DNA of 64,000 nt from Nitratireductor aquimarinus (GTDB lineage: Bacteria > Pseudomonadota > Alphaproteobacteria > Rhizobiales > Rhizobiaceae). The stretch spans positions 496,001 to 560,000 of the forward strand of contig NZ_JAFKDE010000003.1 in the NCBI RefSeq assembly GCF_017255295.1, read 5' to 3'. Of the stretch, positions 1 to 64,000 are shown piece by piece. The translations under genes and the position numbers were made by a program. How positions within the stretch are numbered: the first letter of the stretch is position 1; the number at the start of each line of letters is the position of its first letter. The notes below the pieces were generated by a model that did no database searches, was not told the origin of the DNA, and worked only from the letters and a program-made list of their open reading frames with translations.

Positions 1-1
1 C

Positions 2-211
2 GCCGAGAGCACGCTGGTGAACTCGGACTATGATCCGGGAACGCAGACACTTACCAGCTACAACAAGTGGCGCGGCGTCGGAGACGCCTTCTCTGCCGGT
101 ACATGGATCTTCCGCGAGGGCGCGTTCACTCTGGTGCGCTACGATGTGGATGCGTCCTATGACGGCGAGCAGAACCCGGTCACGATCCTCGACTATCACA
201 CCGGCCCGTAG
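2..211 (+). CDS. DUF1176-like protein, C-terminal fragment
   Basis: The frame is open from the left edge, so only the last 69 residues are visible and the start lies outside the window. The fragment has the usual end of a DUF1176 protein: a Leu-Val-Asn ... Tyr-Asp-Pro stretch, a Thr-Ser-Tyr-Asn-Lys segment, an Arg-Gly-x-Gly-Asp motif, then a Trp and a Phe-Thr-Leu strand. In the family the Gly-Asp pair is normally followed by Cys, and a second Cys lies nearer the end; both are absent here (the motif reads GDAFSAG). Members are exported proteins of unknown function. The gene converges on the minus-strand hydrolase only 16 bp away. Assignment to the family is probable, not certain, because most of the protein is missing. 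Confidence 0.6.
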   Translation, partial: AESTLVNSDYDPGTQTLTSYNKWRGVGDAFSAGTWIFREGAFTLVRYDVDASYDGEQNPVTILDYHTGP

Positions 212-227
212 GCCAGGGCCTCACGCA

Positions 228-1124
228 TCACGGCTGCGCGAGCATCCAGTTCAGGGTCTCGCGCCAGTCGCTCATACGGATCGGCGTGCCGTGCGTCCCG
301 CTCTCAAAGCGCACGAAGCGCGCCGGATAACCCTTTGCCGACGAACGGATTTTCCTGAAAAACGCTTCCTGGCTTCCAACCGGGAAAACCCGGTCTTCGC
401 TGCCATGCCCGAAGAAAACCGGCACCCGTTCAGCAAAGGCCGGGCTTTGCAGGAACGCATCGTTCCACATCGAACCGAGCAGCAAAAGTCCGCCCAGCCG
501 GTCGGCTGTTACCCGGTCCTGCGCCAGCCGCCAGCACAGCGCGCCGCCCATCGAACCACAGGCCACGAACACCCGCGCGCCGGGTGAACGTTCCGCATAA
601 TACGCGATCAGCGCCGCGATTTCCTGTGCGCCCCGCGCCTCGAAATCCGAGAAATCGGGCGACAGGTAGAGCCCGCCGCTCTTTGCCATAAGGTTCTTGA
701 TGCGGTTGAAATTGCCCCCGAAGGTGAAGTCGTCCACCCCCTGCCGACGGTTGCCGCCCTGACCATGCAGGTAGAGCACGATGGCGCTCGCACCCTCGGT
801 CTTGCCGACCGCGACATGGCGCACCGTGCCCGCCTTGGTCTGCAGCGCCAGATCCTGCTGCGCCCGCCGCACACCGGTGGAGATGTAGCGCCCGTCCACG
901 CGGCGCTCGGGCACCGCGTCGCGCCCGTTGATGTCCCGCATCTCCCGATAGTCGACCACCCGGTAAGCGCCGCCATCGCTCGATGACAGAACCGCCGGAT
1001 AGGCAAACAGCCGGTCCTTCTGCGAGGCAAGCTCCAGCGCCTGTGCGTTCACACCAGAGAAAGCCACCACAAATCCGGCAAAAGCCAAGCGAATACAGCT
1101 CCTTGCAAGAGACATCGCACTCAT
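228..1124 (-). CDS. Exported alpha/beta hydrolase
   Basis: This 298-residue protein begins with a basic region and hydrophobic stretch ending near AQA (about residue 29), a likely signal peptide, so it should act in the periplasm. An alpha/beta-hydrolase fold follows: an oxyanion-type HGQGG at 120-124, a nucleophile elbow GSMGG with Ser191, a candidate acid Asp244, and a candidate His278 in a Gly-Thr-His-Gly context. The layout resembles small dienelactone-hydrolase or PHB-depolymerase-like esterases, but the substrate cannot be read from sequence. Its ATG overlaps the stop of the upstream molybdopterin-binding gene by 4 bp, so it is the last gene of the Mo-hydroxylase maturation operon. Its role there is unknown, since exported hydrolases are not part of the known cofactor pathway. 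Confidence 0.8.
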   Translation of the reverse strand: MSAMSLARSCIRLAFAGFVVAFSGVNAQALELASQKDRLFAYPAVLSSSDGGAYRVVDYREMRDINGRDAVPERRVDGRYISTGVRRAQQDLALQTKAGTVRHVAVGKTEGASAIVLYLHGQGGNRRQGVDDFTFGGNFNRIKNLMAKSGGLYLSPDFSDFEARGAQEIAALIAYYAERSPGARVFVACGSMGGALCWRLAQDRVTADRLGGLLLLGSMWNDAFLQSPAFAERVPVFFGHGSEDRVFPVGSQEAFFRKIRSSAKGYPARFVRFESGTHGTPIRMSDWRETLNWMLAQP

Positions 1125-2728
1125 CGATTCAACACGCCGCCTGCCTTTTCCAGCGCCTCCGGCGTGTCCACATCCAGATGCGCGGCAGCGCCCGTCTCCA
1201 CATCGACAATGCCGACCAGCTCCTGCTCCACCACATGCCGCGCGCCGGTGTCGCCCTCAAGCCGCGCCACTTCGGCAAACAGCGCGCGCGGCAGGATCAC
1301 CGGATTGCCCCGCTTGCCGTTATGCGTCGCCCTGACCACCGCATTGCCGCCTGCCTTCACAAAGGCCTCCACCAGACGGTCGAGATCCGCAGTGCTGATT
1401 TCCGGCATGTCGGCCAGCATCACCAGCGCGCCCGCCGCCTCCTCCGGCAGCGCCGCAATGCCGGCTTTCAGTGAGGTCGACAGTCCTTCCGCATAAGCGT
1501 CATTGACCGCCACCGCCATGCCAAGCCCGTCCAGCGCGCCCTGCACGCGCTCCGCCTCATGCCCGAGCACGGCGACAGCCCCGTCGACACGGCTTTGCGC
1601 CAGCGCCGCTCCCGTGCGCCGCACCAGCGGCACGCCGTCGAACGACGCCATAAGCTTGTTGTGTTCACCCATGCGCCGCGACTGTCCCGCCGCCAGAAGC
1701 ACGCCCCAGACAGAGGGCGCACGCTCCGCTATCCTGCCTTCACGCGGCTGCGGCCGCGTCGGAATTTCGGCCAATAGCCCGCCAACGCCCATCCCGGCAA
1801 TGTCCGCCGAGGAAAGGTCGAGCCCCGCCATCAGCCGGTCGAGCACCCAGTCGAAACCATTCGTCTTGGGGCTGCGTGCGCATCCCGGCGCGCCGATCAC
1901 CGGCCGCCCCTCGATGGCCCCCAGCACCAGAAGATTGCCCGGATCGACCGGCATGCCGACCCGCTCCACCGTTCCACCCGCCTTGCGGATGGCGGCGGGG
2001 ATCACGTCGTCGGCGTCGCACACGGCCGAAGCGCCGAAGACGAGCAGCATGTCACTCTCATCCTTGAGCGCCGTAATGGCGCGCGCCACCGCATCCGGCT
2101 CATGGGCAGGCCGCAGTTCGCGCGTCACATGACTGCCGGAGCGCTGCAACCGCTCCACCGTAATGCGCGCCGTCTTGTCGAGCACGCTGTCCTTCAGGCT
2201 CGGCAGCGCCGTCTGCACCACGCCGACGCGCATGGCCCTGAAGGGCCGCAACGAAAACACCGGCCCGTGCGCGGCAGAAGCCGCCCTGTCCACCTGCGCG
2301 GCGGAAACGGCAAACGGGATGATCTTCACCGTCGCCACCATCTGCCCTTCGCTCACCGCGCTGTAATCGGGCAGTGTGGCCATGGTGATCGCCGGATCGA
2401 CGGCGTTCACCGCATTGACCGCCTGCCGGTCCACAATAAAGAGCCCCGCCTTCTGCGCATGCAGATTGACCCGCCCGGTCGTGGGCGCGCGCGCAGAAAT
2501 TCCCTCCACCGCAAGCGTTGCCGCAAGGCGCTCTGCCGCCTGATCCTCGTCCAGATCGCCAGGCTCCAGCCGCGCCGCGATCACCGTCCTGACGCCTTCC
2601 GCCCTCAAAAGCGCGATGTCGGCGGCGCCAAGCCGGTGCGCCTTGCGCAGCCGCGTCTTGCCGGCCATCGTGGCATGCGCCAGCACCGCCCCTTCGGCCT
2701 CGTCAATGGATAGCGGTCCGAACTTCAC
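1121..2728 (-). CDS. Molybdopterin-binding / MocA-like cytidylyltransferase fusion
   Basis: The 535-residue protein has two parts. Residues about 165-300 look like the MoCF_biosynth (MoaB/MogA/MoeA) molybdopterin-binding fold, with a phosphate-loop-like Phe-Gly-Ala-Ser-Ala at 231-235. Residues about 340-530 are a MobA/MocA nucleotidyltransferase, with LLAAGQSRRMG at 344-354, Lys358, and a Met-Leu-Ala-Asp-Met-Pro metal-site motif. Proteins of this layout are known in rhizobia and are thought to make molybdopterin cytosine dinucleotide, the cofactor of xanthine-dehydrogenase-family enzymes, in the cytosol. The location next to two XdhC parts, CoxE and MoxR supports MCD rather than MGD. The gene overlaps both neighbours by 4 bp. 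The N-terminal 150 residues resemble a MoeA-like lead-in and are less certain. Confidence 0.87.
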   Translation of the reverse strand: MKFGPLSIDEAEGAVLAHATMAGKTRLRKAHRLGAADIALLRAEGVRTVIAARLEPGDLDEDQAAERLAATLAVEGISARAPTTGRVNLHAQKAGLFIVDRQAVNAVNAVDPAITMATLPDYSAVSEGQMVATVKIIPFAVSAAQVDRAASAAHGPVFSLRPFRAMRVGVVQTALPSLKDSVLDKTARITVERLQRSGSHVTRELRPAHEPDAVARAITALKDESDMLLVFGASAVCDADDVIPAAIRKAGGTVERVGMPVDPGNLLVLGAIEGRPVIGAPGCARSPKTNGFDWVLDRLMAGLDLSSADIAGMGVGGLLAEIPTRPQPREGRIAERAPSVWGVLLAAGQSRRMGEHNKLMASFDGVPLVRRTGAALAQSRVDGAVAVLGHEAERVQGALDGLGMAVAVNDAYAEGLSTSLKAGIAALPEEAAGALVMLADMPEISTADLDRLVEAFVKAGGNAVVRATHNGKRGNPVILPRALFAEVARLEGDTGARHVVEQELVGIVDVETGAAAHLDVDTPEALEKAGGVLNR

Positions 2729-3429
2729 GCCGATACGCTCCTGTCCCCCGGCCCGCGCGAGCGCAACGCCGCAATCACCGCGCCCAGCACGGCAACCGCG
2801 ATCTCCGCCGGCGTCGCCGCCCCAATGTCGAGCCCGATGGGCGCATCGATCCGCTCAAGCGCTGCCGGCGAAACGCCAGCCTCCGTCAGCCGGTCGATGC
2901 GCTTTGCGTGGGTCTTCCGGCTGCCCAGCGCGCCGATATAGAAGCAATCCGCTTCAAACGCCGCCCGCAGCGCGGGATCATCGATCTTCGGATCATGCGT
3001 CAGCGCGGCAAGCGCCGTGTAGGCGTCAAGCGGCTGGCGCGCCAGCGCCTCGTCAGGCCATTCGGCATGCAGCGCGACACCCGGAAAGCGCTCCGGTGTG
3101 GCAAACGCCGTGCGCGGATCGATGATCGTCAGATCGAAACCCGCAATCTTGGCCATCGGCGCCAGCGCCTGGCTGATATGCACCGCCCCGATCACCACGA
3201 GGCGCGGTTCGGGCAGGTGCACGTTCAAAAAGAAAGTGCGCCCGTCGATCTCGACCACGCCGGACTTGCCGGAGCGAAAGGCGCGCGCCACCGCCTCGCC
3301 AAGCGCACCGGCCACCGTGTCGCCCTCGCGGATCACCCGGTCGCGCCCGTCTTCCAGATCGGTGAGCAGGATCGCGGCCCTGCGTTCGCGCCGCAGCGCG
3401 TTCAGTTTCTTCAGCGACAGCGGATCCAC
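2725..3429 (-). CDS. XdhC family protein, C-terminal (Rossmann) part
   Basis: This 234-residue protein carries the XdhC C-terminal Rossmann domain: a Val-Val-Ile-Gly-Ala strand-turn with downstream Ile-Ser-Gln-Ala-Leu, a DPR motif after the second strand, and the family signature Tyr-Ile-Gly-Ala-Leu-Gly-Ser-Arg-Lys-Thr. XdhC proteins carry molybdenum cofactor to xanthine-dehydrogenase-type enzymes and help sulfurate it. I chose the GTG at 3429, which overlaps the upstream TAG by one base and gives the usual VDPLSLKKLNAL beginning; a longer reading from 3471 would run through the upstream gene. The N-terminal XdhC domain is encoded separately just upstream, so together the two genes make a split XdhC/CoxI pair. 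They are probably translationally coupled. Confidence 0.88.
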   Translation of the reverse strand: MDPLSLKKLNALRRERRAAILLTDLEDGRDRVIREGDTVAGALGEAVARAFRSGKSGVVEIDGRTFFLNVHLPEPRLVVIGAVHISQALAPMAKIAGFDLTIIDPRTAFATPERFPGVALHAEWPDEALARQPLDAYTALAALTHDPKIDDPALRAAFEADCFYIGALGSRKTHAKRIDRLTEAGVSPAALERIDAPIGLDIGAATPAEIAVAVLGAVIAALRSRGPGDRSVSA

Positions 3430-3767
3430 TAGCCGAGCCTCTCCACATAAACCCTGATGCGCCCGCCGCATGAGAGGCCCACTTCCCAGGCCGTCTCGTC
3501 GGCGACGCCGAATTCCAGCATGCGCGGCCTGCCCTCGGTCAGCACATCGGCGGCCTCCGCCACCACCGCGCCCTCCACGCAGCCACCCGACACCGAGCCC
3601 TCGAAATTGCCATCCGCATCGATCACCAGATGGCTTCCCACCGGGCGCGGTGCAGAACCCCAGGTCTCCACGACCGTGGCAATTGCCACATCGCGGCCTG
3701 CCTGCATCCAGTCCTCGGCGATCATCAGCGGATCGCGTGTCTCATCGGATTGTTTCAGCTCAGACAT
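3429..3767 (-). CDS. XdhC/CoxI family protein, N-terminal part
   Basis: The 112-residue protein matches the XdhC_CoxI N-terminal domain: an Ala-Thr-Val-Val-Glu-Thr-Trp-Gly-Ser-Ala-Pro-Arg-Pro segment, a Gly-Ser-Val-Ser-Gly-Gly-Cys-Val-Glu motif, and a late Leu-Ser-Cys-Gly-Gly motif. The two cysteines (in SGGCVE and LSCGG) are the conserved pair thought to take part in Mo-cofactor sulfuration or binding. It is half of a split XdhC, with the Rossmann part directly downstream and overlapping by one base. The upstream VWA gene overlaps its start by 8 bp. As in carboxydotrophs, this two-gene form is common near coxD and coxE. The function is inferred from family and context. Confidence 0.88.
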   Translation of the reverse strand: MSELKQSDETRDPLMIAEDWMQAGRDVAIATVVETWGSAPRPVGSHLVIDADGNFEGSVSGGCVEGAVVAEAADVLTEGRPRMLEFGVADETAWEVGLSCGGRIRVYVERLG

Positions 3768-5025
3768 TGGCGTTTCTCCCGCCCTTCATATGGGCACGCT
3801 GAAAGTGCCGTGCCAAGTCCCCGCCCTGTGCGGGCGCATCCGTCAGCGCGGCGCACAGATCGCCAAGCGCATCGAGATTGTGCACCGGCCGCAGCTCGTC
3901 CACATGAGGCAGCATCGCCCGCATGCCGCGTGCGCGCGGCTCGAACCCGTCAAAGCCAAGCAATGGGTTAAGCCAGATCAGCCGGCGGCATGATTTCGAA
4001 AGCCGCTCCATCTCCCGCGACAGAACCTCGATATGATCGCGCTCCAGCCCGTCGGTGATCAGGAGCACGATTGCGCCCTGTCCCAGAACCCGGCGCGACC
4101 ACAGCCGGTTGAAATCGCCAAGCGCCGTGCCGATCCGCGTACCGCCGGACCAGTCGCGCACCGCTTCAGACGCTTCTTCCAGCGCCTCGTCGGGGTCACG
4201 CCGGCTGAGCGGGCGCGTGATGTTGGTCAGCCTTGTGCCGAAGGTGAAGCTGAAAACCCGCCGCCGCTTTTCCGTCAGTGCATGCAGAAAATGCAGGAAA
4301 ACCCGCGAGTACTGGCTCATTGAGCCGGAGATATCGACCAGCGCCACCAGCGGCGGCGCGATCGGGCGCGGCGAGCGGAATTTCGGCAGGATCAGGTCAC
4401 CGCCGGTGCGCAGGCTCGCCCGCAGCATCGCATGCGGATCGATCCGCGCCCCATGCGGGTCCGGCCTGAACCGGCGCGTCGCCACCCGGTCGAACGGCAG
4501 AACGAGATCGCGCATGGCGCGCCGGGCCTCGGCCACTTCCTCAGCCGACATCTGCGCGAAATCCTTCTGGCGCAGAACCTCCATCGCCGTGAAGGAAAGC
4601 CGTGCGTCCAGTTCAAACTCCGGCCGCTTCTTGATGATCGCCCGGCGCTCCTCGTCCAGCGCATCCTCGGCGCGGCGGTCGCCGGCGCGTTTCTTCTCGC
4701 GCAGCACTTCCGCCTCGTCGCCCTCGTCTTCGGTCCGCCCTTCATCGCGCTCGTCGCGCCGCGCCCAGTAGAGCCGGAACGCCGCATCGAACAGCGCATG
4801 ATCCTCATGTCTGGAAATCAGGGTGGCGTGCAGCGTCCAGTAAAAGTCGTCGCGCCGCTCGACGCCGACCGTCACCACCGCCTGAATGGCGTCCATAACG
4901 GCGGCCGGTCCCACGCGCAGCCCCGCGCGCCGGAGCATGCGGGCAAAACCGACGATCCTGTCGGCCAGCCGCGCGCCCTCTTCGCGTTCCGGTGCTCGTT
5001 TGTCCGCGTCTGGAGCAGCCGGCAT
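3760..5025 (-). CDS. coxE: CoxE-type VWA domain protein
   Basis: The 421-residue protein has a charged, helical N-terminal two-thirds rich in Arg and Glu, then a von Willebrand A-like domain with a MIDAS signature Asp-Ile-Ser-Gly-Ser-Met-Ser. This is the CoxE family (VWA_CoxE), which works with the MoxR-type ATPase CoxD to insert the Cu/S-Mo centre into CO-dehydrogenase-like enzymes. I chose the ATG at 5025, one base after the CoxD stop, giving MPAAPDADK; a longer frame would overlap the ATPase gene. The order MoxR-VWA-XdhC-MocA is a recurrent maturation module. The enzyme it serves is not in this window. The gene symbol reflects family and context; the target may be another Mo hydroxylase. 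Confidence 0.85.
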   Translation of the reverse strand: MPAAPDADKRAPEREEGARLADRIVGFARMLRRAGLRVGPAAVMDAIQAVVTVGVERRDDFYWTLHATLISRHEDHALFDAAFRLYWARRDERDEGRTEDEGDEAEVLREKKRAGDRRAEDALDEERRAIIKKRPEFELDARLSFTAMEVLRQKDFAQMSAEEVAEARRAMRDLVLPFDRVATRRFRPDPHGARIDPHAMLRASLRTGGDLILPKFRSPRPIAPPLVALVDISGSMSQYSRVFLHFLHALTEKRRRVFSFTFGTRLTNITRPLSRRDPDEALEEASEAVRDWSGGTRIGTALGDFNRLWSRRVLGQGAIVLLITDGLERDHIEVLSREMERLSKSCRRLIWLNPLLGFDGFEPRARGMRAMLPHVDELRPVHNLDALGDLCAALTDAPAQGGDLARHFQRAHMKGGRNANV

Positions 5026-5026
5026 G

Positions 5027-5941
5027 TCAGCTGGCCTTGACCTCTTCGAGAACGCGCGCGCCCTCGCCGTCTTCCAGCCGCGCAATGTCGTCCTGGTATT
5101 TCAGCAACACGCCCATCGTGTCCGACACCGCATCCGCATCAAGGCTGTCCTTGCCCAGCGCCGTCAGCGCCGTTGCCCAGTCGATGGTTTCGGCCACGCC
5201 CGGCGCCTTGAAGAGATCGAGCTCGCGCAGTTTCTGCACGAATGTCACCACCTGTTTCGCCAGCGTGGCGTTGGCGTTCGGCACCTTGCGGGCGAGAATT
5301 TCCAGCTCGCGCTGCGCATCCGGGTAATCGACCCAGTGATAAAGGCAGCGCCGCTTCAGCGCATCGTGGATTTCGCGGGTCCGGTTGGTGGTGATCACGA
5401 CAATGGGCGGTTCATCCGCCTTGATCGTTCCCAGCTCCGGCACGCTCACCTGATAGTCGGAGAGCACTTCCAGAAGATAGGCTTCGAACGCCTCATCCGC
5501 CCGGTCGAGTTCATCGATCAGGAAGATCGGCGGCCCGTCAATGCCGCTTTCCAGCGCTTCCAGCACCGGGCGGCGGATCAGGTATTTTTCGGAGAAGACG
5601 CCGCTCTCCATCTCGGAGCGGTCGTGAATGCCCGCAGCCTCGGCCATGCGGATCTCGATCATCTGCGCGGCATAGTTCCACTCATAGACGGCAGACGAAA
5701 CGTCGAGCCCTTCATAGCACTGAAGCCGGATCAGCCTGCGCCCGAGCCCCGCCGCCAGAACCTTGGCGATCTCCGTCTTGCCGACACCTGCCTCACCTTC
5801 CAGAAACAGCGGGCGCTGCATGGTCAGGCTCAGAAACAGCACGGTCGCCAGTGCCCGGTCGGCCACATAGCCGCCTTCCGTCAGAAGCGTAAGCGTCTCG
5901 TCGATGGATTGCGGCAGGCCGCGGGCTGTCGTTTCGGACAT
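5027..5941 (-). CDS. coxD: MoxR/CoxD family AAA+ ATPase
   Basis: This 304-residue AAA+ ATPase has a Walker A Gly-Glu-Ala-Gly-Val-Gly-Lys-Thr-Glu at about 49-57 and a Walker B Ile-Phe-Leu-Ile-Asp-Glu-Leu-Asp at about 139-146. These are followed by an Asn-Arg-Thr-Arg sensor segment and a lid region. MoxR ATPases pair with VWA proteins as chaperones that load metal cofactors; CoxD is the member for Mo-hydroxylases. The next gene, 1 bp downstream, encodes the VWA partner. The start is one of two adjacent ATGs (5944 or 5941); a GGGGGA stretch just before favours the second by spacing, and an ATG at 5962 is also in frame. Translation is very likely coupled to coxE. Confidence 0.88.
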   Translation of the reverse strand: MSETTARGLPQSIDETLTLLTEGGYVADRALATVLFLSLTMQRPLFLEGEAGVGKTEIAKVLAAGLGRRLIRLQCYEGLDVSSAVYEWNYAAQMIEIRMAEAAGIHDRSEMESGVFSEKYLIRRPVLEALESGIDGPPIFLIDELDRADEAFEAYLLEVLSDYQVSVPELGTIKADEPPIVVITTNRTREIHDALKRRCLYHWVDYPDAQRELEILARKVPNANATLAKQVVTFVQKLRELDLFKAPGVAETIDWATALTALGKDSLDADAVSDTMGVLLKYQDDIARLEDGEGARVLEEVKAS

Positions 5942-6003
5942 CATTCCCCCATTGCTTCCCAAAGGGCTCCCCGGGTTTCCCGAAATACTCCCGGGCCGAG
6001 AGG

Positions 6004-6498
6004 CTACAATACCCGGTAGCCCCGCTCATGGTAGAGGAGCGGATTGCTTTTGTCGCCGATGCTCAGGCCGGCCACGCGGCCGAAATAGACCCGGTGCGTG
6101 CCGATTTCCACGGTCTGAACCACATGGCAGTCAAACACCGCCAGCGCATCCGGCAGCGTCGGCGCGCCCGTGGCGATGGTCTCCCACTCGGTCAGCGCAA
6201 AACGCTCTTCGGGCGAAAGCCCCGTCAGGCCGGAAAAGGCGTTGGAAAGCGCCTGATGGTCCGCCGTCAGCGTGTTGAGCGCGAAGATGCCATTCTTCAC
6301 GAAGGCCTCATTGTGCGGGTTTTCGCGGTTGAGGCACACCAACACCGTCGGCGGATCGTCCGAGACGGAACACGCCGCAATCGCCGTCACGCCGCGCAGG
6401 CCAGCCGGCCCGTCGGTCGTGACCACATGAACGGCCCCTGCAAAGCGGGCCATGGCATCGCGATAATGACGCGGTTCGATCTCGTTGGTCTTCAGCAC
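6004..6498 (-). CDS. Flavin reductase family protein
   Basis: The 164-residue protein matches the flavin_reduct fold of NAD(P)H:FMN reductases that supply reduced flavin to monooxygenases. It has Phe-Ala-Gly-Ala-Val-His-Val-Val-Thr-Thr near the start, Gly-Val-Thr-Ala-Ile-Ala, Pro-Pro-Thr-Val-Leu-Val-Cys-Leu-Asn-Arg, and an Asn-Pro-Leu-Leu-Tyr-His-Glu-Arg-Gly-Tyr ending. I prefer a GTG start at 6498, with AAGAG about 6 bases upstream; a TTG at 6504 would lie directly against that site. No partner monooxygenase is in the window. The 62 bp gap to the MoxR ATPase gene is small enough for one operon, and this would be the first gene, so its upstream region at 6499-6736 should hold the operon promoter. 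Confidence 0.82.
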   Translation of the reverse strand: MLKTNEIEPRHYRDAMARFAGAVHVVTTDGPAGLRGVTAIAACSVSDDPPTVLVCLNRENPHNEAFVKNGIFALNTLTADHQALSNAFSGLTGLSPEERFALTEWETIATGAPTLPDALAVFDCHVVQTVEIGTHRVYFGRVAGLSIGDKSNPLLYHERGYRVL

Positions 6499-6736
6499 AG
6501 TCAACTCTTTTCAACTCACATGTGCGATATAGGATTGCTGCAGAGCCTTACCAAGGCGCACCATCGCCCAACAGTCCAAAAAAGGAAAAAGGACTGCGCC
6601 AGAAAGTCTCCATCGCCGGAAGCACTTTATGGCACAGTTATTTACCAGTTCCGCAGCTTTGCGGTTAACTTCGGATGCGGGCGGCCTGATTCTCATGCTA
6701 GTGCGTGACCGTGAAATGGGTGATTGATCTCCAGAT

Positions 6737-7804
6737 ATGCGTTGCCTCGCTTGCCTTCTCGTCTCCAGTTTTGCCGCGTTGACCGCGCCTTCCGCGCATG
6801 CGCAGGAAACCTCCATCGGCATCGCCGCGCCACTCAGCGGCAATTTCTCCATTCTTGGCCATCAGTTGCGCGACGGTGCCCGCCTTGCTGCTGAAGCCGG
6901 CGGCGCCACCGCCATCGAGGCTGACACACGCTGCACCACCGAAGGTGGCGAGGCGGCAGCCCGCGCGCTGATCGCGCAGAATGTCGCCATCGTGGTCGGC
7001 TTTCTGTGCACCGACGCCATCGAGGCCGCGCTGCCGCTCTTTGCCGAGGCCGGCATTCCCGTCGTCACGCCCGGCGTGCGCACCGCCACGCTCACCGACC
7101 AGCGCGAGCGCACCGGCTGGCCTGTCTTCCGCACCGCGCCCCGCGCCGACGCAGAGCGCGACGCCGTGGCCGACATTCTCGTTCCGCGCTGGCGCGAGAA
7201 TTTCTTCGCCATCGTCGATGACGGCACGATCTACGGGCGTGAACTGGCCGAAAACATGCGCGCCGCCGCCGAGCTTCAGGAACTGAACCCCGTCTTCATC
7301 GACACGTTCCGCCCACAGCTCGACAACCAGATCGGCCTCGCCGGACGCTTGCGCCGCGCCGGAGCCACCCATGTCTTCGTCGGCGGCGACCGCAGCGACA
7401 TCGCCATTCTGGCGCGCGATGCGCGCGGCATGGATTACGAACTCACCATTGCCGGTGGCGAGGCGCTGCGCGCGGAAAACAGCAGCGTCCCCCTTGCCAC
7501 AGGCACGCTCATGGTCGGCCTGCCGCACTGGGCGGACATCGTCTCGGATGACGTCAGGCAGACGCTTGAAGTCGCCGGCATCGTGCCGGACGGCTATGTC
7601 ATTCCGGGCTATGCCGCAACGGAACTTGCCATTGCCGCCGCCCGTCAGGCGGACGCGGAAGCAGGATCGGTCTTCGACGCCCTTTCTTCCGGCACGTTCG
7701 GCACCGTGCTCGGCTCTCTTTCCTTCGACGCCAAAGGCGATCTGAACCAGGGTTTCTATCGCCTCTTCCGCTTCGAAGACCAGACATTCCAGGAGGTTGA
7801 ATGA
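6737..7804 (+). CDS. ABC transporter substrate-binding protein (LivJ-like)
   Basis: The 355-residue protein starts with a short signal peptide ending at AHAQ, then a Leu/Ile/Val-binding-protein fold: Ile-Gly-Ile-Ala-Ala-Pro-Leu-Ser-Gly, Gly-Ala-Arg-Leu-Ala-Ala-Glu, two lobes and a C-terminal Gly-Tyr-Ala-Ala-Thr-Glu hinge region. Such proteins capture branched-chain amino acids, amides or aromatic acids in the periplasm for an ABC importer. Two cysteines (in RCTTEGG and FLCTDA) could form the usual lobe disulfide. No permease or ATPase genes lie nearby, so it is an orphan binding protein. Its stop overlaps the start of a P1 peptidase gene, hinting that its ligand may be a peptide or amide cleaved by that enzyme. 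No strong Shine-Dalgarno site is seen. Confidence 0.85.
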   Translation: MRCLACLLVSSFAALTAPSAHAQETSIGIAAPLSGNFSILGHQLRDGARLAAEAGGATAIEADTRCTTEGGEAAARALIAQNVAIVVGFLCTDAIEAALPLFAEAGIPVVTPGVRTATLTDQRERTGWPVFRTAPRADAERDAVADILVPRWRENFFAIVDDGTIYGRELAENMRAAAELQELNPVFIDTFRPQLDNQIGLAGRLRRAGATHVFVGGDRSDIAILARDARGMDYELTIAGGEALRAENSSVPLATGTLMVGLPHWADIVSDDVRQTLEVAGIVPDGYVIPGYAATELAIAAARQADAEAGSVFDALSSGTFGTVLGSLSFDAKGDLNQGFYRLFRFEDQTFQEVE

Positions 7805-8823
7805 TGTGGCGCACCGGCCCGCGTAATCTGCTCACCGATGTGGCGGGCATCACTGTGGGAAACCACACGGACGAGACCGTCAAATCCGGCGTTACCGCCA
7901 TTCTGTGCGATGAGCCTGCCGCCGCCGGCGTTCAGGTGCTGGGCGGCGCGCCGGGCACCTGCGAAACGGACGCTCTGGAGCCGCACAATCTGGTCGATGG
8001 CGTCGACGCCATCTCGCTGTCGGGCGGCTCGGCCTTCGGCATCGACGCCGCAGCCGGCGTGCAGGCGGCTTTGCGCGAGATGGATCGCGGGTTCGAGATC
8101 CTCGGTTTCCGTGTGCCGATTGTGCCGGGGGCTATCCTGTTCGACCTGCCCAATGGCGGCGACAAGAACTGGGGCCGCTTCTCCCCCTATCGCGATTTCG
8201 GCTTCGAGGCCGCCATGGCCGCCTCGCAGGAGTTCGAGATCGGCAGCGTCGGCGCAGGCGCAGGCGCAACCACCGCCGCGCTCAAGGGCGGGCTCGGTTC
8301 GGCCTCGACCGTGCTTGAAAACGGCATCACCGTCGGCGCGCTCGTCGCCGTCAATGCCGTGGGCTCCGTCACCGTCGGCGGCACGCCGCATTTCTGGGCA
8401 GCGCCCTTCGAGATCGGTGACGAGTTCGGCGGTCTCGGCCTGCCTCACCCGATGCCCGACGACGCGTCGAAAGTGTTGACCAAGCTGCGCGCCACCGCGC
8501 GCGGCAACACCACCATCGCCGTCATCGCCACCGACGCAAAGCTCGACAAGGCAGCCGCCAAGCGCCTCGCCATCGCCGCCCATGACGGTTTTGCCCGCGC
8601 CATCTGGCCGACCCACACGCCGGTCGACGGCGATCTCGTGTTCGGTCTTGCTACGGGCCGCAACGACACGGTCCTCGACATGGAAGGCGTGATCGACCTG
8701 AACGCCGCAGCCACCGCAACCATGGCCCGCGCCATCGCACGCGGCGTCTTTGCCGCAAAAAAGACCAATCGTGATATATTCCCGGTTTGGGAAGAGCTCA
8801 AAGCCACCAGCAAGCGCGACTAG
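7804..8823 (+). CDS. P1 family peptidase (DmpA/NylC-like Ntn hydrolase)
   Basis: The 339-residue protein matches the self-cleaving P1 family, which includes DmpA, beta-peptidyl aminopeptidases and the nylon hydrolase NylC. The probable cleavage site is Asn235-Thr236 in an Arg-Gly-Asn-Thr-Thr-Ile-Ala segment, with Thr236 as N-terminal nucleophile, as in NylC, rather than the Gly-Ser of DmpA. The N-terminal motif Asp-Val-Ala-Gly-Ile-x-Val-Gly-Asn and the Ser-Gly-Gly-Ser-Ala-Phe-Gly loop are also family hallmarks. There is no signal peptide. Two ATGs overlap the upstream stop; AGGAGG at 7791-7796 favours 7804 (spacing 7) over 7801. It forms a tight pair with the periplasmic binding protein. The substrate (beta-peptide, amino-acid amide or cyclic amide) is open. 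Confidence 0.88.
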   Translation: MWRTGPRNLLTDVAGITVGNHTDETVKSGVTAILCDEPAAAGVQVLGGAPGTCETDALEPHNLVDGVDAISLSGGSAFGIDAAAGVQAALREMDRGFEILGFRVPIVPGAILFDLPNGGDKNWGRFSPYRDFGFEAAMAASQEFEIGSVGAGAGATTAALKGGLGSASTVLENGITVGALVAVNAVGSVTVGGTPHFWAAPFEIGDEFGGLGLPHPMPDDASKVLTKLRATARGNTTIAVIATDAKLDKAAAKRLAIAAHDGFARAIWPTHTPVDGDLVFGLATGRNDTVLDMEGVIDLNAAATATMARAIARGVFAAKKTNRDIFPVWEELKATSKRD

Positions 8824-8847
8824 TTTCAGTTTAAAAGGATTTTCAGC

Positions 8848-9573
8848 ATGAAATCTCTTCATTCAGGGTTTTGCGCCATCGCCCTCGCCGCCACCTGCAC
8901 CATGGCGCAGGCGGGCGACACCGCCTCCGTCAACATTCTCGGCTTTTCCGCCGATGGCTCCACCTTCGCCTTTGAGGAGTATGGCATTCAGGACGGTTCC
9001 GGCTTTCCCTACGCAAACCGCTATTACATCAACACCGCCAATGACAGTTTCCTGCCCGGCACACCGGTCCGTGTGCGCATCGATCAGGATGGCGCAAGCC
9101 TCGCCGACGCCCGCGCACAGGCCAAAAGCCAGTCCCAGTCCGTCATCAGCGACGCCGTGCTCGCCGAAAATCCCGGTTTCACCGCCGGCTGGAACGCGGT
9201 CACGGAAATTTCGGCCGATCCCTATCGCATCGAGGTCAATCCGCGCCCGGTCTTCCCGTCGATCGACGGCACCCTTGATTTCCGCCTCGCCGAACTGCCC
9301 ATGCCCGATGGCGCGGAATGCTACGGCTTCGGTGAAGCGGCAGGCTTCCGCCTCACCCGCATCGCCACCGAACCGGGTGCGGAAACCACGCTCGTGCATG
9401 AGGACAATTCCATTCCGAAAAGCCGCGGCTGCCCGCTCGGCTACCGCATCGCCGGCGTCCAGACTTTCTACCCTCAGGGCGGTTCGCCGGTCTTCGCCGT
9501 CATGATCGCCGTGCGCGGTATCGGCTTTGAAGGGCCGGACCACCGTTTCATCGCCGTGACCGGCCAGTACTGA
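8848..9573 (+). CDS. DUF2259 domain-containing exported protein
   Basis: This 241-residue protein has a signal peptide ending near AQA-GD, then the DUF2259 (COG3900) pattern: Ile-Leu-Gly-Phe-Ser-x-Asp-Gly-Ser-x-Phe-Ala-Phe-Glu-Glu-Tyr-Gly-Ile-Gln-Asp-Gly-Ser-Gly-Phe near residues 30-53. Two cysteines lie in the mature C-terminal half (ECYGF and RGCPLGY) and may form a disulfide. The family is predicted periplasmic and has no known function. AAGGA lies about 8 bp before the ATG. It follows the P1 peptidase gene by 24 bp and is likely in the same transcript. I cannot assign a role. Confidence 0.85.
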   Translation: MKSLHSGFCAIALAATCTMAQAGDTASVNILGFSADGSTFAFEEYGIQDGSGFPYANRYYINTANDSFLPGTPVRVRIDQDGASLADARAQAKSQSQSVISDAVLAENPGFTAGWNAVTEISADPYRIEVNPRPVFPSIDGTLDFRLAELPMPDGAECYGFGEAAGFRLTRIATEPGAETTLVHEDNSIPKSRGCPLGYRIAGVQTFYPQGGSPVFAVMIAVRGIGFEGPDHRFIAVTGQY

Positions 9574-9611
9574 CCTGTCATGTCCGGGGGCGGTGAAAGC
9601 ATCGGGATCTC

Positions 9612-10109
9612 ATGAGACCGGCTCTCGCCGCCATCAGGCGCGCACTGCCCGCCCCCGCCACGGCTCTTCTGGGCGCGCTCCTCTGGGGCGCGCTGATGGG
9701 GCTCAACGCCTTCGCCTTCTTCTGGCAGCTCGAATGGCAGACCGCGCCGCGCGTCACCGCCCTCACCGTAATCTTCGCGCTGGGCGGCGTGCTCGCCTTT
9801 CCGCTCGGCCACACGCTTCAGGCGCTCATCGCGCGCCATGGCCGGCCCGAACAGCGCTTTGCCGCAGCCTTCCTCGCCTTCGCGCTGTGCACCCTGTGCA
9901 TCACCGCCGCCCTCTACGCGCTCGAATACCGCGCCTATTACGCCCAGTGGCACGGCCCGATCCTGTCGCTTCGATGGGCGTTTGAGTTCGTCTTCACGAT
10001 AGCCGGCGCACTATACCAGTTCGCCGTTCTCGGCCTGCGCATCTATTTTCCCTGGGGATTGGCCGCACTTTTCGCGCTCTCGCTCGCCTATGCCGTCAAG
10101 CCGCGTTGA
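9612..10109 (+). CDS. Four-helix inner-membrane protein, unknown function
   Basis: The 165-residue product has about four hydrophobic helices (near residues 15-38, 45-72, 82-105 and 120-160) joined by short loops and ends with a basic tail, so it should sit in the inner membrane. I recognise no catalytic or transport motif. It lies 38 bp downstream of the DUF2259 gene and 61 bp upstream of purB on the same strand, in a place where related rhizobia also keep a small membrane protein. Its codon use is like that of its neighbours. It is a real gene by length and composition, but function is unknown. Confidence 0.65.
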   Translation: MRPALAAIRRALPAPATALLGALLWGALMGLNAFAFFWQLEWQTAPRVTALTVIFALGGVLAFPLGHTLQALIARHGRPEQRFAAAFLAFALCTLCITAALYALEYRAYYAQWHGPILSLRWAFEFVFTIAGALYQFAVLGLRIYFPWGLAALFALSLAYAVKPR

Positions 10110-10170
10110 GCAAAACGCGCACCTCTGCTAGTGAAGCGCCAACCCCACACCTATGGAAGGCAAGGCACGC

Positions 10171-11478
10171 ATGATCCCGCGCTATTCGCGGCCTGAAATG
10201 GCCGCAATCTGGTCGCCTGAGACCAAGTTCCGCATCTGGTTCGAAATCGAGGCGCATGCCGCAGACGCGATGGCCGAGCTCGGCATCGTGCCCAAGGACG
10301 CCGCGAAGACCATCTGGGACAAAGCCGGCGAAGCCACGTTCGACATTGACCGCATCGACGAGATCGAGCGCGAAACGAAGCACGACGTCATCGCCTTCCT
10401 GACGCATCTGGCAGAGATTGTCGGCCCCGAAGCCCGCTTCGTGCATCAGGGCATGACCTCTTCCGACGTGCTCGACACCTGCCTCAGCGTCCAGCTCGTG
10501 CGCGCCACCGACATCCTGCTTGACGACCTCGACAAGCTACTCGCCGCCCTCAAGAAGCGCGCCTTCGAGCACAAGGACACCGTCACAATCGGCCGCAGCC
10601 ATGGCATCCATGCCGAGCCGACCACGTTCGGCGTCAAGCTCGCCCAGGCCTATGCCGAGTTCGAGCGCTGCCGCCAGCGCCTCGTCAATGCGCGCGAAGA
10701 AATCGCCACCTGCGCCATTTCCGGCGCTGTCGGCACCTTCGCCAACATCGACCCGAGCGTCGAGGAGCATGTGGCCGAGAAGATGGGCCTGAAGCCGGAG
10801 CCCGTCTCCACCCAGGTCATCCCGCGCGACCGCCACGCCATGTATTTCGCCACGCTCGCCGTGATCGCCTCCTCCATCGAGCGGCTCTCGGTCGAGGTGC
10901 GTCACCTGCAGCGCACCGAGGTTCTGGAAGCCGAAGAGTATTTCTCGCCGGGCCAGAAGGGCTCGTCGGCCATGCCGCACAAGCGCAACCCGGTTCTGTC
11001 GGAAAACCTGACCGGTCTTGCCCGCATGGTCCGCGCCTATGCGACGCCGGCCATGGAAAACGTGGCGCTCTGGCACGAGCGCGACATTTCGCACTCCTCC
11101 GTCGAGCGCATGATCGGCCCCGACGCGACCGTCACGCTCGACTTCGCGCTCGCCCGCCTCACCGGCATGATGGAAAAGCTGGTCGTCTACCCCGACGCCA
11201 TGCAGAAGAACATGGACCGCTTCCGCGGCCTCGTTCACTCGCAGCGCGTTCTGCTTGCCCTCACCCAGGCTGGCGTGTCCCGCGAGGACGCCTACCGCCT
11301 CGTGCAGCGCAACGCCATGAAGGTGTGGGAACAGGGCGCCGACTTCCTCACCGAACTGCTCGGTGACGACGAGGTGCGCGCCGCCCTCTCCGAAGAGGTC
11401 ATCCGCGACAAGTTCGACCTCGGCTACCACACCAAGCATGTGGACACGATCTTCGAGCGCGTTTTCGGCGAAAGCTGA
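10171..11478 (+). CDS. purB: Adenylosuccinate lyase
   Basis: The 435-residue enzyme makes AICAR from SAICAR and AMP from adenylosuccinate in purine synthesis. The fumarase/aspartase superfamily signature Gly-Ser-Ser-Ala-Met-Pro-His-Lys-Arg-Asn-Pro is present, with the catalytic Ser in the flexible loop. His-Gly-Ile-His-Ala-Glu-Pro and Thr-Ser-Ser-Asp-Val-Leu-Asp-Thr supply other active-site parts. The length is typical for alphaproteobacteria. I chose the ATG at 10171 (MIPRYSRPEM), with an AAGGCA site upstream, rather than 10153. A strong terminator follows directly. The other purine genes (purC, purS, purQ, purL) lie downstream on the same strand but are separately transcribed. Confidence 0.97.
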   Translation: MIPRYSRPEMAAIWSPETKFRIWFEIEAHAADAMAELGIVPKDAAKTIWDKAGEATFDIDRIDEIERETKHDVIAFLTHLAEIVGPEARFVHQGMTSSDVLDTCLSVQLVRATDILLDDLDKLLAALKKRAFEHKDTVTIGRSHGIHAEPTTFGVKLAQAYAEFERCRQRLVNAREEIATCAISGAVGTFANIDPSVEEHVAEKMGLKPEPVSTQVIPRDRHAMYFATLAVIASSIERLSVEVRHLQRTEVLEAEEYFSPGQKGSSAMPHKRNPVLSENLTGLARMVRAYATPAMENVALWHERDISHSSVERMIGPDATVTLDFALARLTGMMEKLVVYPDAMQKNMDRFRGLVHSQRVLLALTQAGVSREDAYRLVQRNAMKVWEQGADFLTELLGDDEVRAALSEEVIRDKFDLGYHTKHVDTIFERVFGES

Positions 11479-11500
11479 TCTTGACGCCCTGAAACGTGAA

Positions 11501-11535
11501 AACGCCGGCGCATCACCCGATGCGCCGGCGTTTTT
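11501..11535 (+). terminator. Rho-independent terminator after purB
   Basis: A perfect 12-bp stem, ACGCCGGCGCAT (11502-11513) with its complement at 11520-11531, closes a 6-base loop and is followed by a T run. It lies 23 bp after the purB stop. Confidence 0.9.
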
Positions 11536-11547
11536 CTTTGTTGGCTG

Positions 11548-11576
11548 GAGCAATTCCACAGGAAGCGGAAATGCTC
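11548..11576. repeat. Short rhizobial intergenic repeat, hairpin copy
   Basis: GAGCAATTCC at 11548-11557 pairs with GGAAATGCTC at 11567-11576, with one mismatch. The same GAGCAATTCC-type end recurs at 18199-18300 and 49908-49955, always between genes. Such elements are common in Mesorhizobium-type genomes. Confidence 0.6.
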
Positions 11577-11593
11577 TGGCTGAATGACGGCTT

Positions 11594-11640
11594 CCTTCTC
11601 CCCGCCAGCGGGGAGAAGGTCCCGGCTGGGGGATGAGGGG
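11594..11640 (+). repeat. Palindromic rhizobial repeat element, copy 1
   Basis: The palindrome CCTTCTCCCCGC-CA-GCGGGGAGAAGG at 11594-11619 is followed by a tail ending GGGATGAGGGG. A second copy lies 57 bp away in opposite orientation. The CCTTCTCCCCGC ... GATGAGGGG unit is a known dispersed repeat type of Rhizobiales genomes. The two copies occupy the non-coding stretch between purB and the VOC gene. Confidence 0.75.
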
Positions 11641-11696
11641 CTGACGCCGCGCATGAAAATCTCTCCATATTTTGGGTTCGCAGAACGCGGTGCCCG

Positions 11697-11738
11697 CCCC
11701 TCATCCTCACCTTCTCCCCGCCAGCGGGGAGAAGGGGG
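11697..11738 (-). repeat. Palindromic rhizobial repeat element, copy 2 (inverted)
   Basis: This copy reads CCCCTCATCCTCAC and then the same CCTTCTCCCCGC palindrome, so it is inverted relative to copy 1. Tails face each other and palindromes lie outside. The 57 bp between them contain no gene that I can support. Confidence 0.75.
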
Positions 11739-11754
11739 CCTCGAAGTCGGCGTC

Positions 11755-11820
11755 TGGATCAGTTCCGGGAGAAGCGGAAACCGGTTCCCCGCGTTTCAGC
11801 GGAAAACGGAAATGCTTTAA
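11755..11820. repeat. Degenerate copy of the GGAAACCGGTT intergenic repeat
   Basis: The segment has AGTTCCGGGAGAAGCGGAAA, then CCGGTTCCCCGCG and GGAAATGCTTTAAAA. The AAGxGGAxACCGGTT core is shared with the fuller copy at 18199-18300. It adds to the view that 11537-11832 is a small cluster of dispersed repeats rather than a gene. Confidence 0.5.
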
Positions 11821-11832
11821 AATCGCGCCGCG

Positions 11833-12642
11833 TCAGTTCGACGGTGCGACCCGCACGACCGTGCCCCACGGATCGGCGAACTCGGTCTCCGCCGTAGCAT
11901 TCCTGCTCTTCAGTTCAAGCCAGGAGAGCCCCGTGCGGTTCGGATTGCGTTTGCCCGCCCCGGCGCTGCGCCAGCTGTTTGCGCCGATATGGTGGTGGTA
12001 ACCACCCGTCGCCAGAAACACCGCCTGCGATCCATAGCGCGTCATCGTGTCGAAGCCCTGCGCCTCATGCCACCAGGCTTCCGCCGTCACCGGGTCGCCG
12101 ACGCGCAGATGCACATGGCCGATCACCGTGTTCTCCGGCGCGCCCTGCCAGCCCGCATCGCCATCGGGCACGGTGGAGAGCAGGCTGCCGAAATCGAGAC
12201 GCTCGGTCGCCATGGCGATCCCGTCCGCGGTTTTGGTCCAGCTTTCGGGCGCACGGTCGGCATAGATCTCGATGCCGTTCCCTTCCGGATCGGACAGATA
12301 GACCGCCTCGCTGACCAGATGGTCCGACGCGCCCTCAAGCCGCATGTTGCGGTCGCGGGCAAAGAGCGACCAGCGCGCCAGATCGGCCCGCTCCGGCAAC
12401 AGGAACGCCGTGTGAAAGAGACCGGCCTCGCGCGCATCGTCCGGCTCGGCAGACCGGTCCTCGGCAATCTCCAGAAGCGTGCGACCACCGACACCAAGCG
12501 CAATCACGCCATTGTCGCCGTCCATCTCCTGAAGGCCCAGAATATCCGAATAGAACGCCGCCAGATTCTGCGCGTCGCGCGCTTTCAGGCCGACACGGCC
12601 AATGCTGACCGGCGTGGTTGCGGCAAAGGGAAACCCACTCAT
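11833..12642 (-). CDS. VOC family protein (extradiol-dioxygenase fold)
   Basis: The 269-residue protein has two glyoxalase/extradiol-type modules. The first begins Ile-Gly-Arg-Val-Gly-Leu-Lys-Ala-Arg-Asp and ends Asp-Pro-Glu-Gly-Asn-Gly-Ile-Glu-Ile-Tyr. The second begins Ile-Gly-His-Val-His-Leu-Arg-Val-Gly and contains Gly-Tyr-His-His-His-Ile-Gly. The latter two sites, plus a late acidic residue, are the usual metal ligands of catechol-2,3-dioxygenase-like proteins (CatE-type COG2514). I chose the ATG at 12642 (MSGFPFAAT), preceded by AGGAG at proper spacing; an ATG 46 codons upstream lacks support. It is transcribed alone and divergent from the neighbouring hydrolase. The substrate is not known. 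Confidence 0.82.
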   Translation of the reverse strand: MSGFPFAATTPVSIGRVGLKARDAQNLAAFYSDILGLQEMDGDNGVIALGVGGRTLLEIAEDRSAEPDDAREAGLFHTAFLLPERADLARWSLFARDRNMRLEGASDHLVSEAVYLSDPEGNGIEIYADRAPESWTKTADGIAMATERLDFGSLLSTVPDGDAGWQGAPENTVIGHVHLRVGDPVTAEAWWHEAQGFDTMTRYGSQAVFLATGGYHHHIGANSWRSAGAGKRNPNRTGLSWLELKSRNATAETEFADPWGTVVRVAPSN

Positions 12643-12864
12643 CGCTTTATCTCCTGCGAAGCGGCAGCCAGCCCCTTTGGCGGGCCGCCTCATGTCCCCC
12701 TGAAACTGGCGCGCCATCCCCTTCCGCACAAGCACCTGCCCGGCGAACACGCTGTTCACCAAATAAAATACAATCTTCAAAAATCGTTCGAAAACACGCG
12801 CAATTCGCGCCGCAGATCATCCCAGCGCTTGCATGCCTCCGGCACGATGGCTACATGCCCGGCC

Positions 12865-13413
12865 ATGAAAGCTTCAGACGCCGATATTCTCATCATTCCC
12901 GGTTACACCAATTCCGGGCCCGATCACTGGCAGACGCGCTGGCAGTCGCGGCTGTCGACGGCGCGTCGCGTCGAACAGGAAGCCTGGTCGAAGCCGGTCC
13001 GCGAAGACTGGATCGCCAATGTGGTGACGGCCGTCAACGAAGCGGAAAAGCCCGTTGTGCTGGTCGCCCATTCGCTGGGCGTCGCCACCGCCGTTCAGGC
13101 CATTCCCGAGTTCAGGAAGCCGGTTGCGGGCGCATTCTTCGTCGCCCCGCCCGATGTCGCAAACAGCAAGATCAGGCCCAAACACCTGATGACCTTCGGG
13201 CCGTACCCGCGCGATCCGCTGCCCTTTCCGTCGATCACCATCGCCAGCCGCAACGATCACTTCTGCTCCTACGAAGTGGCTGAAGACATCGCCGCCGCGT
13301 GGGGTTCGCTGTTTATGGATGCGGGTGACGCCGGGCACATCAATGCCGAATCGGGCTTCGGCCCCTGGCCGGAAGGCTCCATGACCTTCGCCAAATTCCT
13401 GCAGCAGCTCTGA
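12865..13413 (+). CDS. RBBP9/YdeN family alpha/beta hydrolase
   Basis: This 182-residue protein matches the RBBP9/YdeN family of small serine hydrolases. It shows the opening Ile-Ile-Pro-Gly-Tyr-Thr-Asn-Ser-Gly-Pro-Asp-His-Trp, a nucleophile elbow Ala-His-Ser-Leu-Gly, a candidate acid in Ser-Arg-Asn-Asp-His, and a Gly-His-Ile-Asn histidine followed by Gly-Pro-Trp-Pro-Glu-Gly. The natural substrate of the family in bacteria is unclear. The start is ambiguous: ATGs at 12847 and 12865 are both in frame and neither has a good ribosome site; I took 12865 because family members begin close to the first strand. It is divergent from the VOC gene with a 222 bp AT-rich gap that should hold both promoters. 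Confidence 0.85.
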   Translation: MKASDADILIIPGYTNSGPDHWQTRWQSRLSTARRVEQEAWSKPVREDWIANVVTAVNEAEKPVVLVAHSLGVATAVQAIPEFRKPVAGAFFVAPPDVANSKIRPKHLMTFGPYPRDPLPFPSITIASRNDHFCSYEVAEDIAAAWGSLFMDAGDAGHINAESGFGPWPEGSMTFAKFLQQL

Positions 13414-13460
13414 ACAGCCTCTCCGCAGACCGCGTCTTCTGCCGGTGCGCCTGAAAAGCA

Positions 13461-13500
13461 AAGGGCGGCTCATCGTTCCTGAAAAACGAAGAACCGCCCT
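13461..13500 (-). terminator. Terminator, HpcH/HpaI gene
   Basis: AGGGCGG at 13463-13469 pairs with CCGCCCT at 13494-13500, and an inner ATCGTT/AACGA arm extends the stem. On the minus strand it is followed by TTTGCTTTT. It lies between two convergent genes and may serve both. Confidence 0.7.
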
Positions 13501-13530
13501 CAATCATTTGCCAGACCGGCTGTGGCCGGA

Positions 13531-14313
13531 TCAGCCCTTGATCGAACCGCGCGCAGCCGCAAGCATGGCCGGTGCACCGTCGGTCATGTAAGCGCCCTCG
13601 GACCCGAGCGCGAAGAACCGGTATCCCATTGCATGGAAACGGCCGACAAGCAGCGGATCGACCACATAGATGGCCGCATGCTTGCCCGCTGCGCGCGCTT
13701 TTTCCGCGATGGAGGCAATCGCCGGCATCATGTCTTCAAGCGCCGGGTCCATTGTCGCGCCATTCGACCACGCAATGGAGAAGTCCGAAGGACCGACCAG
13801 AACACCGTCGATCCCGTCCACGGCGAGAATGTCATCAAGTGCCGCCAGCGCCTGCCGCGTTTCGATCATCGCGAAGGCGACCGTGTTGGCGTTCTCGTTC
13901 GCCAGCCAGGTCTGCGCATCGGAGGCCCCGGCGCGCGGCATGGCGAAGCTTGGTCCCCATGAACGCAGCCCGACGGGCGGATATTTCATGGCGGCGGCAA
14001 AGGCGCGCGCATCCTCTACCGAGTTGACCATGGGCGCGATCACGGTTTCCGCTCCCATGTCCAGCGCGCGGCTCGCCATGTCGAAACGGCCGACGGGAAT
14101 GCGCACCACCGGGTGCTTTCCCTTCAGCCGAACGGCGCCCACGCCGCGCAGCACGCTGTCCTCGTGATGACCGCCATGCTGCATGTCGAGCGTGACGGCG
14201 CCGAAATCCAGTCCGGCAACCAGTTCGACGGTCTGCGAATCGGGAATCAGCGACCAGGCGGAGAAAACGCTCTCCCCCGCCCTGAGGCGTGCTGCCAGCG
14301 ACAAGGACGCCAA
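13531..14313 (-). CDS. HpcH/HpaI family aldolase
   Basis: The 260-residue protein is a class II (metal-dependent) pyruvate-type aldolase of the HpcH/HpaI family. It has Leu-Asp-Met-Gln-His-Gly-Gly near residues 42-48 (catalytic His), Val-Arg-Ile-Pro, a metal-binding Glu in Met-Ile-Glu-Thr-Arg, and the metal Asp in Gly-Pro-Ser-Asp-Phe-Ser. Members cleave or form 4-hydroxy-2-oxo acids. The start appears to be TTG at 14313, five bases after the stop of the DUF1476 gene, so the two are probably co-transcribed. The family is clear, but the actual substrate cannot be told from sequence. Confidence 0.87.
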
Positions 14314-14318
14314 GACGC

Positions 14319-14642
14319 TTACTCGCCGTTCTTGATCTGCTCGAGCGCCGTGGAGAGCAGCTCTTCCATGGTGCGGCGAATCTGGTGATCGGACTGCTCG
14401 ACATTGGCGGCGTCGAAGTCCTTGCGCACCTTGCGGAACACGTCCTCGTCACCGGCTTCCTCGAAGTCCGAGTTCATCACTTCGCGCGCATAGGCCTCGG
14501 CCTCGTCGCCGCTTTTGCCAAGCTTTTCTGCGGCCCACAGGCCCAGGAGCTTGTTGCGACGCGCCATCGCCTTGAACTTCTGGGTTTCGTCGTGGACGAA
14601 CTTGTTCTCAAAAGCGTCTTCGCGGTCTTTCATGCTGGCCAT
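14319..14642 (-). CDS. DUF1476 protein, F1-ATPase inhibitor zeta-like
   Basis: The 107-residue protein has the DUF1476 layout: an N-terminal Phe-Glu-Asn-Lys-Phe-Val-His-Asp segment, [11 protein letters not shown], then long amphipathic helices. In Paracoccus the homologue is the zeta subunit, which blocks ATP hydrolysis by F1-ATPase, and the family is nearly universal in alphaproteobacteria. I chose the ATG at 14642 with GGAGGAC upstream; the reading from 14729 has no ribosome site. The inhibitory region is usually the first 20 residues, which are charged here. It is divergent from purC. Whether it inhibits in this organism cannot be read from the sequence. Confidence 0.9.
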
Positions 14643-14912
14643 ACTGAATGTCCTCCGGCTCGGGCATCGCAAACGATGCGGATACAACTGGGTTGGCAAG
14701 CAAAAACCAGAACCCCCGCTCCGGGTCAATACGCTCTATGGGCGCATTTGCCCTTTGGCTGCGGCCATAAACCGGTTGGCTTTGAGAAATGGCAATTGTG
14801 GTATGGACGGGTTTGCGCTAGAGACCCCGTGAAACGATGCATCTTTGAAACTGCCGCGTTGCGGAACTTCCGCGCGAAGTTTCCCTGTCAAGGCAACGGA
14901 CCAGGAAAAGCC

Positions 14913-15701
14913 ATGAACCGTCGTCGCCGCATTTATGAGGGCAAGGCCAAGATTCTTTATGAAGGCCCGGAGCCCGGCACCTTGATTCAGTTCTTCAAGG
15001 ACGACGCCACCGCCTTCAACAAGAAGAAGCATGAGATTGTCGATGGCAAGGGCGTGCTCAACAACCGGATCTCGGAGTACATTTTCGAGCATCTGAACCG
15101 GATCGGCATCCCGACCCACTTCATTCGCCGCCTCAACATGCGTGAGCAGCTGATCAAGGAAGTGGAGATCATTCCGCTCGAGATCGTGGTGCGCAATGTT
15201 GCCGCCGGCTCGCTCGCCAAGCGTCTGGGCATCGAGGAAGGCACCGTGCTGCCCCGCTCGATCATCGAATTCTACTACAAGGCGGATGCGCTGGACGACC
15301 CGATGGTCTCCGAAGAGCACATCACCGCGTTCGGCTGGGCAAGCCCGCAGGAGATCGACGACATGATGGCGCTCGCCATCCGCGTCAACGACTTCCTGAC
15401 CGGCCTCTTCCTTGGCGTCGGCATCCAGCTCGTCGACTTCAAGATGGAGTGCGGCCGCCTTTGGGAAAACGACATGATGCGCGTCATCGTGGCGGATGAG
15501 ATTTCGCCTGATTCCTGCCGCCTGTGGGACACCACCACGCAGGACAAGATGGACAAGGACCGTTTCCGCCGCGACATGGGCGGGCTGGTCGAGGCCTATC
15601 AGGAAGTCGCACGCCGTCTCGGCATCATGAACGAGAACGAACCGCCGCGCGGTGGCGGTCCCGTCCTCGTATCCTCCAAAGACAACAAGACGCGCCACTA
15701 G
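14913..15701 (+). CDS. purC: SAICAR synthetase
   Basis: The 262-residue enzyme joins aspartate to CAIR with ATP in purine synthesis. Its opening [10 protein letters not shown] and the Phe-Lys-Asp-Asp-Ala-Thr-Ala-Phe-Asn segment are characteristic. So are the Val-Arg-Asn-Val-Ala-Ala-Gly-Ser and [12 protein letters not shown] motifs. I chose the ATG at 14913, preceded by CCAGGAAAAG. It leads the operon purC-purS-small coiled-coil gene-purQ, with gaps of 29, 20 and -4 bp. Upstream it is divergent from DUF1476 over 270 bp. Confidence 0.97.
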
Positions 15702-15730
15702 GGCGCGTCGGGAAATCAGGGAGCACTACC

Positions 15731-15973
15731 GTGATCAAGGCGCGCGTCACCGTGACGTTGAAGAACGGCGTTCTGGACCCGCAGGGAAAAGCCATTGAAG
15801 GCGCGCTCGGCGCGCTCGGTTTCTCCGGCGTCGGTTCGGTGCGTCAGGGCAAGGTCTTCGACCTGGAGCTCGAGGGCTCCGACAGGGCCAGGGCCGAGAG
15901 CGACCTCAACGCCATGTGCGAAAAGCTTCTGGCGAATACCGTGATTGAGGACTACACTATCTCCGTTACCTGA
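15731..15973 (+). CDS. purS: FGAM synthase subunit PurS
   Basis: This 80-residue subunit binds PurQ and PurL in the three-part formylglycinamidine synthetase. It opens with Ile-Lys-Ala-Arg-Val-Thr-Val-Thr-Leu-Lys and ends with a Glu-Asp-Tyr typical of PurS. The start is GTG at 15731. Length is normal for the family. It sits between purC and a small coiled-coil gene that separates it from purQ. Confidence 0.95.
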   Translation: MIKARVTVTLKNGVLDPQGKAIEGALGALGFSGVGSVRQGKVFDLELEGSDRARAESDLNAMCEKLLANTVIEDYTISVT

Positions 15974-15993
15974 GGTTGTGGAGAAAGACTGTC

Positions 15994-16269
15994 ATGGGCG
16001 ACGTCACCAACGAGCTGCTTTATGAGGTTCTCAAAAGCATGCAGGGTCGCCTGGACAAACTTGAAGCCGGACAATCGGAGATCCGTCAGGAGCTGATCTC
16101 CATCCGGGGGCATATGATTGCGATCCAGCAGGACACCCACAATATCTACGGTATGCTCGGACGCCATGACGACCGCCTTGAACGCATAGAACCCCGCCTC
16201 GAGCTCCGCGAATTGGCCGAAGGCCCTCAGAAACCGTACGATCCCAGCCCGAACGATCAGAACCCATGA
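15994..16269 (+). CDS. Small coiled-coil protein between purS and purQ
   Basis: The 91-residue product is almost all predicted helix with heptad-like spacing (Leu, Ile and Met at a/d positions) and alternating charges. This resembles the coiled-coil proteins annotated as hypothetical in Rhizobiales. I chose the ATG at 15994, preceded by GGAGAAAG. Its stop overlaps the purQ start by 4 bp and it follows purS by 20 bp, so it is co-expressed with the three-part FGAM synthase. It has no metal or enzyme motif. It is not part of the known complex. A role in assembling or anchoring PurL-PurQ-PurS is possible but is only inference from position. Confidence 0.75.
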
Positions 16270-16934
16270 AATCAGCCATCATCCAGCTTCCCGGCCTCAA
16301 TCGCGACCGCGACATGATCGCCGCGCTTACCAAGATTTCCGGAAAAGCGCCGATCACCGTCTGGCAGACGGAGACCGAGCTTCCCGATGTCGACCTGGTG
16401 GTCATTCCCGGCGGCTTCTCCTATGGCGACTATCTGCGCTGTGGCGCAATCGCCGCCCGCATGCCGGTGATGCAGGCCGTGGCCGAGAAGGCCCGCAAGG
16501 GCGTTCTCGTCATGGGCGTCTGCAACGGTTTCCAGGTTCTGCTCGAAATGGGCCTCCTGCCCGGCGCGCTGATGCGCAACGCCTCGCTGAAATTCGTGTG
16601 CCGCGAGGTGAAGCTTGAAGTCACCAACGCCAACACGCCCTTCACGCGTGGTTATCAGCAGGGCGAGATCATCCGCTGCCCGGTCGCCCACCACGACGGC
16701 AACTATTTCGCGGACGCCGAGACGCTGAAGCGGATCGAGGGCGAAGGCCAGGTTGCTTTCCGTTACGCCGAGGGCACCAATCCCAACGGCTCGGTGAATG
16801 ACATTGCCGGCATTGTCAGCGACAGCGGCAATGTGCTTGGCATGATGCCTCACCCCGAAAACCTGATCGAAGCCGCCCATGGCGGCGATGACGGTCGCGC
16901 GCTCTTCGCCGGCGTGCTTGGAAAGGCCGCCTGA
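16266..16934 (+). CDS. purQ: FGAM synthase subunit PurQ (glutaminase)
   Basis: The 222-residue class I glutamine amidotransferase supplies ammonia to PurL. Motifs are a [11 protein letters not shown] loop, the nucleophile Cys in Gly-Val-Cys-Asn-Gly-Phe-Gln, and the His-Glu pair in Met-Pro-His-Pro-Glu-Asn. Its ATG overlaps the small coiled-coil gene by 4 bp, and its stop overlaps the next start by one base, so translation is coupled. PurL, its partner, is coded separately about 3.2 kb downstream. Confidence 0.97.
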
Positions 16935-17374
16935 TGGGCCGCGCCGGTCACGCCGGTTCACATTTTCAATTATGCTCCCGGCTTGCCGCCGGCGCAGCCC
17001 TTGCAGCGCTGACATTTTCCCTCGCCGCCTGCCAGACAGAGCCGGCGGGCGGGCCGCTCACCCTCGAAGTCGAGGAATCGAGCGCGGTAAAGGCGCTTCA
17101 GACCATCAACAGCGCAGGCCTCAAATGCTGGATACGCTCCGGTGACCGCCGCTTCCGCGATCTGCGCATGGTTCCCGAACTCGACACGCGCGTCGGGCGG
17201 CCACGCCTTCTGATCGTGCGCAGCAACAAGCAGCAGGGTCTCCCGCTGCTTGTCATCGAAGCGTCAGGGTCGCCAGCGACGATCAGCACCTATGGCCCTC
17301 TGGCCTCCACACGCACCGGCGCACGCATAAACACCGACATCATGCGCTGGTCCAGCGGCGGCTCTTCGTGCTGA
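16934..17374 (+). CDS. Putative lipoprotein, unknown function
   Basis: The 146-residue protein has a long N-terminal region with a hydrophobic core ending in a lipobox Ser-Leu-Ala-Ala-Cys with Cys at about 33, so it is probably a lipoprotein. The mature part of about 110 residues has two cysteines (one near KCWIRSGDR, one at the C terminus) and no recognised domain. It starts one base inside the purQ stop (TGATG), so it is translated with the purine operon. This association is common for such small lipoproteins in rhizobia but has no known meaning. Function unknown. Confidence 0.7.
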   Translation: MGRAGHAGSHFQLCSRLAAGAALAALTFSLAACQTEPAGGPLTLEVEESSAVKALQTINSAGLKCWIRSGDRRFRDLRMVPELDTRVGRPRLLIVRSNKQQGLPLLVIEASGSPATISTYGPLASTRTGARINTDIMRWSSGGSSC

Positions 17375-17557
17375 TTTTGCGGTTTCAATCGCTTTAAATT
17401 TAAACCTGGAATTTAGATTCCGGGCTTTATTGCATCTCCCTGGGAACTCAAGAGCATCGGGCCGAAATGTGAATTCCGGCTATTCCGATGCTCCATCGCT
17501 GGTTTAGATCGTCCTTTGTGCGTCCAGACGGACGCACGGCGATCCTGGGGGGATTGC

Positions 17558-18199
17558 ATGGCCAGATTATTGAACGTCGCAGGCCTGACCATAGGTCTGT
17601 TCGCGCTCATTCTTCAGTTCGGTCTGACCATCCCCGACGCCATGGAAGCCGGGCGCGGCCTTGCAGGCTCGATTGTCTTCTATTTTTCCTTCTTCACCAT
17701 TCTGACCAACATACTGGCCGTGCTGGTTCATGGGGCGGCCCTGTTTGGTCGACAGGGCTTTTTCACGCAGGCATGGGTGCGCGCCGGCGTCGCCGTTGCG
17801 ATCACCGTGGTTGGCACCATCTACTGGCTTCTGCTTTCAGCGCTCTGGGAGCCGGAAGGCCTGTTCCTCGTCTGTGACATCGTGCTCCACTACGTCGCGC
17901 CCGCGATCTACCTCGCCTGGTGGCTTTCGGCCGGCACGGATGGAAGTCTCGGCTGGCGACACGTTCCGCTCTGGCTCGCCTATCCGCTTGTCTACATGAT
18001 CTACGTGCTCGCCCGCGCCCAGATCACCGGCGAGGTGCCCTACCCGTTTCTCGATGTCGCGCTGAACGGCTGGCCGAGCGTTCTCGTCACATCCGCCGCC
18101 ATTCTCCTGCTCTTCGCCTTTCTTGGCCGTCTCGCGATCCTCGCAGACCGCCTCACAACCGAAGGCAGCGCCACCCGCGAAACGGGCGGCGGCAGCTAG
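17558..18199 (+). CDS. Pr6Pr family membrane protein
   Basis: The 213-residue product has about six transmembrane helices and matches the Pr6Pr (six-helix membrane protein) family, with Phe-Phe-Thr-Ile-Leu-Thr-Asn in the second helix and a Tyr-Pro-Leu-Val-Tyr segment in the fifth. I chose the ATG at 17558, with a GGGGGG site upstream. It is 183 bp after the lipoprotein gene, so may have its own promoter. A full copy of the dispersed rhizobial repeat follows its stop directly. The family has no established function. Confidence 0.78.
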   Translation: MARLLNVAGLTIGLFALILQFGLTIPDAMEAGRGLAGSIVFYFSFFTILTNILAVLVHGAALFGRQGFFTQAWVRAGVAVAITVVGTIYWLLLSALWEPEGLFLVCDIVLHYVAPAIYLAWWLSAGTDGSLGWRHVPLWLAYPLVYMIYVLARAQITGEVPYPFLDVALNGWPSVLVTSAAILLLFAFLGRLAILADRLTTEGSATRETGGGS

Positions 18200-18300
18200 A
18201 GCAATTCCAGCAAAAGTGGAGACCGGTTTTGCGTTCGCAATTGCGTCAAATCATAAAGACAGAGCGTTTCCGGTGAACCTGTTTTCACCGGAAACACGCT
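18199..18300. repeat. Rhizobial intergenic repeat, fullest copy
   Basis: The element begins AGAGCAATTCC, has the AAAGTGGAGACCGGTTTTGCG core and GCAATTGCGTCAAA, and ends with a stem-loop: GTTTCCGGTGAA (18266-18277) with its complement at 18284-18295. It reaches the stop codons on both sides. The hairpin probably also serves as a terminator between the convergent Pr6Pr and DUF1127 genes. Partial copies lie at 11548, 11755 and 49908. Confidence 0.75.
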
Positions 18301-18526
18301 AATCCCAGAAGGGGCGCAGCCCTTCACGCCGCGCCTCACTGCGCGTCACGCCAATGTCGCACAATTGCTCGTCGGTCAGCTCCAGAAGATCCAGCCTGCT
18401 GCGGCGCTTGCTCAGCCATGCCGCAAGCTTTCCCATCACATAAGCGAGGCCGAACCCCGCGCGCTCGTGCTTCAGACGCGGCGCAGCGGGACTGCATGCA
18501 CCACGCATTGTCTTACTTGCACCCAT
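18299..18526 (-). CDS. DUF1127 domain protein
   Basis: The 75-residue protein ends with the DUF1127 signature: a hydrophobic-basic helix, then Leu-Leu-Glu-Leu-Thr-Asp-Glu-Gln-Leu-Cys-Asp-Ile-Gly-Val-Thr-Arg-Ser-Glu-Ala, and a basic-aromatic tail. Small DUF1127 proteins in alphaproteobacteria have been linked to stress and phosphate regulation. A start at 18526 has GAGGGC upstream; a start at 18436 would leave just the domain. It is divergent from the MocR gene. The Arg-rich, acidic-patched helix suggests it binds RNA or protein, as reported for other members. Confidence 0.75.
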   Translation of the reverse strand: MGASKTMRGACSPAAPRLKHERAGFGLAYVMGKLAAWLSKRRSRLDLLELTDEQLCDIGVTRSEARREGLRPFWD

Positions 18527-18572
18527 TGCAATGCCCTCGATCCGTCTTTATTTGAACGATTGAACCTATGCA

Positions 18573-18599
18573 TTGACTCAAAAACAGGTGCAATATACA
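18573..18599 (+). promoter_or_regulatory. Promoter of the MocR gene
   Basis: A -35 box TTGACT (18573-18578) and a -10-like TATACA (18594-18599) are 15 bp apart, shorter than ideal. A start site about 6-7 bp later would fall a few bases before the ATG at 18611, giving an almost leaderless message. Confidence 0.45.
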
Positions 18600-18602
18600 C
18601 AA

Positions 18603-18617
18603 TTGTCACCATGACAA
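18603..18617. promoter_or_regulatory. Palindromic candidate operator over MocR start
   Basis: TTGTCA (18603-18608) and TGACAA (18612-18617) form a perfect 6-bp inverted repeat with 3-bp spacing that includes the start codon. Its position after the -10 box fits an autorepressor site. Which protein binds is inferred. Confidence 0.4.
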
Positions 18618-20023
18618 ATTGGCTTCCAAACCTCGCGCGCGGCACCGGCCCGCTCTATGTTCGCCTCGCAGACCAGATCGAGCGGGACATTGAGAGCGGA
18701 CGTCTTGCGTCCGGAACCAAGCTGCCGCCCCAGCGCAATCTCGCCTACGACATCGGCGTGACCATCGGCACGGTCAGCCGTGCCTATGCACTCCTGCGGC
18801 AGCGCGGGCTCGTTTCCGGCGAAGTCGGTCGCGGCACCTATGTGCTCGAACGCGTTGGCACGCAGCGCACCGGCCCCTCTGCCGCACAGGCGTTCGGCGG
18901 CACGCGCGACATGGTGGTTGCGTCCGGCAAGACGCGCATGGATTCCTCCGCTGCCCCCGATATCGGCCAGGCCGCGGCGCTTGAGCGCATCACCACGCGC
19001 ATCGTTTGCGAGCACCCCCACAGCATCGCCAGCTACACGCGCAGCCTGCCCGATCACTGGTTTGACGCAGGCCGCCAGTGGCTGGCGCGCGAGGGCTGGA
19101 GCCCGCCGCCCGAAGGCATTGTCCCCACGCTTGGCGGCCATGCCGGCATTCTCGCCACCATCGCCGCGATGACCACGCCGGGCGACCGCATCGCCTTTGA
19201 AGAACTCACCTATTCCCATGTCGCGCGCAGCGCCACGGTCATCGGCCGCCGCCCGCTCCCCATCGCCATCGATGAAGACGGCATGATCCCGGAGGACTTC
19301 GAGCGCGTCTGCGCCCAGCAGCATCCCCGCATGGTGTTTCTGGTGGCCTCGCTCCACAATCCCACACTCGCCACCATGCCCGAGGCGCGCCGGCGCGCCA
19401 TTGTGGATATCGCCCGGCTCCACAATGTCTGGCTGATCGAGGACAACATCTATGGCGCGCTGCTTGAGGAAACCCCGCCTCTCTTCGCCTCGCTTGCGCC
19501 GGAGCGCACCTTTCATGTGGGCGGCCTTTCCAAATCCGTGGCCGCCGGCGTTCGCGGCGGCTGGGTGGCGAGCCCGCCCGCCTATGCCTCCCGCATTCTC
19601 ACCGCCCACAAGATGATCACCGGCGGCATGCCGTTTCTGCTGGGCGAACTGGCGGCGCAGCTCGTCCTGTCCGGCGAGGCGCAAACCCTGCGCAATCAGG
19701 TGCTTGAAGAGATCGCCGCACGTCACGCCATTGCAGCCGAAGCGTTCGCCGGGGCCGATTTCACCAGCCATCCCCGCGCGCCGTTTCTCTGGCTCAAACT
19801 GCCCGAACCCTGGCTTTCCAGCACGTTCAAACAGGCGGCCTTCGAGGAAGGCGTGCTGATCGACGACGAGGACGAGTTCCGCGTCGGGCGCTCCGGCGCG
19901 CCCCTGCACCGGGTGCGCATCGCCTTCACCGTCCCCCAAAACCGCGACCTGATCCGGCGGGGATTTGCCACGCTCGCAGGCCTTCTGGACAACCCGATCA
20001 GCGGATTTGACAATTACGGCTGA
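18611..20023 (+). CDS. MocR-type regulator (GntR HTH + aminotransferase fold)
   Basis: The 470-residue protein has a GntR winged helix-turn-helix (about 12-80, with Gly-Thr-Lys-Leu-Pro-Pro-Gln-Arg-Asn-Leu-Ala) and a fold-type I aminotransferase domain (about 110-460). Pyridoxal-phosphate site features are present: Asn-Pro-Thr, Ile-Glu-Asp-Asn-Ile-Tyr-Gly, and the Schiff-base Lys in Leu-Ser-Lys-Ser-Val-Ala-Ala-Gly. MocR regulators sense PLP or an amino-acid ligand; targets include PLP and GABA metabolism. No obvious target gene is next to it: upstream is DUF1127 and downstream purL, so autoregulation or a distant target is likely. A palindrome overlaps its start codon. Confidence 0.88.
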   Translation: MTNWLPNLARGTGPLYVRLADQIERDIESGRLASGTKLPPQRNLAYDIGVTIGTVSRAYALLRQRGLVSGEVGRGTYVLERVGTQRTGPSAAQAFGGTRDMVVASGKTRMDSSAAPDIGQAAALERITTRIVCEHPHSIASYTRSLPDHWFDAGRQWLAREGWSPPPEGIVPTLGGHAGILATIAAMTTPGDRIAFEELTYSHVARSATVIGRRPLPIAIDEDGMIPEDFERVCAQQHPRMVFLVASLHNPTLATMPEARRRAIVDIARLHNVWLIEDNIYGALLEETPPLFASLAPERTFHVGGLSKSVAAGVRGGWVASPPAYASRILTAHKMITGGMPFLLGELAAQLVLSGEAQTLRNQVLEEIAARHAIAAEAFAGADFTSHPRAPFLWLKLPEPWLSSTFKQAAFEEGVLIDDEDEFRVGRSGAPLHRVRIAFTVPQNRDLIRRGFATLAGLLDNPISGFDNYG

Positions 20024-20119
20024 TGAAAACCGGCATTGGGAAGTGGATTATCGGGCCGCAATACTGTAACGCAGCCTCGAGACACCCGTTGCCACCCTTT
20101 TGCAGGGAACGCCGACCCG

Positions 20120-22315
<2,196 letters not shown>

Positions 22316-22327
22316 TATCGCACTGTC

Positions 22328-22358
22328 CCGCCCCGGCTCGTTTTTAAAACCGGGGCGG
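22328..22358 (+). terminator. Stem-loop after purL
   Basis: CCGCCCCGG pairs with CCGGGGCGG across a 13-base AT-rich loop that contains TTTTTAAAA. There is no long T run after it, so it may slow but not fully stop transcription. Confidence 0.5.
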
Positions 22359-22457
22359 ACATTCGGCCGCTGCCTTCGCGGGCTCACTGCGATTGACCTT
22401 GTCTGCCGGAACAGCCATATCTCGTTAAGACAGACTGTTTTGGAGACTCGCCTACCC

Positions 22458-22691
22458 ATGGCTATGAATGCTTCTGATATCGAGCGCCTCATCAAGGAAG
22501 GCATCCCGGACGCCCAGGTCACCATCCGCGACCTTGCCGGCGACGGCGATCATTACGCCGCAGAGGTTGTGGCGAAGAGCTTCCGTGGCAAGTCGCGCGT
22601 GCAGCAGCACCAGATGGTCTACAACGCGCTCAAGGGCAATATGGGCGGTGCGCTCCATGCGCTCGCCCTGCAGACCAGCGCTCCGGACTGA
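22458..22691 (+). CDS. BolA family protein
   Basis: This 77-residue protein has the BolA/IbaG fold: Ile-Glu-Arg-Leu-Ile-Lys-Glu, a central Gly-Asp-Gly-Asp-His-Tyr, and Lys-Ser-Arg-Val-Gln-Gln-His-Gln-Met-Val-Tyr with the conserved His that helps bind the shared [2Fe-2S] cluster with a CGFS glutaredoxin. The Grx4-type glutaredoxin gene lies 110 bp downstream, the typical pairing. Together they are thought to sense or deliver iron-sulfur clusters. The start at 22458 (MAMNAS) follows GGAGAC. Confidence 0.9.
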   Translation: MAMNASDIERLIKEGIPDAQVTIRDLAGDGDHYAAEVVAKSFRGKSRVQQHQMVYNALKGNMGGALHALALQTSAPD

Positions 22692-22801
22692 TTTCATCCG
22701 GAAAGTTTGACGCGTGGCGTTGCGCCATGGAAAATGGTGCAATACATAACGTTTGATGATGAAAATGCCGGGCCTTGAACCCGGACATGAAAGGACTTGC
22801 G

Positions 22802-23137
22802 ATGAGCGGTATCAACGAATTCATCGATAATGAGGTCAAGAGCAGCGACGTTGTGCTGTTCATGAAGGGCACGCCCGGCTTTCCGCAGTGCGGTTTCTCC
22901 GGTCAGGTCGTCCAGATCCTCGACTATCTCGGCGTCGAGTACAAAGGGATCAACGTCCTCACCTCCGACGAGCTTCGTCAGGGCATCAAGGATTATTCCA
23001 ACTGGCCGACCATCCCGCAGCTTTATGTGAAGGGTGAATTCGTTGGCGGTTGCGACATCATTCGTGAGATGTTCCAGGCCAGCGAGCTTCAGGCTTTCCT
23101 GAACGAAAAAGGCGTGGCAGCCAAAGGCGCCGCCTAA
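22802..23137 (+). CDS. grxD: Monothiol glutaredoxin Grx4
   Basis: This 111-residue protein has the monothiol active site Cys-Gly-Phe-Ser (CGFS), with Trp-Pro-Thr-Ile-Pro-Gln-Leu-Tyr and Gly-Gly-Cys-Asp-Ile of the glutathione site. Such proteins bind a [2Fe-2S] cluster between two Grx or between Grx and BolA. I chose the ATG at 22802 (MSGINEF). The adjacent BolA gene supports a shared Fe-S role. A strong terminator follows at 23188. Confidence 0.93.
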   Translation: MSGINEFIDNEVKSSDVVLFMKGTPGFPQCGFSGQVVQILDYLGVEYKGINVLTSDELRQGIKDYSNWPTIPQLYVKGEFVGGCDIIREMFQASELQAFLNEKGVAAKGAA

Positions 23138-23484
23138 AAAGCTTTTCAGGACCGCGCCTGCTTTCACGCTGGCGCTCTCCTCTTTGGAAATGCGCTGGTT
23201 TTCGCCAGCGCATTTTTTCGCGTCTGAACATGCTTTTTCGCCCGCAGGGCAACTGGTGTTTTGACGCAGGAGATAAGCGCGCCTCGCCATGCGAGAACCC
23301 TCATGGATATTTCGGGGGATTCTCCTGGGCGGAACTGTTCGGGCGGACGCGCTGAAACCTTTTGCAGACGCGCGCCCTGACGGCGCGGACGCCTGCCCCT
23401 GTTGACCGGCCCACCTGCCTTTTTACTGCGAGGGGGCGCGACCGGCCATTTGATTGCACGCATTGACGACCGCTGGAGAGATAT
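23138..23484. other. Intergenic stretch, grxD to MFS gene
   Basis: Beyond the grxD terminator, about 265 bp before the MFS start codon hold no gene that I can support. It should contain the MFS promoter, but I see no clear -35/-10 pair. Nothing else stands out. Confidence 0.5.
23188..23218 (+). terminator. Rho-independent terminator after grxD
   Basis: AAATGCGCTGG (23188-23198) pairs perfectly with CCAGCGCATTT (23205-23215), loop TTTTCG, then a run of Ts to 23218. Confidence 0.92.
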
Positions 23485-24729
23485 ATGCAGAAACCCGTTT
23501 CAGAAACCGCCCTTAAACCGCAAAGATCCCTCGGTCGTGTTGAATTCGTCGCGCTGACGGCAGCGCTCATGTCCATCAACGCGCTCGCCATCGACATCAT
23601 GCTGCCCGCCCTTCAGCAGATTGGCGCGGAGCTGGGCGTCGATGACGAGAATTCGCGCCAGTATATCGTGACCGCCTATCTCGCAGGCCTCGGTGCGGGA
23701 CAGCTCTTCTTCGGCCCCGTTTCGGACCGTTTCGGTCGCCGCGCGCCGCTCTTCTTCGGTCTCACGCTTTACGTGGCGACGTCGCTCATCGCGGCCATCT
23801 CGCCCAGCTTCGCCTTCATTCTGGTCCTGCGCTTCCTTCAGGGCGTTGCCGCTGCCGCGACGCGCGTTGTTGCCGTCTCCGTCATCCGCGATGTGTTTGG
23901 CGGTCGCCAGATGGCAGAAGTCCTCTCCATGGTCATGATGGTCTTCATGGTCATCCCCGTGATCGCTCCCAGCATCGGCCAGATCATCATGATCTTCGGC
24001 GACTGGTCGGAGATCTTCGTGGCGATGGCCGTTCTCGCTATCATCTTCGGCACCTGGGCGGCTTTCCGCCTGCCCGAAACGCTTGCGCCGGAGAATCGCC
24101 GCCCCCTCACCGTCTCATCGATCACGAAGGGGTTCGGCATCGTTCTGACGAACCGCATCTCGCTCTGCTACACGCTGGCCACCACCAGCGTCTTCGGCGC
24201 GCTGTTCGGCTTCATCAGCTCCGCGCAGCAGATCTACACCGACGCTTTCGATCTGGCGGACTGGTTCCCGATCCTGTTTGCCGTCGGCGCCGGTCTGATG
24301 GCCGTCTCGTCCTTCACCAATTCGCGCCTCGTGGGCCGCATCGGCATGCGCCGTCTCTCCCACGGCGCACTGGTCGGCTTCACCACGGTCAGCCTGCTCT
24401 GGCTCGTTCTGGCAAGCATCGGCTTCATGCCGTTCTGGCTGTTCTTCCTGCTGTTCTCGGTCGCCATGTTCCAGTTCGGCTGGGTCGGCGCGAACTTCAA
24501 CTCCATCGCCATGGAGCCGCTGGGCCACGTGGCGGGCACGGCAGCCGCCACGCAGGGCTTTCTCACCACGCTGGGCGGCGGCCTGATCGGCGCCTTCATC
24601 GGCCAGATGTTCGACGGTTCAACCGCCCCGCTCGCCACCGGCTATTTCATAACCGGGGCAGTCGGCATCGTTCTGGTGCTGGTCGCCGAGCGCGGACGCA
24701 TGTTCCACGCGGTCAATCAGCCCGTGTGA
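23485..24729 (+). CDS. MFS drug-efflux transporter, Bcr/CflA type
   Basis: The 414-residue membrane protein has 12 predicted helices and the DHA1 pattern. Helix 1 carries Asp-Ile-Met-Leu-Pro-Ala-Leu, a [15 protein letters not shown] loop is motif A, and Val-Ile-Arg-Asp-Val-Phe-Gly-Gly-Arg follows. This is the Bcr/CflA group, which exports drugs such as bicyclomycin or sulfonamides in exchange for protons; the natural substrate is not known. The gene is well separated from grxD by a terminator. It ends 17 bp into the convergent ttcA gene, so the two coding regions overlap. Confidence 0.88.
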
Positions 24730-25591
24730 GACCCGCAAAGTCGAACAGTTTGCGATCCAGAAGATGGGACGGGCGCGCATTGGTCAGCGCCCGGATCATC
24801 GTGTCCTTGCGGCCGGGCATGCGGGCTTCGATGTCGGTCAGCATCGACTTCATTGCATTGCGCTGCAGCCCGTCCTGACTGCCGCACAGATCGCACGGAA
24901 TGATCGGAAAATTCATGGCGTCGGCAAACTTCGCCATGTCGCTTTCCGCACAATAGCTGAGCGGGCGCAGCACCATCACATCACCTTCATCGTTCAAAAG
25001 CTTGGGCGGCATCGCCGCCAGCCTGCCGCCGTGGAACAGGTTCATGAAGAAGGTTTCGAGAATGTCTTCCCGGTGATGACCGAGAACAAGCGAGGAGCAG
25101 CCCTCTTCGCGCGCGATCCGGTAGAGGTGCCCGCGCCGCAGCCGGGAGCAGAGCGAACAATAGGTGCTCGATTCGGGCAGTTTCTCGGTCACCACCGAAT
25201 AGGTGTCCTGATACTCGATCCGGTGCGCGACCCCGAGACTGTCCAGATAATCCGGCAAAATATGCTTTGGAAAGTTCGGCTGCCCCTGATCCAGATTGCA
25301 GGCGAGAATCTCCACCGGCAAAAGGCCGCGCCACTGAAGATCCATCAGCACCGCCAGAAGCCCGTAGGAATCCTTGCCGCCCGAAAGCGCCACAAGCCAG
25401 CGCTCGCCGGGCTTCACCATGGCGAAATCCTCGATCGCCTGACGCGTGTTGCGCAGCAGGCGTTTGCGCAGCTTGTTGAACTCCACCGAAGACGGCATAC
25501 CCTTCATGAAAGGTGGTGTGTCCTCGCCGGTCGGCGTTGCCATTTCAACGGTTTCCGCCGGTTCTTTCGGTTGCGCCAAGGTGCTATGCAT
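24713..25591 (-). CDS. ttcA: tRNA 2-thiocytidine(32) synthetase
   Basis: The 292-residue enzyme thiolates C32 of tRNA. It has the PP-loop Leu-Ser-Gly-Gly-Lys-Asp-Ser, a Cys-Ser-Leu-Cys pair and a later Cys-Asp-Leu-Cys pair that with a [4Fe-4S] cluster mark TtcA, plus Leu-Gly-His-His-Arg-Glu-Asp. I chose the ATG at 25591 (MHSTLAQ); a longer frame to 25696 lacks support, and an ATG at about 25540 would also work. Its last 17 bp overlap the convergent MFS gene. Confidence 0.9.
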
Positions 25592-25734
25592 GGGCGGGCC
25601 TTTGTCGGATCGTGTGATTTCGCGCCTTCCTATCAGAAGCCTTGCGGCAAGGCGACTTAACGAATAGGCATTTTCAACTTTCTGTTGGCAAATCACCTTT
25701 TTGATCGTGTCACCTTTTTATGGAGATTGCGCGC

Positions 25735-26730
25735 GTGGCCAAACGGCTCGACATTCTGGTCCCGTTCCTCAACGAGCGGGAAAGTGTAGCCGGCTTCTGC
25801 GCCCTGGCTGGCGATTTGGCTGCGCAGGCAAAAGAACGCTTCGGCCTCGACGCCAATTTCATCTTCATCGATGACGGCAGCACCGATGGCGGTGGCGCGC
25901 TCTATGGCGAGCACATGACCGGCGACTGGTCGCTCATCACGCTCGCGCGCAATTTCGGCAAGGAAACGGCGATCCTCGCCGGTCTCGACCGGAGCGAGGG
26001 CGATTACGTCCTGCTCATGGATGCAGATCTCCAGCACACCGCCGATGTCGCGCTCGACATGATCGGCCGCATCATCGCCGATCCCGATCTCGACATGGTC
26101 TATGCCATTCGCGCCGACCGCGCCGAAAGCCGCACGCTCGGGCGTTATCTGGCCAACGGCTTCTACTGGCTCATCAATATGGGGCAGCGCTACGAAATCC
26201 CGGCCAATGCCGGCGACTTCCGCATCATGACCCGGCGCTTCGCCATGGCGCTCCGCCAGCTGCGCGACCAGCGCCGTTTCAACAAGGGCCTCTATGCGTG
26301 GACCGGCTTCCGGCAGGAACGCATTCTCTACAAGCCGGCAGATCGCCAGGGCGGTGAAAGCAAGTGGTCGCGCCGCAAGCTGATCGCCTTTTCACTTGAA
26401 GGCTTCACCTCCTTCTCGGTCGTGCCTCTGCGCATGGTGTCGCTGTTTGGCGGCGGTGTTGCAGCACTCGGCTTCATCTACGGCATCAAGATCCTTCTGG
26501 AAGTGCTGTTCACCGGCGTCGCCGTTCCCGGCTATCCGAGCCTCATCGTCGCCGTCCTCGTGCTTGGTGGCCTCAACCTCGCCCTGACCGGCCTTGTCGG
26601 CGAATATGTCTGGTCGGCGCTGAGCGAGGCCAAGAACCGGCCGAACTACATCATCAAATCCATGTCCGGTCCGAGCGCCGTCCCGCTGGCCCAGACGCGC
26701 AAGACCGGCAGAGCGTCTCACGATGACTGA
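25735..26730 (+). CDS. Glycosyltransferase family 2 (GtrB/ArnC/FlmF-like)
   Basis: The 331-residue protein has a GT2 catalytic domain with Asp-Asp-Gly-Ser-Thr-Asp (46-51) and a metal-binding Asp-Ala-Asp (96-98), then two C-terminal membrane helices (about 228-252 and 263-288). This is the form that transfers a sugar from a nucleotide onto undecaprenyl phosphate (GtrB, ArnC, FlmF). I chose the GTG at 25735, with TGGAG 9 bp upstream, over an ATG at 25720 without a site. It overlaps the next gene by 8 bp. With the downstream deacetylase, GtrA protein and GT39 transferase it makes a likely lipid-linked sugar decoration set. Confidence 0.85.
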   Translation: MAKRLDILVPFLNERESVAGFCALAGDLAAQAKERFGLDANFIFIDDGSTDGGGALYGEHMTGDWSLITLARNFGKETAILAGLDRSEGDYVLLMDADLQHTADVALDMIGRIIADPDLDMVYAIRADRAESRTLGRYLANGFYWLINMGQRYEIPANAGDFRIMTRRFAMALRQLRDQRRFNKGLYAWTGFRQERILYKPADRQGGESKWSRRKLIAFSLEGFTSFSVVPLRMVSLFGGGVAALGFIYGIKILLEVLFTGVAVPGYPSLIVAVLVLGGLNLALTGLVGEYVWSALSEAKNRPNYIIKSMSGPSAVPLAQTRKTGRASHDD

Positions 26731-27535
26731 GCCCGCCGCCCGCTCGGTCTGGTTGATCGCCGACGATTACGGTTTCTCCCCTGCCGTCAGCGAAAGCATC
26801 CGCATGCTTCTCGCCAATGGCCGCCTGAGCGGCACGGGCTGCATGACGCTGTTCGATGACTGGCGCGACCACGCCGCCGCGCTGACAGCCACCAGCGGCA
26901 GCTTTGCGACCGGCATGCACCTCACCCTCACCGATTTTCCGGCCCTTTCCAGCGCTCGGAAAATGCCGGAGCTGAAACGGCTTCTGGCCAGTCATGACGA
27001 TGATGCCGCCATCGCCGCCGAGGCCGATGCGCAGCTTGACCGTTTCCGCGAGGCGTTCGGCCGCAATCCCGATTTCATCGACGGGCACCAGCACGTGCAT
27101 TTCCTGCCGCCGGTCCGGCGCTGGCTGGCCGCGCGCTTTGCCGATGCTCCCGCAGCCGAGCGCCCCTGGCTTCGCGGCGCACCGACGCTGCGCGCCGCCC
27201 CGGCGCTCATCAAGGCCAAGATCGTGGTTGCCCGCCTGCTCGCACGCGGTTTCGATGCCGAAATGCGCCGGCACGGCTTCGCCGTCGAAGGCCCGCTCTG
27301 CGGCTTCTATGACTGGCGGCGGAAAGGCGCATTCTCCCGCGCGCTCGATCTCTTCATTGACAGGGCGCCCGACGGCAGCGTCATCATGTGCCATCCCGGC
27401 ACGGTGGATGATGTGCTGCGCAACCGCGACGTCTTCACCGACGCCCGCGCAGAAGAGCGCGATGCGCTCGCCGCAGACGCCTTTCCCGCCCGCCTTGTCG
27501 CCGCCGGGCTTTCCCTGAGACAGGCCCGCTCATGA
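26723..27535 (+). CDS. ChbG/HpnK (YdjC/NaxD-like) deacetylase
   Basis: This 270-residue protein has the YdjC fold. It opens with Ala-Asp-Asp-Tyr-Gly-Phe-Ser (catalytic and metal Asp14-Asp15), then Gly-Met-His-Leu-Thr-Leu with His66, and a Asp-Gly-His-Gln-His-Val-His cluster (120-126). A late Cys-His-Pro-Gly-Thr-Val motif follows. Family members remove acetyl groups from N-acetylated sugars (ChbG, HpnK, NaxD). NaxD of Francisella deacetylates undecaprenyl-phosphate-GalNAc for lipid A modification, and the neighbouring GT2 and GT39 genes suggest a similar role. The enzyme would act on the cytosolic face. It overlaps the GT2 gene by 8 bp and the GtrA gene by 4. Confidence 0.85.
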   Translation: MTEPAARSVWLIADDYGFSPAVSESIRMLLANGRLSGTGCMTLFDDWRDHAAALTATSGSFATGMHLTLTDFPALSSARKMPELKRLLASHDDDAAIAAEADAQLDRFREAFGRNPDFIDGHQHVHFLPPVRRWLAARFADAPAAERPWLRGAPTLRAAPALIKAKIVVARLLARGFDAEMRRHGFAVEGPLCGFYDWRRKGAFSRALDLFIDRAPDGSVIMCHPGTVDDVLRNRDVFTDARAEERDALAADAFPARLVAAGLSLRQARS

Positions 27536-27933
27536 GCGAAGGCGAGAACCGCACGCTTTCCGCAAAGCTGGGCCGCTTCGCGGTGGTCGGCGTTTTGAAC
27601 ACGGTGATCGACTTCGCCACCTTCACGGCGCTGATCGCCCTGTCTTTTGCGCCGCTGCTCGCCAATTTTCTCGGCTGGGCGGTGGCGGTGATCTTTTCCT
27701 TTGTCGTCAACTCACGCTGGACATTCGAGCGGGCGGAGCGTTTCAGCCTGCACAGGGCGTTTGCGAAATTCGCCGTCAGCGGCAGCATCATCTCGCTTGG
27801 CTCGTCGACGCTCGCCGTCTATCTCCTGCCCCCGCTCACCGGTCTTTTCGCGGCCAAGCTGATCGGCATCGTGATCGGCGCGATCCTGAATTTCTTCGCC
27901 GCGCGCTGGTCCATAGAAGACCGCATCATTTGA
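27532..27933 (+). CDS. GtrA family membrane protein (flippase)
   Basis: The 133-residue protein has four hydrophobic helices and the GtrA pattern Phe-Ala-Val-Val-Gly-Val-Leu-Asn-Thr-Val-Ile-Asp at the first helix and Asn-Phe-Phe-Ala-Ala-Arg-Trp at the end. GtrA proteins flip undecaprenyl-linked sugars across the inner membrane or help to do so. The start overlaps the deacetylase gene by 4 bp, so the three genes are coupled. The product of the GT2 and deacetylase enzymes is its likely cargo. Confidence 0.87.
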   Translation: MSEGENRTLSAKLGRFAVVGVLNTVIDFATFTALIALSFAPLLANFLGWAVAVIFSFVVNSRWTFERAERFSLHRAFAKFAVSGSIISLGSSTLAVYLLPPLTGLFAAKLIGIVIGAILNFFAARWSIEDRII

Positions 27934-27976
27934 GGGAATTTCGGGTAAAACGAAGAAATTTCGTCCCGAATTTCCC
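27934..27976. terminator. Stem-loop between convergent gtrA and GT39 genes
   Basis: GGGAATTTCGGG pairs with CCCGAATTTCCC (one mismatch); As flank the stem on one side and a T-rich tract on the other. It lies in the 72 bp gap and may terminate both genes. Confidence 0.6.
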
Positions 27977-28005
27977 AAAAACAGACCGTTTTTCCGAAAA
28001 AGAAA

Positions 28006-29496
28006 TCAGGAGCCCTGAGCCGCCGGCGGCATGAAGAACAGCTGCACCGTCCAGCTGCGCTCACCACCGAAACCGGGCACGGTCAGAACCTGCGTCTCCG
28101 CCCCTGCGCCCGCCAGTTCTTCAGCCTTTGCAAGACATCCCGACTGACCGTCAAAACAGGCGATCGCCATGCCCTTCTCGGCCACCGCCTGCGGCGAAAT
28201 CCATGGCGTCAGCGCATAGGAATTGCCCTGCATGGAGAAGGGACGCGAGGCGGTGTAGAACGTGGTGCCGCTCGCCAGGATCTTGTCGCCCGCCACATGG
28301 GTAAGCGGCGTGTCGAACCGGTCGTTCCAGGCCGCCTCGATCTCCGTTGCAATCGCGCGAACCGGCACATTGTTGTAGTGCGAGGTGTTCTTCGCCTCTT
28401 CCGCATAGATGAAGGGCGACAGCGCAAGAAGGGACGCGCCGTAGATCACCACGGCAGCGGGAATTGCCAGTTTCTGCGCCTCAAGCCGCCCCGGCTTGAT
28501 GAGCAGAATCAGAAAGATGGGCGCGGCGAAATAGAGCGGCAGCGCCCAGACGGAGCTGAACTGCACCGTGAATGCAATGCCAAGAACGAGCGTCAGCGCC
28601 AGCGAACCGAAGCCGGTCCACAGAAGCGCCCTGCCGGCCAGCGTCTTGCGCAGCGCCAGGAAGGGCGTTGCATCAAACCACGGCCCGCGCCCGTTGCGCA
28701 GTATGGCGATCAGAAGCACCAGCACCACCGGCAGCATGTAGGCCAGAAGCGCGCCAAGGAAACGGGGGGCGGAGGTGATGCCGATCAGCGCGGAACCATC
28801 GCCCTGCTCCGACACATAGGTGAGCGGCAGGAAATCGTTGCCAACAAGCCAGATCAGATGCGGTGTCACCAGCGCGACAAAGACGAGGCTGGCAACCCAG
28901 ACGCCCGGGCGCAGCAGCAGCGCGCGCGCTTCCCGGTCGATCAGGACATGAAGGACAATCGCGCCCAGAAGCGCGCCGGAGAAATATTTGATCAGCACCG
29001 AAGCCGCAGCCAGCGCGCCCAGAATGATGGCGTCGGAAAGCCGCTGCTTTTCAAGAAAGCGCAGATAGAACCAGACCGTCGCCGCCCAGAAAGGCAGCAT
29101 CGCCGAATTGGCGTTGTACTTGATGGCTAAAAAGGTGACCGGCGGCAGGAAGAAGAAGAGCGCGGTGCTCAAAAACGCGCGCCACGGATCGAGAAACCGC
29201 ACGGCGATGCGCCAGCTTGCAAACATGAGCGCGGCGCTGTTGACGGCCGACAGGAGATAGTAGGCCCAGTCCACATTCGGGAAGACGGAGAACCAGGCGG
29301 CCGTGATCCAGGCGAAAAGCGGCGGATGCTTGTAGTAGCCCTGCTCCCAGGCGATGCCCCAGGAGTAGTTTTCCAGCATGTCGCCGAAACCGTCGAGATT
29401 GAGCTGCGTCAGGCTCGCATAGACCGTCCATAAGCCCACGAAAAAGGCCAGCAACAAGCCCATCCGCAACCCGGACGCCTTCGCCAGTCCCGTCAT
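28006..29496 (-). CDS. Glycosyltransferase family 39 (ArnT/FlmK-like)
   Basis: The 496-residue membrane protein has an N-terminal helix, a periplasmic loop with Glu-Asn-Tyr-Ser-Trp-Gly and Tyr-Tyr-Lys-His-Pro-Pro-Leu, and about ten more helices, the GT-C type plan. Its relatives move a sugar from undecaprenyl phosphate to lipid A or another envelope acceptor on the outer side of the inner membrane. I chose the ATG at 29496 (MTGLAKAS), preceded by AGGCGAGG. The gene converges on the GT2-deacetylase-GtrA operon, with a stem-loop between the two. Together they cover synthesis, deacetylation, flipping and transfer of a lipid-linked sugar. The acceptor is not proven. Confidence 0.83.
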   Translation of the reverse strand: MTGLAKASGLRMGLLLAFFVGLWTVYASLTQLNLDGFGDMLENYSWGIAWEQGYYKHPPLFAWITAAWFSVFPNVDWAYYLLSAVNSAALMFASWRIAVRFLDPWRAFLSTALFFFLPPVTFLAIKYNANSAMLPFWAATVWFYLRFLEKQRLSDAIILGALAAASVLIKYFSGALLGAIVLHVLIDREARALLLRPGVWVASLVFVALVTPHLIWLVGNDFLPLTYVSEQGDGSALIGITSAPRFLGALLAYMLPVVLVLLIAILRNGRGPWFDATPFLALRKTLAGRALLWTGFGSLALTLVLGIAFTVQFSSVWALPLYFAAPIFLILLIKPGRLEAQKLAIPAAVVIYGASLLALSPFIYAEEAKNTSHYNNVPVRAIATEIEAAWNDRFDTPLTHVAGDKILASGTTFYTASRPFSMQGNSYALTPWISPQAVAEKGMAIACFDGQSGCLAKAEELAGAGAETQVLTVPGFGGERSWTVQLFFMPPAAQGS

Positions 29497-29587
29497 GCAA
29501 GCACCTCGCCTCTTCCCGAAAAAAGACAAAAAAGAAGGCGCCCGGCCACTGGCAGGACGCCCCCCAAAAATTACCTGCCGAAAGGTA

Positions 29588-30205
29588 TCAGCGCGAGTAA
29601 TACTCGACAACCAGGTTCGGCTCCATATGCACGGCATACGGCACATCGGAGATGGCCGGAACGCGCAGATAGGTGGCAACCATCTTGTTGTGGTCGACTT
29701 CGACATAGTCCGGAACATCGCGCTCTGCGAGCTGCGTTGCTTCCATGACGATGGCGAGCTGCTTCGACTTTTCCTTGACCTCGATCACGTCGCCAGCCTT
29801 ACAGCGGTAGGACGGGATGTTGACGCGGCGGCCGTTGACCAGGATGTGACCATGGTTCACGAACTGGCGCGCAGCGAAGATCGTCGGAACGAATTTGGCG
29901 CGGTAGACCACGGCGTCGAGACGGGACTCCAGGAGACCGATCAGGTTCTCGTTGGTGTCGCCCTTGCGACGGTTCGCCTCGTCGTAGGTCTTGCGGAACT
30001 GCTTTTCCGAAATGTCGCCGTAGTGACCTTTCAGCTTCTGCTTGGCGCGCAGCTGCAGACCGAAGTCCGAGAGCTTGCCCTTGCGGCGCTGACCGTGCTG
30101 GCCGGGGCCATATTCACGACGGTTGACCGGGGACTTCGGACGGCCCCAGATGTTTTCGCCAAGACGGCGATCAAGCTTGTACTTTGCAGAATGGCGCTTG
30201 CTCAT
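29588..30205 (-). CDS. rpsD: 30S ribosomal protein S4
   Basis: This 205-residue protein opens Ser-Lys-Arg-His-Ser-Ala-Lys-Tyr-Lys and has the S4 RNA-binding domain (about 94-155), including [14 protein letters not shown]. S4 starts 30S assembly by binding 16S rRNA. I chose the ATG at 30205, preceded by AAAGGGA; 35 extra upstream codons have no support. As in other alphaproteobacteria it stands alone. The 280 bp upstream hold the leader and promoter, where S4 autocontrol could work. Confidence 0.97.
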
Positions 30206-30485
30206 CGCATTCCCTTTCATATCAAAAACACCGAAGCCGAAGCTCCGGACGAAGGAAACGCGCCCTCCTCTGGCCTCCGTTTTCGAGACCTGACAGGACA
30301 TGCCACGCACGCTAATGCGGCTTGCCCACGGGACACGTTAAAAAGCGCGGCAGCCAGAAGCCATCGCGCTTGAGCGGGTGATTATGCCAGCGCGCCCCGA
30401 ATGTCAACCGAAACGCGATATCTTGACGAAAGACGGGGCCGGGCCGGTTCCGCAAATTCCGGGCCCCCGAAGAAAGCGCGGATGC

Positions 30486-31301
30486 TCAGCGCATCCTGAA
30501 GCCGAATCCGGACAGCAGCCGGCGATAGCCTTCTGCGGGTGCGCCGGAGGTGAAATGGGCGATGTCCGCGCCATTGCCGTTTCCATCGCCGCCGCCATGG
30601 GCAGCGGATGATGGCGCGGGCAGATTTGCCGACAGCGCCAGCGCGCGGCGGGCAATCGCCTCGGATGTGTCGATCCAGTCGACCGGCCATGGCGCGGTCT
30701 TGCGCATGCGGTTGACCAGGAAGGGATAATGCGTGCAGGCCAGAACCACGATATCGGTGCGCCCGCCATCCTGATCGACGAAACAGGGCGCGATTTCGGC
30801 CTCGACGGCAGCCTCGTCAACGAAGCCTTCGCGCATATATTGCTCGGCAAGGGCTGCGAGATTTTCGCTGCCCACGAGCCGCACATGGCACTTCGCAGCA
30901 TAATCGCGGATGAGGTCGCGGGTGTATTGCCGCTTCACCGTGCCCGGCGTGGCAAGAACGGAAACGAGGCCTGAGCGGGTGCGCTCCGCAGCCGGTTTGA
31001 TGGCCGGAACCGTGCCGACAAAGACCTCGTCTGGAAACGCCTCGCGCAGACGATGGATGGCGAGCGTGGATGCCGTGTTGCAGGCGATGACCGACATGAC
31101 CGGCCTGTAGGTGTCGAGGAGATCGGCAAAGAGGCCGACCATGCGCTCCAAAAGCGCCTCCTCTTCCCATGCCCCATAGGGAAAGGCGGCATCGTCCGCC
31201 ACATAGACGTAAGGCCGCCCCGGCAGAAGAATGCGCGCTTCCTTCACGACCGAAAGGCCGCCAATGCCCGAATCGAAGAACAGGATCGGCCGCGTTTCCA
31301 T
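30486..31301 (-). CDS. murI: Glutamate racemase
   Basis: This 271-residue enzyme makes D-glutamate for peptidoglycan. The two catalytic cysteines are Cys74 in Ala-Cys-Asn-Thr-Ala-Ser and Cys188 in Ala-Cys-Thr-His-Tyr-Pro, and the Phe-Asp-Ser-Gly-Ile-Gly-Gly-Leu-Ser motif opens the chain. I chose the ATG at 31301, as GGAG sits 6 bp upstream; the ATG at 31307 would touch that site. The region from about residue 233 is Gly-rich and specific to this lineage. TrmJ-like methyltransferase lies 53 bp upstream. Confidence 0.95.
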
Positions 31302-31354
31302 CTTCATCTCCGATCCATCTCTATCGCTGCCACTCTATCGCCACCACTTTGCGG

Positions 31355-32140
31355 TCAACGCTCAGGCGCGCCAGAACCGCGCGGATTCCTGGGCGAAAAT
31401 TTCTCAAGCGACGTCAACACGCCGCGCAGCACGGCAAGCTCCTCGACGGTGAAACCCGGCCGCGTGAACAGGGCGCGCAGGTTCTCCATCATCTTTGGCT
31501 TCTTGTCTTCCGTGCGGAAATAACCGCGCTCGTCGAGCACATTGTCGAGATAGCCCATCAGGCTCTCGATATGCAGCTTCTGGGCGGGCGCAAGCGCCTG
31601 CTCCGGCGGCGTCACGGCCTGATCGCCGGTTTTGATCCACTCATAGGACATGAGAAGCACGGCCTGCGCGATGTTGAGCGAGGCGAAGGCCGGATTGACC
31701 GGGAACGTGACGATCTCGTCGGCGAGCGCCACTTCTTCATTGGTGAGGCCCCAGCGCTCGCGCCCGAACATGATGCCGGTCTTCTGGCCGCCGGCAAAAC
31801 GGCTGCGCAGATCGCTTGCCGCTTCGACCGGCCCGCGCACGGGCTTGAAATTGTCACGCGGACGGGCCGTCGTCGCCAGGACGAAATTGAGATCGGCCAC
31901 CGCTTCGGCCGGCGTCTCGTAGACGGTCGCCGCGTCGATGACGTGGTCTGCGCGGCTTGCAGAAGCGCGCGCCTTTTCATTCGGCCAGCCATCGCGCGGG
32001 GCGACGAGCCGCAGCTCCGCCAGACCAAAATTGGCCATGGCGCGCGCCACCATGCCGATGTTCTCGCCCAGTTGCGGCTCCACCAGAATGATCGCCGGGC
32101 CTTCCGCGAGCATGTCCTGCTGTTTGTCTGTTCCTGCCAT
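31355..32140 (-). CDS. RNA methyltransferase, TrmH family (TrmJ-like)
   Basis: The 261-residue SPOUT enzyme has a knot core: Val-Glu-Pro-Gln-Leu-Gly-Glu-Asn-Ile-Gly-Met-Val-Ala-Arg at the start, Phe-Gly-Arg-Glu-Arg-Trp-Gly-Leu-Thr, and Ser-Leu-Asn-Ile-Ala-Gln-Ala-Val at the SAM loop. This is the TrmJ-like group, which 2'-O-methylates tRNA position 32. A C-terminal helical extension follows. ttcA, in this window too, also modifies position 32, so both act on the same anticodon-loop region. The gene lies upstream of murI and downstream of a large fusion gene on the same strand, perhaps in one transcript. Confidence 0.87.
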   Translation of the reverse strand: MAGTDKQQDMLAEGPAIILVEPQLGENIGMVARAMANFGLAELRLVAPRDGWPNEKARASASRADHVIDAATVYETPAEAVADLNFVLATTARPRDNFKPVRGPVEAASDLRSRFAGGQKTGIMFGRERWGLTNEEVALADEIVTFPVNPAFASLNIAQAVLLMSYEWIKTGDQAVTPPEQALAPAQKLHIESLMGYLDNVLDERGYFRTEDKKPKMMENLRALFTRPGFTVEELAVLRGVLTSLEKFSPRNPRGSGAPER

Positions 32141-32187
32141 AATGCGGTGCTGTTACCCGCTTCACGCGCTGCGGTAAAGCGCGCAGT

Positions 32188-34317
32188 TCATCCATTCACG
32201 AACATGGCGTTGCGCACGAGCTGCGGAATGATGGCCACGCTCTTCAGCGCATCTTTCAGCGTTTTCTGCTGACGCGCGGTGAGACGCTCGGGCGCGACAT
32301 TGTTGGAAAGAGGAATGCCGAGCGCGATGTCGTCCACCTGCTGCTCCAGAACGAGGGTGAGGAAAAAGCGGTGCGCATCACGCAGCGCCAGAAGATCGTT
32401 GCGCGGCATGCCCGGATGTTCGGCCAGCGCCTCAAGCCGCGCACGGGTGGAGGCGCACGGCAAGTGGTGCCGGATCGCCAGCGCGCGCGCCATCGCCGCA
32501 ATGGGAAAGAGTCCATGCATTTTGAGATCGACCCGTCCCTCCTCCAGCCTGAACCCACCGAACAGGGTGAAAGGGTTGTTCATGTCGCGCACGCTCTCGC
32601 CCAGAAGCTTGGCGAACTCGATCTGCTCCGATCCGCGTTTCCATGCATGGGCGCTGAGCGCGCTTACGAGGCGTTCTTCGCCATGGACGGCGCGCAGGTC
32701 GTAAAAGATATCGACGTTCAGAAGATCCTGCGGGCGCGCCTTCGTCACCCATTCATCCACGCGCTGCCGCCAGGTTTCCGCCGAGCCGCGCCACAGCGCA
32801 TTGCGCGCCATGACCCCGCCCTTGCAAAGGGGGATTGCGGCGGCGTGAAGATGGTCGGCGAAACGGGCTCCCAGTTCCGCAAACCAGCGGTCCTGCGGGC
32901 CATCGGGTTCGCCTTCGGCGAAGATCAGCGCATTGTCCTGATCGGGGGCAAGCAGGCTTTCGCCGCGCCCGCCAGAGCCCAGAACCATGACCGCGAAGGC
33001 ACAGGGCGGCTTGCCCTCGCCCGCCTCCTCCATGTCGTGAAGCGCCATCTCGCAGGCCCGCGCGGTCATCGCGCACAGGACGCCGGAGATGATTTCCGTT
33101 ATGCTGCGTGTGTCGATCTCCTCGTCAAGCAGCGCCGACGCCACCACGGCGACGCGCGACCACGCGCCGGCAAGATCGGCCGGGGTTCCGGCGTTTTCGA
33201 TGCGCGCCTGAAGATCCACCGCAGCGCCGGCGCGAAATTTCAGAAAGTCGCGCGCGGAGATGACGCCCGCCAACCGGCCATCGGCATCGCTGACGCCCAG
33301 ATGGCGGATCTTTCTGCGGTTCATCAGCCCGAGCGCCCGGTAGAAGAAAGCACTGCCCTCAATGGCGATCAGCGGGCCTGCGGCAATGCCCGAGACCGGG
33401 CCGGCAAGCGCCTTGCCGCCGGACGAAGCCACCGCGCGCAGAACATCGCGTTCCGTCACGATGGCGTATCGCTCCGCCGGGCCGCCCGGTGCGCCATCGG
33501 ATGAGAGAAGCAGCGAACTGATGCGGCGCTCGGCCATGATGCAGGCGGCTTCCTGCACCGAAATGTCGTCACGCGCGATGACCGGCCCGGCGCTGGCCGC
33601 CTCGGCCACGCGATGGCTGAACGCGTAAGGGTCGATGGCCTCGAGCGCGTGGCGGGACGCGCCATTGCGGCGCAGGAAGGGCTCGCTCCAGCCCGCCTCG
33701 GCCTGCTGGCGCAGCGCCTGTGAGCGCAGGCTCGACGCGCGCTCCGCCTCCGCCACGGTGCGGATGCCGCGCCCGGCAAGATGCGGGGCGAGTGCTGTGA
33801 AGACCTCCCCGGCAATGCGCGCATCGGCAAGCGCCGAATGGCGGCCCGAAGTCTCCACCTCGAGCCAGGCGGCAATGGCGTCGAGCGAGGCGTCCGGCAG
33901 GTCGGGATTGACGATGCCGGCCAGCATGCGCACGCAAAGCGTTCGCGGGGCCTGCCATAAAAGGCCGGCGCGATGCGCCTCGCGCTCCAGAACCGCCAGA
34001 TCGAAGCCCAGCGCATAGCCGACCAGAAGCCGGCCGCCGCGATACTCTTCGAAACGCTGCCACGCATCGGTGAAATCCGGCGCGGTGCGCAGCATCTGAC
34101 CGGTGATGCCGTGAATGGCGGTGGAGCGCGGCGGGATCGGAACGCCCGGATCGACCAGCGTTTCGAACGCATCGTCAACGCGCAGCCGCCCTTCCACCAG
34201 CGCCATGCCGCCAAGCTGCAGAATGCGCGCTTCCTTGACATCAAGGCCGGTGGTCTCGGTGTCGAACGCCACAGCATTGGCCGCGATAAGGGGCGTGGCG
34301 TCGGTTACGGCTTTCAC
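32188..34317 (-). CDS. DnaQ-type exonuclease / CBS / DUF294 nucleotidyltransferase fusion
   Basis: The 709-residue protein has three parts. Residues about 13-180 are a DEDDh 3'-5' exonuclease with Asp19-x-Glu21, Asp106 in a Gly-Phe-Asp motif, and His160-x4-Asp165. Residues about 240-365 are a tandem CBS pair, usually a nucleotide sensor. Residues about 385-700 are a DUF294 nucleotidyltransferase-like domain with Gly-Ser-Gly-Gly-Arg-Gly-Glu and Asp-Gln-Asp at 447-461, plus its helical DUF294_C partner. I chose the GTG at 34317, with AGAGGGGGA 6 bp upstream. CBS-DUF294 proteins resemble GlnD-type regulators; the exonuclease addition is unusual but known in some alphaproteobacteria. Function unknown. 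Confidence 0.85.
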
Positions 34318-34481
34318 GACAGATCCCCCTCTTTGCGCCGGAATGGCCGGTTTTGGCGAATTTTGCCTCAAACCAAACCCGATTTCACGCCAGAATGCGC
34401 CATTCTGGACCAAAGTCTGATGGATGATACGCGCGCGCCGTACGGGAGCGGGACGGCTGGCGCAAAACATTCCTCCCCGCT

Positions 34482-34508
34482 TTGCGCTTTCTGCAAGGAG
34501 TGCTATAG
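34482..34508 (+). promoter_or_regulatory. Possible icd promoter
   Basis: TTGCGC at 34482-34487 and CTATAG at 34503-34508 fit the alphaproteobacterial housekeeping promoter form, with a 15-16 bp gap, 68 bp before the icd ATG. The match is modest. Confidence 0.35.
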
Positions 34509-34575
34509 GGCAGCCGACCTTTGCGCGGCCGGTCTTCGCCGCGTCGTTTCACACTCTATAGTTGGGAGCTTTTTC

Positions 34576-35787
34576 ATGGGTAAGATCAAGGTGGACAATC
34601 CAGTCGTCGAGCTCGACGGCGATGAGATGACCCGGATCATCTGGCAGTTCATCAAGGAAAAGCTGATCCATCCCTACCTCGACATCGACCTGAAATATTA
34701 CGATCTGGGCATCGAATCCCGTGACGCCACGGACGATCAGATCACCGTCGATGCAGCCAATGCGATCAAGGAACATGGCGTCGGCGTGAAATGCGCGACG
34801 ATCACCCCGGACGAGGCGCGCGTCGAGGAATTCGGCCTGAAGCGCATGTACCGTTCGCCGAACGGCACGATCCGCAACATTCTCGGCGGCGTGATCTTCC
34901 GCGAGCCGATCATCATGAAGAACGTGCCGCGCCTGGTTCCGGGCTGGACGCAGCCGATCATCGTTGGCCGTCACGCATTCGGCGACCAGTACCGCGCCAC
35001 CGACTTCAAGTTCCCCGGCAAGGGCAAGCTGACGATCAAGTTCGTTGGTGACGACGGCCAGGAGATCGAGCACGAAGTGTTCGACGCCCCCTCCTCCGGC
35101 ATCGCCATGGCCATGTACAACCTCGACGATTCGATCCGCGACTTCGCACGCGCCTCGATGAACTACGCGCTGATGCGCAAGGTGCCCTGCTACCTCTCCA
35201 CGAAGAACACGATCCTCAAGGCCTATGACGGCCGCTTCAAGGATCTGTTCCAGGAGATCTACGAGGCCGAGTTCGAGGCGAAGTTCAAGGAAGCCAAGAT
35301 CTGGTACGAGCATCGCCTGATCGACGACATGGTCGCTTCCGCTCTCAAGTGGTCGGGCGGTTATGTCTGGGCCTGTAAGAACTACGATGGCGACGTGCAG
35401 TCCGACACGGTTGCGCAGGGCTTCGGCTCGCTCGGCCTGATGACCTCGGTTCTGATGACGCCGGATGGCAACACGGTTGAAGCCGAAGCCGCACACGGCA
35501 CGGTGACCCGCCACTACCGCCAGCACCAGAAGGGCGAGGAAACCTCGACCAACTCCATCGCTTCGATCTTTGCCTGGACGCGTGGCCTCGCCCACCGCGC
35601 CAAGCTGGACGACAATGCAGAGCTGGCGCAGTTTGCACAGACGCTTGAGCAGGTCTGCATCGACACCGTCGAATCGGGCTTCATGACCAAGGATCTGGCG
35701 CTGCTGATCGGTCCGGACCAGCCGTGGCTCTCGACCACCGGCTTCCTCGACAAGATCGACGAGAACCTGCAGAAGGCAATGAGCTAG
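34576..35787 (+). CDS. icd: Isocitrate dehydrogenase, NADP-dependent
   Basis: This 403-residue enzyme turns isocitrate into 2-oxoglutarate with NADP in the TCA cycle. It belongs to the eukaryote-like type II group: [12 protein letters not shown] at the start, [12 protein letters not shown] (substrate site), and Asp-Asp-Met-Val-Ala with metal-binding Asp residues. I chose the ATG at 34576, with GGGAGC upstream. A strong terminator follows. It is transcribed divergently from the fusion gene, 258 bp apart. Confidence 0.97.
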
Positions 35788-35825
35788 GCAGCTCTTCGCG
35801 CATTCTGCGCAGCTTGAAGATCAAG

Positions 35826-35860
35826 ACGGCCGGAACCTCGCGTTCCGGCCGTTTCTTTTT
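35826..35860 (+). terminator. Rho-independent terminator after icd
   Basis: ACGGCCGGAAC (35826-35836) pairs with GTTCCGGCCGT (35842-35852), loop CTCGC, followed by TTCTTTTT. Confidence 0.92.
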
Positions 35861-35915
35861 GGGCATAGACAAACGAACAATGGGACGGGCCGGCGACGCC
35901 GAAATGGTCAACAGG

Positions 35916-36161
35916 TCATGAGGGAGGATGCCCGTCGAAGGGCGGAGCATCGTCACGGATCTCATGCCAACCGGGGTTTTCGGATGTGAACGCGTGGAAC
36001 CTGACCGTGAGGTCGATCTCCGTGTCCAGCGCGTTCGCCGGGGACGTTCCGCACACCCAGCGTAAACAGCGGCCATGCCGGCAAGGCGGCCCCGGCGAAG
36101 CGCGGAAACGCATAACGTCGAAAGCCAGGTGCCGGGCCTCTTTACGCTCGACAAACATGCC
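35916..36161 (-). CDS. Possible small hypothetical protein
   Basis: An 81-residue frame with moderate codon bias reads Met-Phe-Val-Glu-Arg-Lys-Glu-Ala-Arg-His and ends Phe-Thr-Ser-Glu-Asn-Pro-Gly-Trp-His-Glu-Ile-Arg-Asp. No domain is recognised. GGGGC lies just before the ATG, too close to be a good ribosome site. Its third-position GC is lower than in neighbouring genes, and it may be a decayed gene or chance. Low confidence. Confidence 0.25.
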   Translation of the reverse strand, partial: GMFVERKEARHLAFDVMRFRASPGPPCRHGRCLRWVCGTSPANALDTEIDLTVRFHAFTSENPGWHEIRDDAPPFDGHPPS

Positions 36162-36207
36162 CCATCCCTGCGAGATAAGGTCAACGGCAAACACTCTGGG
36201 GCGATGA

Positions 36208-36564
36208 ATGCGCGGCGCGATAAAATCCCTGTGGCAGCACAACAGGCTGCTCTTCATCGCTTTCTGCGTCGCCCTGCTCGTCACACTGTTTCTGGCCGTG
36301 CGCACCGTCGCCTTCTACGCCTACTGGTCAAGCCATCGTTCGGTGCCGGTCGAGGAGTGGATGACGATTGGCTATGTCGCCCGCTCATGGGAGGTGCCGC
36401 CGCAGGAGCTGCGCGGCCTGCTCGACCTTTCGGTGGAGAACCATGACCGGCGCAGCATCGCGCAGATCGCGAGGGAGCGTGAGGTTCCGGCCACTGCCCT
36501 TGTCTGCGAGGTGGAGCAGGCCGTGGAGACACTGCGCGCCGAGGGCGGGGAAACGGCGCAGTGA
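36208..36564 (+). CDS. Single-pass membrane protein, unknown function
   Basis: This 118-residue product has a hydrophobic helix near residues 14-36, then a soluble region of about 80 residues with Trp-Met-Thr-Ile-Gly-Tyr-Val-Ala-Arg-Ser-Trp-Glu-Val-Pro-Pro-Gln-Glu-Leu. The soluble part is helical and might be a small DNA- or protein-binding domain, but I cannot name it. It overlaps the DedA gene by 4 bp, so the pair is coupled. Similar small genes sit before dedA in other rhizobia. Confidence 0.7.
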   Translation: MRGAIKSLWQHNRLLFIAFCVALLVTLFLAVRTVAFYAYWSSHRSVPVEEWMTIGYVARSWEVPPQELRGLLDLSVENHDRRSIAQIAREREVPATALVCEVEQAVETLRAEGGETAQ

Positions 36565-37187
36565 CAGAGGAGATCCTTGCTCTTTTCGCGCTTTACGGCC
36601 TGCCCGGCATCTGCGTGATCCTGGCGGCTGGCCAGTTTGGCGTTCCGCTTCCCACCTCGATCCTTCTGATGACAGCGGGCGCGCTGATTGCCGATGGCGA
36701 CCTGACGCCGACCCAGGTTTTCGCCTGGGCGCTTGCGGGCGCGGTGCTCGGCGACCAGTTGAGCTATGCAGTTGCGCGCTTTGGCGGACGCAGCCTGCTG
36801 GACCGCGTATTCAAAGGCGGAACGTCCGAAACCGGAAGCTTCGCCCGGGCGGAGCGTTTTTCGGCCAGATGGGGCGGGTTCGGCGTTTTCTTCAGCCGCT
36901 GGCTTGTGAGCCCACTCGGGCCATGGATCAACCTGACCAGCGGGCTGGCGCGCTATCACTGGGGCAAGTTCCTGTTCTGGGATGTGGCGGGCGAAAGCGT
37001 GTGGATCATCGGTTATCTGTCGATCGGCTATGCCTTCAGCCGCTCCATCGCCGGAATTGCCGAACTTCTGGCCAATCTGGGCTGGCTGATCGGCGCGGCC
37101 GCCGTGACGCTGCTGCTGGGCGTTCTGATGTGGCGCGCGGTGAAAAGGCACCGCGCGCGCAGCGCCAACGGAACACGCAACGCCTGA
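36561..37187 (+). CDS. DedA family membrane protein
   Basis: The 208-residue protein has the DedA/VTT pattern: a re-entrant Phe-Gly-Val-Pro-Leu-Pro-Thr-Ser segment, Gly-Asp-Gln-Leu-Ser-Tyr-Ala-Val-Ala-Arg-Phe-Gly-Gly, and Phe-Phe-Ser-Arg-Trp-Leu-Val-Ser-Pro-Leu-Gly with the essential Arg. Five or so helices are predicted. DedA proteins help recycle undecaprenyl phosphate or other lipids across the inner membrane. The start is GTG at 36561, 4 bp inside the previous gene. It could be linked to lipid-linked sugar traffic, but that is speculation. Confidence 0.88.
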   Translation: MTEEILALFALYGLPGICVILAAGQFGVPLPTSILLMTAGALIADGDLTPTQVFAWALAGAVLGDQLSYAVARFGGRSLLDRVFKGGTSETGSFARAERFSARWGGFGVFFSRWLVSPLGPWINLTSGLARYHWGKFLFWDVAGESVWIIGYLSIGYAFSRSIAGIAELLANLGWLIGAAAVTLLLGVLMWRAVKRHRARSANGTRNA

Positions 37188-37196
37188 ACCGGATAC

Positions 37197-37230
37197 GAAA
37201 ACGCCGCGCATCCGGTGGGACGCGCGGCGC
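37197..37230 (-). terminator. Terminator of alaS
   Basis: On the minus strand CGCCGCGCGTCC pairs with GGATGCGCGGCG across a 4-base loop, followed by TTTTCG. It lies just after the alaS stop. Confidence 0.7.
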
Positions 37231-37264
37231 TTGATGTTCGTGCAATTTCAGAGATGGCGGCCAG

Positions 37265-39925
<2,661 letters not shown>

Positions 39926-40046
39926 GTTTCAGCCTTTGCGAGAAGCCCGTCCAAGGGTGCGGGGAATAGAAGTCCGCCTTTTAACGCCAGCACCGGGACG
40001 TGTCCAGAAATCCCGTGCGCCAGCGCACATCATGCGGGCTTTACAC

Positions 40047-40075
40047 AAAAAAACACCGCCGGCGAGCGGCGGTGT
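40047..40075 (-). terminator. Rho-independent terminator of recA
   Basis: ACACCGCC (40053-40060) pairs with GGCGGTGT (40068-40075) across a 7-base loop, followed on the minus strand by seven Ts. Confidence 0.88.
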
Positions 40076-40131
40076 CTTGTCTTTCACGGTCAGCCAACGG
40101 TCACATCCGACAGTCGGCGTCACTCAAATGA

Positions 40132-41211
40132 TCAATCGTCAGCGCCATCCTGGTCGCCGGGGCCACCATCCTCGAGGAATTTTTCGGCGATGAGACCGGC
40201 ATTCTGGCGCAGCGCCAGCTCGATCTCCTGCGCCGCCTCGGGATTGTCGCGCAGGAACTGCTTGGCGTTTTCACGCCCCTGCCCCAGACGCTGGGAATTG
40301 TACGAGAACCATGCGCCCGACTTCTCGACAATCCCGGCCTTCACGCCAAGGTCGACCAGCTCGCCGGTCTTCGACACGCCCTCGCCATACATGATGTCGA
40401 ACTCGACCTGCTTGAAGGGCGGAGCCATCTTGTTCTTCACCACCTTGATGCGGGTCTGGTTGCCGACCACTTCGTCACGGTCCTTGACGGAGCCGATGCG
40501 GCGAATGTCGAGACGGACCGAGGAGTAGAATTTCAGCGCGTTACCGCCCGTCGTCGTCTCGGGCGAGCCGAACATCACACCGATCTTCATGCGGATCTGG
40601 TTGATGAAGATGACCATGGTCTTGGAGCGCGAAATGGAAGCGGTGAGCTTCCGGAGCGCCTGGCTCATCAGACGGGCCTGCATGCCTGGCAGGGAATCGC
40701 CCATCTCGCCTTCGATTTCGGCCCGCGGCGTCAGCGCGGCGACCGAGTCGACCACGATCACGTCGAGCGCGCCGGAGCGCACCAGCGTGTCACAGATCTC
40801 AAGCGCCTGCTCGCCCGTGTCGGGCTGCGAAATGAGAAGGTTTTCCAGATCGACGCCCAGTTTGCGGGCATAAACCGGATCGAGCGCATGCTCGGCGTCG
40901 ATGAAGCCGCAAATGCCGCCCTTCTTCTGCGCCTCGGCCACCGTGTGCAGCGCGAGTGTCGTCTTACCGGAGCTTTCCGGGCCATAAATCTCGATAATAC
41001 GGCCGCGCGGCAGACCGCCCACGCCCAGAGCAATATCGAGGCCCAGAGACCCGGTGGAGATGGTCTCGATCTCGACCACCTGATCGTTGGCGCCGAGCCG
41101 CATGATCGAGCCCTTGCCGAAGGACCGTTCAATCTGCGATAGCGCCGCGTCCAGAGCCTTGGTTTTGTCCACCGAATTATCCTCTACAAGCCGCAATGAA
41201 TTCTGAGCCAT
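40132..41211 (-). CDS. recA: Recombinase RecA
   Basis: The 359-residue protein pairs and exchanges DNA strands and triggers LexA self-cleavage. It has the Walker A Gly-Pro-Glu-Ser-Ser-Gly-Lys-Thr (77-84), the L1 and L2 loops, and the acidic C-terminal tail. I chose the ATG at 41211 (MAQNSLRL), with GAAGGGG 9 bp upstream; the longer frame to 41712 belongs to other sequence. Two SOS-like boxes lie upstream, one over the probable promoter. Length fits alphaproteobacterial RecA. Confidence 0.98.
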
Positions 41212-41270
41212 GATACAACACCCCTTCGAGGTCAATGGAGGCGGTTCCGCCAAATCCGCGATGATTATCT

Positions 41271-41285
41271 GTACCTCTTTTGTTC
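41271..41285 (-). promoter_or_regulatory. SOS (LexA) box 1 before recA
   Basis: Minus strand reads GAAC-N7-GTAC, one mismatch from the alphaproteobacterial direct-repeat LexA box (GAAC-N7-GAAC). It lies between a TTGCAA -35-like box and the -10 region of recA, so LexA there would block RNA polymerase. Confidence 0.65.
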
Positions 41286-41336
41286 TATTTTTGCAATAGG
41301 CACCAAAATATTGAAAAACATAGACAAACCAGATTT

Positions 41337-41351
41337 GTTCTATTTTTGTAC
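41337..41351 (-). promoter_or_regulatory. SOS (LexA) box 2 before recA
   Basis: Minus strand reads GTAC-N7-GAAC, one mismatch from the LexA box. The 14 bases TTGTTCTATTTTTG occur in both boxes (41280-41293 and 41335-41348), 55 bp apart. It also lies 96 bp upstream of the divergent psuK. Confidence 0.5.
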
Positions 41352-41446
41352 GCGCAACGACATGCCGGACAGCCTCTCTGCCGCTCAGGAAGGCCGTGGC
41401 GGCGAAGGGGATTGCGGGGGTGCATTTCGATTCGCGGGAGAGCGCC

Positions 41447-42397
41447 ATGAACGCGGATAAAGCCCCTCGCCTGCTGGCCATTGGCGGCGCGCATCCAGAC
41501 CGGCGCGGACGCCTTAATGCGCCGCACATTCCCGCCACATCCAACCCCGGACGGATGAGCGAAGAAGTGGGCGGCGGCATATTCAATGCGGCGCGCATCG
41601 CCAGCCGACGCGGCGCTGCGGTGTCGCTCATGTCTCTGCGCGGCGGCGATGCAGCCGGCAGCGCCGTGGCGCGCGCCATCGAGGATGCGGGCTTTGAGGA
41701 CCTCTCCGCCACGTTTCTCGACCGCGCGACGCCCAGCTATACGGCGATCCTCGACCATGATGGCGAGCTGATCACCGGGTTCGCGGACATGGCGCTTTAC
41801 GATACGGCCTTTCCCAAACAGATGCGCCGCTCGAAGGCGCGGCATGCCGCCGAACAGGCCGATGCGATCCTGTGCGACGCCAACATGCCTGAAGATGCGG
41901 TGGCCAGACTTGCGGAGATCCGCGCCGGCGCGCCGCTCTACGCCATCGCGGTCTCGCCTGCAAAGGCGGGGCGGCTGACCGCCAGTTTTCCGCAGATCGC
42001 CGTTCTCTTCATGAATGTGCGCGAGGCGCGCAGCCTTGCAGGCGTCGATGACGAGGCCGCCCTTCCCCGCGCCATCGAGGCGCTGCGCGCGCTTGGCCTT
42101 AGCGCCGGCGTGATCACCGGGGGTGGCGGATCGGTCATGATTTTCACCCCCGAAGGGCTGTGGCAGATAACGCCGCCGCGCATCGAGGAGATCGTGGACG
42201 TGACCGGTGCCGGCGATGCGCTGACCGGCGCGACGCTGACGGCGCTGATGCGCGGAACGCCCTTGCCGCAGGCCGTGCGCGAGGGCGTCGCGGCCTCCGG
42301 ACTTGTGATCGCCAGCGCCTCGGCAGCGCCGGAATTCGACGATACCGCCTTCCTTGCGGCGCTTGAGCGGGTGCCCGCGCCGCAACCAGTTTCATAA
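41447..42397 (+). CDS. psuK: PfkB-family kinase, pseudouridine kinase
   Basis: The 316-residue sugar kinase has the PfkB C-terminal signature [12 protein letters not shown] with the catalytic Asp, and an N-terminal Gly-Gly-Ile-Phe-Asn-Ala-Ala-Arg substrate-lid motif. Adjacent to the pseudouridine-phosphate glycosidase gene it should phosphorylate pseudouridine to the 5'-phosphate. I chose the ATG at 41447, with GGAGAG upstream. It is divergent from recA. PfkB kinases alone are hard to assign; the psuG context decides. Confidence 0.85.
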
Positions 42398-42410
42398 AGG
42401 AGCCTCCCCC

Positions 42411-43328
42411 GTGCAGTCCAAGAACATTATCGACATCCACGCGCCCGTCGCCGAAGCCCTTGCCGCCGGCAAGCCGGTGGTGGCCCTGGAAAGCACCATC
42501 ATCACCCATGGCATGCCCTGGCCGCGCAACAATGAGATGGCGAGCGACGTGGAGGCTCTGATCCGCGAAGAAGGTGCTGTTCCCGCCACCATCGCCGTGA
42601 TCGACGGGCGGCTGAAGGTCGGCCTTTCCGACCATGAGCGCGAGGCGCTGGCGCAGGCCAAGGATCCGATGAAGCTGTCGCGCGCCGACCTCGCCTTCGC
42701 CATTGCCGAAGGCAAGAGCGGCGGCACCACGGTGGCCGCGACCATGATTGCCGCACAGATGGCCGGCATCCCGGTTTTCGCCACCGGCGGCATTGGCGGC
42801 GTTCACAAGGGCGCGGAGACGAGCTTCGACATTTCCGCCGATCTGGACGAGCTGGCGCAGACGCCGGTGATCGTCGTTTCGGCTGGCCCCAAGGCCATTC
42901 TCGACACGGAAAAGACGCTCGAGGTTCTGGAAACGCGCGGCGTGCCGGTCGTGGCCTATGGCACCGACACGATGCCGGCTTTCTGGTCGCGCCAGTCGCC
43001 CTACACCGCGCCGCTGCGGCTCGACACGGCCGAGGCGATTGCCCGTTTCCAGGCGACGCGCAGGGCGCTTGGCATCGACGGCGGCATGCTGATTGCCAAC
43101 CCGGTTCCGGCGGATGAGGAAATCGCTGCCGACGTGATGGCCGGATACATCGCCACCGCCCAGAAGGAGGCGACCGAAAAGGGCATCTCGGGCAAGGATG
43201 TGACGCCGTTCCTGCTGGCCCGCATTCTGGAGCTGACCGATGGCGCAAGCCTCACCACCAACATTGCGCTGGTGAAGAACAATGCCCGCCTTGCCGCGCG
43301 GATCGCTGCCGCCATCGCCGCCGGCTGA
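42411..43328 (+). CDS. psuG: Pseudouridine-5'-phosphate glycosidase
   Basis: The 305-residue enzyme splits pseudouridine 5'-phosphate into uracil and ribose 5-phosphate. Active-site residues match known PsuG: Glu27 (E. coli Glu31), Lys88 (Lys93), Asp144 (metal, Asp149) and Lys161 (Lys166). The start is GTG at 42411, preceded by AAAGGAG. It follows psuK by 13 bp; the two make up the salvage pathway for RNA-derived pseudouridine. A bidirectional terminator follows. Confidence 0.95.
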   Translation: MQSKNIIDIHAPVAEALAAGKPVVALESTIITHGMPWPRNNEMASDVEALIREEGAVPATIAVIDGRLKVGLSDHEREALAQAKDPMKLSRADLAFAIAEGKSGGTTVAATMIAAQMAGIPVFATGGIGGVHKGAETSFDISADLDELAQTPVIVVSAGPKAILDTEKTLEVLETRGVPVVAYGTDTMPAFWSRQSPYTAPLRLDTAEAIARFQATRRALGIDGGMLIANPVPADEEIAADVMAGYIATAQKEATEKGISGKDVTPFLLARILELTDGASLTTNIALVKNNARLAARIAAAIAAG

Positions 43329-43354
43329 CCGCGCGACCTTATAACGGACACGAA

Positions 43355-43386
43355 AAAAGCCGCCGGCGATGCGCCGGCGGCTTTTC
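43355..43386. terminator. Bidirectional terminator, psuG / OmpA-like gene
   Basis: AAAAGCCGCCGGC and GCCGGCGGCTTTT pair across a short loop, with an A tract on one side and a T tract on the other. It serves the convergent psuG and OmpA-like genes. Confidence 0.9.
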
Positions 43387-43414
43387 TTTTTGCGTATGAC
43401 CGCTGTGTGCTCGA

Positions 43415-44074
43415 TCAGGCGCCGGTGAGCGGCGACAGACGGATTTCCACGCGACGGTTCTGTGCGCGGCCTTCCGGCGTTGCGTTGGACGCAATCGGCT
43501 GGCTCTCGCCACGACCGATGACCGCGAAGCGCTGGCTGGCCGCGCCCTGCGAGATCAGGTAGCTGGCAACTGAGCTGGCGCGACGCTGCGACAGGTCCAT
43601 GTTGTAGCTCGGGCTGCCGGTGGAATCGGTGAAGCCGAACACGTCGACGAGGGTGCGGTTGTACTTGTTGAGCACCAGCGCCACCGAATTCAGCGTGGAG
43701 TAGAACGCCGGCTGGATGGTCGACGAATCGGTTGCGAAGGTGATGTTCGACGGCATGTTGAGGATGATGTAGTCGCCCTGACGGGTGACGCTCACGCCCG
43801 TGCCCTGAAGCTGGCCGCGAAGCTGCGCTTCCTGCTGGTCCATATAGGAGCCAATGGCGCCGCCGGCGAGCGCACCGATGCCGGCGCCGATCAGCGCGTT
43901 GCGGCGGTCATCGCCACCAGCCAGAAGTCCAATGCCCGCACCCGCCAGCGCGCCGAGCCCTGCGCCGCCGGCCGTGTTGGAGATCTTCTGCTGACCGGTA
44001 TACGGGTCTGTGCTGGTCACGCAGCCGGCGGCAAAGCCCGCCACGAGCGCAACAGCGATGGATTTCTTCAACAT
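43415..44074 (-). CDS. OmpA-domain outer-membrane lipoprotein (YiaD-like)
   Basis: The 219-residue protein has a signal sequence with lipobox Phe-Ala-Ala-Gly-Cys (Cys18), a Gly-rich stretch (about 35-78) like a glycine-zipper, and an OmpA peptidoglycan-binding domain. In that domain Val-Phe-Gly-Phe-Thr-Asp-Ser and Leu-Ser-Gln-Arg-Arg-Ala hold the Asp and Arg that bind diaminopimelate. It probably ties the outer membrane to the wall. I chose the ATG at 44074 (MLKKSIAV). The promoter region to the GGDEF gene is AT-rich. Confidence 0.9.
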   Translation of the reverse strand: MLKKSIAVALVAGFAAGCVTSTDPYTGQQKISNTAGGAGLGALAGAGIGLLAGGDDRRNALIGAGIGALAGGAIGSYMDQQEAQLRGQLQGTGVSVTRQGDYIILNMPSNITFATDSSTIQPAFYSTLNSVALVLNKYNRTLVDVFGFTDSTGSPSYNMDLSQRRASSVASYLISQGAASQRFAVIGRGESQPIASNATPEGRAQNRRVEIRLSPLTGA

Positions 44075-44236
44075 GGTCAGTATCCTCACTTGAATGGAAA
44101 GCAGCGACATGAATCGCGCGCAAATCGCCCCTTGCCTCTCCGTTTAGCACAGATCGGTTGGAATTCGACGTCTTACCCGTCAAAGTGTAGGCAAAATTTA
44201 ACAAAATGCGTGCGGCGGAATGCCCGGACTTAACCC

Positions 44237-45310
44237 TCAGTCCTGCCTGTAGAGAAGCCAGTTCTTCGTGAACTTCCCCTTGGGGATACGCGAGAAGAGC
44301 GTTGCCCGGTTTCGACCATCGACTTTCGACGCGTAGAGCGCCTGATCGGCCTTTGCGTAGAGTTCTTCTGCATCGCCGGCGTCTGCCGCCATGCACACGC
44401 CGAGCGAGATGTGAATGGGGCCGTAATTGCGAACGCCGGCCCCGATGACGAACTCCGCCTTTTCCACGGCAAGGCGTATGGCTTCTGCAACCTTCATGGT
44501 CGCTTCTTCCGATAACCCCTCGACAATAATGGCGAATTCCTCGCCGCCGGTGCGCGCAACGAAGCAGTCGGCTGTCGACTGTGTCTTGAGGATCTGCGCA
44601 ACGCCCTGAAGGATCCGGTCGCCCACCGGGTGACCATAGTGATCGTTGAACGCCTTGAAGCCATCAATGTCTGCAAGGATCAGCGCGTGGAACATGACCG
44701 AGCGCTGGTCGTCATAGACATCCGCCATGCGCTTGTCGAAGGCGCGCCGGTTCCAGATTCTGGTCAGCGGATCGGTGTCGGCGAGCTTCTTGTACTGGGC
44801 GAGCTTGGTGCGCATCTCTTCCAGCTCGTTGGACTTCTCCTCCATCGCCTGGCTGATCTGCCGCCCCTGCTGGATCGTGGTCTCGGTGGCGGCCGCCATG
44901 ATGCCGACGATCTTGCGCAGAATGTCGTGGGAGAGATCGCGCCCGCTCAGGCCATTCGAGGTCTGATCGAGAATGACGCCGAATTTTTCCAGCGAACTGC
45001 GCTCGCGCCCCAGAAGCGAGAGAATGTCCTGCGCACGGGCTGCGATCTGCTCCTGTGCGCTCTCGACAACGGCCTGTCGCTTGTTCTGGGTGAAATATTT
45101 CAGGGAAAGCTTGTCCAGCGCTTCCTGCGTGGGACGGCCGTTCAGCGCCTCGAACTCGCGCACGAGATCGCGGTTGGAGCCGGTGAACACCTCATAGAAA
45201 ATCTCGTAGTTGCGCGGCAGACCGCTAACCCCCATGCGACGCATGGAACTTGCGATCGTGCTGGCAATATCGGTGGGCCCCTTTCCCGGGACGTCTGACA
45301 CCTGCAACAT
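44237..45310 (-). CDS. Diguanylate cyclase (GGDEF)
   Basis: The 357-residue protein has an N-terminal helical region (about 1-170) without a known sensor domain, then a GGDEF domain with active Gly-Gly-Glu-Glu-Phe. It should make cyclic di-GMP. The usual inhibitory I-site Arg-x-x-Asp, five residues before, is missing (it reads Thr-Ala-Asp-Cys). Coiled-coil-like heptads precede the domain (Gln-Ala-Met-Glu-Glu-Lys-Ser-Asn-Glu-Leu-Glu). The start may be at 45310 (MLQVSD) or 45337. It is transcribed alone. Confidence 0.87.
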   Translation of the reverse strand: MLQVSDVPGKGPTDIASTIASSMRRMGVSGLPRNYEIFYEVFTGSNRDLVREFEALNGRPTQEALDKLSLKYFTQNKRQAVVESAQEQIAARAQDILSLLGRERSSLEKFGVILDQTSNGLSGRDLSHDILRKIVGIMAAATETTIQQGRQISQAMEEKSNELEEMRTKLAQYKKLADTDPLTRIWNRRAFDKRMADVYDDQRSVMFHALILADIDGFKAFNDHYGHPVGDRILQGVAQILKTQSTADCFVARTGGEEFAIIVEGLSEEATMKVAEAIRLAVEKAEFVIGAGVRNYGPIHISLGVCMAADAGDAEELYAKADQALYASKVDGRNRATLFSRIPKGKFTKNWLLYRQD

Positions 45311-45434
45311 ACGCCGTCCACCTTCCCCCAAAGGCATGTTGTCTCTCGCCGCGCGGACGCGTGACCGACGACAACCGCAAGTAAACTATTCAAGACCAGC
45401 TAACGCAGGGTTAACCCGTTGCGCAAGGCCGTAT

Positions 45435-46265
45435 TCAGGCCATATCCCAGACCGGTGAGAAGTCATAATCGCATATGCGATACCCGCGTTTACGCAGTGC
45501 GGAAACGGCAACCATTTCTTCACCGCTCAACGCGAAGTCGAAAATGTCTGCATTCTCGATCAGGCGATCCGGATTGGTGGTGCGGGGAATGGCTACGACG
45601 CCTTCCTGCTGGACATGCCAGCGAAGCACGATCTGCGCCGGGGTCTTGCCATGACGCGCGGCTGCATCGGCAATTGCAGGCTGTGCGAAAAGATCGCCAC
45701 CACGCGACAGCGGACAATAGGAGACCATGGCCATGCCAGCCGCGCGGCATGCCTGATACACCTTCTCCTGGTCGAGATAGGGGTGATACTCCACCTGATT
45801 GGCCACCAGCGGCGCATCCGACAGGCGCACGGCTTCGGCAAGAAGCGCGGTCGGGAAATTGGAAACGCCGATATGGCGGGCAAGCCCGCTCTCACGCACA
45901 CGGTTGAGCGCCGCAATGCTTTCGGACAGAGCGACATCCGGGTTCGGCCAGTGAATGAGCAAGAGGTCGACATGGTCGAGACCGAGCCGCGCACAGCTCT
46001 CTTCTGCAGACCGTTCGAGGTCGCCAGCGCCGATATTGGTCCACCAGACCTTGGTGGTAACGAAGATTTCGTCGCGCGCGAGCCCCGATGCGCGCAGGCC
46101 GGCGCCCACGGCTTCTTCGTTTTCATAAGCCGCTGCGGTGTCGATGTGCCGGTATCCGGACTTCAGCGCATGGGTGACGAGATCGGCGCAGGCCTGCCCC
46201 TTCAAGGTCCAGGTTCCCATTCCCAGAGCAGGAATGGACGCGCCGTTTGCTTCAACCATGTGCAT
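45435..46265 (-). CDS. Aldo/keto reductase
   Basis: The 276-residue enzyme has an AKR barrel with the catalytic tetrad: Asp and Tyr in Arg-His-Ile-Asp-Thr-Ala-Ala-Ala-Tyr-Glu-Asn-Glu, Lys in Val-Thr-Thr-Lys-Val-Trp, and His in Leu-Ile-His-Trp-Pro-Asn. Ile-Pro-Arg-Thr-Thr near the end is the NADPH-phosphate site. It resembles 2,5-diketo-D-gluconate reductases. I chose the ATG at 46265, with GGAGAGG upstream. The gene stands alone and diverges from the DUF1624 gene. Confidence 0.9.
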   Translation of the reverse strand: MHMVEANGASIPALGMGTWTLKGQACADLVTHALKSGYRHIDTAAAYENEEAVGAGLRASGLARDEIFVTTKVWWTNIGAGDLERSAEESCARLGLDHVDLLLIHWPNPDVALSESIAALNRVRESGLARHIGVSNFPTALLAEAVRLSDAPLVANQVEYHPYLDQEKVYQACRAAGMAMVSYCPLSRGGDLFAQPAIADAAARHGKTPAQIVLRWHVQQEGVVAIPRTTNPDRLIENADIFDFALSGEEMVAVSALRKRGYRICDYDFSPVWDMA

Positions 46266-46352
46266 AGAAAACCTCTCCGTCTTTCGGCCACTTTTAGCGC
46301 CGACTAATATAAGCACAACACATAACAGTCATTTTCCAGGGGCGGAGCATAT

Positions 46353-47351
46353 ATGCGGCATCGGGCGGCAGGGAAGACGCGCATCGAAGCCATCGACATT
46401 GCACGCGGTGTCGCCCTCTTCGCCATGGCGGTCTACCATTTCGGGTGGGACCTCGAATTCTTCGGCTATATGGAGCCGGGTACCACCGTGACCGGCGGCT
46501 GGAAGCTTTTTGCGCGCAGCATCGCCACATCGTTCATCTTTCTGGTCGGCGTGGGTCTTTTTCTCGCCCATGAGAAGGGGATTCGCTGGAGGAGTTTCGC
46601 AAAGCGGCTTTTGATGATCGTCAGTGCGGCGGCTGCCATTTCGCTTGCCACATGGTTCGCCTTCCCCTCGGGCTTCATCTTCTTCGGCATTCTCCATCAC
46701 ATCGCGCTTGCGAGCCTGCTCGGCCTGGCGTTTCTGCGCTTTCCGGCATGGAGCCTTCTTGTTCTGGCAGCACTTGTGGCGGCGGCACCCCATTTCCTGC
46801 GCTCGGCTTTTTTCGACACGCCGGCGCTTTGGTGGGTTGGCCTTTCGACGTTCCGCCCGCCCTCCAATGATTATGTGCCACTGTTCCCATGGTTTGCGGC
46901 CACGCTCGCCGGGATCGCGGCGGCGCGCATCGCCCGTGACAGCGGTTTCCTCAGCTGGCTCTCGCTGATGAAGCCGGCGCGCTGGCATACGCCATTCACC
47001 TTTGCGGGCCGGCACAGCCTCGCCTTCTATCTGCTGCATCAGCCGGTGCTGATCGGCTGCGTATGGGTGCTGGTGCAGATCTGGCCGCCGGCAGTGGAGC
47101 CCGCCGAGATCCGCTTCACCAAGGCCTGTGCGAGCCAGTGCCTTGAGAGCCGCGACGAGGCTTTCTGCACCGCATATTGCGCCTGCTTTACCGATACGCT
47201 GAAGGTGGAAGGCCGGCTGGATGCGCTGATGACATCAACGCCGGGAATGGAAACGCAAAGCCGCTTGAGTGAAATCGCTGCCGAATGCACTATGACCGCT
47301 GAAACGGGGAGCGATTTTACGGAGCGGGACACTTCGAATGAACGACCATGA
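46353..47351 (+). CDS. DUF1624 / heparan-alpha-glucosaminide N-acetyltransferase-like membrane protein
   Basis: This 332-residue protein has about seven helices with Arg-Gly-Val-Ala-Leu-Phe-Ala-Met-Ala-Val-Tyr-His-Phe at the start, the DUF1624/HGSNAT_cat pattern. Its C-terminal tail after the last helix (about 250-332) has six cysteines (259, 263, 272, 276, 278, 312), spaced C-x3-C-x8-C-x3-C-x-C, which may bind metal or form disulfides. HGSNAT moves acetyl across membranes to a sugar, but bacterial members are not well characterised. It overlaps the next gene by 14 bp. Confidence 0.82.
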   Translation: MRHRAAGKTRIEAIDIARGVALFAMAVYHFGWDLEFFGYMEPGTTVTGGWKLFARSIATSFIFLVGVGLFLAHEKGIRWRSFAKRLLMIVSAAAAISLATWFAFPSGFIFFGILHHIALASLLGLAFLRFPAWSLLVLAALVAAAPHFLRSAFFDTPALWWVGLSTFRPPSNDYVPLFPWFAATLAGIAAARIARDSGFLSWLSLMKPARWHTPFTFAGRHSLAFYLLHQPVLIGCVWVLVQIWPPAVEPAEIRFTKACASQCLESRDEAFCTAYCACFTDTLKVEGRLDALMTSTPGMETQSRLSEIAAECTMTAETGSDFTERDTSNERP

Positions 47352-47814
47352 ACAGCGACCGGCGCGCTTTCCCTGGCCACCGGTGATTTATCTCTCGGCC
47401 ATCGTGATCGCGGCGGTGCTTGGCATTTTCTATCCCCTGCCGTGGATCGGGCCGCCGCTTTCCGATCTTCTGTTCGCCATCGGCTGGCTGCTGATCGCAG
47501 GCTTCGTGTTCATCGACCTGCAGGCCATGCGCACGCTGCACAGGGCGGGCACGGCGATCCTGCCGACGCGCGGCGCAGACACGCTGGTGACGAGCGGCCC
47601 CTTCTCGTTCAGCCGCAACCCGATCTATCTCGGCAATTCCATGCTGACAGCGGGCATCGGGCTTGTGGCGGGCAATGCGTGGTTTTTCGCGAGCCTCATC
47701 GTCGCCTGCTTCCTGACGCAGAAACTGGCCATCGAGCCCGAGGAAAAGCATCTCGGCCTGCGGTTCGGCAAGAAATACCGGGATTATCAGAAGCGGGTGC
47801 GCCGCTGGTTCTGA
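47338..47814 (+). CDS. Isoprenylcysteine carboxyl methyltransferase-like protein
   Basis: The 158-residue membrane protein has three or four helices and the ICMT/PEMT motif Ser-Gly-Pro-Phe-Ser-Phe-Ser-Arg-Asn-Pro-Ile-Tyr-Leu-Gly-Asn, then Glu-Glu-Lys-His-Leu-Gly-Leu-Arg-Phe-Gly and Tyr-Gln-Lys-Arg-Val-Arg-Arg-Trp-Phe. Family members methylate lipids or small hydrophobic acceptors with SAM. In bacteria targets are not known. The gene overlaps the acyltransferase gene by 14 bp, so they are probably translated together. Confidence 0.85.
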   Translation: MNDHEQRPARFPWPPVIYLSAIVIAAVLGIFYPLPWIGPPLSDLLFAIGWLLIAGFVFIDLQAMRTLHRAGTAILPTRGADTLVTSGPFSFSRNPIYLGNSMLTAGIGLVAGNAWFFASLIVACFLTQKLAIEPEEKHLGLRFGKKYRDYQKRVRRWF

Positions 47815-47827
47815 GGCGGGTTGGGCG

Positions 47828-48214
47828 TCAGGTGTTGACGCCGAGCTCGGCAAGGCGCTCCACGCAGGACTCTTCCGCGCGGCTTAACTCATCGAGCGTG
47901 TCTTCCAGATCACGGCGCTTCTGGCGCAGATCCTGCTGCTTTTCCGAAATGCGCGCCAGCATGAGCTTGAGCTGGCCAATCTCGCCGGGCGGCGCCTTGT
48001 AGACATCGATGATCTCGCGGATTTCGGCGATGGAAAAACCGATGCTGCGCCCGCGCAGGATCTGGCGCACCAGATGCCGGTCGGACGGGCGGTAAAGACG
48101 GGTGCGCCCACGACGCACGGGCTTGATCAGCCCTTCATCCTCATAGAAGCGAAGCGTTCTGGTGGATATGCCGAACTCACGCGTCAGCTCGGTGATGGAA
48201 TAATAGTCGCGCAT
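47828..48214 (-). CDS. MerR-family regulator, LiuR-like
   Basis: The 128-residue protein has the MerR winged HTH (Tyr-Ser-Ile-Thr-Glu-Leu-Thr-Arg-Glu-Phe-Gly-Ile-Ser-Thr-Arg-Thr-Leu-Arg-Phe) and a dimer coiled-coil, with Cys near the end. It resembles LiuR, the regulator of branched-chain amino-acid breakdown. It has no metal-binding Cys set like true MerR. A Thr-Thr-Ala-Cys-like DNA box (48401-48416) lies about 190 bp upstream; see findings. No branched-chain catabolic genes are nearby. Confidence 0.85.
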   Translation of the reverse strand: MRDYYSITELTREFGISTRTLRFYEDEGLIKPVRRGRTRLYRPSDRHLVRQILRGRSIGFSIAEIREIIDVYKAPPGEIGQLKLMLARISEKQQDLRQKRRDLEDTLDELSRAEESCVERLAELGVNT

Positions 48215-48658
48215 GGCTTTTCGCCCTTTGCTTCCGGCCCCCTGCCCGGTCGTTCATCAACCGGCGCCCCCAGGAATATGCCGCGATTTATCGTGTTCGA
48301 CAGAAAGCCGATCACACCGGACCGGTTCACCATCAAGACCCGCCATCCATTTCGGTCGATTCCCTTAAAGCATGCAGCGGGCGCGTAAACTGCCACGGCC
48401 CTTACGTAAAAGTCAATTTTTCGTTGTGCACCATTACTCTTTAGACAGGAGAGACACTTGTGCTGTCGTGCTCCAGGCTTTGTGCTGGCGGGACATACGG
48501 CCCGTATGCCATGGCGGGGCGCGCGGGCATGGACAGGCATGACAGGGCGACTGGCCCTACGGTGGCGCATCGCCACGCGCTATGAGAATAACTGTTCAGG
48601 ATCGAGCCTGTTTCGGCAGGCGCGCATGAACGCCTCTCACGAGCAAGGATGACAAGAC
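48215..48658. other. Long intergenic stretch between MerR and MFS genes
   Basis: This 444 bp gap holds the divergent promoters of the MerR gene (minus) and the MFS carrier (plus). A TTACGTAA-containing box lies at 48401-48416. A short plus-strand frame of 64 codons has no coding character that I can support. Otherwise I see nothing. Confidence 0.55.
48401..48416 (-). promoter_or_regulatory. Candidate LiuR-type operator
   Basis: Minus strand reads TTGACTTTTACGTAAG: a perfect TTACGTAA palindrome and a TTGACT -35-like box. It resembles LiuR-family boxes and could be an operator for the MerR-type gene downstream or for the MFS gene. Confidence 0.4.
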
Positions 48659-49909
48659 GTGCATTTGCGCAGCTTCTACAGCGCCGGCGACAACGCGATC
48701 GACGGACCCTATGCCTGGTTCCGGATGACGATCGCGATCCTGATCGGCACCTTCGGCACTGTGGGGCTCTGGGCCTTTGTCGTGGTTCTGCCGCCCATTC
48801 AGGCGGAGTTCGGCGTTGACCGCGCGGCGGCATCCCTGCCCTATACAAGCGCGATGGTCGGATTTGCGCTGGGCAATGTGCTTCTTGGGCGCTTTGCCGA
48901 CCGGACCGGCGTGGCGATGCCGGTGGCGATTGCCGGTGCGGCGCTGGGCGCAGGCTTCATCCTCTCCAGTTTCACGACCGCGCTCTGGCAGTTTGTCATC
49001 CTTCAGGTTCTGATCGGACTGGGCGGCGCGGCCTGTTTCGGGCCGCTTCTGGCGGACATTTCGCACTGGTTCGAAAAGCGCCGCGGCATCGCGGTGGCGG
49101 CTGTGGCCTGCGGCAATTACCTGTCCGGTGTCCTGTGGCCGACCGTCATCAAGCTTGCGCTGGAACACACGAGCTGGCGCGTGACCTTTCTGGGCATCGG
49201 CATTTTCTGCATTGTCAGCATCGTGCCGCTGGCGCTCCTGATGCGCGCAAAGCCTGTCGTGCAGGAGGCGGATGAAATGCCGGGCGCACAGGCGCGGCGG
49301 CCGGGCGGACGACGCCCCATCGACCTGTCGCCCCGCGCGCTTCAGAGCCTGCTCGTTTTGGCCGGTCTCGGCTGCTGTGTCGCCATGTCGATGCCACAGG
49401 TGCACATCGTCGCCTACTGCATCGATCTGGGCTACGACATTGCGCGTGGCGCGGAAATGCTGTCGCTGATGCTGGGCGCGGGCATTGCAAGCCGCCTGAT
49501 CTCCGGCGTGCTCGCAGACAAAATCGGCGGCGTGCCGACACTGTTGCTCGGCTCCGTGCTACAGGGCCTTTCGCTGCTTCTCTACATTCCGTTCAACGGG
49601 CTCGCTTCGCTCTACATGGTGTCGTTCATTTTCGGCCTGTCGCAGGGCGGCATCATTCCGAGCTACGCGATCATCGTGCGCGAATATCTGCCGGCGCGCG
49701 AAGCGGGCCAGCGCATGGGCGTGGTGATCATGGCGACCATTATCGGCATGGCGCTGGGCGGCTGGATGTCGGGCTGGATCTACGATCTGACCGGCTCCTA
49801 CCAGGCGGCGTTCCTCAACGGGATCGCATGGAACCTGGGCAATGTGGCCATCGCGTTTTTCATTCTCTATCGCGCGCGCCGCTCGGCCATGGCAGCCGTT
49901 CCGGCCTGA
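48659..49909 (+). CDS. MFS transporter (OFA/monocarboxylate type)
   Basis: The 416-residue protein has 12 predicted helices. Gly-Arg-Phe-Ala-Asp-Arg-Thr-Gly and Gly-Val-Leu-Ala-Asp-Lys-Ile-Gly-Gly fit the motif A repeats. The sequence most resembles the oxalate/formate antiporter and monocarboxylate group. It starts at GTG 48659 with AAGGA 9 bp upstream. Its stop runs into a rhizobial repeat. The substrate is probably a small organic acid but that is inference. Confidence 0.82.
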   Translation: MHLRSFYSAGDNAIDGPYAWFRMTIAILIGTFGTVGLWAFVVVLPPIQAEFGVDRAAASLPYTSAMVGFALGNVLLGRFADRTGVAMPVAIAGAALGAGFILSSFTTALWQFVILQVLIGLGGAACFGPLLADISHWFEKRRGIAVAAVACGNYLSGVLWPTVIKLALEHTSWRVTFLGIGIFCIVSIVPLALLMRAKPVVQEADEMPGAQARRPGGRRPIDLSPRALQSLLVLAGLGCCVAMSMPQVHIVAYCIDLGYDIARGAEMLSLMLGAGIASRLISGVLADKIGGVPTLLLGSVLQGLSLLLYIPFNGLASLYMVSFIFGLSQGGIIPSYAIIVREYLPAREAGQRMGVVIMATIIGMALGGWMSGWIYDLTGSYQAAFLNGIAWNLGNVAIAFFILYRARRSAMAAVPA

Positions 49910-49955
49910 GCAATACCGGGCGGAAAAGCGGTTCCCACTTTTCCTGGAACTGCTC
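49908..49955. repeat. Rhizobial intergenic repeat, copy after MFS gene
   Basis: GAGCAATACC at 49908-49917, the GCGGTTCCCACTTTTCC core and GGAACTGCTC at the end form an imperfect hairpin. It overlaps the TGA of the MFS gene and lies 2 bp from the mgtE stop. It probably acts as terminator for both convergent genes. Confidence 0.65.
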
Positions 49956-49957
49956 TA

Positions 49958-51373
49958 TTAGACGCCGAACCACCAGGTCGCCAGACCAAGGAAGGCGAAG
50001 AAGCCCACCACATCCGTCACGGCCGTCACGAAGACGGCCGAGGCGACGGCCGGATCGGCGCCCACCCGGTCGAGCAGAAGCGGGATGAGAATGCCGCCAA
50101 GCGCCGCCACGAACATGTTGATGATCATGGCGGCGGCGATGATGCCGCCCAGATTGTAATCCTGGAACCATGCGGCGGCGACAGCGCCGATCAAAATCGC
50201 GAAAACGATGCCGTTGAACACGCCGACGCCCATCTCACGACGGATGATGCGGCCGGCATTGTAGATATCGATGTCGCGGGTGGCGAGCGCGCGCACTGTG
50301 ACCGTCATGGTCTGCGAGCCGGCATTGCCGCCCATGCCGGCGACGATGGGCATCAGGATGGCGAGCGCCACCACTTTTTCGATTGTGTCGTCGAACAGGC
50401 CGATCACCGACGCAGCAAGGAAAGCGGTGATGAGGTTCACCATCAGCCATGGCACGCGCGAGCGCGCAGCCGTCCACACGCGGTCGGAGAGTTCTTCATC
50501 ACCCACGCCGCCAAGGCGCAGAAGATCCTCCTCGGCCTCCTGCTGGATGACGTCGACCACGTCATCAATGGTCAGGACACCCACGAGGCGCTCATTGTCG
50601 TCCACGACGGCGGCGGACAGAAGATCGTATTTTTCAAAGATCTGCGCCGCCTCTTCCTGATCCATCGTGGCCGGGATGGCGTGGCGCGTCTCCCGCATGA
50701 TGTCTTCGATCTTGGTGCCCCGCCCGGTGCGCAGGATGCGGTCGAGATCGACGGCGCCCACGAGGCGGAAGGTCGGATCGATGACGAATATCTGCGAAAA
50801 GCTCTCCGGAAGGTTCTGCTCCTCGCGCATGTAGTCGATGGTCTGGCCGACGGTCCAGAACGGCGGCACGGCGACGAATTCCGTCTGCATGCGCCGGCCG
50901 GCGGTTTCATCCGGGTAGCCAAGCGACCGGCGCAGCCGCACCCGCTCGGTGAACGGAAGCTGGGCGAGAATCTCGTCCTGATCGGACTGTTCCAGATCTT
51001 CCAGGATATAGACGGCGTCATCCGAATCGAGCTGTTCGACGGCGCGCGCGACCTGCGCATTGGGCAGGTTTTCGAGAATTTCGAGACGGATCGCCTCATC
51101 GACCTCGGTGAGCGCCGTATAGTCGAAATCGTCGCCCATCAGCACGACCAGCGCGAGGCGCTGATCCGGCAGGAGGGCTTCGAGCAGATCGCCGATTTCG
51201 GACTGGTGGAGCGAACTCACCTCTTGTCTGAGGGTGATCGTGTCTCGGTCGGCTATGGCTGCGCCGATATGGGCCAGGAACGGCGCGGAGACGACGCCAT
51301 CCTCGTCATAAATGCCCAGACCGTCGGCGGCTTCCGCCCCGGTTTTCTCGTCCAGTCCTTCAGGCTCGCTCAA
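49958..51373 (-). CDS. mgtE: Magnesium transporter MgtE
   Basis: The 471-residue channel has an acidic MgtE N domain (about 45-150, Leu-Pro-x-x-Gln-Arg-Leu-Ala-Leu-Val), a CBS pair (about 155-280), and five membrane helices with the pore segment Gly-Gly-Asn-Ala-Gly-Ser-Gln-Thr-Met-Thr-Val. CBS and N domains close the pore when cytosolic Mg is high. It has its own promoter in the upstream gap, where no M-box is visible. Convergent with the MFS gene. Confidence 0.95.
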   Translation of the reverse strand: MSEPEGLDEKTGAEAADGLGIYDEDGVVSAPFLAHIGAAIADRDTITLRQEVSSLHQSEIGDLLEALLPDQRLALVVLMGDDFDYTALTEVDEAIRLEILENLPNAQVARAVEQLDSDDAVYILEDLEQSDQDEILAQLPFTERVRLRRSLGYPDETAGRRMQTEFVAVPPFWTVGQTIDYMREEQNLPESFSQIFVIDPTFRLVGAVDLDRILRTGRGTKIEDIMRETRHAIPATMDQEEAAQIFEKYDLLSAAVVDDNERLVGVLTIDDVVDVIQQEAEEDLLRLGGVGDEELSDRVWTAARSRVPWLMVNLITAFLAASVIGLFDDTIEKVVALAILMPIVAGMGGNAGSQTMTVTVRALATRDIDIYNAGRIIRREMGVGVFNGIVFAILIGAVAAAWFQDYNLGGIIAAAMIINMFVAALGGILIPLLLDRVGADPAVASAVFVTAVTDVVGFFAFLGLATWWFGV

Positions 51374-51730
51374 ATGGTCCTCCCTGGCTGGGAATTGCGG
51401 CTTTGTGAACGGGCACGGCCCTCATCCGGCAATACAGAGGCGCGCGCCGCACGGCAACCGCGACAGGGCGCTTTCCGCCAGAGAAATTCCGCCCGGGCCC
51501 CGCCCCTGCCTGAGGAGCGGTCACACGTCTGCCAGAACAATAATGCCGGTGAATTGGCATTGTTCCCCCTGGGGTTCCCCCTGGGTTTCCCCTTGGGGTT
51601 CCCACCGGGGACGGGGCAAAACACTCTTCTTTTGCATCACCTCGCCTTGAAATCCGCAGCGAAACGGACATGTGATCTGCACGGAAGCACGCAGCCACCT
51701 CCCCTCAAGAACATCAATACGGATCAAACC
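51374..51730. other. Intergenic stretch, mgtE to tspO, with 12-bp tandem repeats
   Basis: The 357 bp gap holds the divergent promoters of mgtE and tspO. It contains four 12-bp repeats at 51562-51609 and a small hairpin just before (AATGCC/GGCATT, 51542-51561). No gene is supported. Confidence 0.6.
51562..51609 (+). repeat. Four tandem 12-bp repeats
   Basis: The units GTTCCCCCTGGG, GTTCCCCCTGGG, TTTCCCCTTGGG and GTTCCCACCGGG follow each other exactly. Each unit contains a CCCxxGGG palindrome. They lie between divergent promoters and are not part of a gene. Confidence 0.8.
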
Positions 51731-52183
51731 ATGCCCATCATTCGCGTCCTGCCAGTCTTTCTGCTTCTCGTTGTCGGCGCGGGTCTCGCCATCGGATACA
51801 TCACCGCGCCCGGCCCCTGGTATGCGGCGCTGGCAAAGCCGGCCTTCAACCCGCCAAACTGGGTGTTCGCGCCGGTCTGGACCATTCTCTATGTGCTGAT
51901 CGCGGTGGCGGGCGCACGGACATGGCAGCGCGCACGGCATGGCATGGCGATGCGGCTCTGGTGGCTTCAGCTCGTCTTGAACTTCGCCTGGTCGCCGGCC
52001 TTCTTCGTGCTGCATCAGGTGGGGCTCGCCCTGCTGATCATCCTGCTTCTGGCGGCAACGATCACCGCCTTCATTGCAGCAAGCTGGCGCTCGGACCGTG
52101 CATCGGCGCTGATGTTCCTGCCCTATGCGGCATGGGTGTTCTTCGCGGCCCTTCTGAACGGGGCCATTCTCTCGCTCAACTGA
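51731..52183 (+). CDS. tspO: TspO/MBR family protein
   Basis: The 150-residue protein has five helices and the TspO signature: Trp-Tyr-Ala-Ala-Leu-Ala-Lys-Pro-Ala-Phe-Asn-Pro-Pro-Asn-Trp-Val-Phe-Ala-Pro-Val-Trp. Phe-Ala-Trp-Ser-Pro and Leu-Pro-Tyr-Ala-Ala-Trp-Val follow. TspO proteins bind porphyrins and affect tetrapyrrole levels and stress response. The ATG at 51731 has no strong site (GGATCAAACC). It stands alone. Confidence 0.93.
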   Translation: MPIIRVLPVFLLLVVGAGLAIGYITAPGPWYAALAKPAFNPPNWVFAPVWTILYVLIAVAGARTWQRARHGMAMRLWWLQLVLNFAWSPAFFVLHQVGLALLIILLLAATITAFIAASWRSDRASALMFLPYAAWVFFAALLNGAILSLN

Positions 52184-52225
52184 GCCTCCCTGTCGAAACG
52201 CGGCCCGGCACACTACATAAGGGCC

Positions 52226-52519
52226 ATGAGCGCATTTCTGAAAGACGGGTTACGCATTGCCGGCATGGCCTTCGCATTGGCAGCGGCGGCCGTGGCGGCT
52301 GCAATGTCGGTTCATGCGGCAGAAGACACGAAGACGCTGAGCGAGGCGGAACGCGCCCGACAGGAGCGCGCCGAAAGCGAGGCCGAACGGACCCGTGACC
52401 TGATGGACGACCAGCATCGCGATTGGCTGCGCCAGCAGCAGGACCTCAAATACCGCATCCAGCCGGTGCAACCGGATCTGGATGTTCCGATCTACACGGC
52501 CCCGCCGCGGCTTTACTAG
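52226..52519 (+). CDS. Small exported charged-helix protein
   Basis: The 97-residue protein has a signal peptide ending near HAA, then a helical, highly charged region (Glu-Arg-Ala-Arg-Gln-Glu-Arg-Ala) and a Pro-rich tail. It is probably periplasmic. No family is recognised. It lies 42 bp after tspO and may be in the same transcript. Converges on proX. Confidence 0.6.
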   Translation: MSAFLKDGLRIAGMAFALAAAAVAAAMSVHAAEDTKTLSEAERARQERAESEAERTRDLMDDQHRDWLRQQQDLKYRIQPVQPDLDVPIYTAPPRLY

Positions 52520-52545
52520 ATCGCCGCGCCTTCATCCGGACCCAC

Positions 52546-52576
52546 AAAAAACCACGCGCCGTTTCCAGCGCGTGGT
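52546..52576 (-). terminator. Rho-independent terminator of the proVWX operon
   Basis: ACCACGCGC and GCGCGTGGT pair across an 8-base loop, followed on the minus strand by six Ts. It lies after the proX stop. Confidence 0.9.
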
Positions 52577-52623
52577 CTCGAATTGTGCCGTGTCAGGCAA
52601 GCGCGCCTGACTGCGCCGATTTC

Positions 52624-53634
52624 TTAGTCGACAGCCTTGCGGGCTTCTTCGAGCCAGCCATCAACCATTTCGCGGTTCTTCTCAATCCAGTCCGAAGCCT
52701 GCTTCTTGATGTCTTCGGGGCTGTCCGCACCGTCATTCATCGCAGAGTTCTGGGCGAAGATGTCTTCAAGCGGGATCGAAGCCGTCTTGAGAACCGCGGC
52801 AACAGCCGGGTTTTCCTCAAGGAACTTGGAGTTTGCGACCGGCACGATGTCGTTCGCCTCAAAGCCCATCACGCAGGGGTCGGCCACACAGGACGCGATG
52901 CCGGCAGCTGCGTTCTCTTCGGTGGCTTCCTCGGGAACCTGAATCCAGACAACGTCTTCACCGAGCTTCAGCTCGTTGACGGTCCAGTTCGGCGTCCAGG
53001 TGTAGAACAGGATCGGCTCGCCGCTGTCATGGGCGGCAACCGCATCGGCCATGGAAGCCGAATAGCTCGCCTTGATCTCGTTGATGTGATCCTTGAGGCC
53101 GTACTCGGTCAGGTGACCTTCAATGGCAACCTCACAGCCCCAGCCGGGCGGGCAGGCAACCAGATCGGCCTTGCCATCGCCATCACGGTCGAACGCTTCC
53201 TTGACCTCGTCGCGCTTGAAATCGTCAAGCGTCTTGATGTCGAACTTCTCGGCGGACGCCTTGTCCACCAGATAGCCCTGAAGCGCGCCGCCAGCGGCAA
53301 CGGCGCCGATGATCTCGGCGGACTCTTCAAAGGCCGGGCGATAGGTGTCATGGATCGGGAACCAGCCATTCACCCAGAGATCGACGTCGCCATAGCCGAC
53401 GGCCTGGTAGAAGGGCGGGTTGTCGAGCGTGGTCGGGCCATCGACAGTGTAGCCGAGCTCCTCGAACAGCTGCTTGTAGATCTCGGAGTGGAACCAGCCG
53501 GTGTCCCAGGTGGCCTGGGCCATCTTGATCGTCTTGCCTTCGCCAGGCGCGTCTGCGGCCATTGCCGGCATGGCGACGGAGCCGAGCAGCGCCAGGGCTG
53601 CGATTGCGGGGATGCTTTTCTTAAGACCAGTCAT
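52624..53634 (-). CDS. proX: Glycine betaine/proline ABC substrate-binding protein
   Basis: The 336-residue protein has a signal peptide ending AMA-AD and the OpuAC fold. Trp43, Trp47 and the Val-Asn-Gly-Trp-Phe motif near 88-92 may form the aromatic box that binds quaternary ammonium groups. Asp149-Arg-Asp-Gly-Asp-Gly-Lys-Ala-Asp157 looks like an EF-hand calcium loop, and Cys pairs at 161/167 follow. It feeds ProWV. It is the last gene of the operon, separated from proW by a stem-loop. Confidence 0.92.
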   Translation of the reverse strand: MTGLKKSIPAIAALALLGSVAMPAMAADAPGEGKTIKMAQATWDTGWFHSEIYKQLFEELGYTVDGPTTLDNPPFYQAVGYGDVDLWVNGWFPIHDTYRPAFEESAEIIGAVAAGGALQGYLVDKASAEKFDIKTLDDFKRDEVKEAFDRDGDGKADLVACPPGWGCEVAIEGHLTEYGLKDHINEIKASYSASMADAVAAHDSGEPILFYTWTPNWTVNELKLGEDVVWIQVPEEATEENAAAGIASCVADPCVMGFEANDIVPVANSKFLEENPAVAAVLKTASIPLEDIFAQNSAMNDGADSPEDIKKQASDWIEKNREMVDGWLEEARKAVD

Positions 53635-53696
53635 AACAAGCAGTCTCCTTTATGTGATTTTCAGTGGTGGCAGCGAATGGAGCCGCTGCCGCAAGA

Positions 53697-53720
53697 GCGG
53701 AACGCGCAATTGCGTTCCGC
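53697..53720 (-). other. Intercistronic stem-loop, proW-proX
   Basis: GCGGAACGC (53697-53705) pairs perfectly with GCGTTCCGC (53712-53720) across a 6-base loop. No T run follows. Such stems often fix unequal mRNA amounts within a transporter operon. Confidence 0.6.
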
Positions 53721-53735
53721 AGAGCGGGTCTCGCC

Positions 53736-54668
53736 TCAGGCGGCTTTGCCCGCTTGCTCTTCCTTGACCGGCTTGCCGAGCCCGAACATCGAGCGCAGCG
53801 TCTGCCAGAGCGAAGGCGTCTGCACGGCTTTCTTTTCGCCGAGCGACTGAGTGATGCGATCGAGAATGATCGCGAGAAGCACGATGCCGATGCCGCCGGC
53901 CGTTGCCGCGCCCACATTGAGGCGTCCAAGGCCGGTGTAGACCGTGAGGCCGAGACCGCCCGCGCCGATGAGCGCGGCGATGACGACCATGGAAAGCGCC
54001 AGCATCAGGGTCTGGTTGAGGCCCGCCATGATGGTGCGAAGCGCCAGCGGGAACTGGACCTCCCACAGCATCTGCGAACGGGTGGAACCGAACGCCTCGG
54101 CCGCCTCGATCAGGTCGGCGCGCACATTGCGGATGCCGAGATTGGTGAGACGGATGATGGGCGGCAGCGCAAAGATGATGGTGGCGATGATGCCCGGCAC
54201 CATGCCCACACCGAACAGCATCACGATCGGCACCAGATACACGAAGGACGGGATCGTCTGCATGATGTCGAGGATCGGACGCACGACAAGCAGGACACGG
54301 TCGCTGCGCGCCGCCCAGATGCCGATGGGAATGCCGATCACGGCGCAGAAGAACACCGAGGTGATGATCATGGACAGCGTGGTCATCGTTTCCGCCCACA
54401 GGCCGATCATGTCGATGAAGACCAGCGCGATGAGCGTGAAGATTGCCACGCCACGACCGGCCGTGCGGTCGGCGATCACGGTCAGGATGGCCGTGAAGAC
54501 CAGCATGGGCAGCCAGTGGAAGAAGGCGTCGAGCCAGCCCAGAACAACGGTGACCGGCACCTGCAGGCTTCTGAAGAAGGGGCGGAAATTCGGCACGAGG
54601 AAATCGCGCACGAAGCTGTTCACCCAGTCGTCGAGCGGGATCTGAACGAGGTCAGCGGGGCTAATCAT
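53736..54668 (-). CDS. proW: Glycine betaine/proline ABC permease
   Basis: The 310-residue permease has about six to seven helices and the BPD_transp_1 loop Glu-Ala-Ala-Glu-Ala-Phe-Gly-Ser-Thr-Arg-Ser-Gln-Met-Leu-Trp-Glu-Val-Gln-Phe-Pro-Leu-Ala-like EAA motif that contacts ATPase ProV. It overlaps proV by 4 bp. Together with ProV and ProX it imports compatible solutes under osmotic stress. Confidence 0.93.
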   Translation of the reverse strand: MISPADLVQIPLDDWVNSFVRDFLVPNFRPFFRSLQVPVTVVLGWLDAFFHWLPMLVFTAILTVIADRTAGRGVAIFTLIALVFIDMIGLWAETMTTLSMIITSVFFCAVIGIPIGIWAARSDRVLLVVRPILDIMQTIPSFVYLVPIVMLFGVGMVPGIIATIIFALPPIIRLTNLGIRNVRADLIEAAEAFGSTRSQMLWEVQFPLALRTIMAGLNQTLMLALSMVVIAALIGAGGLGLTVYTGLGRLNVGAATAGGIGIVLLAIILDRITQSLGEKKAVQTPSLWQTLRSMFGLGKPVKEEQAGKAA

Positions 54669-55918
54669 GGGCGGTCTCCTTCGCTGGCGGACTGCCGGGC
54701 TTCGGCGTCTTCCGCCGGAACCGCCGTTTCGTCGTTCTCGTCGCCCGAAAGCTGCGAGAACACCGCCTGCGCCTCGATGACGCCGGCAAGCCGGCCGCGC
54801 TTGTCGGCAACGGCGATCGGGTAGCCGGCGCTCGCTGCGCCATAAAGTTCGTTGAGCGGGGTTTCGCGCTCGACGGTCGGAACCTCGGTGACCATCACTT
54901 CGGAAAGATCGGTCCGGCCCTCCTCGCGTGCGGCAACCGCCAGCTCCTGATAGGTGACGAGGCCGGCGATGCGGTCCTTGTCGACCACGTAGAGCGCATT
55001 GCGATTGTGCTCTTCCATGAGCTCAAGCGCCTTTTCCGCCGCGCCCTTTTCACCAAGCTCGACCGTGATCGGGCGTTCTGCCACATGGGCGGCGTCGAAC
55101 ACGCGGCCGCGATCAATGTCGGCAACAAAGGCGGCGACGTACTCGTCAGCCGGGTTGTCGACGATTTCCTGCGCGGTGCCCACCTGGACGAACTCGCCAT
55201 CCTTCATGATGGCGATCTTGTCACCGAGGAGCAGCGCCTCGTTGAGATCGTGGGTGATGAAGATGATGGTCTTCTTGAGCTTCTTCTGAAGGTGCAGGAG
55301 CTCTTCCTGCATCTCGCGGCGAATGAGCGGATCAAGCGCGCCGAAAGGCTCGTCCATGAGCAGGATCTGCGGATCGGTGGCGAGACCGCGCGCCAGGCCG
55401 ACGCGCTGCTGCATGCCACCCGACAGTTCGCTGGGGAAGCTGTCCGCATAGGCGGCAAGCCCGACCTGCTCCAGCGCCGCCAGCGCCTTCTTGCGCCGTT
55501 CGGCAGCGCCCTCGCCCTTGATCTTGAGGCCGTATGCGACATTGTCGGCAACGGTCTTGTGCGGGAAAAGCGCGAAATGCTGGAAGACCATGGTGATCTT
55601 TTCGCGGCGCACCTTGCGCAGCCGGTCTGCCGAGCAGCTGGCGACGTCATCATCGTCGATGAGGATCTTGCCGTATGTGGGGGCAATCAGACCGTTCAGC
55701 GTGCGGACAAGTGTCGACTTGCCCGAGCCGGACAGGCCCATAACCACAAAAATTTCGCCCTCACCAACATCGAAACTGACATCCTGGACACCAACGGTTT
55801 GTCCCGTTGCTTCGAAAATCTCGATTTTCGACTTGCCCTCTTTCAGACCTTCGAGCGCCTGTTCTGGATTATCTCCAAATATCTTGTAAACATTCTCGAC
55901 CCTTAGCTTGGGTTTCAT
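54665..55918 (-). CDS. proV: Glycine betaine/proline ABC ATPase
   Basis: The 417-residue ATPase has Walker A Gly-Leu-Ser-Gly-Ser-Gly-Lys-Ser-Thr, signature Leu-Ser-Gly-Gly-Met-Gln-Gln-Arg, Walker B Ile-Leu-Leu-Met-Asp-Glu-Pro, and a C-terminal CBS pair that in OpuA senses ionic strength. It is the first gene of the operon. AAGAGGA lies before the ATG, and a promoter with an inverted repeat is upstream. Confidence 0.95.
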
Positions 55919-56254
55919 GGTTCCTCTTGATTGATTATTTTATGGAAAATGAAATACAGGTAGAACACCTGCTCAATATTTCACATATCCCTGCACTCAG
56001 GCGGAGCGCTGAGAGACTTAAGTCTTCCTCGCGCATGATGTGAAAATACCATACATGGCTAAAGACATAACGTGCGATATTACGAATCGCAACAGTGAGT
56101 GAAAATTAATTCAGCATCGAATTATCCTGAACCATGCTCAGAAAGCCGGAACGCGCCGCGCTGGCGGGCGTTCCTTTCGGCCAGATGAACTGTTAGGGAT
56201 AGACACGCGGGGGGCGCCTGCGACGCAGCAAACGCACCAGTGAAGGGATGAAGA
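55919..56254. other. AT-rich regulatory gap before proV
   Basis: This 336 bp stretch is the most AT-rich of the window. It has the CAGGT/ACCTG inverted repeat, a perfect 12-bp palindrome AGACTTAAGTCT at 56014-56025, and the leader of the small membrane gene on the other strand. No further gene is seen. Confidence 0.6.
55957..55976 (-). promoter_or_regulatory. Candidate promoter/operator of proVWX
   Basis: On the minus strand a TTGAGC -35-like box (55976-55971) is followed by CAGGT-N5-ACCTG, a perfect inverted repeat (55957-55971). This would sit between the -35 and -10 elements, about 40 bp before the proV ATG. No clear -10 is present. Operator role is inferred. Confidence 0.4.
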
Positions 56255-56503
56255 ATGAACGACCGCTACGACGCTTATGCCGCTGCCACCATCGTGATTT
56301 TCGGCGCAATCGTGATTGGCGGCCTGATGGCTGCATCGCTGTCATTTGGCGAGCGGGATGCGTTTTTCTTCGCACTCGGCGCGGCCACTTCCGCGTGGTG
56401 TGCCGGCTATGCGATGTTTCTCGACAAGGCACGTGTGTTTGTGGCGCTGACTGCGCTGGCGGTGGCCATGTCCATTGCCGCGGCTGTTCTTCTGGGCTTT
56501 TAG
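56255..56503 (+). CDS. Small membrane protein, unknown function
   Basis: The 82-residue protein has three hydrophobic helices (about 10-30, 36-54, 58-80). No family is recognised. It is transcribed divergently from proV and convergently with an amino-acid symporter. A bidirectional terminator follows. Coding is supported by codon use and length only. Confidence 0.6.
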   Translation: MNDRYDAYAAATIVIFGAIVIGGLMAASLSFGERDAFFFALGAATSAWCAGYAMFLDKARVFVALTALAVAMSIAAAVLLGF

Positions 56504-56562
56504 CGAGCCCTCCCTCCCGATCAGAGGCTCCTCCAGAATTCCGGGGCTCTTCCAGAACTGAG

Positions 56563-56588
56563 AAAGGGCAGGTTTCCCCTGCCCTTTT
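56563..56588. terminator. Bidirectional terminator
   Basis: AAAGGGCAGG (56563-56572) pairs with CCTGCCCTTT (56578-56587), loop TTTCC, with a T run after it and an A run before. It lies between convergent genes. Confidence 0.88.
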
Positions 56589-56618
56589 CCATATGCCGGC
56601 GCCTGAAACGACCGCGCG

Positions 56619-58064
56619 CTACGCCGCCTCGCGGAATGTGCGCACCTTGCCGGTCCATGCCGTGCGGTCGATATCGAGATCCGGGAAATTGTCGGGGTTG
56701 AGAACCGGGCGGTCCACCCCTGCCTTCAGCTGCTCGCGGAAGTCCTTCAGAATGCGCAGGCAGATGGGTAAGAGCATCATGATGGCGATCAGATTGACCA
56801 GCGCCAGAACGCCCATCAGCGGATCCGAGAAGAAGAACACCGCCGTAGCGCCGGGCGCCACCGCCCCGAGAAACACCATGCCCATGACGGTCAGGCGCAA
56901 TATGTTCACCGCGACATTGCTTTCGGTAATGATGGTCAGGGCGTTTTCACCCAGATAGTAATTGTAGATGATCGAGCTGAACGCGAAGAGCAGCAGAATG
57001 AAGGTCAGGAAATACTGGGTCCATTCACCCAGATGCGAGACCAGAGACTGCTGGGTCAGCACCACGCCATCAATGCCTTCCGCACCCGGCGTATAGACAT
57101 CGCCCAGAAGGATCACGAAGGCCGTGCAGCTACAGATCACGATCGTGTCGATGAACACGGAGAAGGACTGGGTGATGCCCTGACTGATGGGGTGACGCAC
57201 ATCGGCCGTGGCCGCCACATTGGGGGCGGAGCCGAGCCCCGCTTCATTGGAGAACAGGCCGCGTCGTAACCCCTGCGCCAGCGCCGCGCCCATGCCGCCG
57301 CCAACCGCCTGCTCGAAGCCAAAGGCGTTCATGACGATGGAATAAAGGACACCCGGTAACTCGGTGATGTTGATGACGATGATGAAGATGGCCATCAGCA
57401 GATAGGCCAGCGCCATGACCGGCACCACAACATCGGCTGCAAGCGCGATGCGGCGGATGCCGCCGAAGACGATGAAACCCGCAATGACGGTGAGCAGAAT
57501 GCCGGACCACATCCGGTCGATGCCAAGGCTCTCCTGCGCTGCGCCGGCGACCGTGTTGCCCTGAAACGCGTTGAAGCCGATGGCGAAGGCCGCGATCAGA
57601 CAGACCGCATAAAGAACGGCGAGCCATTTGTGCTCATGGCCAAGACCGTGGATGATCGAGCGGGCCGGTCCGCCGCGAAACGTGCCATCGGGCTCGCGCC
57701 GCTTGTAAAGCTGGGCGAGCGAGCATTCGACCAGGCTGGTGGCCATACCGACCAGCGCCACGGCCCACATCCAGAACACCGCGCCCGGCCCGCCAAGCGT
57801 GATCGCCACCGCAACGCCGGCAATATTGCCGCCGCCGACGCGACCGCCAACGGAAACGAGGAGCGCTGCGCGCGCGGAGATCGCATTTGGATCCCCGCTC
57901 TGGTTTTTGGAGGAAAGCACACGGAACATGCGCTTGAAGAACTGGAACTGCACAAAACCGGTCAGCGCGGTGATGAAAATGCCAAGAACGATGAGGATCG
58001 GAATAAGCGCCCACCCCCAGGTTAAGTCGCCTATGATGCCAAATAAGTCTCGTATGAATGTCAT
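56619..58064 (-). CDS. Alanine/glycine:cation symporter (AGCS)
   Basis: The 481-residue transporter has about 11 helices and AGCS hallmarks: Gly-Gly-Arg-Val-Gly-Gly-Gly-Asn-Ile-Ala-Gly-Val-Ala near the N terminus, and Gly-Leu-Phe-Ser-Asn-Glu-Ala-Gly-Leu-Gly-Ser-Ala-Pro in the middle. It takes up alanine or glycine with sodium or protons. The gene stands alone with a 303 bp upstream gap. Confidence 0.92.
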   Translation of the reverse strand: MTFIRDLFGIIGDLTWGWALIPILIVLGIFITALTGFVQFQFFKRMFRVLSSKNQSGDPNAISARAALLVSVGGRVGGGNIAGVAVAITLGGPGAVFWMWAVALVGMATSLVECSLAQLYKRREPDGTFRGGPARSIIHGLGHEHKWLAVLYAVCLIAAFAIGFNAFQGNTVAGAAQESLGIDRMWSGILLTVIAGFIVFGGIRRIALAADVVVPVMALAYLLMAIFIIVINITELPGVLYSIVMNAFGFEQAVGGGMGAALAQGLRRGLFSNEAGLGSAPNVAATADVRHPISQGITQSFSVFIDTIVICSCTAFVILLGDVYTPGAEGIDGVVLTQQSLVSHLGEWTQYFLTFILLLFAFSSIIYNYYLGENALTIITESNVAVNILRLTVMGMVFLGAVAPGATAVFFFSDPLMGVLALVNLIAIMMLLPICLRILKDFREQLKAGVDRPVLNPDNFPDLDIDRTAWTGKVRTFREAA

Positions 58065-58367
58065 TTCCGTATCCTCACTTTCAGAAATAGACTGCTGCCG
58101 ACCGGCCCGTGCGTAGCCACGCTTCCTCCGGGAGGCCAGTGCAGACGCGACATGATAGCGCGCAAACGCAATGAGCGCACGCGCGCGTCAGGCATTGCTT
58201 CGCCCCCTACCCGCCTGAATTAACACTTTCATAACGCTTGCACGCGTGAGTTGGGCACTACCCCGATTGGACGACTCGTCGGAACGCTGTGGTTGTGGTA
58301 GTGAACCGCCAAAATTCAGCATGCCAAACAAAAACAAGTCCGTTTTCACGCTTCCCGGGGGGAAAGC
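58065..58367. other. Intergenic stretch, AGCS gene to small gene
   Basis: The 303 bp gap has no gene. It contains a CACTACC / GGTAGTG inverted pair (58256-58262 and 58297-58303) and an 11-bp palindrome GACGACTCGTC at 58270-58280 between them, which may be operator-like. Promoters for both divergent genes must lie here. Confidence 0.45.
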
Positions 58368-58628
58368 ATGTCGTTTGCATATGAAAACTGTGTGCCCGCA
58401 GATTTCGTGAGCGAGGCGCAGACATGTCGTGACGCCATTGAGCCGGCGTTAAGGCAGGTGCTGGTTTCGGCACGGGAGCGCGGCTGGAGCAGCCAGCAAG
58501 TCCATCTGGCCATGATGGAAATCGCCATCGCATCCATAAAGACCGACGGCCTCGACATCACCACGCTCGCCAAAATGCGGCGCGCGGCCTGGCGCGGCGA
58601 CTTCGTTGCCGGACGGAAGAGCCAGTAG
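58368..58628 (+). CDS. Small hypothetical protein, helical
   Basis: The 86-residue protein is mostly helical and acidic in its first half, with a Lys/Arg-rich end. No domain is known. It begins at ATG 58368, with GGGGGGAAAGC upstream. Its codon use is like neighbours. It precedes the racemase-superfamily gene by about 105 bp. Confidence 0.6.
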   Translation: MSFAYENCVPADFVSEAQTCRDAIEPALRQVLVSARERGWSSQQVHLAMMEIAIASIKTDGLDITTLAKMRRAAWRGDFVAGRKSQ

Positions 58629-58733
58629 ACCCGCGTGAAGAATTTCGGGAATTGGCAAGCGCTCGATTGCATCGCGCCGGGCGAGAGACGATGATTGGCG
58701 CATCGCACACACGCACAGACGAGCACAGCCAAG

Positions 58734-59552
58734 ATGACCGCAATGCTGCAGACCCCGCAGCCCAAAACCCCAGGGCCAAAAACCCCACTGCCGAAAGACC
58801 GCAAACGGGAGGCGCCGGGGCCAGTCCGCTTCGATGACGGGCGCAATGCCCGCGCCAAGCTCGGTTTCGTGCTCGTGCCCAATGACCAGCTGGTCGAGGA
58901 AGACATGGTGCGCATGGCCCCGCCCGGTGTCAGCACCTATTTCTCGCGCGCCCGCATGCCGCATGAAATCTCCACCGGCTCACTCGCGCAGCTCGCCGAC
59001 AGCCTCGCGGAGACGGCCGGGCGCATCCTTCCCGACGATGCGCTGGATGTGCTGTGCCTCGCCTGCACATCGGGAACGGTCGCCGTCGGCGAAGCGCGGG
59101 TGCGTGAAGAATTGAACCGGGGCGCACCCAATGCGCGCGCAACCTCGCTCATGGGCAGCGTCCACAGGGCGCTTGAGGCGCTGAATGTCCGGAAACTGGC
59201 CGTTGCCACGCCCTATGCGGAAGAGCTGACGGAGAACGTCGTCCGCTATCTGCATGACGCGGGCTTCGACATCACCGCCTATGCGGGGCTCAATCTGGAC
59301 TATGACAGCGAGATGGTGCGGGTGACGCCGGAATTCCTTCTCGAATTCGGCGCGTCGATCGACACGGCCGACGCCGATGCCGTGCTGATCAGCTGCAGCG
59401 CTTTGCGTTCGCTGGAGATCGTCGACGCGCTGGAACAGAAGATCGGCAAGCCGGTGGTCGTGAGCAACCAGGCAATGATGTGGAACTGCCTCAGACTGGC
59501 CGGCATCGAAGACCGGATCGAAGGCTACGGAGCCCTGCTGCGCGACCTGTGA
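58734..59552 (+). CDS. Maleate isomerase / Asp-Glu racemase superfamily enzyme
   Basis: This 272-residue enzyme has the maleate cis-trans isomerase (EutA/AMDase-like) layout: two catalytic cysteines, Cys111 in Ala-Cys-Thr-Ser-Gly and Cys221 in Ser-Cys-Ser-Ala-Leu-Arg, and Asn50 in a Val-Pro-Asn segment near the start of the fold. The first 30 residues form a Pro/Lys/Thr-rich tail that is not part of the fold; a start within it is possible. EutA of ectoine breakdown belongs here, but no ectoine genes are nearby. Substrate unknown. Confidence 0.8.
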   Translation: MTAMLQTPQPKTPGPKTPLPKDRKREAPGPVRFDDGRNARAKLGFVLVPNDQLVEEDMVRMAPPGVSTYFSRARMPHEISTGSLAQLADSLAETAGRILPDDALDVLCLACTSGTVAVGEARVREELNRGAPNARATSLMGSVHRALEALNVRKLAVATPYAEELTENVVRYLHDAGFDITAYAGLNLDYDSEMVRVTPEFLLEFGASIDTADADAVLISCSALRSLEIVDALEQKIGKPVVVSNQAMMWNCLRLAGIEDRIEGYGALLRDL

Positions 59553-59669
59553 AGCAGATCAATACCGGCTTCACACCTCTATTTTGAAACATTCTTTCGC
59601 TGGTCGGCTTGAAACGGAGGGCGAAACCGGTCGATCATTTGCCGCCTTTCTTTTCAAGGAGTGATTCTG

Positions 59670-59915
59670 ATGCAGGGCATTGGCTGGATCGCCGCCATCA
59701 TCATCGGCGGCATTGCCGGGTGGCTGGCAAAACAGTTCATGGACACCAACACCGGCCTTCTCATGAACATCGTTCTGGGCATCGTCGGCGCGGCCGTCGC
59801 AAACGCCCTTCTGGGCGTGGTGGGAATTTCGTTTGCCGGCTGGCTCGGCAACCTGATCGCCGGTTTCATCGGCGCGTGTATTCTCATAGCCATTGTGCGC
59901 GCCGTCGCGAAATAG
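59670..59915 (+). CDS. GlsB/YeaQ/YmgE family stress membrane protein
   Basis: The 81-residue protein has three Gly-rich helices typical of the family (Gly-Gly-Ile-Ala-Gly-Trp-Leu-Ala, Gly-Ile-Val-Gly-Ala, Gly-Phe-Ile-Gly-Ala). I chose ATG 59670, with AAGGAG 8 bp upstream. Members respond to envelope or general stress; the role is not known. A strong terminator follows. Confidence 0.9.
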   Translation: MQGIGWIAAIIIGGIAGWLAKQFMDTNTGLLMNIVLGIVGAAVANALLGVVGISFAGWLGNLIAGFIGACILIAIVRAVAK

Positions 59916-59941
59916 CGGCGAGCGCACAGGGCCAGACAATT

Positions 59942-59974
59942 GAAACCGGCAGGGTCCTGCGCCCTGCCGGTTTC
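59942..59974 (+). terminator. Rho-independent terminator after GlsB-like gene
   Basis: GAAACCGGCAGGG and CCCTGCCGGTTTC pair perfectly across a 7-base loop, followed by TTAAT. Confidence 0.85.
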
Positions 59975-60055
59975 TTAATGGGCGGAAGAATTCGTGATGC
60001 ATCGCTTTGCCGGGCAACGACTTATCGTCATTGTTGCCCTGCAAGGTCGAAGACC

Positions 60056-60235
60056 ATGGATACCCTGACCGAAATCATGAATGCGCTGGCGCTGGCCATC
60101 TCCGTTATCGTCGTTTCGACCGCGACGGTGGAGCTGCTGTCACGCGCGATCAGCCGCAGATACATCGATGGCCGCCATATCGATGACCGGGCAGCCAACC
60201 GGCACCCGGCGAGCCGGCTTTCGCCGCACGGCTGA
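60056..60235 (+). CDS. Possible small single-pass membrane protein
   Basis: A 59-residue frame begins at ATG 60056 with AAGG 11 bp upstream. It has one hydrophobic helix (about 7-25) and an Arg/His-rich tail. No family is recognised. Codon use fits the genome, and it has its own position after a terminator. Moderate to low confidence. Confidence 0.45.
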   Translation: MDTLTEIMNALALAISVIVVSTATVELLSRAISRRYIDGRHIDDRAANRHPASRLSPHG

Positions 60236-60473
60236 GCCTCCGCCTCCGCCCCCACCAACAGAAACAAGATCGCCCGCCCCTCGCCCGGCTCCAATCCAGT
60301 GCGCAACCGGGTGACCAATCCTTCTGTCATCAAGCATTTATACCGGGACAATTATATCAGCCCCGTTGATGATCTTTTGGATCGGATGCTAGCAATTCAT
60401 TTGGCATTTCGCTCAATCTGAAAATGAAACGCCATATAAAAACTAGAAATTGAATATACCGGGGCAATTCAAC

Positions 60474-61613
60474 GTGAAAAAACTATTCGGATTTACGCTT
60501 CTCTCCGCCGCATTATTGGCTGGCGGGAGCGCGCTATCCCTCGCTCAAGAGAAAACAGATCCAAACAAGTTTCTTGAAGCCTTCCCCGAGGATGGCTCAT
60601 GGTTCAAGGCGCAGTTTCATATTCACGCAAATTGGGGCCTGCCCGACCTCATCCCCACCACGCCGCCGGATGTCCCGCTCAATTACTATTTCAGCCGGGA
60701 CTACAACATCGTTTCCTTCACCGACCTGAACTACACCACTCCCGTCTTCGAAGGCGTGAAACCTTACTGGGACCGCCCGGGACGCACGCTTGTAATGGCC
60801 GGCAACGAACTCAACTGCGAACCCGTGGGCGAACCGCCCTATGGGGTGATCGACACGATTGTCGTTGGCCTGCCGAGCGACGACCAGCTGGAGGTTCCCT
60901 GCGACACGTCGTGGAGCACGGCGGCGGTGCTGAAGGCGCAGGCCGAAACCGGCCGCGCCGCGGGCGGCATTCCCGTCATCTCGCACCCCAACATGTTTTA
61001 CAGCATCACCGCCAAGGACATTCTTGAAACCGACCCGATGGCCAGCCGCCATGTCGAAATCCGCAATGGCGAACCGGGCATGAACGACTTTGGCGGAAAC
61101 GGGCACGCCTCGACCTTCGAGATCTGGGACGAGGTTCTGTCCACCGGCCGCCAGATTTTCGGCTGGGGAACGGATGACAGCCACCACTTCCCGCAGCAAA
61201 GCGCCCCGAACCATCACAATCCCCGCAAGCAGGCCCTTGCCGACCGGGTCTGGATGTATGTGTTCGCGAATGAATTGAGCGACGACGCCATTCGGGCCGC
61301 ACTCGACAAGGGGCATTTCTATGCCTCCACAGGCGTGACCTTCACGGACCTTCAGATGGGCGAAGGCAGGCTCTCCATCACGCTGGACCCGGCCTCCAGC
61401 GACATTGGCTGGCATGGCTTTTACCTGAAGGAAGGCGACTTCAACCCGACCAGCTACCGCACACGCTTCATCGGCCGCGATGGCGAGGTTCTCGCCATGG
61501 ATGACAGCTATTCACCCGAGTATAGCTGCAAGACCGACGACCTCTATGTGCGCGCCGAGGTCACCAACAGTGATGGCTGGCAGGCCTTTACCAATGCGGT
61601 GTTCTGCCCCTGA
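60474..61613 (+). CDS. Exported PHP-domain-like protein with altered metal motif
   Basis: The 379-residue protein starts at GTG 60474 (GGGG upstream) with a classic signal peptide (Lys-Lys-Leu-Phe ... Leu-Ala-Gln). PHP motifs follow: His49-x-His51, Glu112 in Gly-Asn-Glu, His171-Pro-Asn, Glu195 in Val-Glu-Ile-Arg-Asn-Gly, and Asp235-x-His237. Motif II, normally Asp-His, reads Asp84-Leu85-Asn86, so a metal-binding His is missing. A C-terminal beta-rich part (about 290-379) has two Cys. A periplasmic phosphoesterase is likely, but activity is uncertain because of the motif change. Confidence 0.75.
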   Translation: MKKLFGFTLLSAALLAGGSALSLAQEKTDPNKFLEAFPEDGSWFKAQFHIHANWGLPDLIPTTPPDVPLNYYFSRDYNIVSFTDLNYTTPVFEGVKPYWDRPGRTLVMAGNELNCEPVGEPPYGVIDTIVVGLPSDDQLEVPCDTSWSTAAVLKAQAETGRAAGGIPVISHPNMFYSITAKDILETDPMASRHVEIRNGEPGMNDFGGNGHASTFEIWDEVLSTGRQIFGWGTDDSHHFPQQSAPNHHNPRKQALADRVWMYVFANELSDDAIRAALDKGHFYASTGVTFTDLQMGEGRLSITLDPASSDIGWHGFYLKEGDFNPTSYRTRFIGRDGEVLAMDDSYSPEYSCKTDDLYVRAEVTNSDGWQAFTNAVFCP

Positions 61614-61865
61614 CGGGCCACCCGGCCTGCAGCCTCGCCAAGAAAGCGATCATATGCGGGCGAGACAGGAAACGGGGCCGGCAACTGCGGCCCCGCTTCA
61701 AGAATCCCGATGGACGGCAGGGCAGATGCGTGATTTCTGGAAAGCGCCTGACTCACCTGAGCCGGCGCGTTCTGCGCGCCGGGCCGTGTTCACGGGCAAT
61801 ATGACGATCTTATCTGCATGCTGCGCCCATTGCCTGCACATTGCGGACAACAGCGAGGTGATCGC

Positions 61866-62873
61866 ATGACATTCTACTGGATCGATCTGGGTCTGATCGT
61901 GGCCTTTTCGGCCGTTGTGCTCGGCTGCCTCTATGGCATGCGCAGGAATGGAAAATGGTCGCACAGCATCGTCGTCCATGCGATCTATCTGCTGTCGGTC
62001 ACAGGCCTGTTGCTGACCGTCAACACGGTCATCGATCAGTTGCTGGTGCACTACAAGGTGACACTGATACAGCCTGATTTTATTGACGATTTGACCTATG
62101 TGGCAATCGGCCTGGCCGTGATTGAGGAGATGTTTCACCTCATCAACCGACTGACCTATGCCCAGGTACAGAAAGGCAGCGACCGAACGTCGGCGACCAG
62201 TGTTGCACGCGTTCTCAAAATGGCGATTGTCCTGTCGCTCGTTCTGCTCTTTGGCGAGCATCTGGGGCTGAGCCTGTCCGGCCTGCTCGCCTTTGGCGGA
62301 TTTGGCGGCATCGCCATCGGCATTGCCGGCAAGGATGTTCTGAGCAATGTCTTCTCGGGCGTGATGCTTTATTTCGACCGCCCGTTCAACCTGGGCGACT
62401 GGATCCGCTCGCCCGACCGCCAGATCGAGGGCTCCGTCGAGGAGATCGGCTGGCGCATGACCCGCATAACGACGTTCGACAACCGCCCGCTTTACGTTCC
62501 CAATTCGCTCTTCTCATCGATCAGCGTCGAGAATCCCGGCCAGATGCGTAACCGGCGGATCAGCACGTCCATCAATGTGCGCTACGAGGATGCGGCGAAG
62601 ATCAATGCCATCATCACGGACATACGGGCGATGTTGCGGGGGAATCCGAGCATCGACCTGAAACAGGACCTGCTCATCTACTTCAACGAGTTTGGCGAGT
62701 ATTCGCTGAACATCATGGTCTACTGCTTCACCAAGACCACCAACTGGGCGGAGTGGCTGGACGTCCAGCAGGACGTGTATCTGAAGATCATCGAGATCGT
62801 GCACAACAATGGTGCTGACTTTGCTGATCCGAAGCAGGTCATCTCGATAGAGAAGGCCGAGGCCGCAGGGTAA
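61866..62873 (+). CDS. Small-conductance mechanosensitive channel family protein (MscS-like)
   Basis: This 335-residue channel has four or five N-terminal helices, the pore helix Phe-Gly-Gly-Phe-Gly-Gly-Ile-Ala-Ile-Gly-Ile-Ala-Gly-Lys-Asp-Val-Leu-Ser-Asn, then the beta domain Phe-Asp-Arg-Pro-Phe-Asn-Leu-Gly-Asp-Trp-Ile and Pro-Asn-Ser-Leu-Phe. I chose ATG 61866, with GAGGTG upstream. It opens on membrane tension and releases solutes under sudden dilution. Located near ProVWX and GlsB genes. Confidence 0.9.
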   Translation: MTFYWIDLGLIVAFSAVVLGCLYGMRRNGKWSHSIVVHAIYLLSVTGLLLTVNTVIDQLLVHYKVTLIQPDFIDDLTYVAIGLAVIEEMFHLINRLTYAQVQKGSDRTSATSVARVLKMAIVLSLVLLFGEHLGLSLSGLLAFGGFGGIAIGIAGKDVLSNVFSGVMLYFDRPFNLGDWIRSPDRQIEGSVEEIGWRMTRITTFDNRPLYVPNSLFSSISVENPGQMRNRRISTSINVRYEDAAKINAIITDIRAMLRGNPSIDLKQDLLIYFNEFGEYSLNIMVYCFTKTTNWAEWLDVQQDVYLKIIEIVHNNGADFADPKQVISIEKAEAAG

Positions 62874-63100
62874 CGCGAGGAGCATCGACCTCTAAAGGGC
62901 GCCCGTTTCCGGCTGACCGCCGCCTGCGGCGCGCCCCCTTCCATACGCTGTTGATGCTCCCTTGATGTGCTCTCGATGCGCCCTGCACCGGCCAGAATCC
63001 GGCGCGCGGCTTGCCAAATCGTTTCACCGATAGTGCAATGCTTATGAGTTAAAGCAATCCGGCCTGACGATTCGGCTGATGGAAGGAGCAGGCGCGCGCA

Positions 63101-63691
63101 ATGGAGCAGTCGATCCCCAACACCGATCAGCTCATCCATATTCGCGTTGTGCTGGGTGTTGTGATGGGGTTGAGCCTCGCGCGGCTCCTCAACGGCCTGG
63201 CCCATTTCGTTCAGCATCCGGGCAAGATCCGCATCTATTCGGTGCATATCGGCTGGGTTCTGTTCCTGTTTCTGGCCGTCGTGCACTTCTGGTGGTTTCA
63301 GTTCAGCCTGATCTACATCTCGCACTGGACCTTCGAGCACTACATCTTCGTCATCATGTATGCCGCGCTGTTCTTCTTCATCTGCGCGCTGCTTTTTCCC
63401 GACGACATGAAGGAGTATTCGGGGTTCGCCGACTACTTCCATTCGCGGCAGACGTGGTTTTTTGCGCTTCTGGCTGCGCTTTATGCGGTGGACATCATCG
63501 ACACGCTGGCCAAGGGCGTTGAGCATTTCAAAAACCTCGGGCCTGAATATCCCCTGCGGCAGGCGGTGATGATCACCCTGTCCATCGTGGCCATCTTCGT
63601 CAAAAGCCGCCGCTTCCACCTCAGTTTCGTGACGGCAGCGCTGGCAATCCAGGTCCTCTGGATCATCCAGTATTTCCAGGTTCTTGCCTAA
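63101..63691 (+). CDS. Six-helix membrane protein, unknown function
   Basis: The 196-residue product has about six helices with several aromatic-rich segments (His-Phe-Trp-Trp-Phe). No motif is recognised. Codon use is normal. It begins at ATG 63101, with GGAAGGAGCAGG some 15-25 bp upstream. It follows mscS by 227 bp, so it may be transcribed alone. Confidence 0.7.
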   Translation: MEQSIPNTDQLIHIRVVLGVVMGLSLARLLNGLAHFVQHPGKIRIYSVHIGWVLFLFLAVVHFWWFQFSLIYISHWTFEHYIFVIMYAALFFFICALLFPDDMKEYSGFADYFHSRQTWFFALLAALYAVDIIDTLAKGVEHFKNLGPEYPLRQAVMITLSIVAIFVKSRRFHLSFVTAALAIQVLWIIQYFQVLA

Positions 63692-63845
63692 AACCTTAAA
63701 AGCGCAGTGCTTTTACAAACGCCTGCGGCGATGAACATGGGCCTTCCACTTGGCTTTTCGCCCACTTCACATCTCGGTGATGCAGGCGCGTGTTCCCTTC
63801 TCCATGTGGTAAAATCCCCGCCTCAACAGGCTGGGAGAGCCGGCA

Positions 63846-64000
63846 ATGAATGAAGGATGGTTTTCCAAACCCGTACCGATTGCAGAATGCATCACGGGCG
63901 ATATTCGATACATTTCGAGCGCCAGACAGGCTCTGGAACTGCTGGACGGCCACTGGCGGCAACCGGGCAGCGAAGCGCACCGGGAAGCGCTGATCGTCTG
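63846..64000 (+). CDS. DUF982 domain protein, N-terminal fragment
   Basis: The first 51 residues are seen before the window ends. They start at ATG 63846, with GGGAGAG upstream, and read Arg-Tyr-Ile-Ser-Ser-Ala-Arg-Gln-Ala-Leu-Glu-Leu-Leu then Trp-Arg-Gln-Pro-Gly-Ser-Glu-Ala-His, the DUF982 pattern. DUF982 proteins are small (about 90 residues), typical of Rhizobiales, and of unknown function. Confidence 0.8.
   Translation, partial: MNEGWFSKPVPIAECITGDIRYISSARQALELLDGHWRQPGSEAHREALIV

Follow-up and report, generated by a model that had tools for sequence, protein, structure and literature searches.

The Francisella Flm/NaxD and Bordetella Lgm systems comprise a sugar-lipid synthase, a deacetylase and a transferase. 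The accessible text of the respective reports describes the addition of galactosamine (GalN) or glucosamine (GlcN) to lipid A by Francisella FlmF2/NaxD/FlmK and Bordetella LgmA-D (PMC4688374, PMC4993483), with lgmD not being essential in Bordetella (PMC4993483), and the need for NaxD for lipid A galactosamine in A. baumannii (PMC10927774). In the three-component Gtr system, as outlined in the available part of its description, a GT2 synthase and a GtrA flippase are joined by a GT-C transferase working in the periplasm (PMC11127046).

The window analyzed here, a 64,000-nucleotide stretch of Nitratireductor aquimarinus DNA, carries four genes that resemble GtrA-GtrB-Gtr* in their set of GtrB-like synthase, GtrA and GT-C transferase; the window adds a YdjC-family deacetylase, and its synthase has His in place of Asp after the DxD motif (Table 1). 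A sequence-only reading of the window had described this four-gene set, with overlaps of 8 bp between GT2 and YdjC and of 4 bp between YdjC and GtrA and with a convergent transferase, and the coordinates and Pfam matches bear it out. The stop codons of the GT2-YdjC-GtrA trio and the transferase are 72 bp apart; the transferase coordinates are taken from an internal ATG inside a longer frame, and rpsD lies upstream of the transferase on the same strand. At E ≤ 1e-3, the Nitratireductor genome (4.57 Mb, 99.99% complete) encodes a single YdjC, a single PMT_2 protein and a single GtrB-like GT2, all of which map to this locus; since these sole genomic copies all sit here and the gene order recurs in relatives, the arrangement is not due to chance. 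A promoter scan of positions 25500-29700 found none against 0.7 expected, and an Rfam search of the window returned no match. The window has a tRNA count of one.

Table 1. Predicted genes of the four-part locus, with positions in the window and Pfam matches (E-values in brackets)
Feature	Position	Strand	Pfam
GT2, predicted GtrB-like polyprenyl-phosphate sugar synthase	25735 (GTG) or 25720 (ATG)..26730	+	PF00535 (1.9e-18)
YdjC/ChbG-family deacetylase, predicted, NaxD-like	26723..27535	+	PF04794 (7.4e-41)
GtrA-family small membrane protein, presumed lipid-linked sugar flippase	27532..27933	+	PF04138 (5.2e-21)
PMT_2 GT-C transferase, predicted, 'KHPP' clade	28006..29496	-	PF13231 (PMT_2; 4.3e-29)

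Residues 5-319 of the GT2 align with the GtrB sll0501 (5ekp, 5.2e-56) and with ArnC (9bhc, 1.8e-25), and D161 aligns with the catalytic D157 of sll0501; identity is 37% to the P22 and SfII GtrBs and 36% to the GT2 of an A. baumannii cluster. The residue that follows the DxD motif is His in the window GT2 (H101, in DADLQH) and in the A. baumannii GT2 (DADFQH), Asp in phage glucosyl GtrBs and sll0501, and Asn in ArnC. Three partly overlapping sets of YdjC-clustered GT2s possess His at this position throughout (18/18, 79/79 and 20/20); among 52 unclustered GT2s the residue is Asp in 43, Glu in five and His in four. The motif count covered 70 of 79 listed places (30 loci given and 40 fetched). YdjC-GT2 pairs of the Bradyrhizobium-like family f3 carry DGDGQH. 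The pattern did not detect a DxD motif at locus L340, and alignment A3 omits the GT2 row of L028, the reference for which contained a stop. The His may be a clade marker instead of a sugar code.

The YdjC protein keeps the ADD, GMHLTLT and DGHQHVH motifs and is 27% identical to the YdjC of the A. baumannii cluster. Its assignment as a ChbG chitin disaccharide deacetylase was rejected (72.4 bits against an NCBIfam equivalog cut-off of 227), as was HpnK identity (44.8 bits against 232.6). Eight other YdjCs of such clusters, together with the A. baumannii YdjC, also fall below both cut-offs (9/9), scoring 43.7-89.2 bits with the ChbG model; the YdjC hit in G051, which would have been the 20th among the Rhizobiaceae genomes, was excluded from counts because its frame is not a YdjC protein.

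A GtrB/ArnC-like GT2 adjoining a NaxD-type YdjC-family deacetylase is a feature that the locus shares with the naxD, flm and lgm systems. The A. baumannii cluster (L314, CP040041.1) arranges YdjC, GT2, GtrA and GT39 genes in a single run on a single strand, and its parts match those of the window one for one; we read it as the naxD operon because the four A. baumannii records searched have no YdjC match apart from this one. This correspondence lends support to the order of action proposed by the sequence-only reading, from GT2 through YdjC deacetylase and GtrA to transferase. The likeness differs between parts, with the GtrA pair giving no match at 1e-3 and the two transferases belonging to different clades. 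Francisella FlmF2/NaxD/FlmK and Bordetella LgmA-D are likened to the window by description alone. Brucella abortus gtrA-wcaA-chbG-arnT (BAB2_0132-0135), listed in the accessible part of a MucR-regulon table (PMC10746212), has the same four gene kinds as judged by gene name alone.

BLAST of the window transferase against the A. baumannii transferase returned no match at 1e-3. In a tree, the window transferase belongs to the 'KHPP' clade; the A. baumannii transferase and RgtF-like ones, the M. ciceri RgtF-like protein included, share a different clade. The A. baumannii transferase matches both PMT and PMT_2 in Pfam; that of the window matches PMT_2 only, so that the earlier 'GT39' label is loose, its assignment to a transferase of the lipid-linked-sugar type still standing. 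No transferase scored above any NCBIfam cut-off. When the aligned transferases were used as a profile against the PDB, a designed protein at 0.24 was the sole match; therefore, the fold was predicted. In the VIA-align list the best PDB match of the predicted model is ArnT (Z 26.1, 431 residues, rmsd 4.9). The predicted fold by itself does not settle the acceptor: OST, PMT and further GT-C enzymes come next in the list, at least 3 Z units below ArnT. Though closest to ArnT in fold, the protein lies outside the ArnT-type clade by tree and BLAST, and in comparison with the A. baumannii transferase it appears not to be an ArnT/FlmK-type orthologue.

A neighborhood survey covered 80 named loci, and GT2 and YdjC are at most 300 bp apart in 79 of them. 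GtrA is present in 61 loci and missing in 19; a transferase falls inside the fetched flanks in 30, on the GT2+YdjC strand in 14 of these. A trio with no transferase inside the flanks occurs at 46 loci, nearly all from Mesorhizobium, for which the tree suggests an unlinked transferase partner. Among 151 Rhizobiaceae genomes, 19 encode the YdjC, 20 the transferase (E ≤ 2e-80) and 14 both (Fisher 1.8e-11); among 398 Pseudomonadota genomes the counts are 42 (E ≤ 4.9e-27), 32 (E ≤ 1e-40) and 27 (p 2.8e-26, or 3e-17 with family f3 excluded), all of these p-values being too small as the genomes are related to one another. The transferase occurs without YdjC in 6/20 Rhizobiaceae and 5/32 Pseudomonadota genomes, and YdjC without the transferase in 5/19 and 15/42, respectively. 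Seven clusters outside Rhizobiaceae all unite transferase, GT2 and YdjC, on one strand in six and with a clear GtrA in five. The transferase is thus coupled to the other parts and clusters with them in other bacterial families too; this coupling is shown, as are gene order, family membership, conservation and the ArnT-like fold of the predicted transferase model. The pair or trio was seen in Nitratireductor, Mesorhizobium, Rhizobium, Agrobacterium, Allorhizobium, Aquamicrobium and others, which, together with the Brucella set already in print, overturns the earlier view that such a route would be unusual in rhizobia.

Taken together, a model emerges that we consider probable: a four-part periplasmic glycosylation system, three components plus a deacetylase, that adds GlcN or GalN to an envelope glycan. 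The GT2 would load an N-acetylhexosamine from a UDP-sugar onto undecaprenyl phosphate at the inner face of the membrane; YdjC would strip the acetyl group to leave a positively charged Und-P-hexosamine (GlcN or GalN); GtrA would flip this lipid across the membrane; and the PMT_2 GT-C enzyme would pass the cationic sugar to an acceptor on the periplasmic face. We infer every one of these chemical steps from protein families and gene company. The donor half, GT2 and YdjC, is well supported, and an amino sugar, which the sequence-only reading had also favored, is the likely product given that the GT2 possesses the His common to YdjC-clustered GT2s. Machines of this general kind are already known.

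The acceptor is the weak step where lipid A is concerned. That the module adds hexosamine to lipid A in the manner of the naxD, flm and lgm systems, the target named by the sequence-only reading, is suggested by the same four parts in A. baumannii, by the ArnT match of the transferase model and, in the accessible text of the reports, by the action of A. baumannii naxD on lipid A (PMC10927774) and the requirement of lgmA-C for GlcN on Bordetella lipid A (PMC4993483). The lipid A phosphates may, moreover, be free to take a sugar because the genome holds no RgtF-like protein and no clear LpxE orthologue, the LpxE search having returned only a match of E 5.6e-6 over 121 residues. The clade position of the transferase and its lack of a BLAST match to the A. 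baumannii enzyme argue against lipid A, as does the M. huakuii type strain, which has the trio (the genes known there) yet has a lipid A described, in the available part of a later paper, as a GlcN3N disaccharide with GalA and part 4'-phosphate, and with no added hexosamine. The lipid A of M. loti MAFF303099, a strain compared by lipid A alone, is similar. As caveats, the module genes may not be expressed in cultured cells, and mild acid can strip phosphate-linked sugars. We regard lipid A as a doubtful target; somewhat likelier is an envelope glycan such as O-antigen, core or another.

Other routes would change the donor or dispense with the transferase. P. aeruginosa gpgSDF and C. difficile hexSDF share a transferase-deacetylase-flippase order and a GlcN product with the window and were at first considered kin; they were dropped, as they use no lipid-linked donor and, per the accessible text, their families are GT4 or an MGDG-synthase-like GT, COG3233 or a polysaccharide deacetylase, and a UPF0104 or MprF-like flippase (PMC12713373, PMC10128005). 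The locus might still make a GlcN-modified membrane lipid in the cytoplasm, as the three-gene operon gpgSDF is described as making GlcN-PG (PMC12713373), with the PMT_2 gene a bystander held by the rpsD neighborhood: the trio lacks an adjoining transferase at the 46 loci above, and in L202, L203 and L206, three of the six Rhizobiaceae cases without YdjC, the transferase adjoins rpsD with neither GT2 nor YdjC nearby. The GtrB-like window GT2 is set against the GT4 GpgS, COG3233 GpgD and UPF0104 GpgF, and other bacterial families have YdjC and the transferase together, in the same genomes and the same gene clusters, at sites remote from rpsD; this reading is improbable. An RgtE/RgtF-like route, in which the GT2 makes Und-P-galacturonate, draws on the same GT-C and GT2 superfamilies as the rhizobial proteins in the partly available account (PMC5644692); it is very improbable, as GalA requires no deacetylase, the M. 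ciceri RgtF-like protein lies in a separate clade, and the genome, with one PMT_2 protein and one GtrB-like GT2, has no RgtA-F-like protein at the PMT_2 level and appears to lack the RgtF-like/LpxE and RgtE traits of galacturonosyl transfer. Most improbable of all is a hopanoid pathway in which HpnI/HpnK make GlcN-bacteriohopanetetrol. It shares the logic of a GT2 followed by a YdjC-family deacetylase, according to the accessible text (PMC12583986), but was rejected on the low HpnK score and on a genome search with no squalene-hopene cyclase match, for which the control was weak (2/14 control genomes gave a signal, none above cut-off).

At one locus in one genus, an LQD-type GT2 stands in place of GT2 and YdjC; GtrA is kept there, as is a transferase of 95% identity, leaving in G129 a GtrB-like synthase, GtrA and GT-C transferase with no YdjC. 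We offer, as a tentative proposal held at somewhat under even confidence, a common and undescribed system for envelope charge in Rhizobiaceae and elsewhere in the Pseudomonadota, in which swappable donor cassettes (GT2 with YdjC supplying a cationic hexosamine, or a lone GT2 supplying a neutral sugar) would feed one conserved flippase and a 'KHPP' GT-C transferase decorating a non-lipid-A glycan, with His or Asp after DxD telling the sugar. A literature search, mostly outside subscription papers, found no study of the module in Nitratireductor or Mesorhizobium. Nitratireductor sp. OM-1 is reported to be transformable (PMC10665240). If the model is true, Nitratireductor and many rhizobia can place a positively charged amino sugar at the outer face of the inner membrane or attach it to surface glycans; such a charge change alters cationic-peptide resistance in pathogens and could matter to symbionts facing plant peptides. 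The His/Asp position would then be a simple, checkable donor-sugar predictor across a large family of enzymes, and the cassette swap seen in nature offers a ready system for asking which half sets the sugar.

The module is built on a known logic with a transferase of a different clade, and it is widespread in Rhizobiaceae; the sequence-only reading's expectation that such a route would be unusual in rhizobia was thus not borne out. The gene content, overlaps and convergent transferase were all found as first described, with ttcA and rpsD flanking the four genes. This genome (4.57 Mb) has its closest named relatives in Nitratireductor, and searches of it at E <= 1e-3 returned a single YdjC, a single PMT_2 protein and a single GtrB-like GT2, all at the module locus; the transferase is therefore the only candidate if any PMT_2-type enzyme uses the GT2 product.

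Coordinates of the four module genes in the window
Gene	Position	Strand	Arrangement
GT2	25735-26730		8-bp overlap with the YdjC gene
YdjC-family deacetylase	26723-27535		4-bp overlap with the GtrA gene
GtrA protein	27532-27933		
PMT_2 transferase	28006-29496	minus	convergent to the other three

The four-part logic is already known in A. baumannii (PMC10927774), Bordetella lgm (PMC4993483) and Francisella (PMC4688374), as is a general three-component scheme (PMC11127046). Brucella abortus gtrA-wcaA-chbG-arnT (BAB2_0132-0135), listed under polysaccharide biosynthesis/modification in a MucR regulon table (PMC10746212), bears the gene names of this same set. The A. baumannii cluster compared here lies beside gyrA in a 561-kb record labelled as a plasmid (CP040041.1); given this neighbor, the record may be chromosomal.

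The window GT2 matches the GtrB sll0501 over its full length (5.2e-56) and ArnC at 1.8e-25. Both aspartates of its DxD motif are conserved, as is the residue equivalent to D157, the catalytic Asp of sll0501 (PMC4728340). The deacetylase and its A. baumannii counterpart retain the ADD, GMHLTLT and DGHQHVH motifs. Among named loci (80 retained out of 98 found), GT2 lies within 300 bp of YdjC in 79; the remaining one, L075, has no GT2 in that interval. All 18 trio-type GT2s in 151 Rhizobiaceae genomes occur in YdjC-bearing genomes.

His follows DxD in the YdjC-clustered GT2s counted: 18/18 in the Rhizobiaceae sample (two with the transferase between GT2 and YdjC), 79/79 in named loci and 20/20 in other families, ten of the latter being another GT2 type (DGDGQH); the three sets overlap in some genomes. 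The 52 GtrB-like GT2s away from YdjC carry Asp (43), Glu (5) or His (4). Asp is found in the glucosyl GtrBs sll0501 and those of phages P22, SfII and an Oenococcus phage, Asn in ArnC, and His in the A. baumannii GT2. From these sequences, we infer that His would mark an N-acetylhexosamine donor; sequence relatedness could account for part of the pattern. In loci of a Bradyrhizobium-like family (L257-L259, L262-L266, L269, L270), YdjC adjoins the DGDGQH-type GT2, and two of these YdjCs fall under both the HpnK and ChbG NCBIfam cut-offs.

In the predicted model of the transferase (mean pLDDT 89.3, pTM 0.89), the GT-C fold is most like that of ArnT (Foldseek 4.3e-7; structural alignment with Z 26.1, 13% identity and an rmsd of 4.9 over 431 residues), followed by OST (Z 23.1). 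By tree, it falls outside the ArnT-type clade holding the A. baumannii transferase and an RgtF-like M. ciceri protein; the linked enzymes from Rhizobiaceae and Variovorax group in another clade (support 0.89, one FastTree run). At the M. ciceri locus L167 (4464-6983), the RgtF-like PMT/PMT_2 protein adjoins an LpxE-type PAP2 protein.

This placement argues against the addition of hexosamine to lipid A, as does Mesorhizobium. The type strain of M. huakuii, NBRC 15243, carries the trio; from its collection number we take it to be IFO 15243. Its lipid A, as described in PMC5644692, bears no added hexosamine, and that of M. loti MAFF303099 is nearly identical (PMC4103559). On the other side, the Nitratireductor genome yielded no RgtF-like protein and, with a query chosen by position beside the RgtF-like gene, no clear LpxE, hence no clear counterpart of either L167 protein; for this reason lipid A may still be the acceptor in Nitratireductor. 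We consider that target unlikely overall, and of the original interpretation retain the amino-sugar module and not its lipid A destination.

The transferase lies inside the flanks in 30/80 named loci, 14 of them on the GT2/YdjC strand. Mesorhizobium carries the trio without an adjoining transferase; in M. ciceri and M. erdmanii, the two examined, and likewise in one Oryzicola, an unlinked transferase belongs to the clade of the linked enzymes. Transferase and YdjC occur in 20 and 19 of the 151 Rhizobiaceae genomes (both in 14), and in 32 and 42 of 398 Pseudomonadota genomes (both in 27). Seven clusters from four other families unite transferase, GT2 and YdjC, six on one strand and five with a clear GtrA. 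Counting against coupling are transferases without YdjC (6/20 and 5/32 genomes, respectively), YdjCs without transferase (5/19 and 15/42), and three loci (L202, L203, L206) where the transferase adjoins rpsD but neither GT2, YdjC nor GtrA was detected in the vicinity. In the Rhizobium locus L060, an unrelated glutaminase-like gene (4890-5828, read from translation) lies between rpsD and GT2, in the transferase position of relatives.

Two genomes of one genus, with both flanks about 90-92% identical, differ between ttcA and GtrA: locus L032 (genome G030) holds GT2 and YdjC, and L205 (G129) has an LQD-bearing GT2 of another kind and lacks YdjC, for which G129 gave no match genome-wide. Across this swap GtrA is kept at 66% protein identity and the transferase at 95%, which fits a module whose donor genes set the sugar. 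ttcA, an LQD-type GT2 and GtrA are likewise present at L284 (G043).
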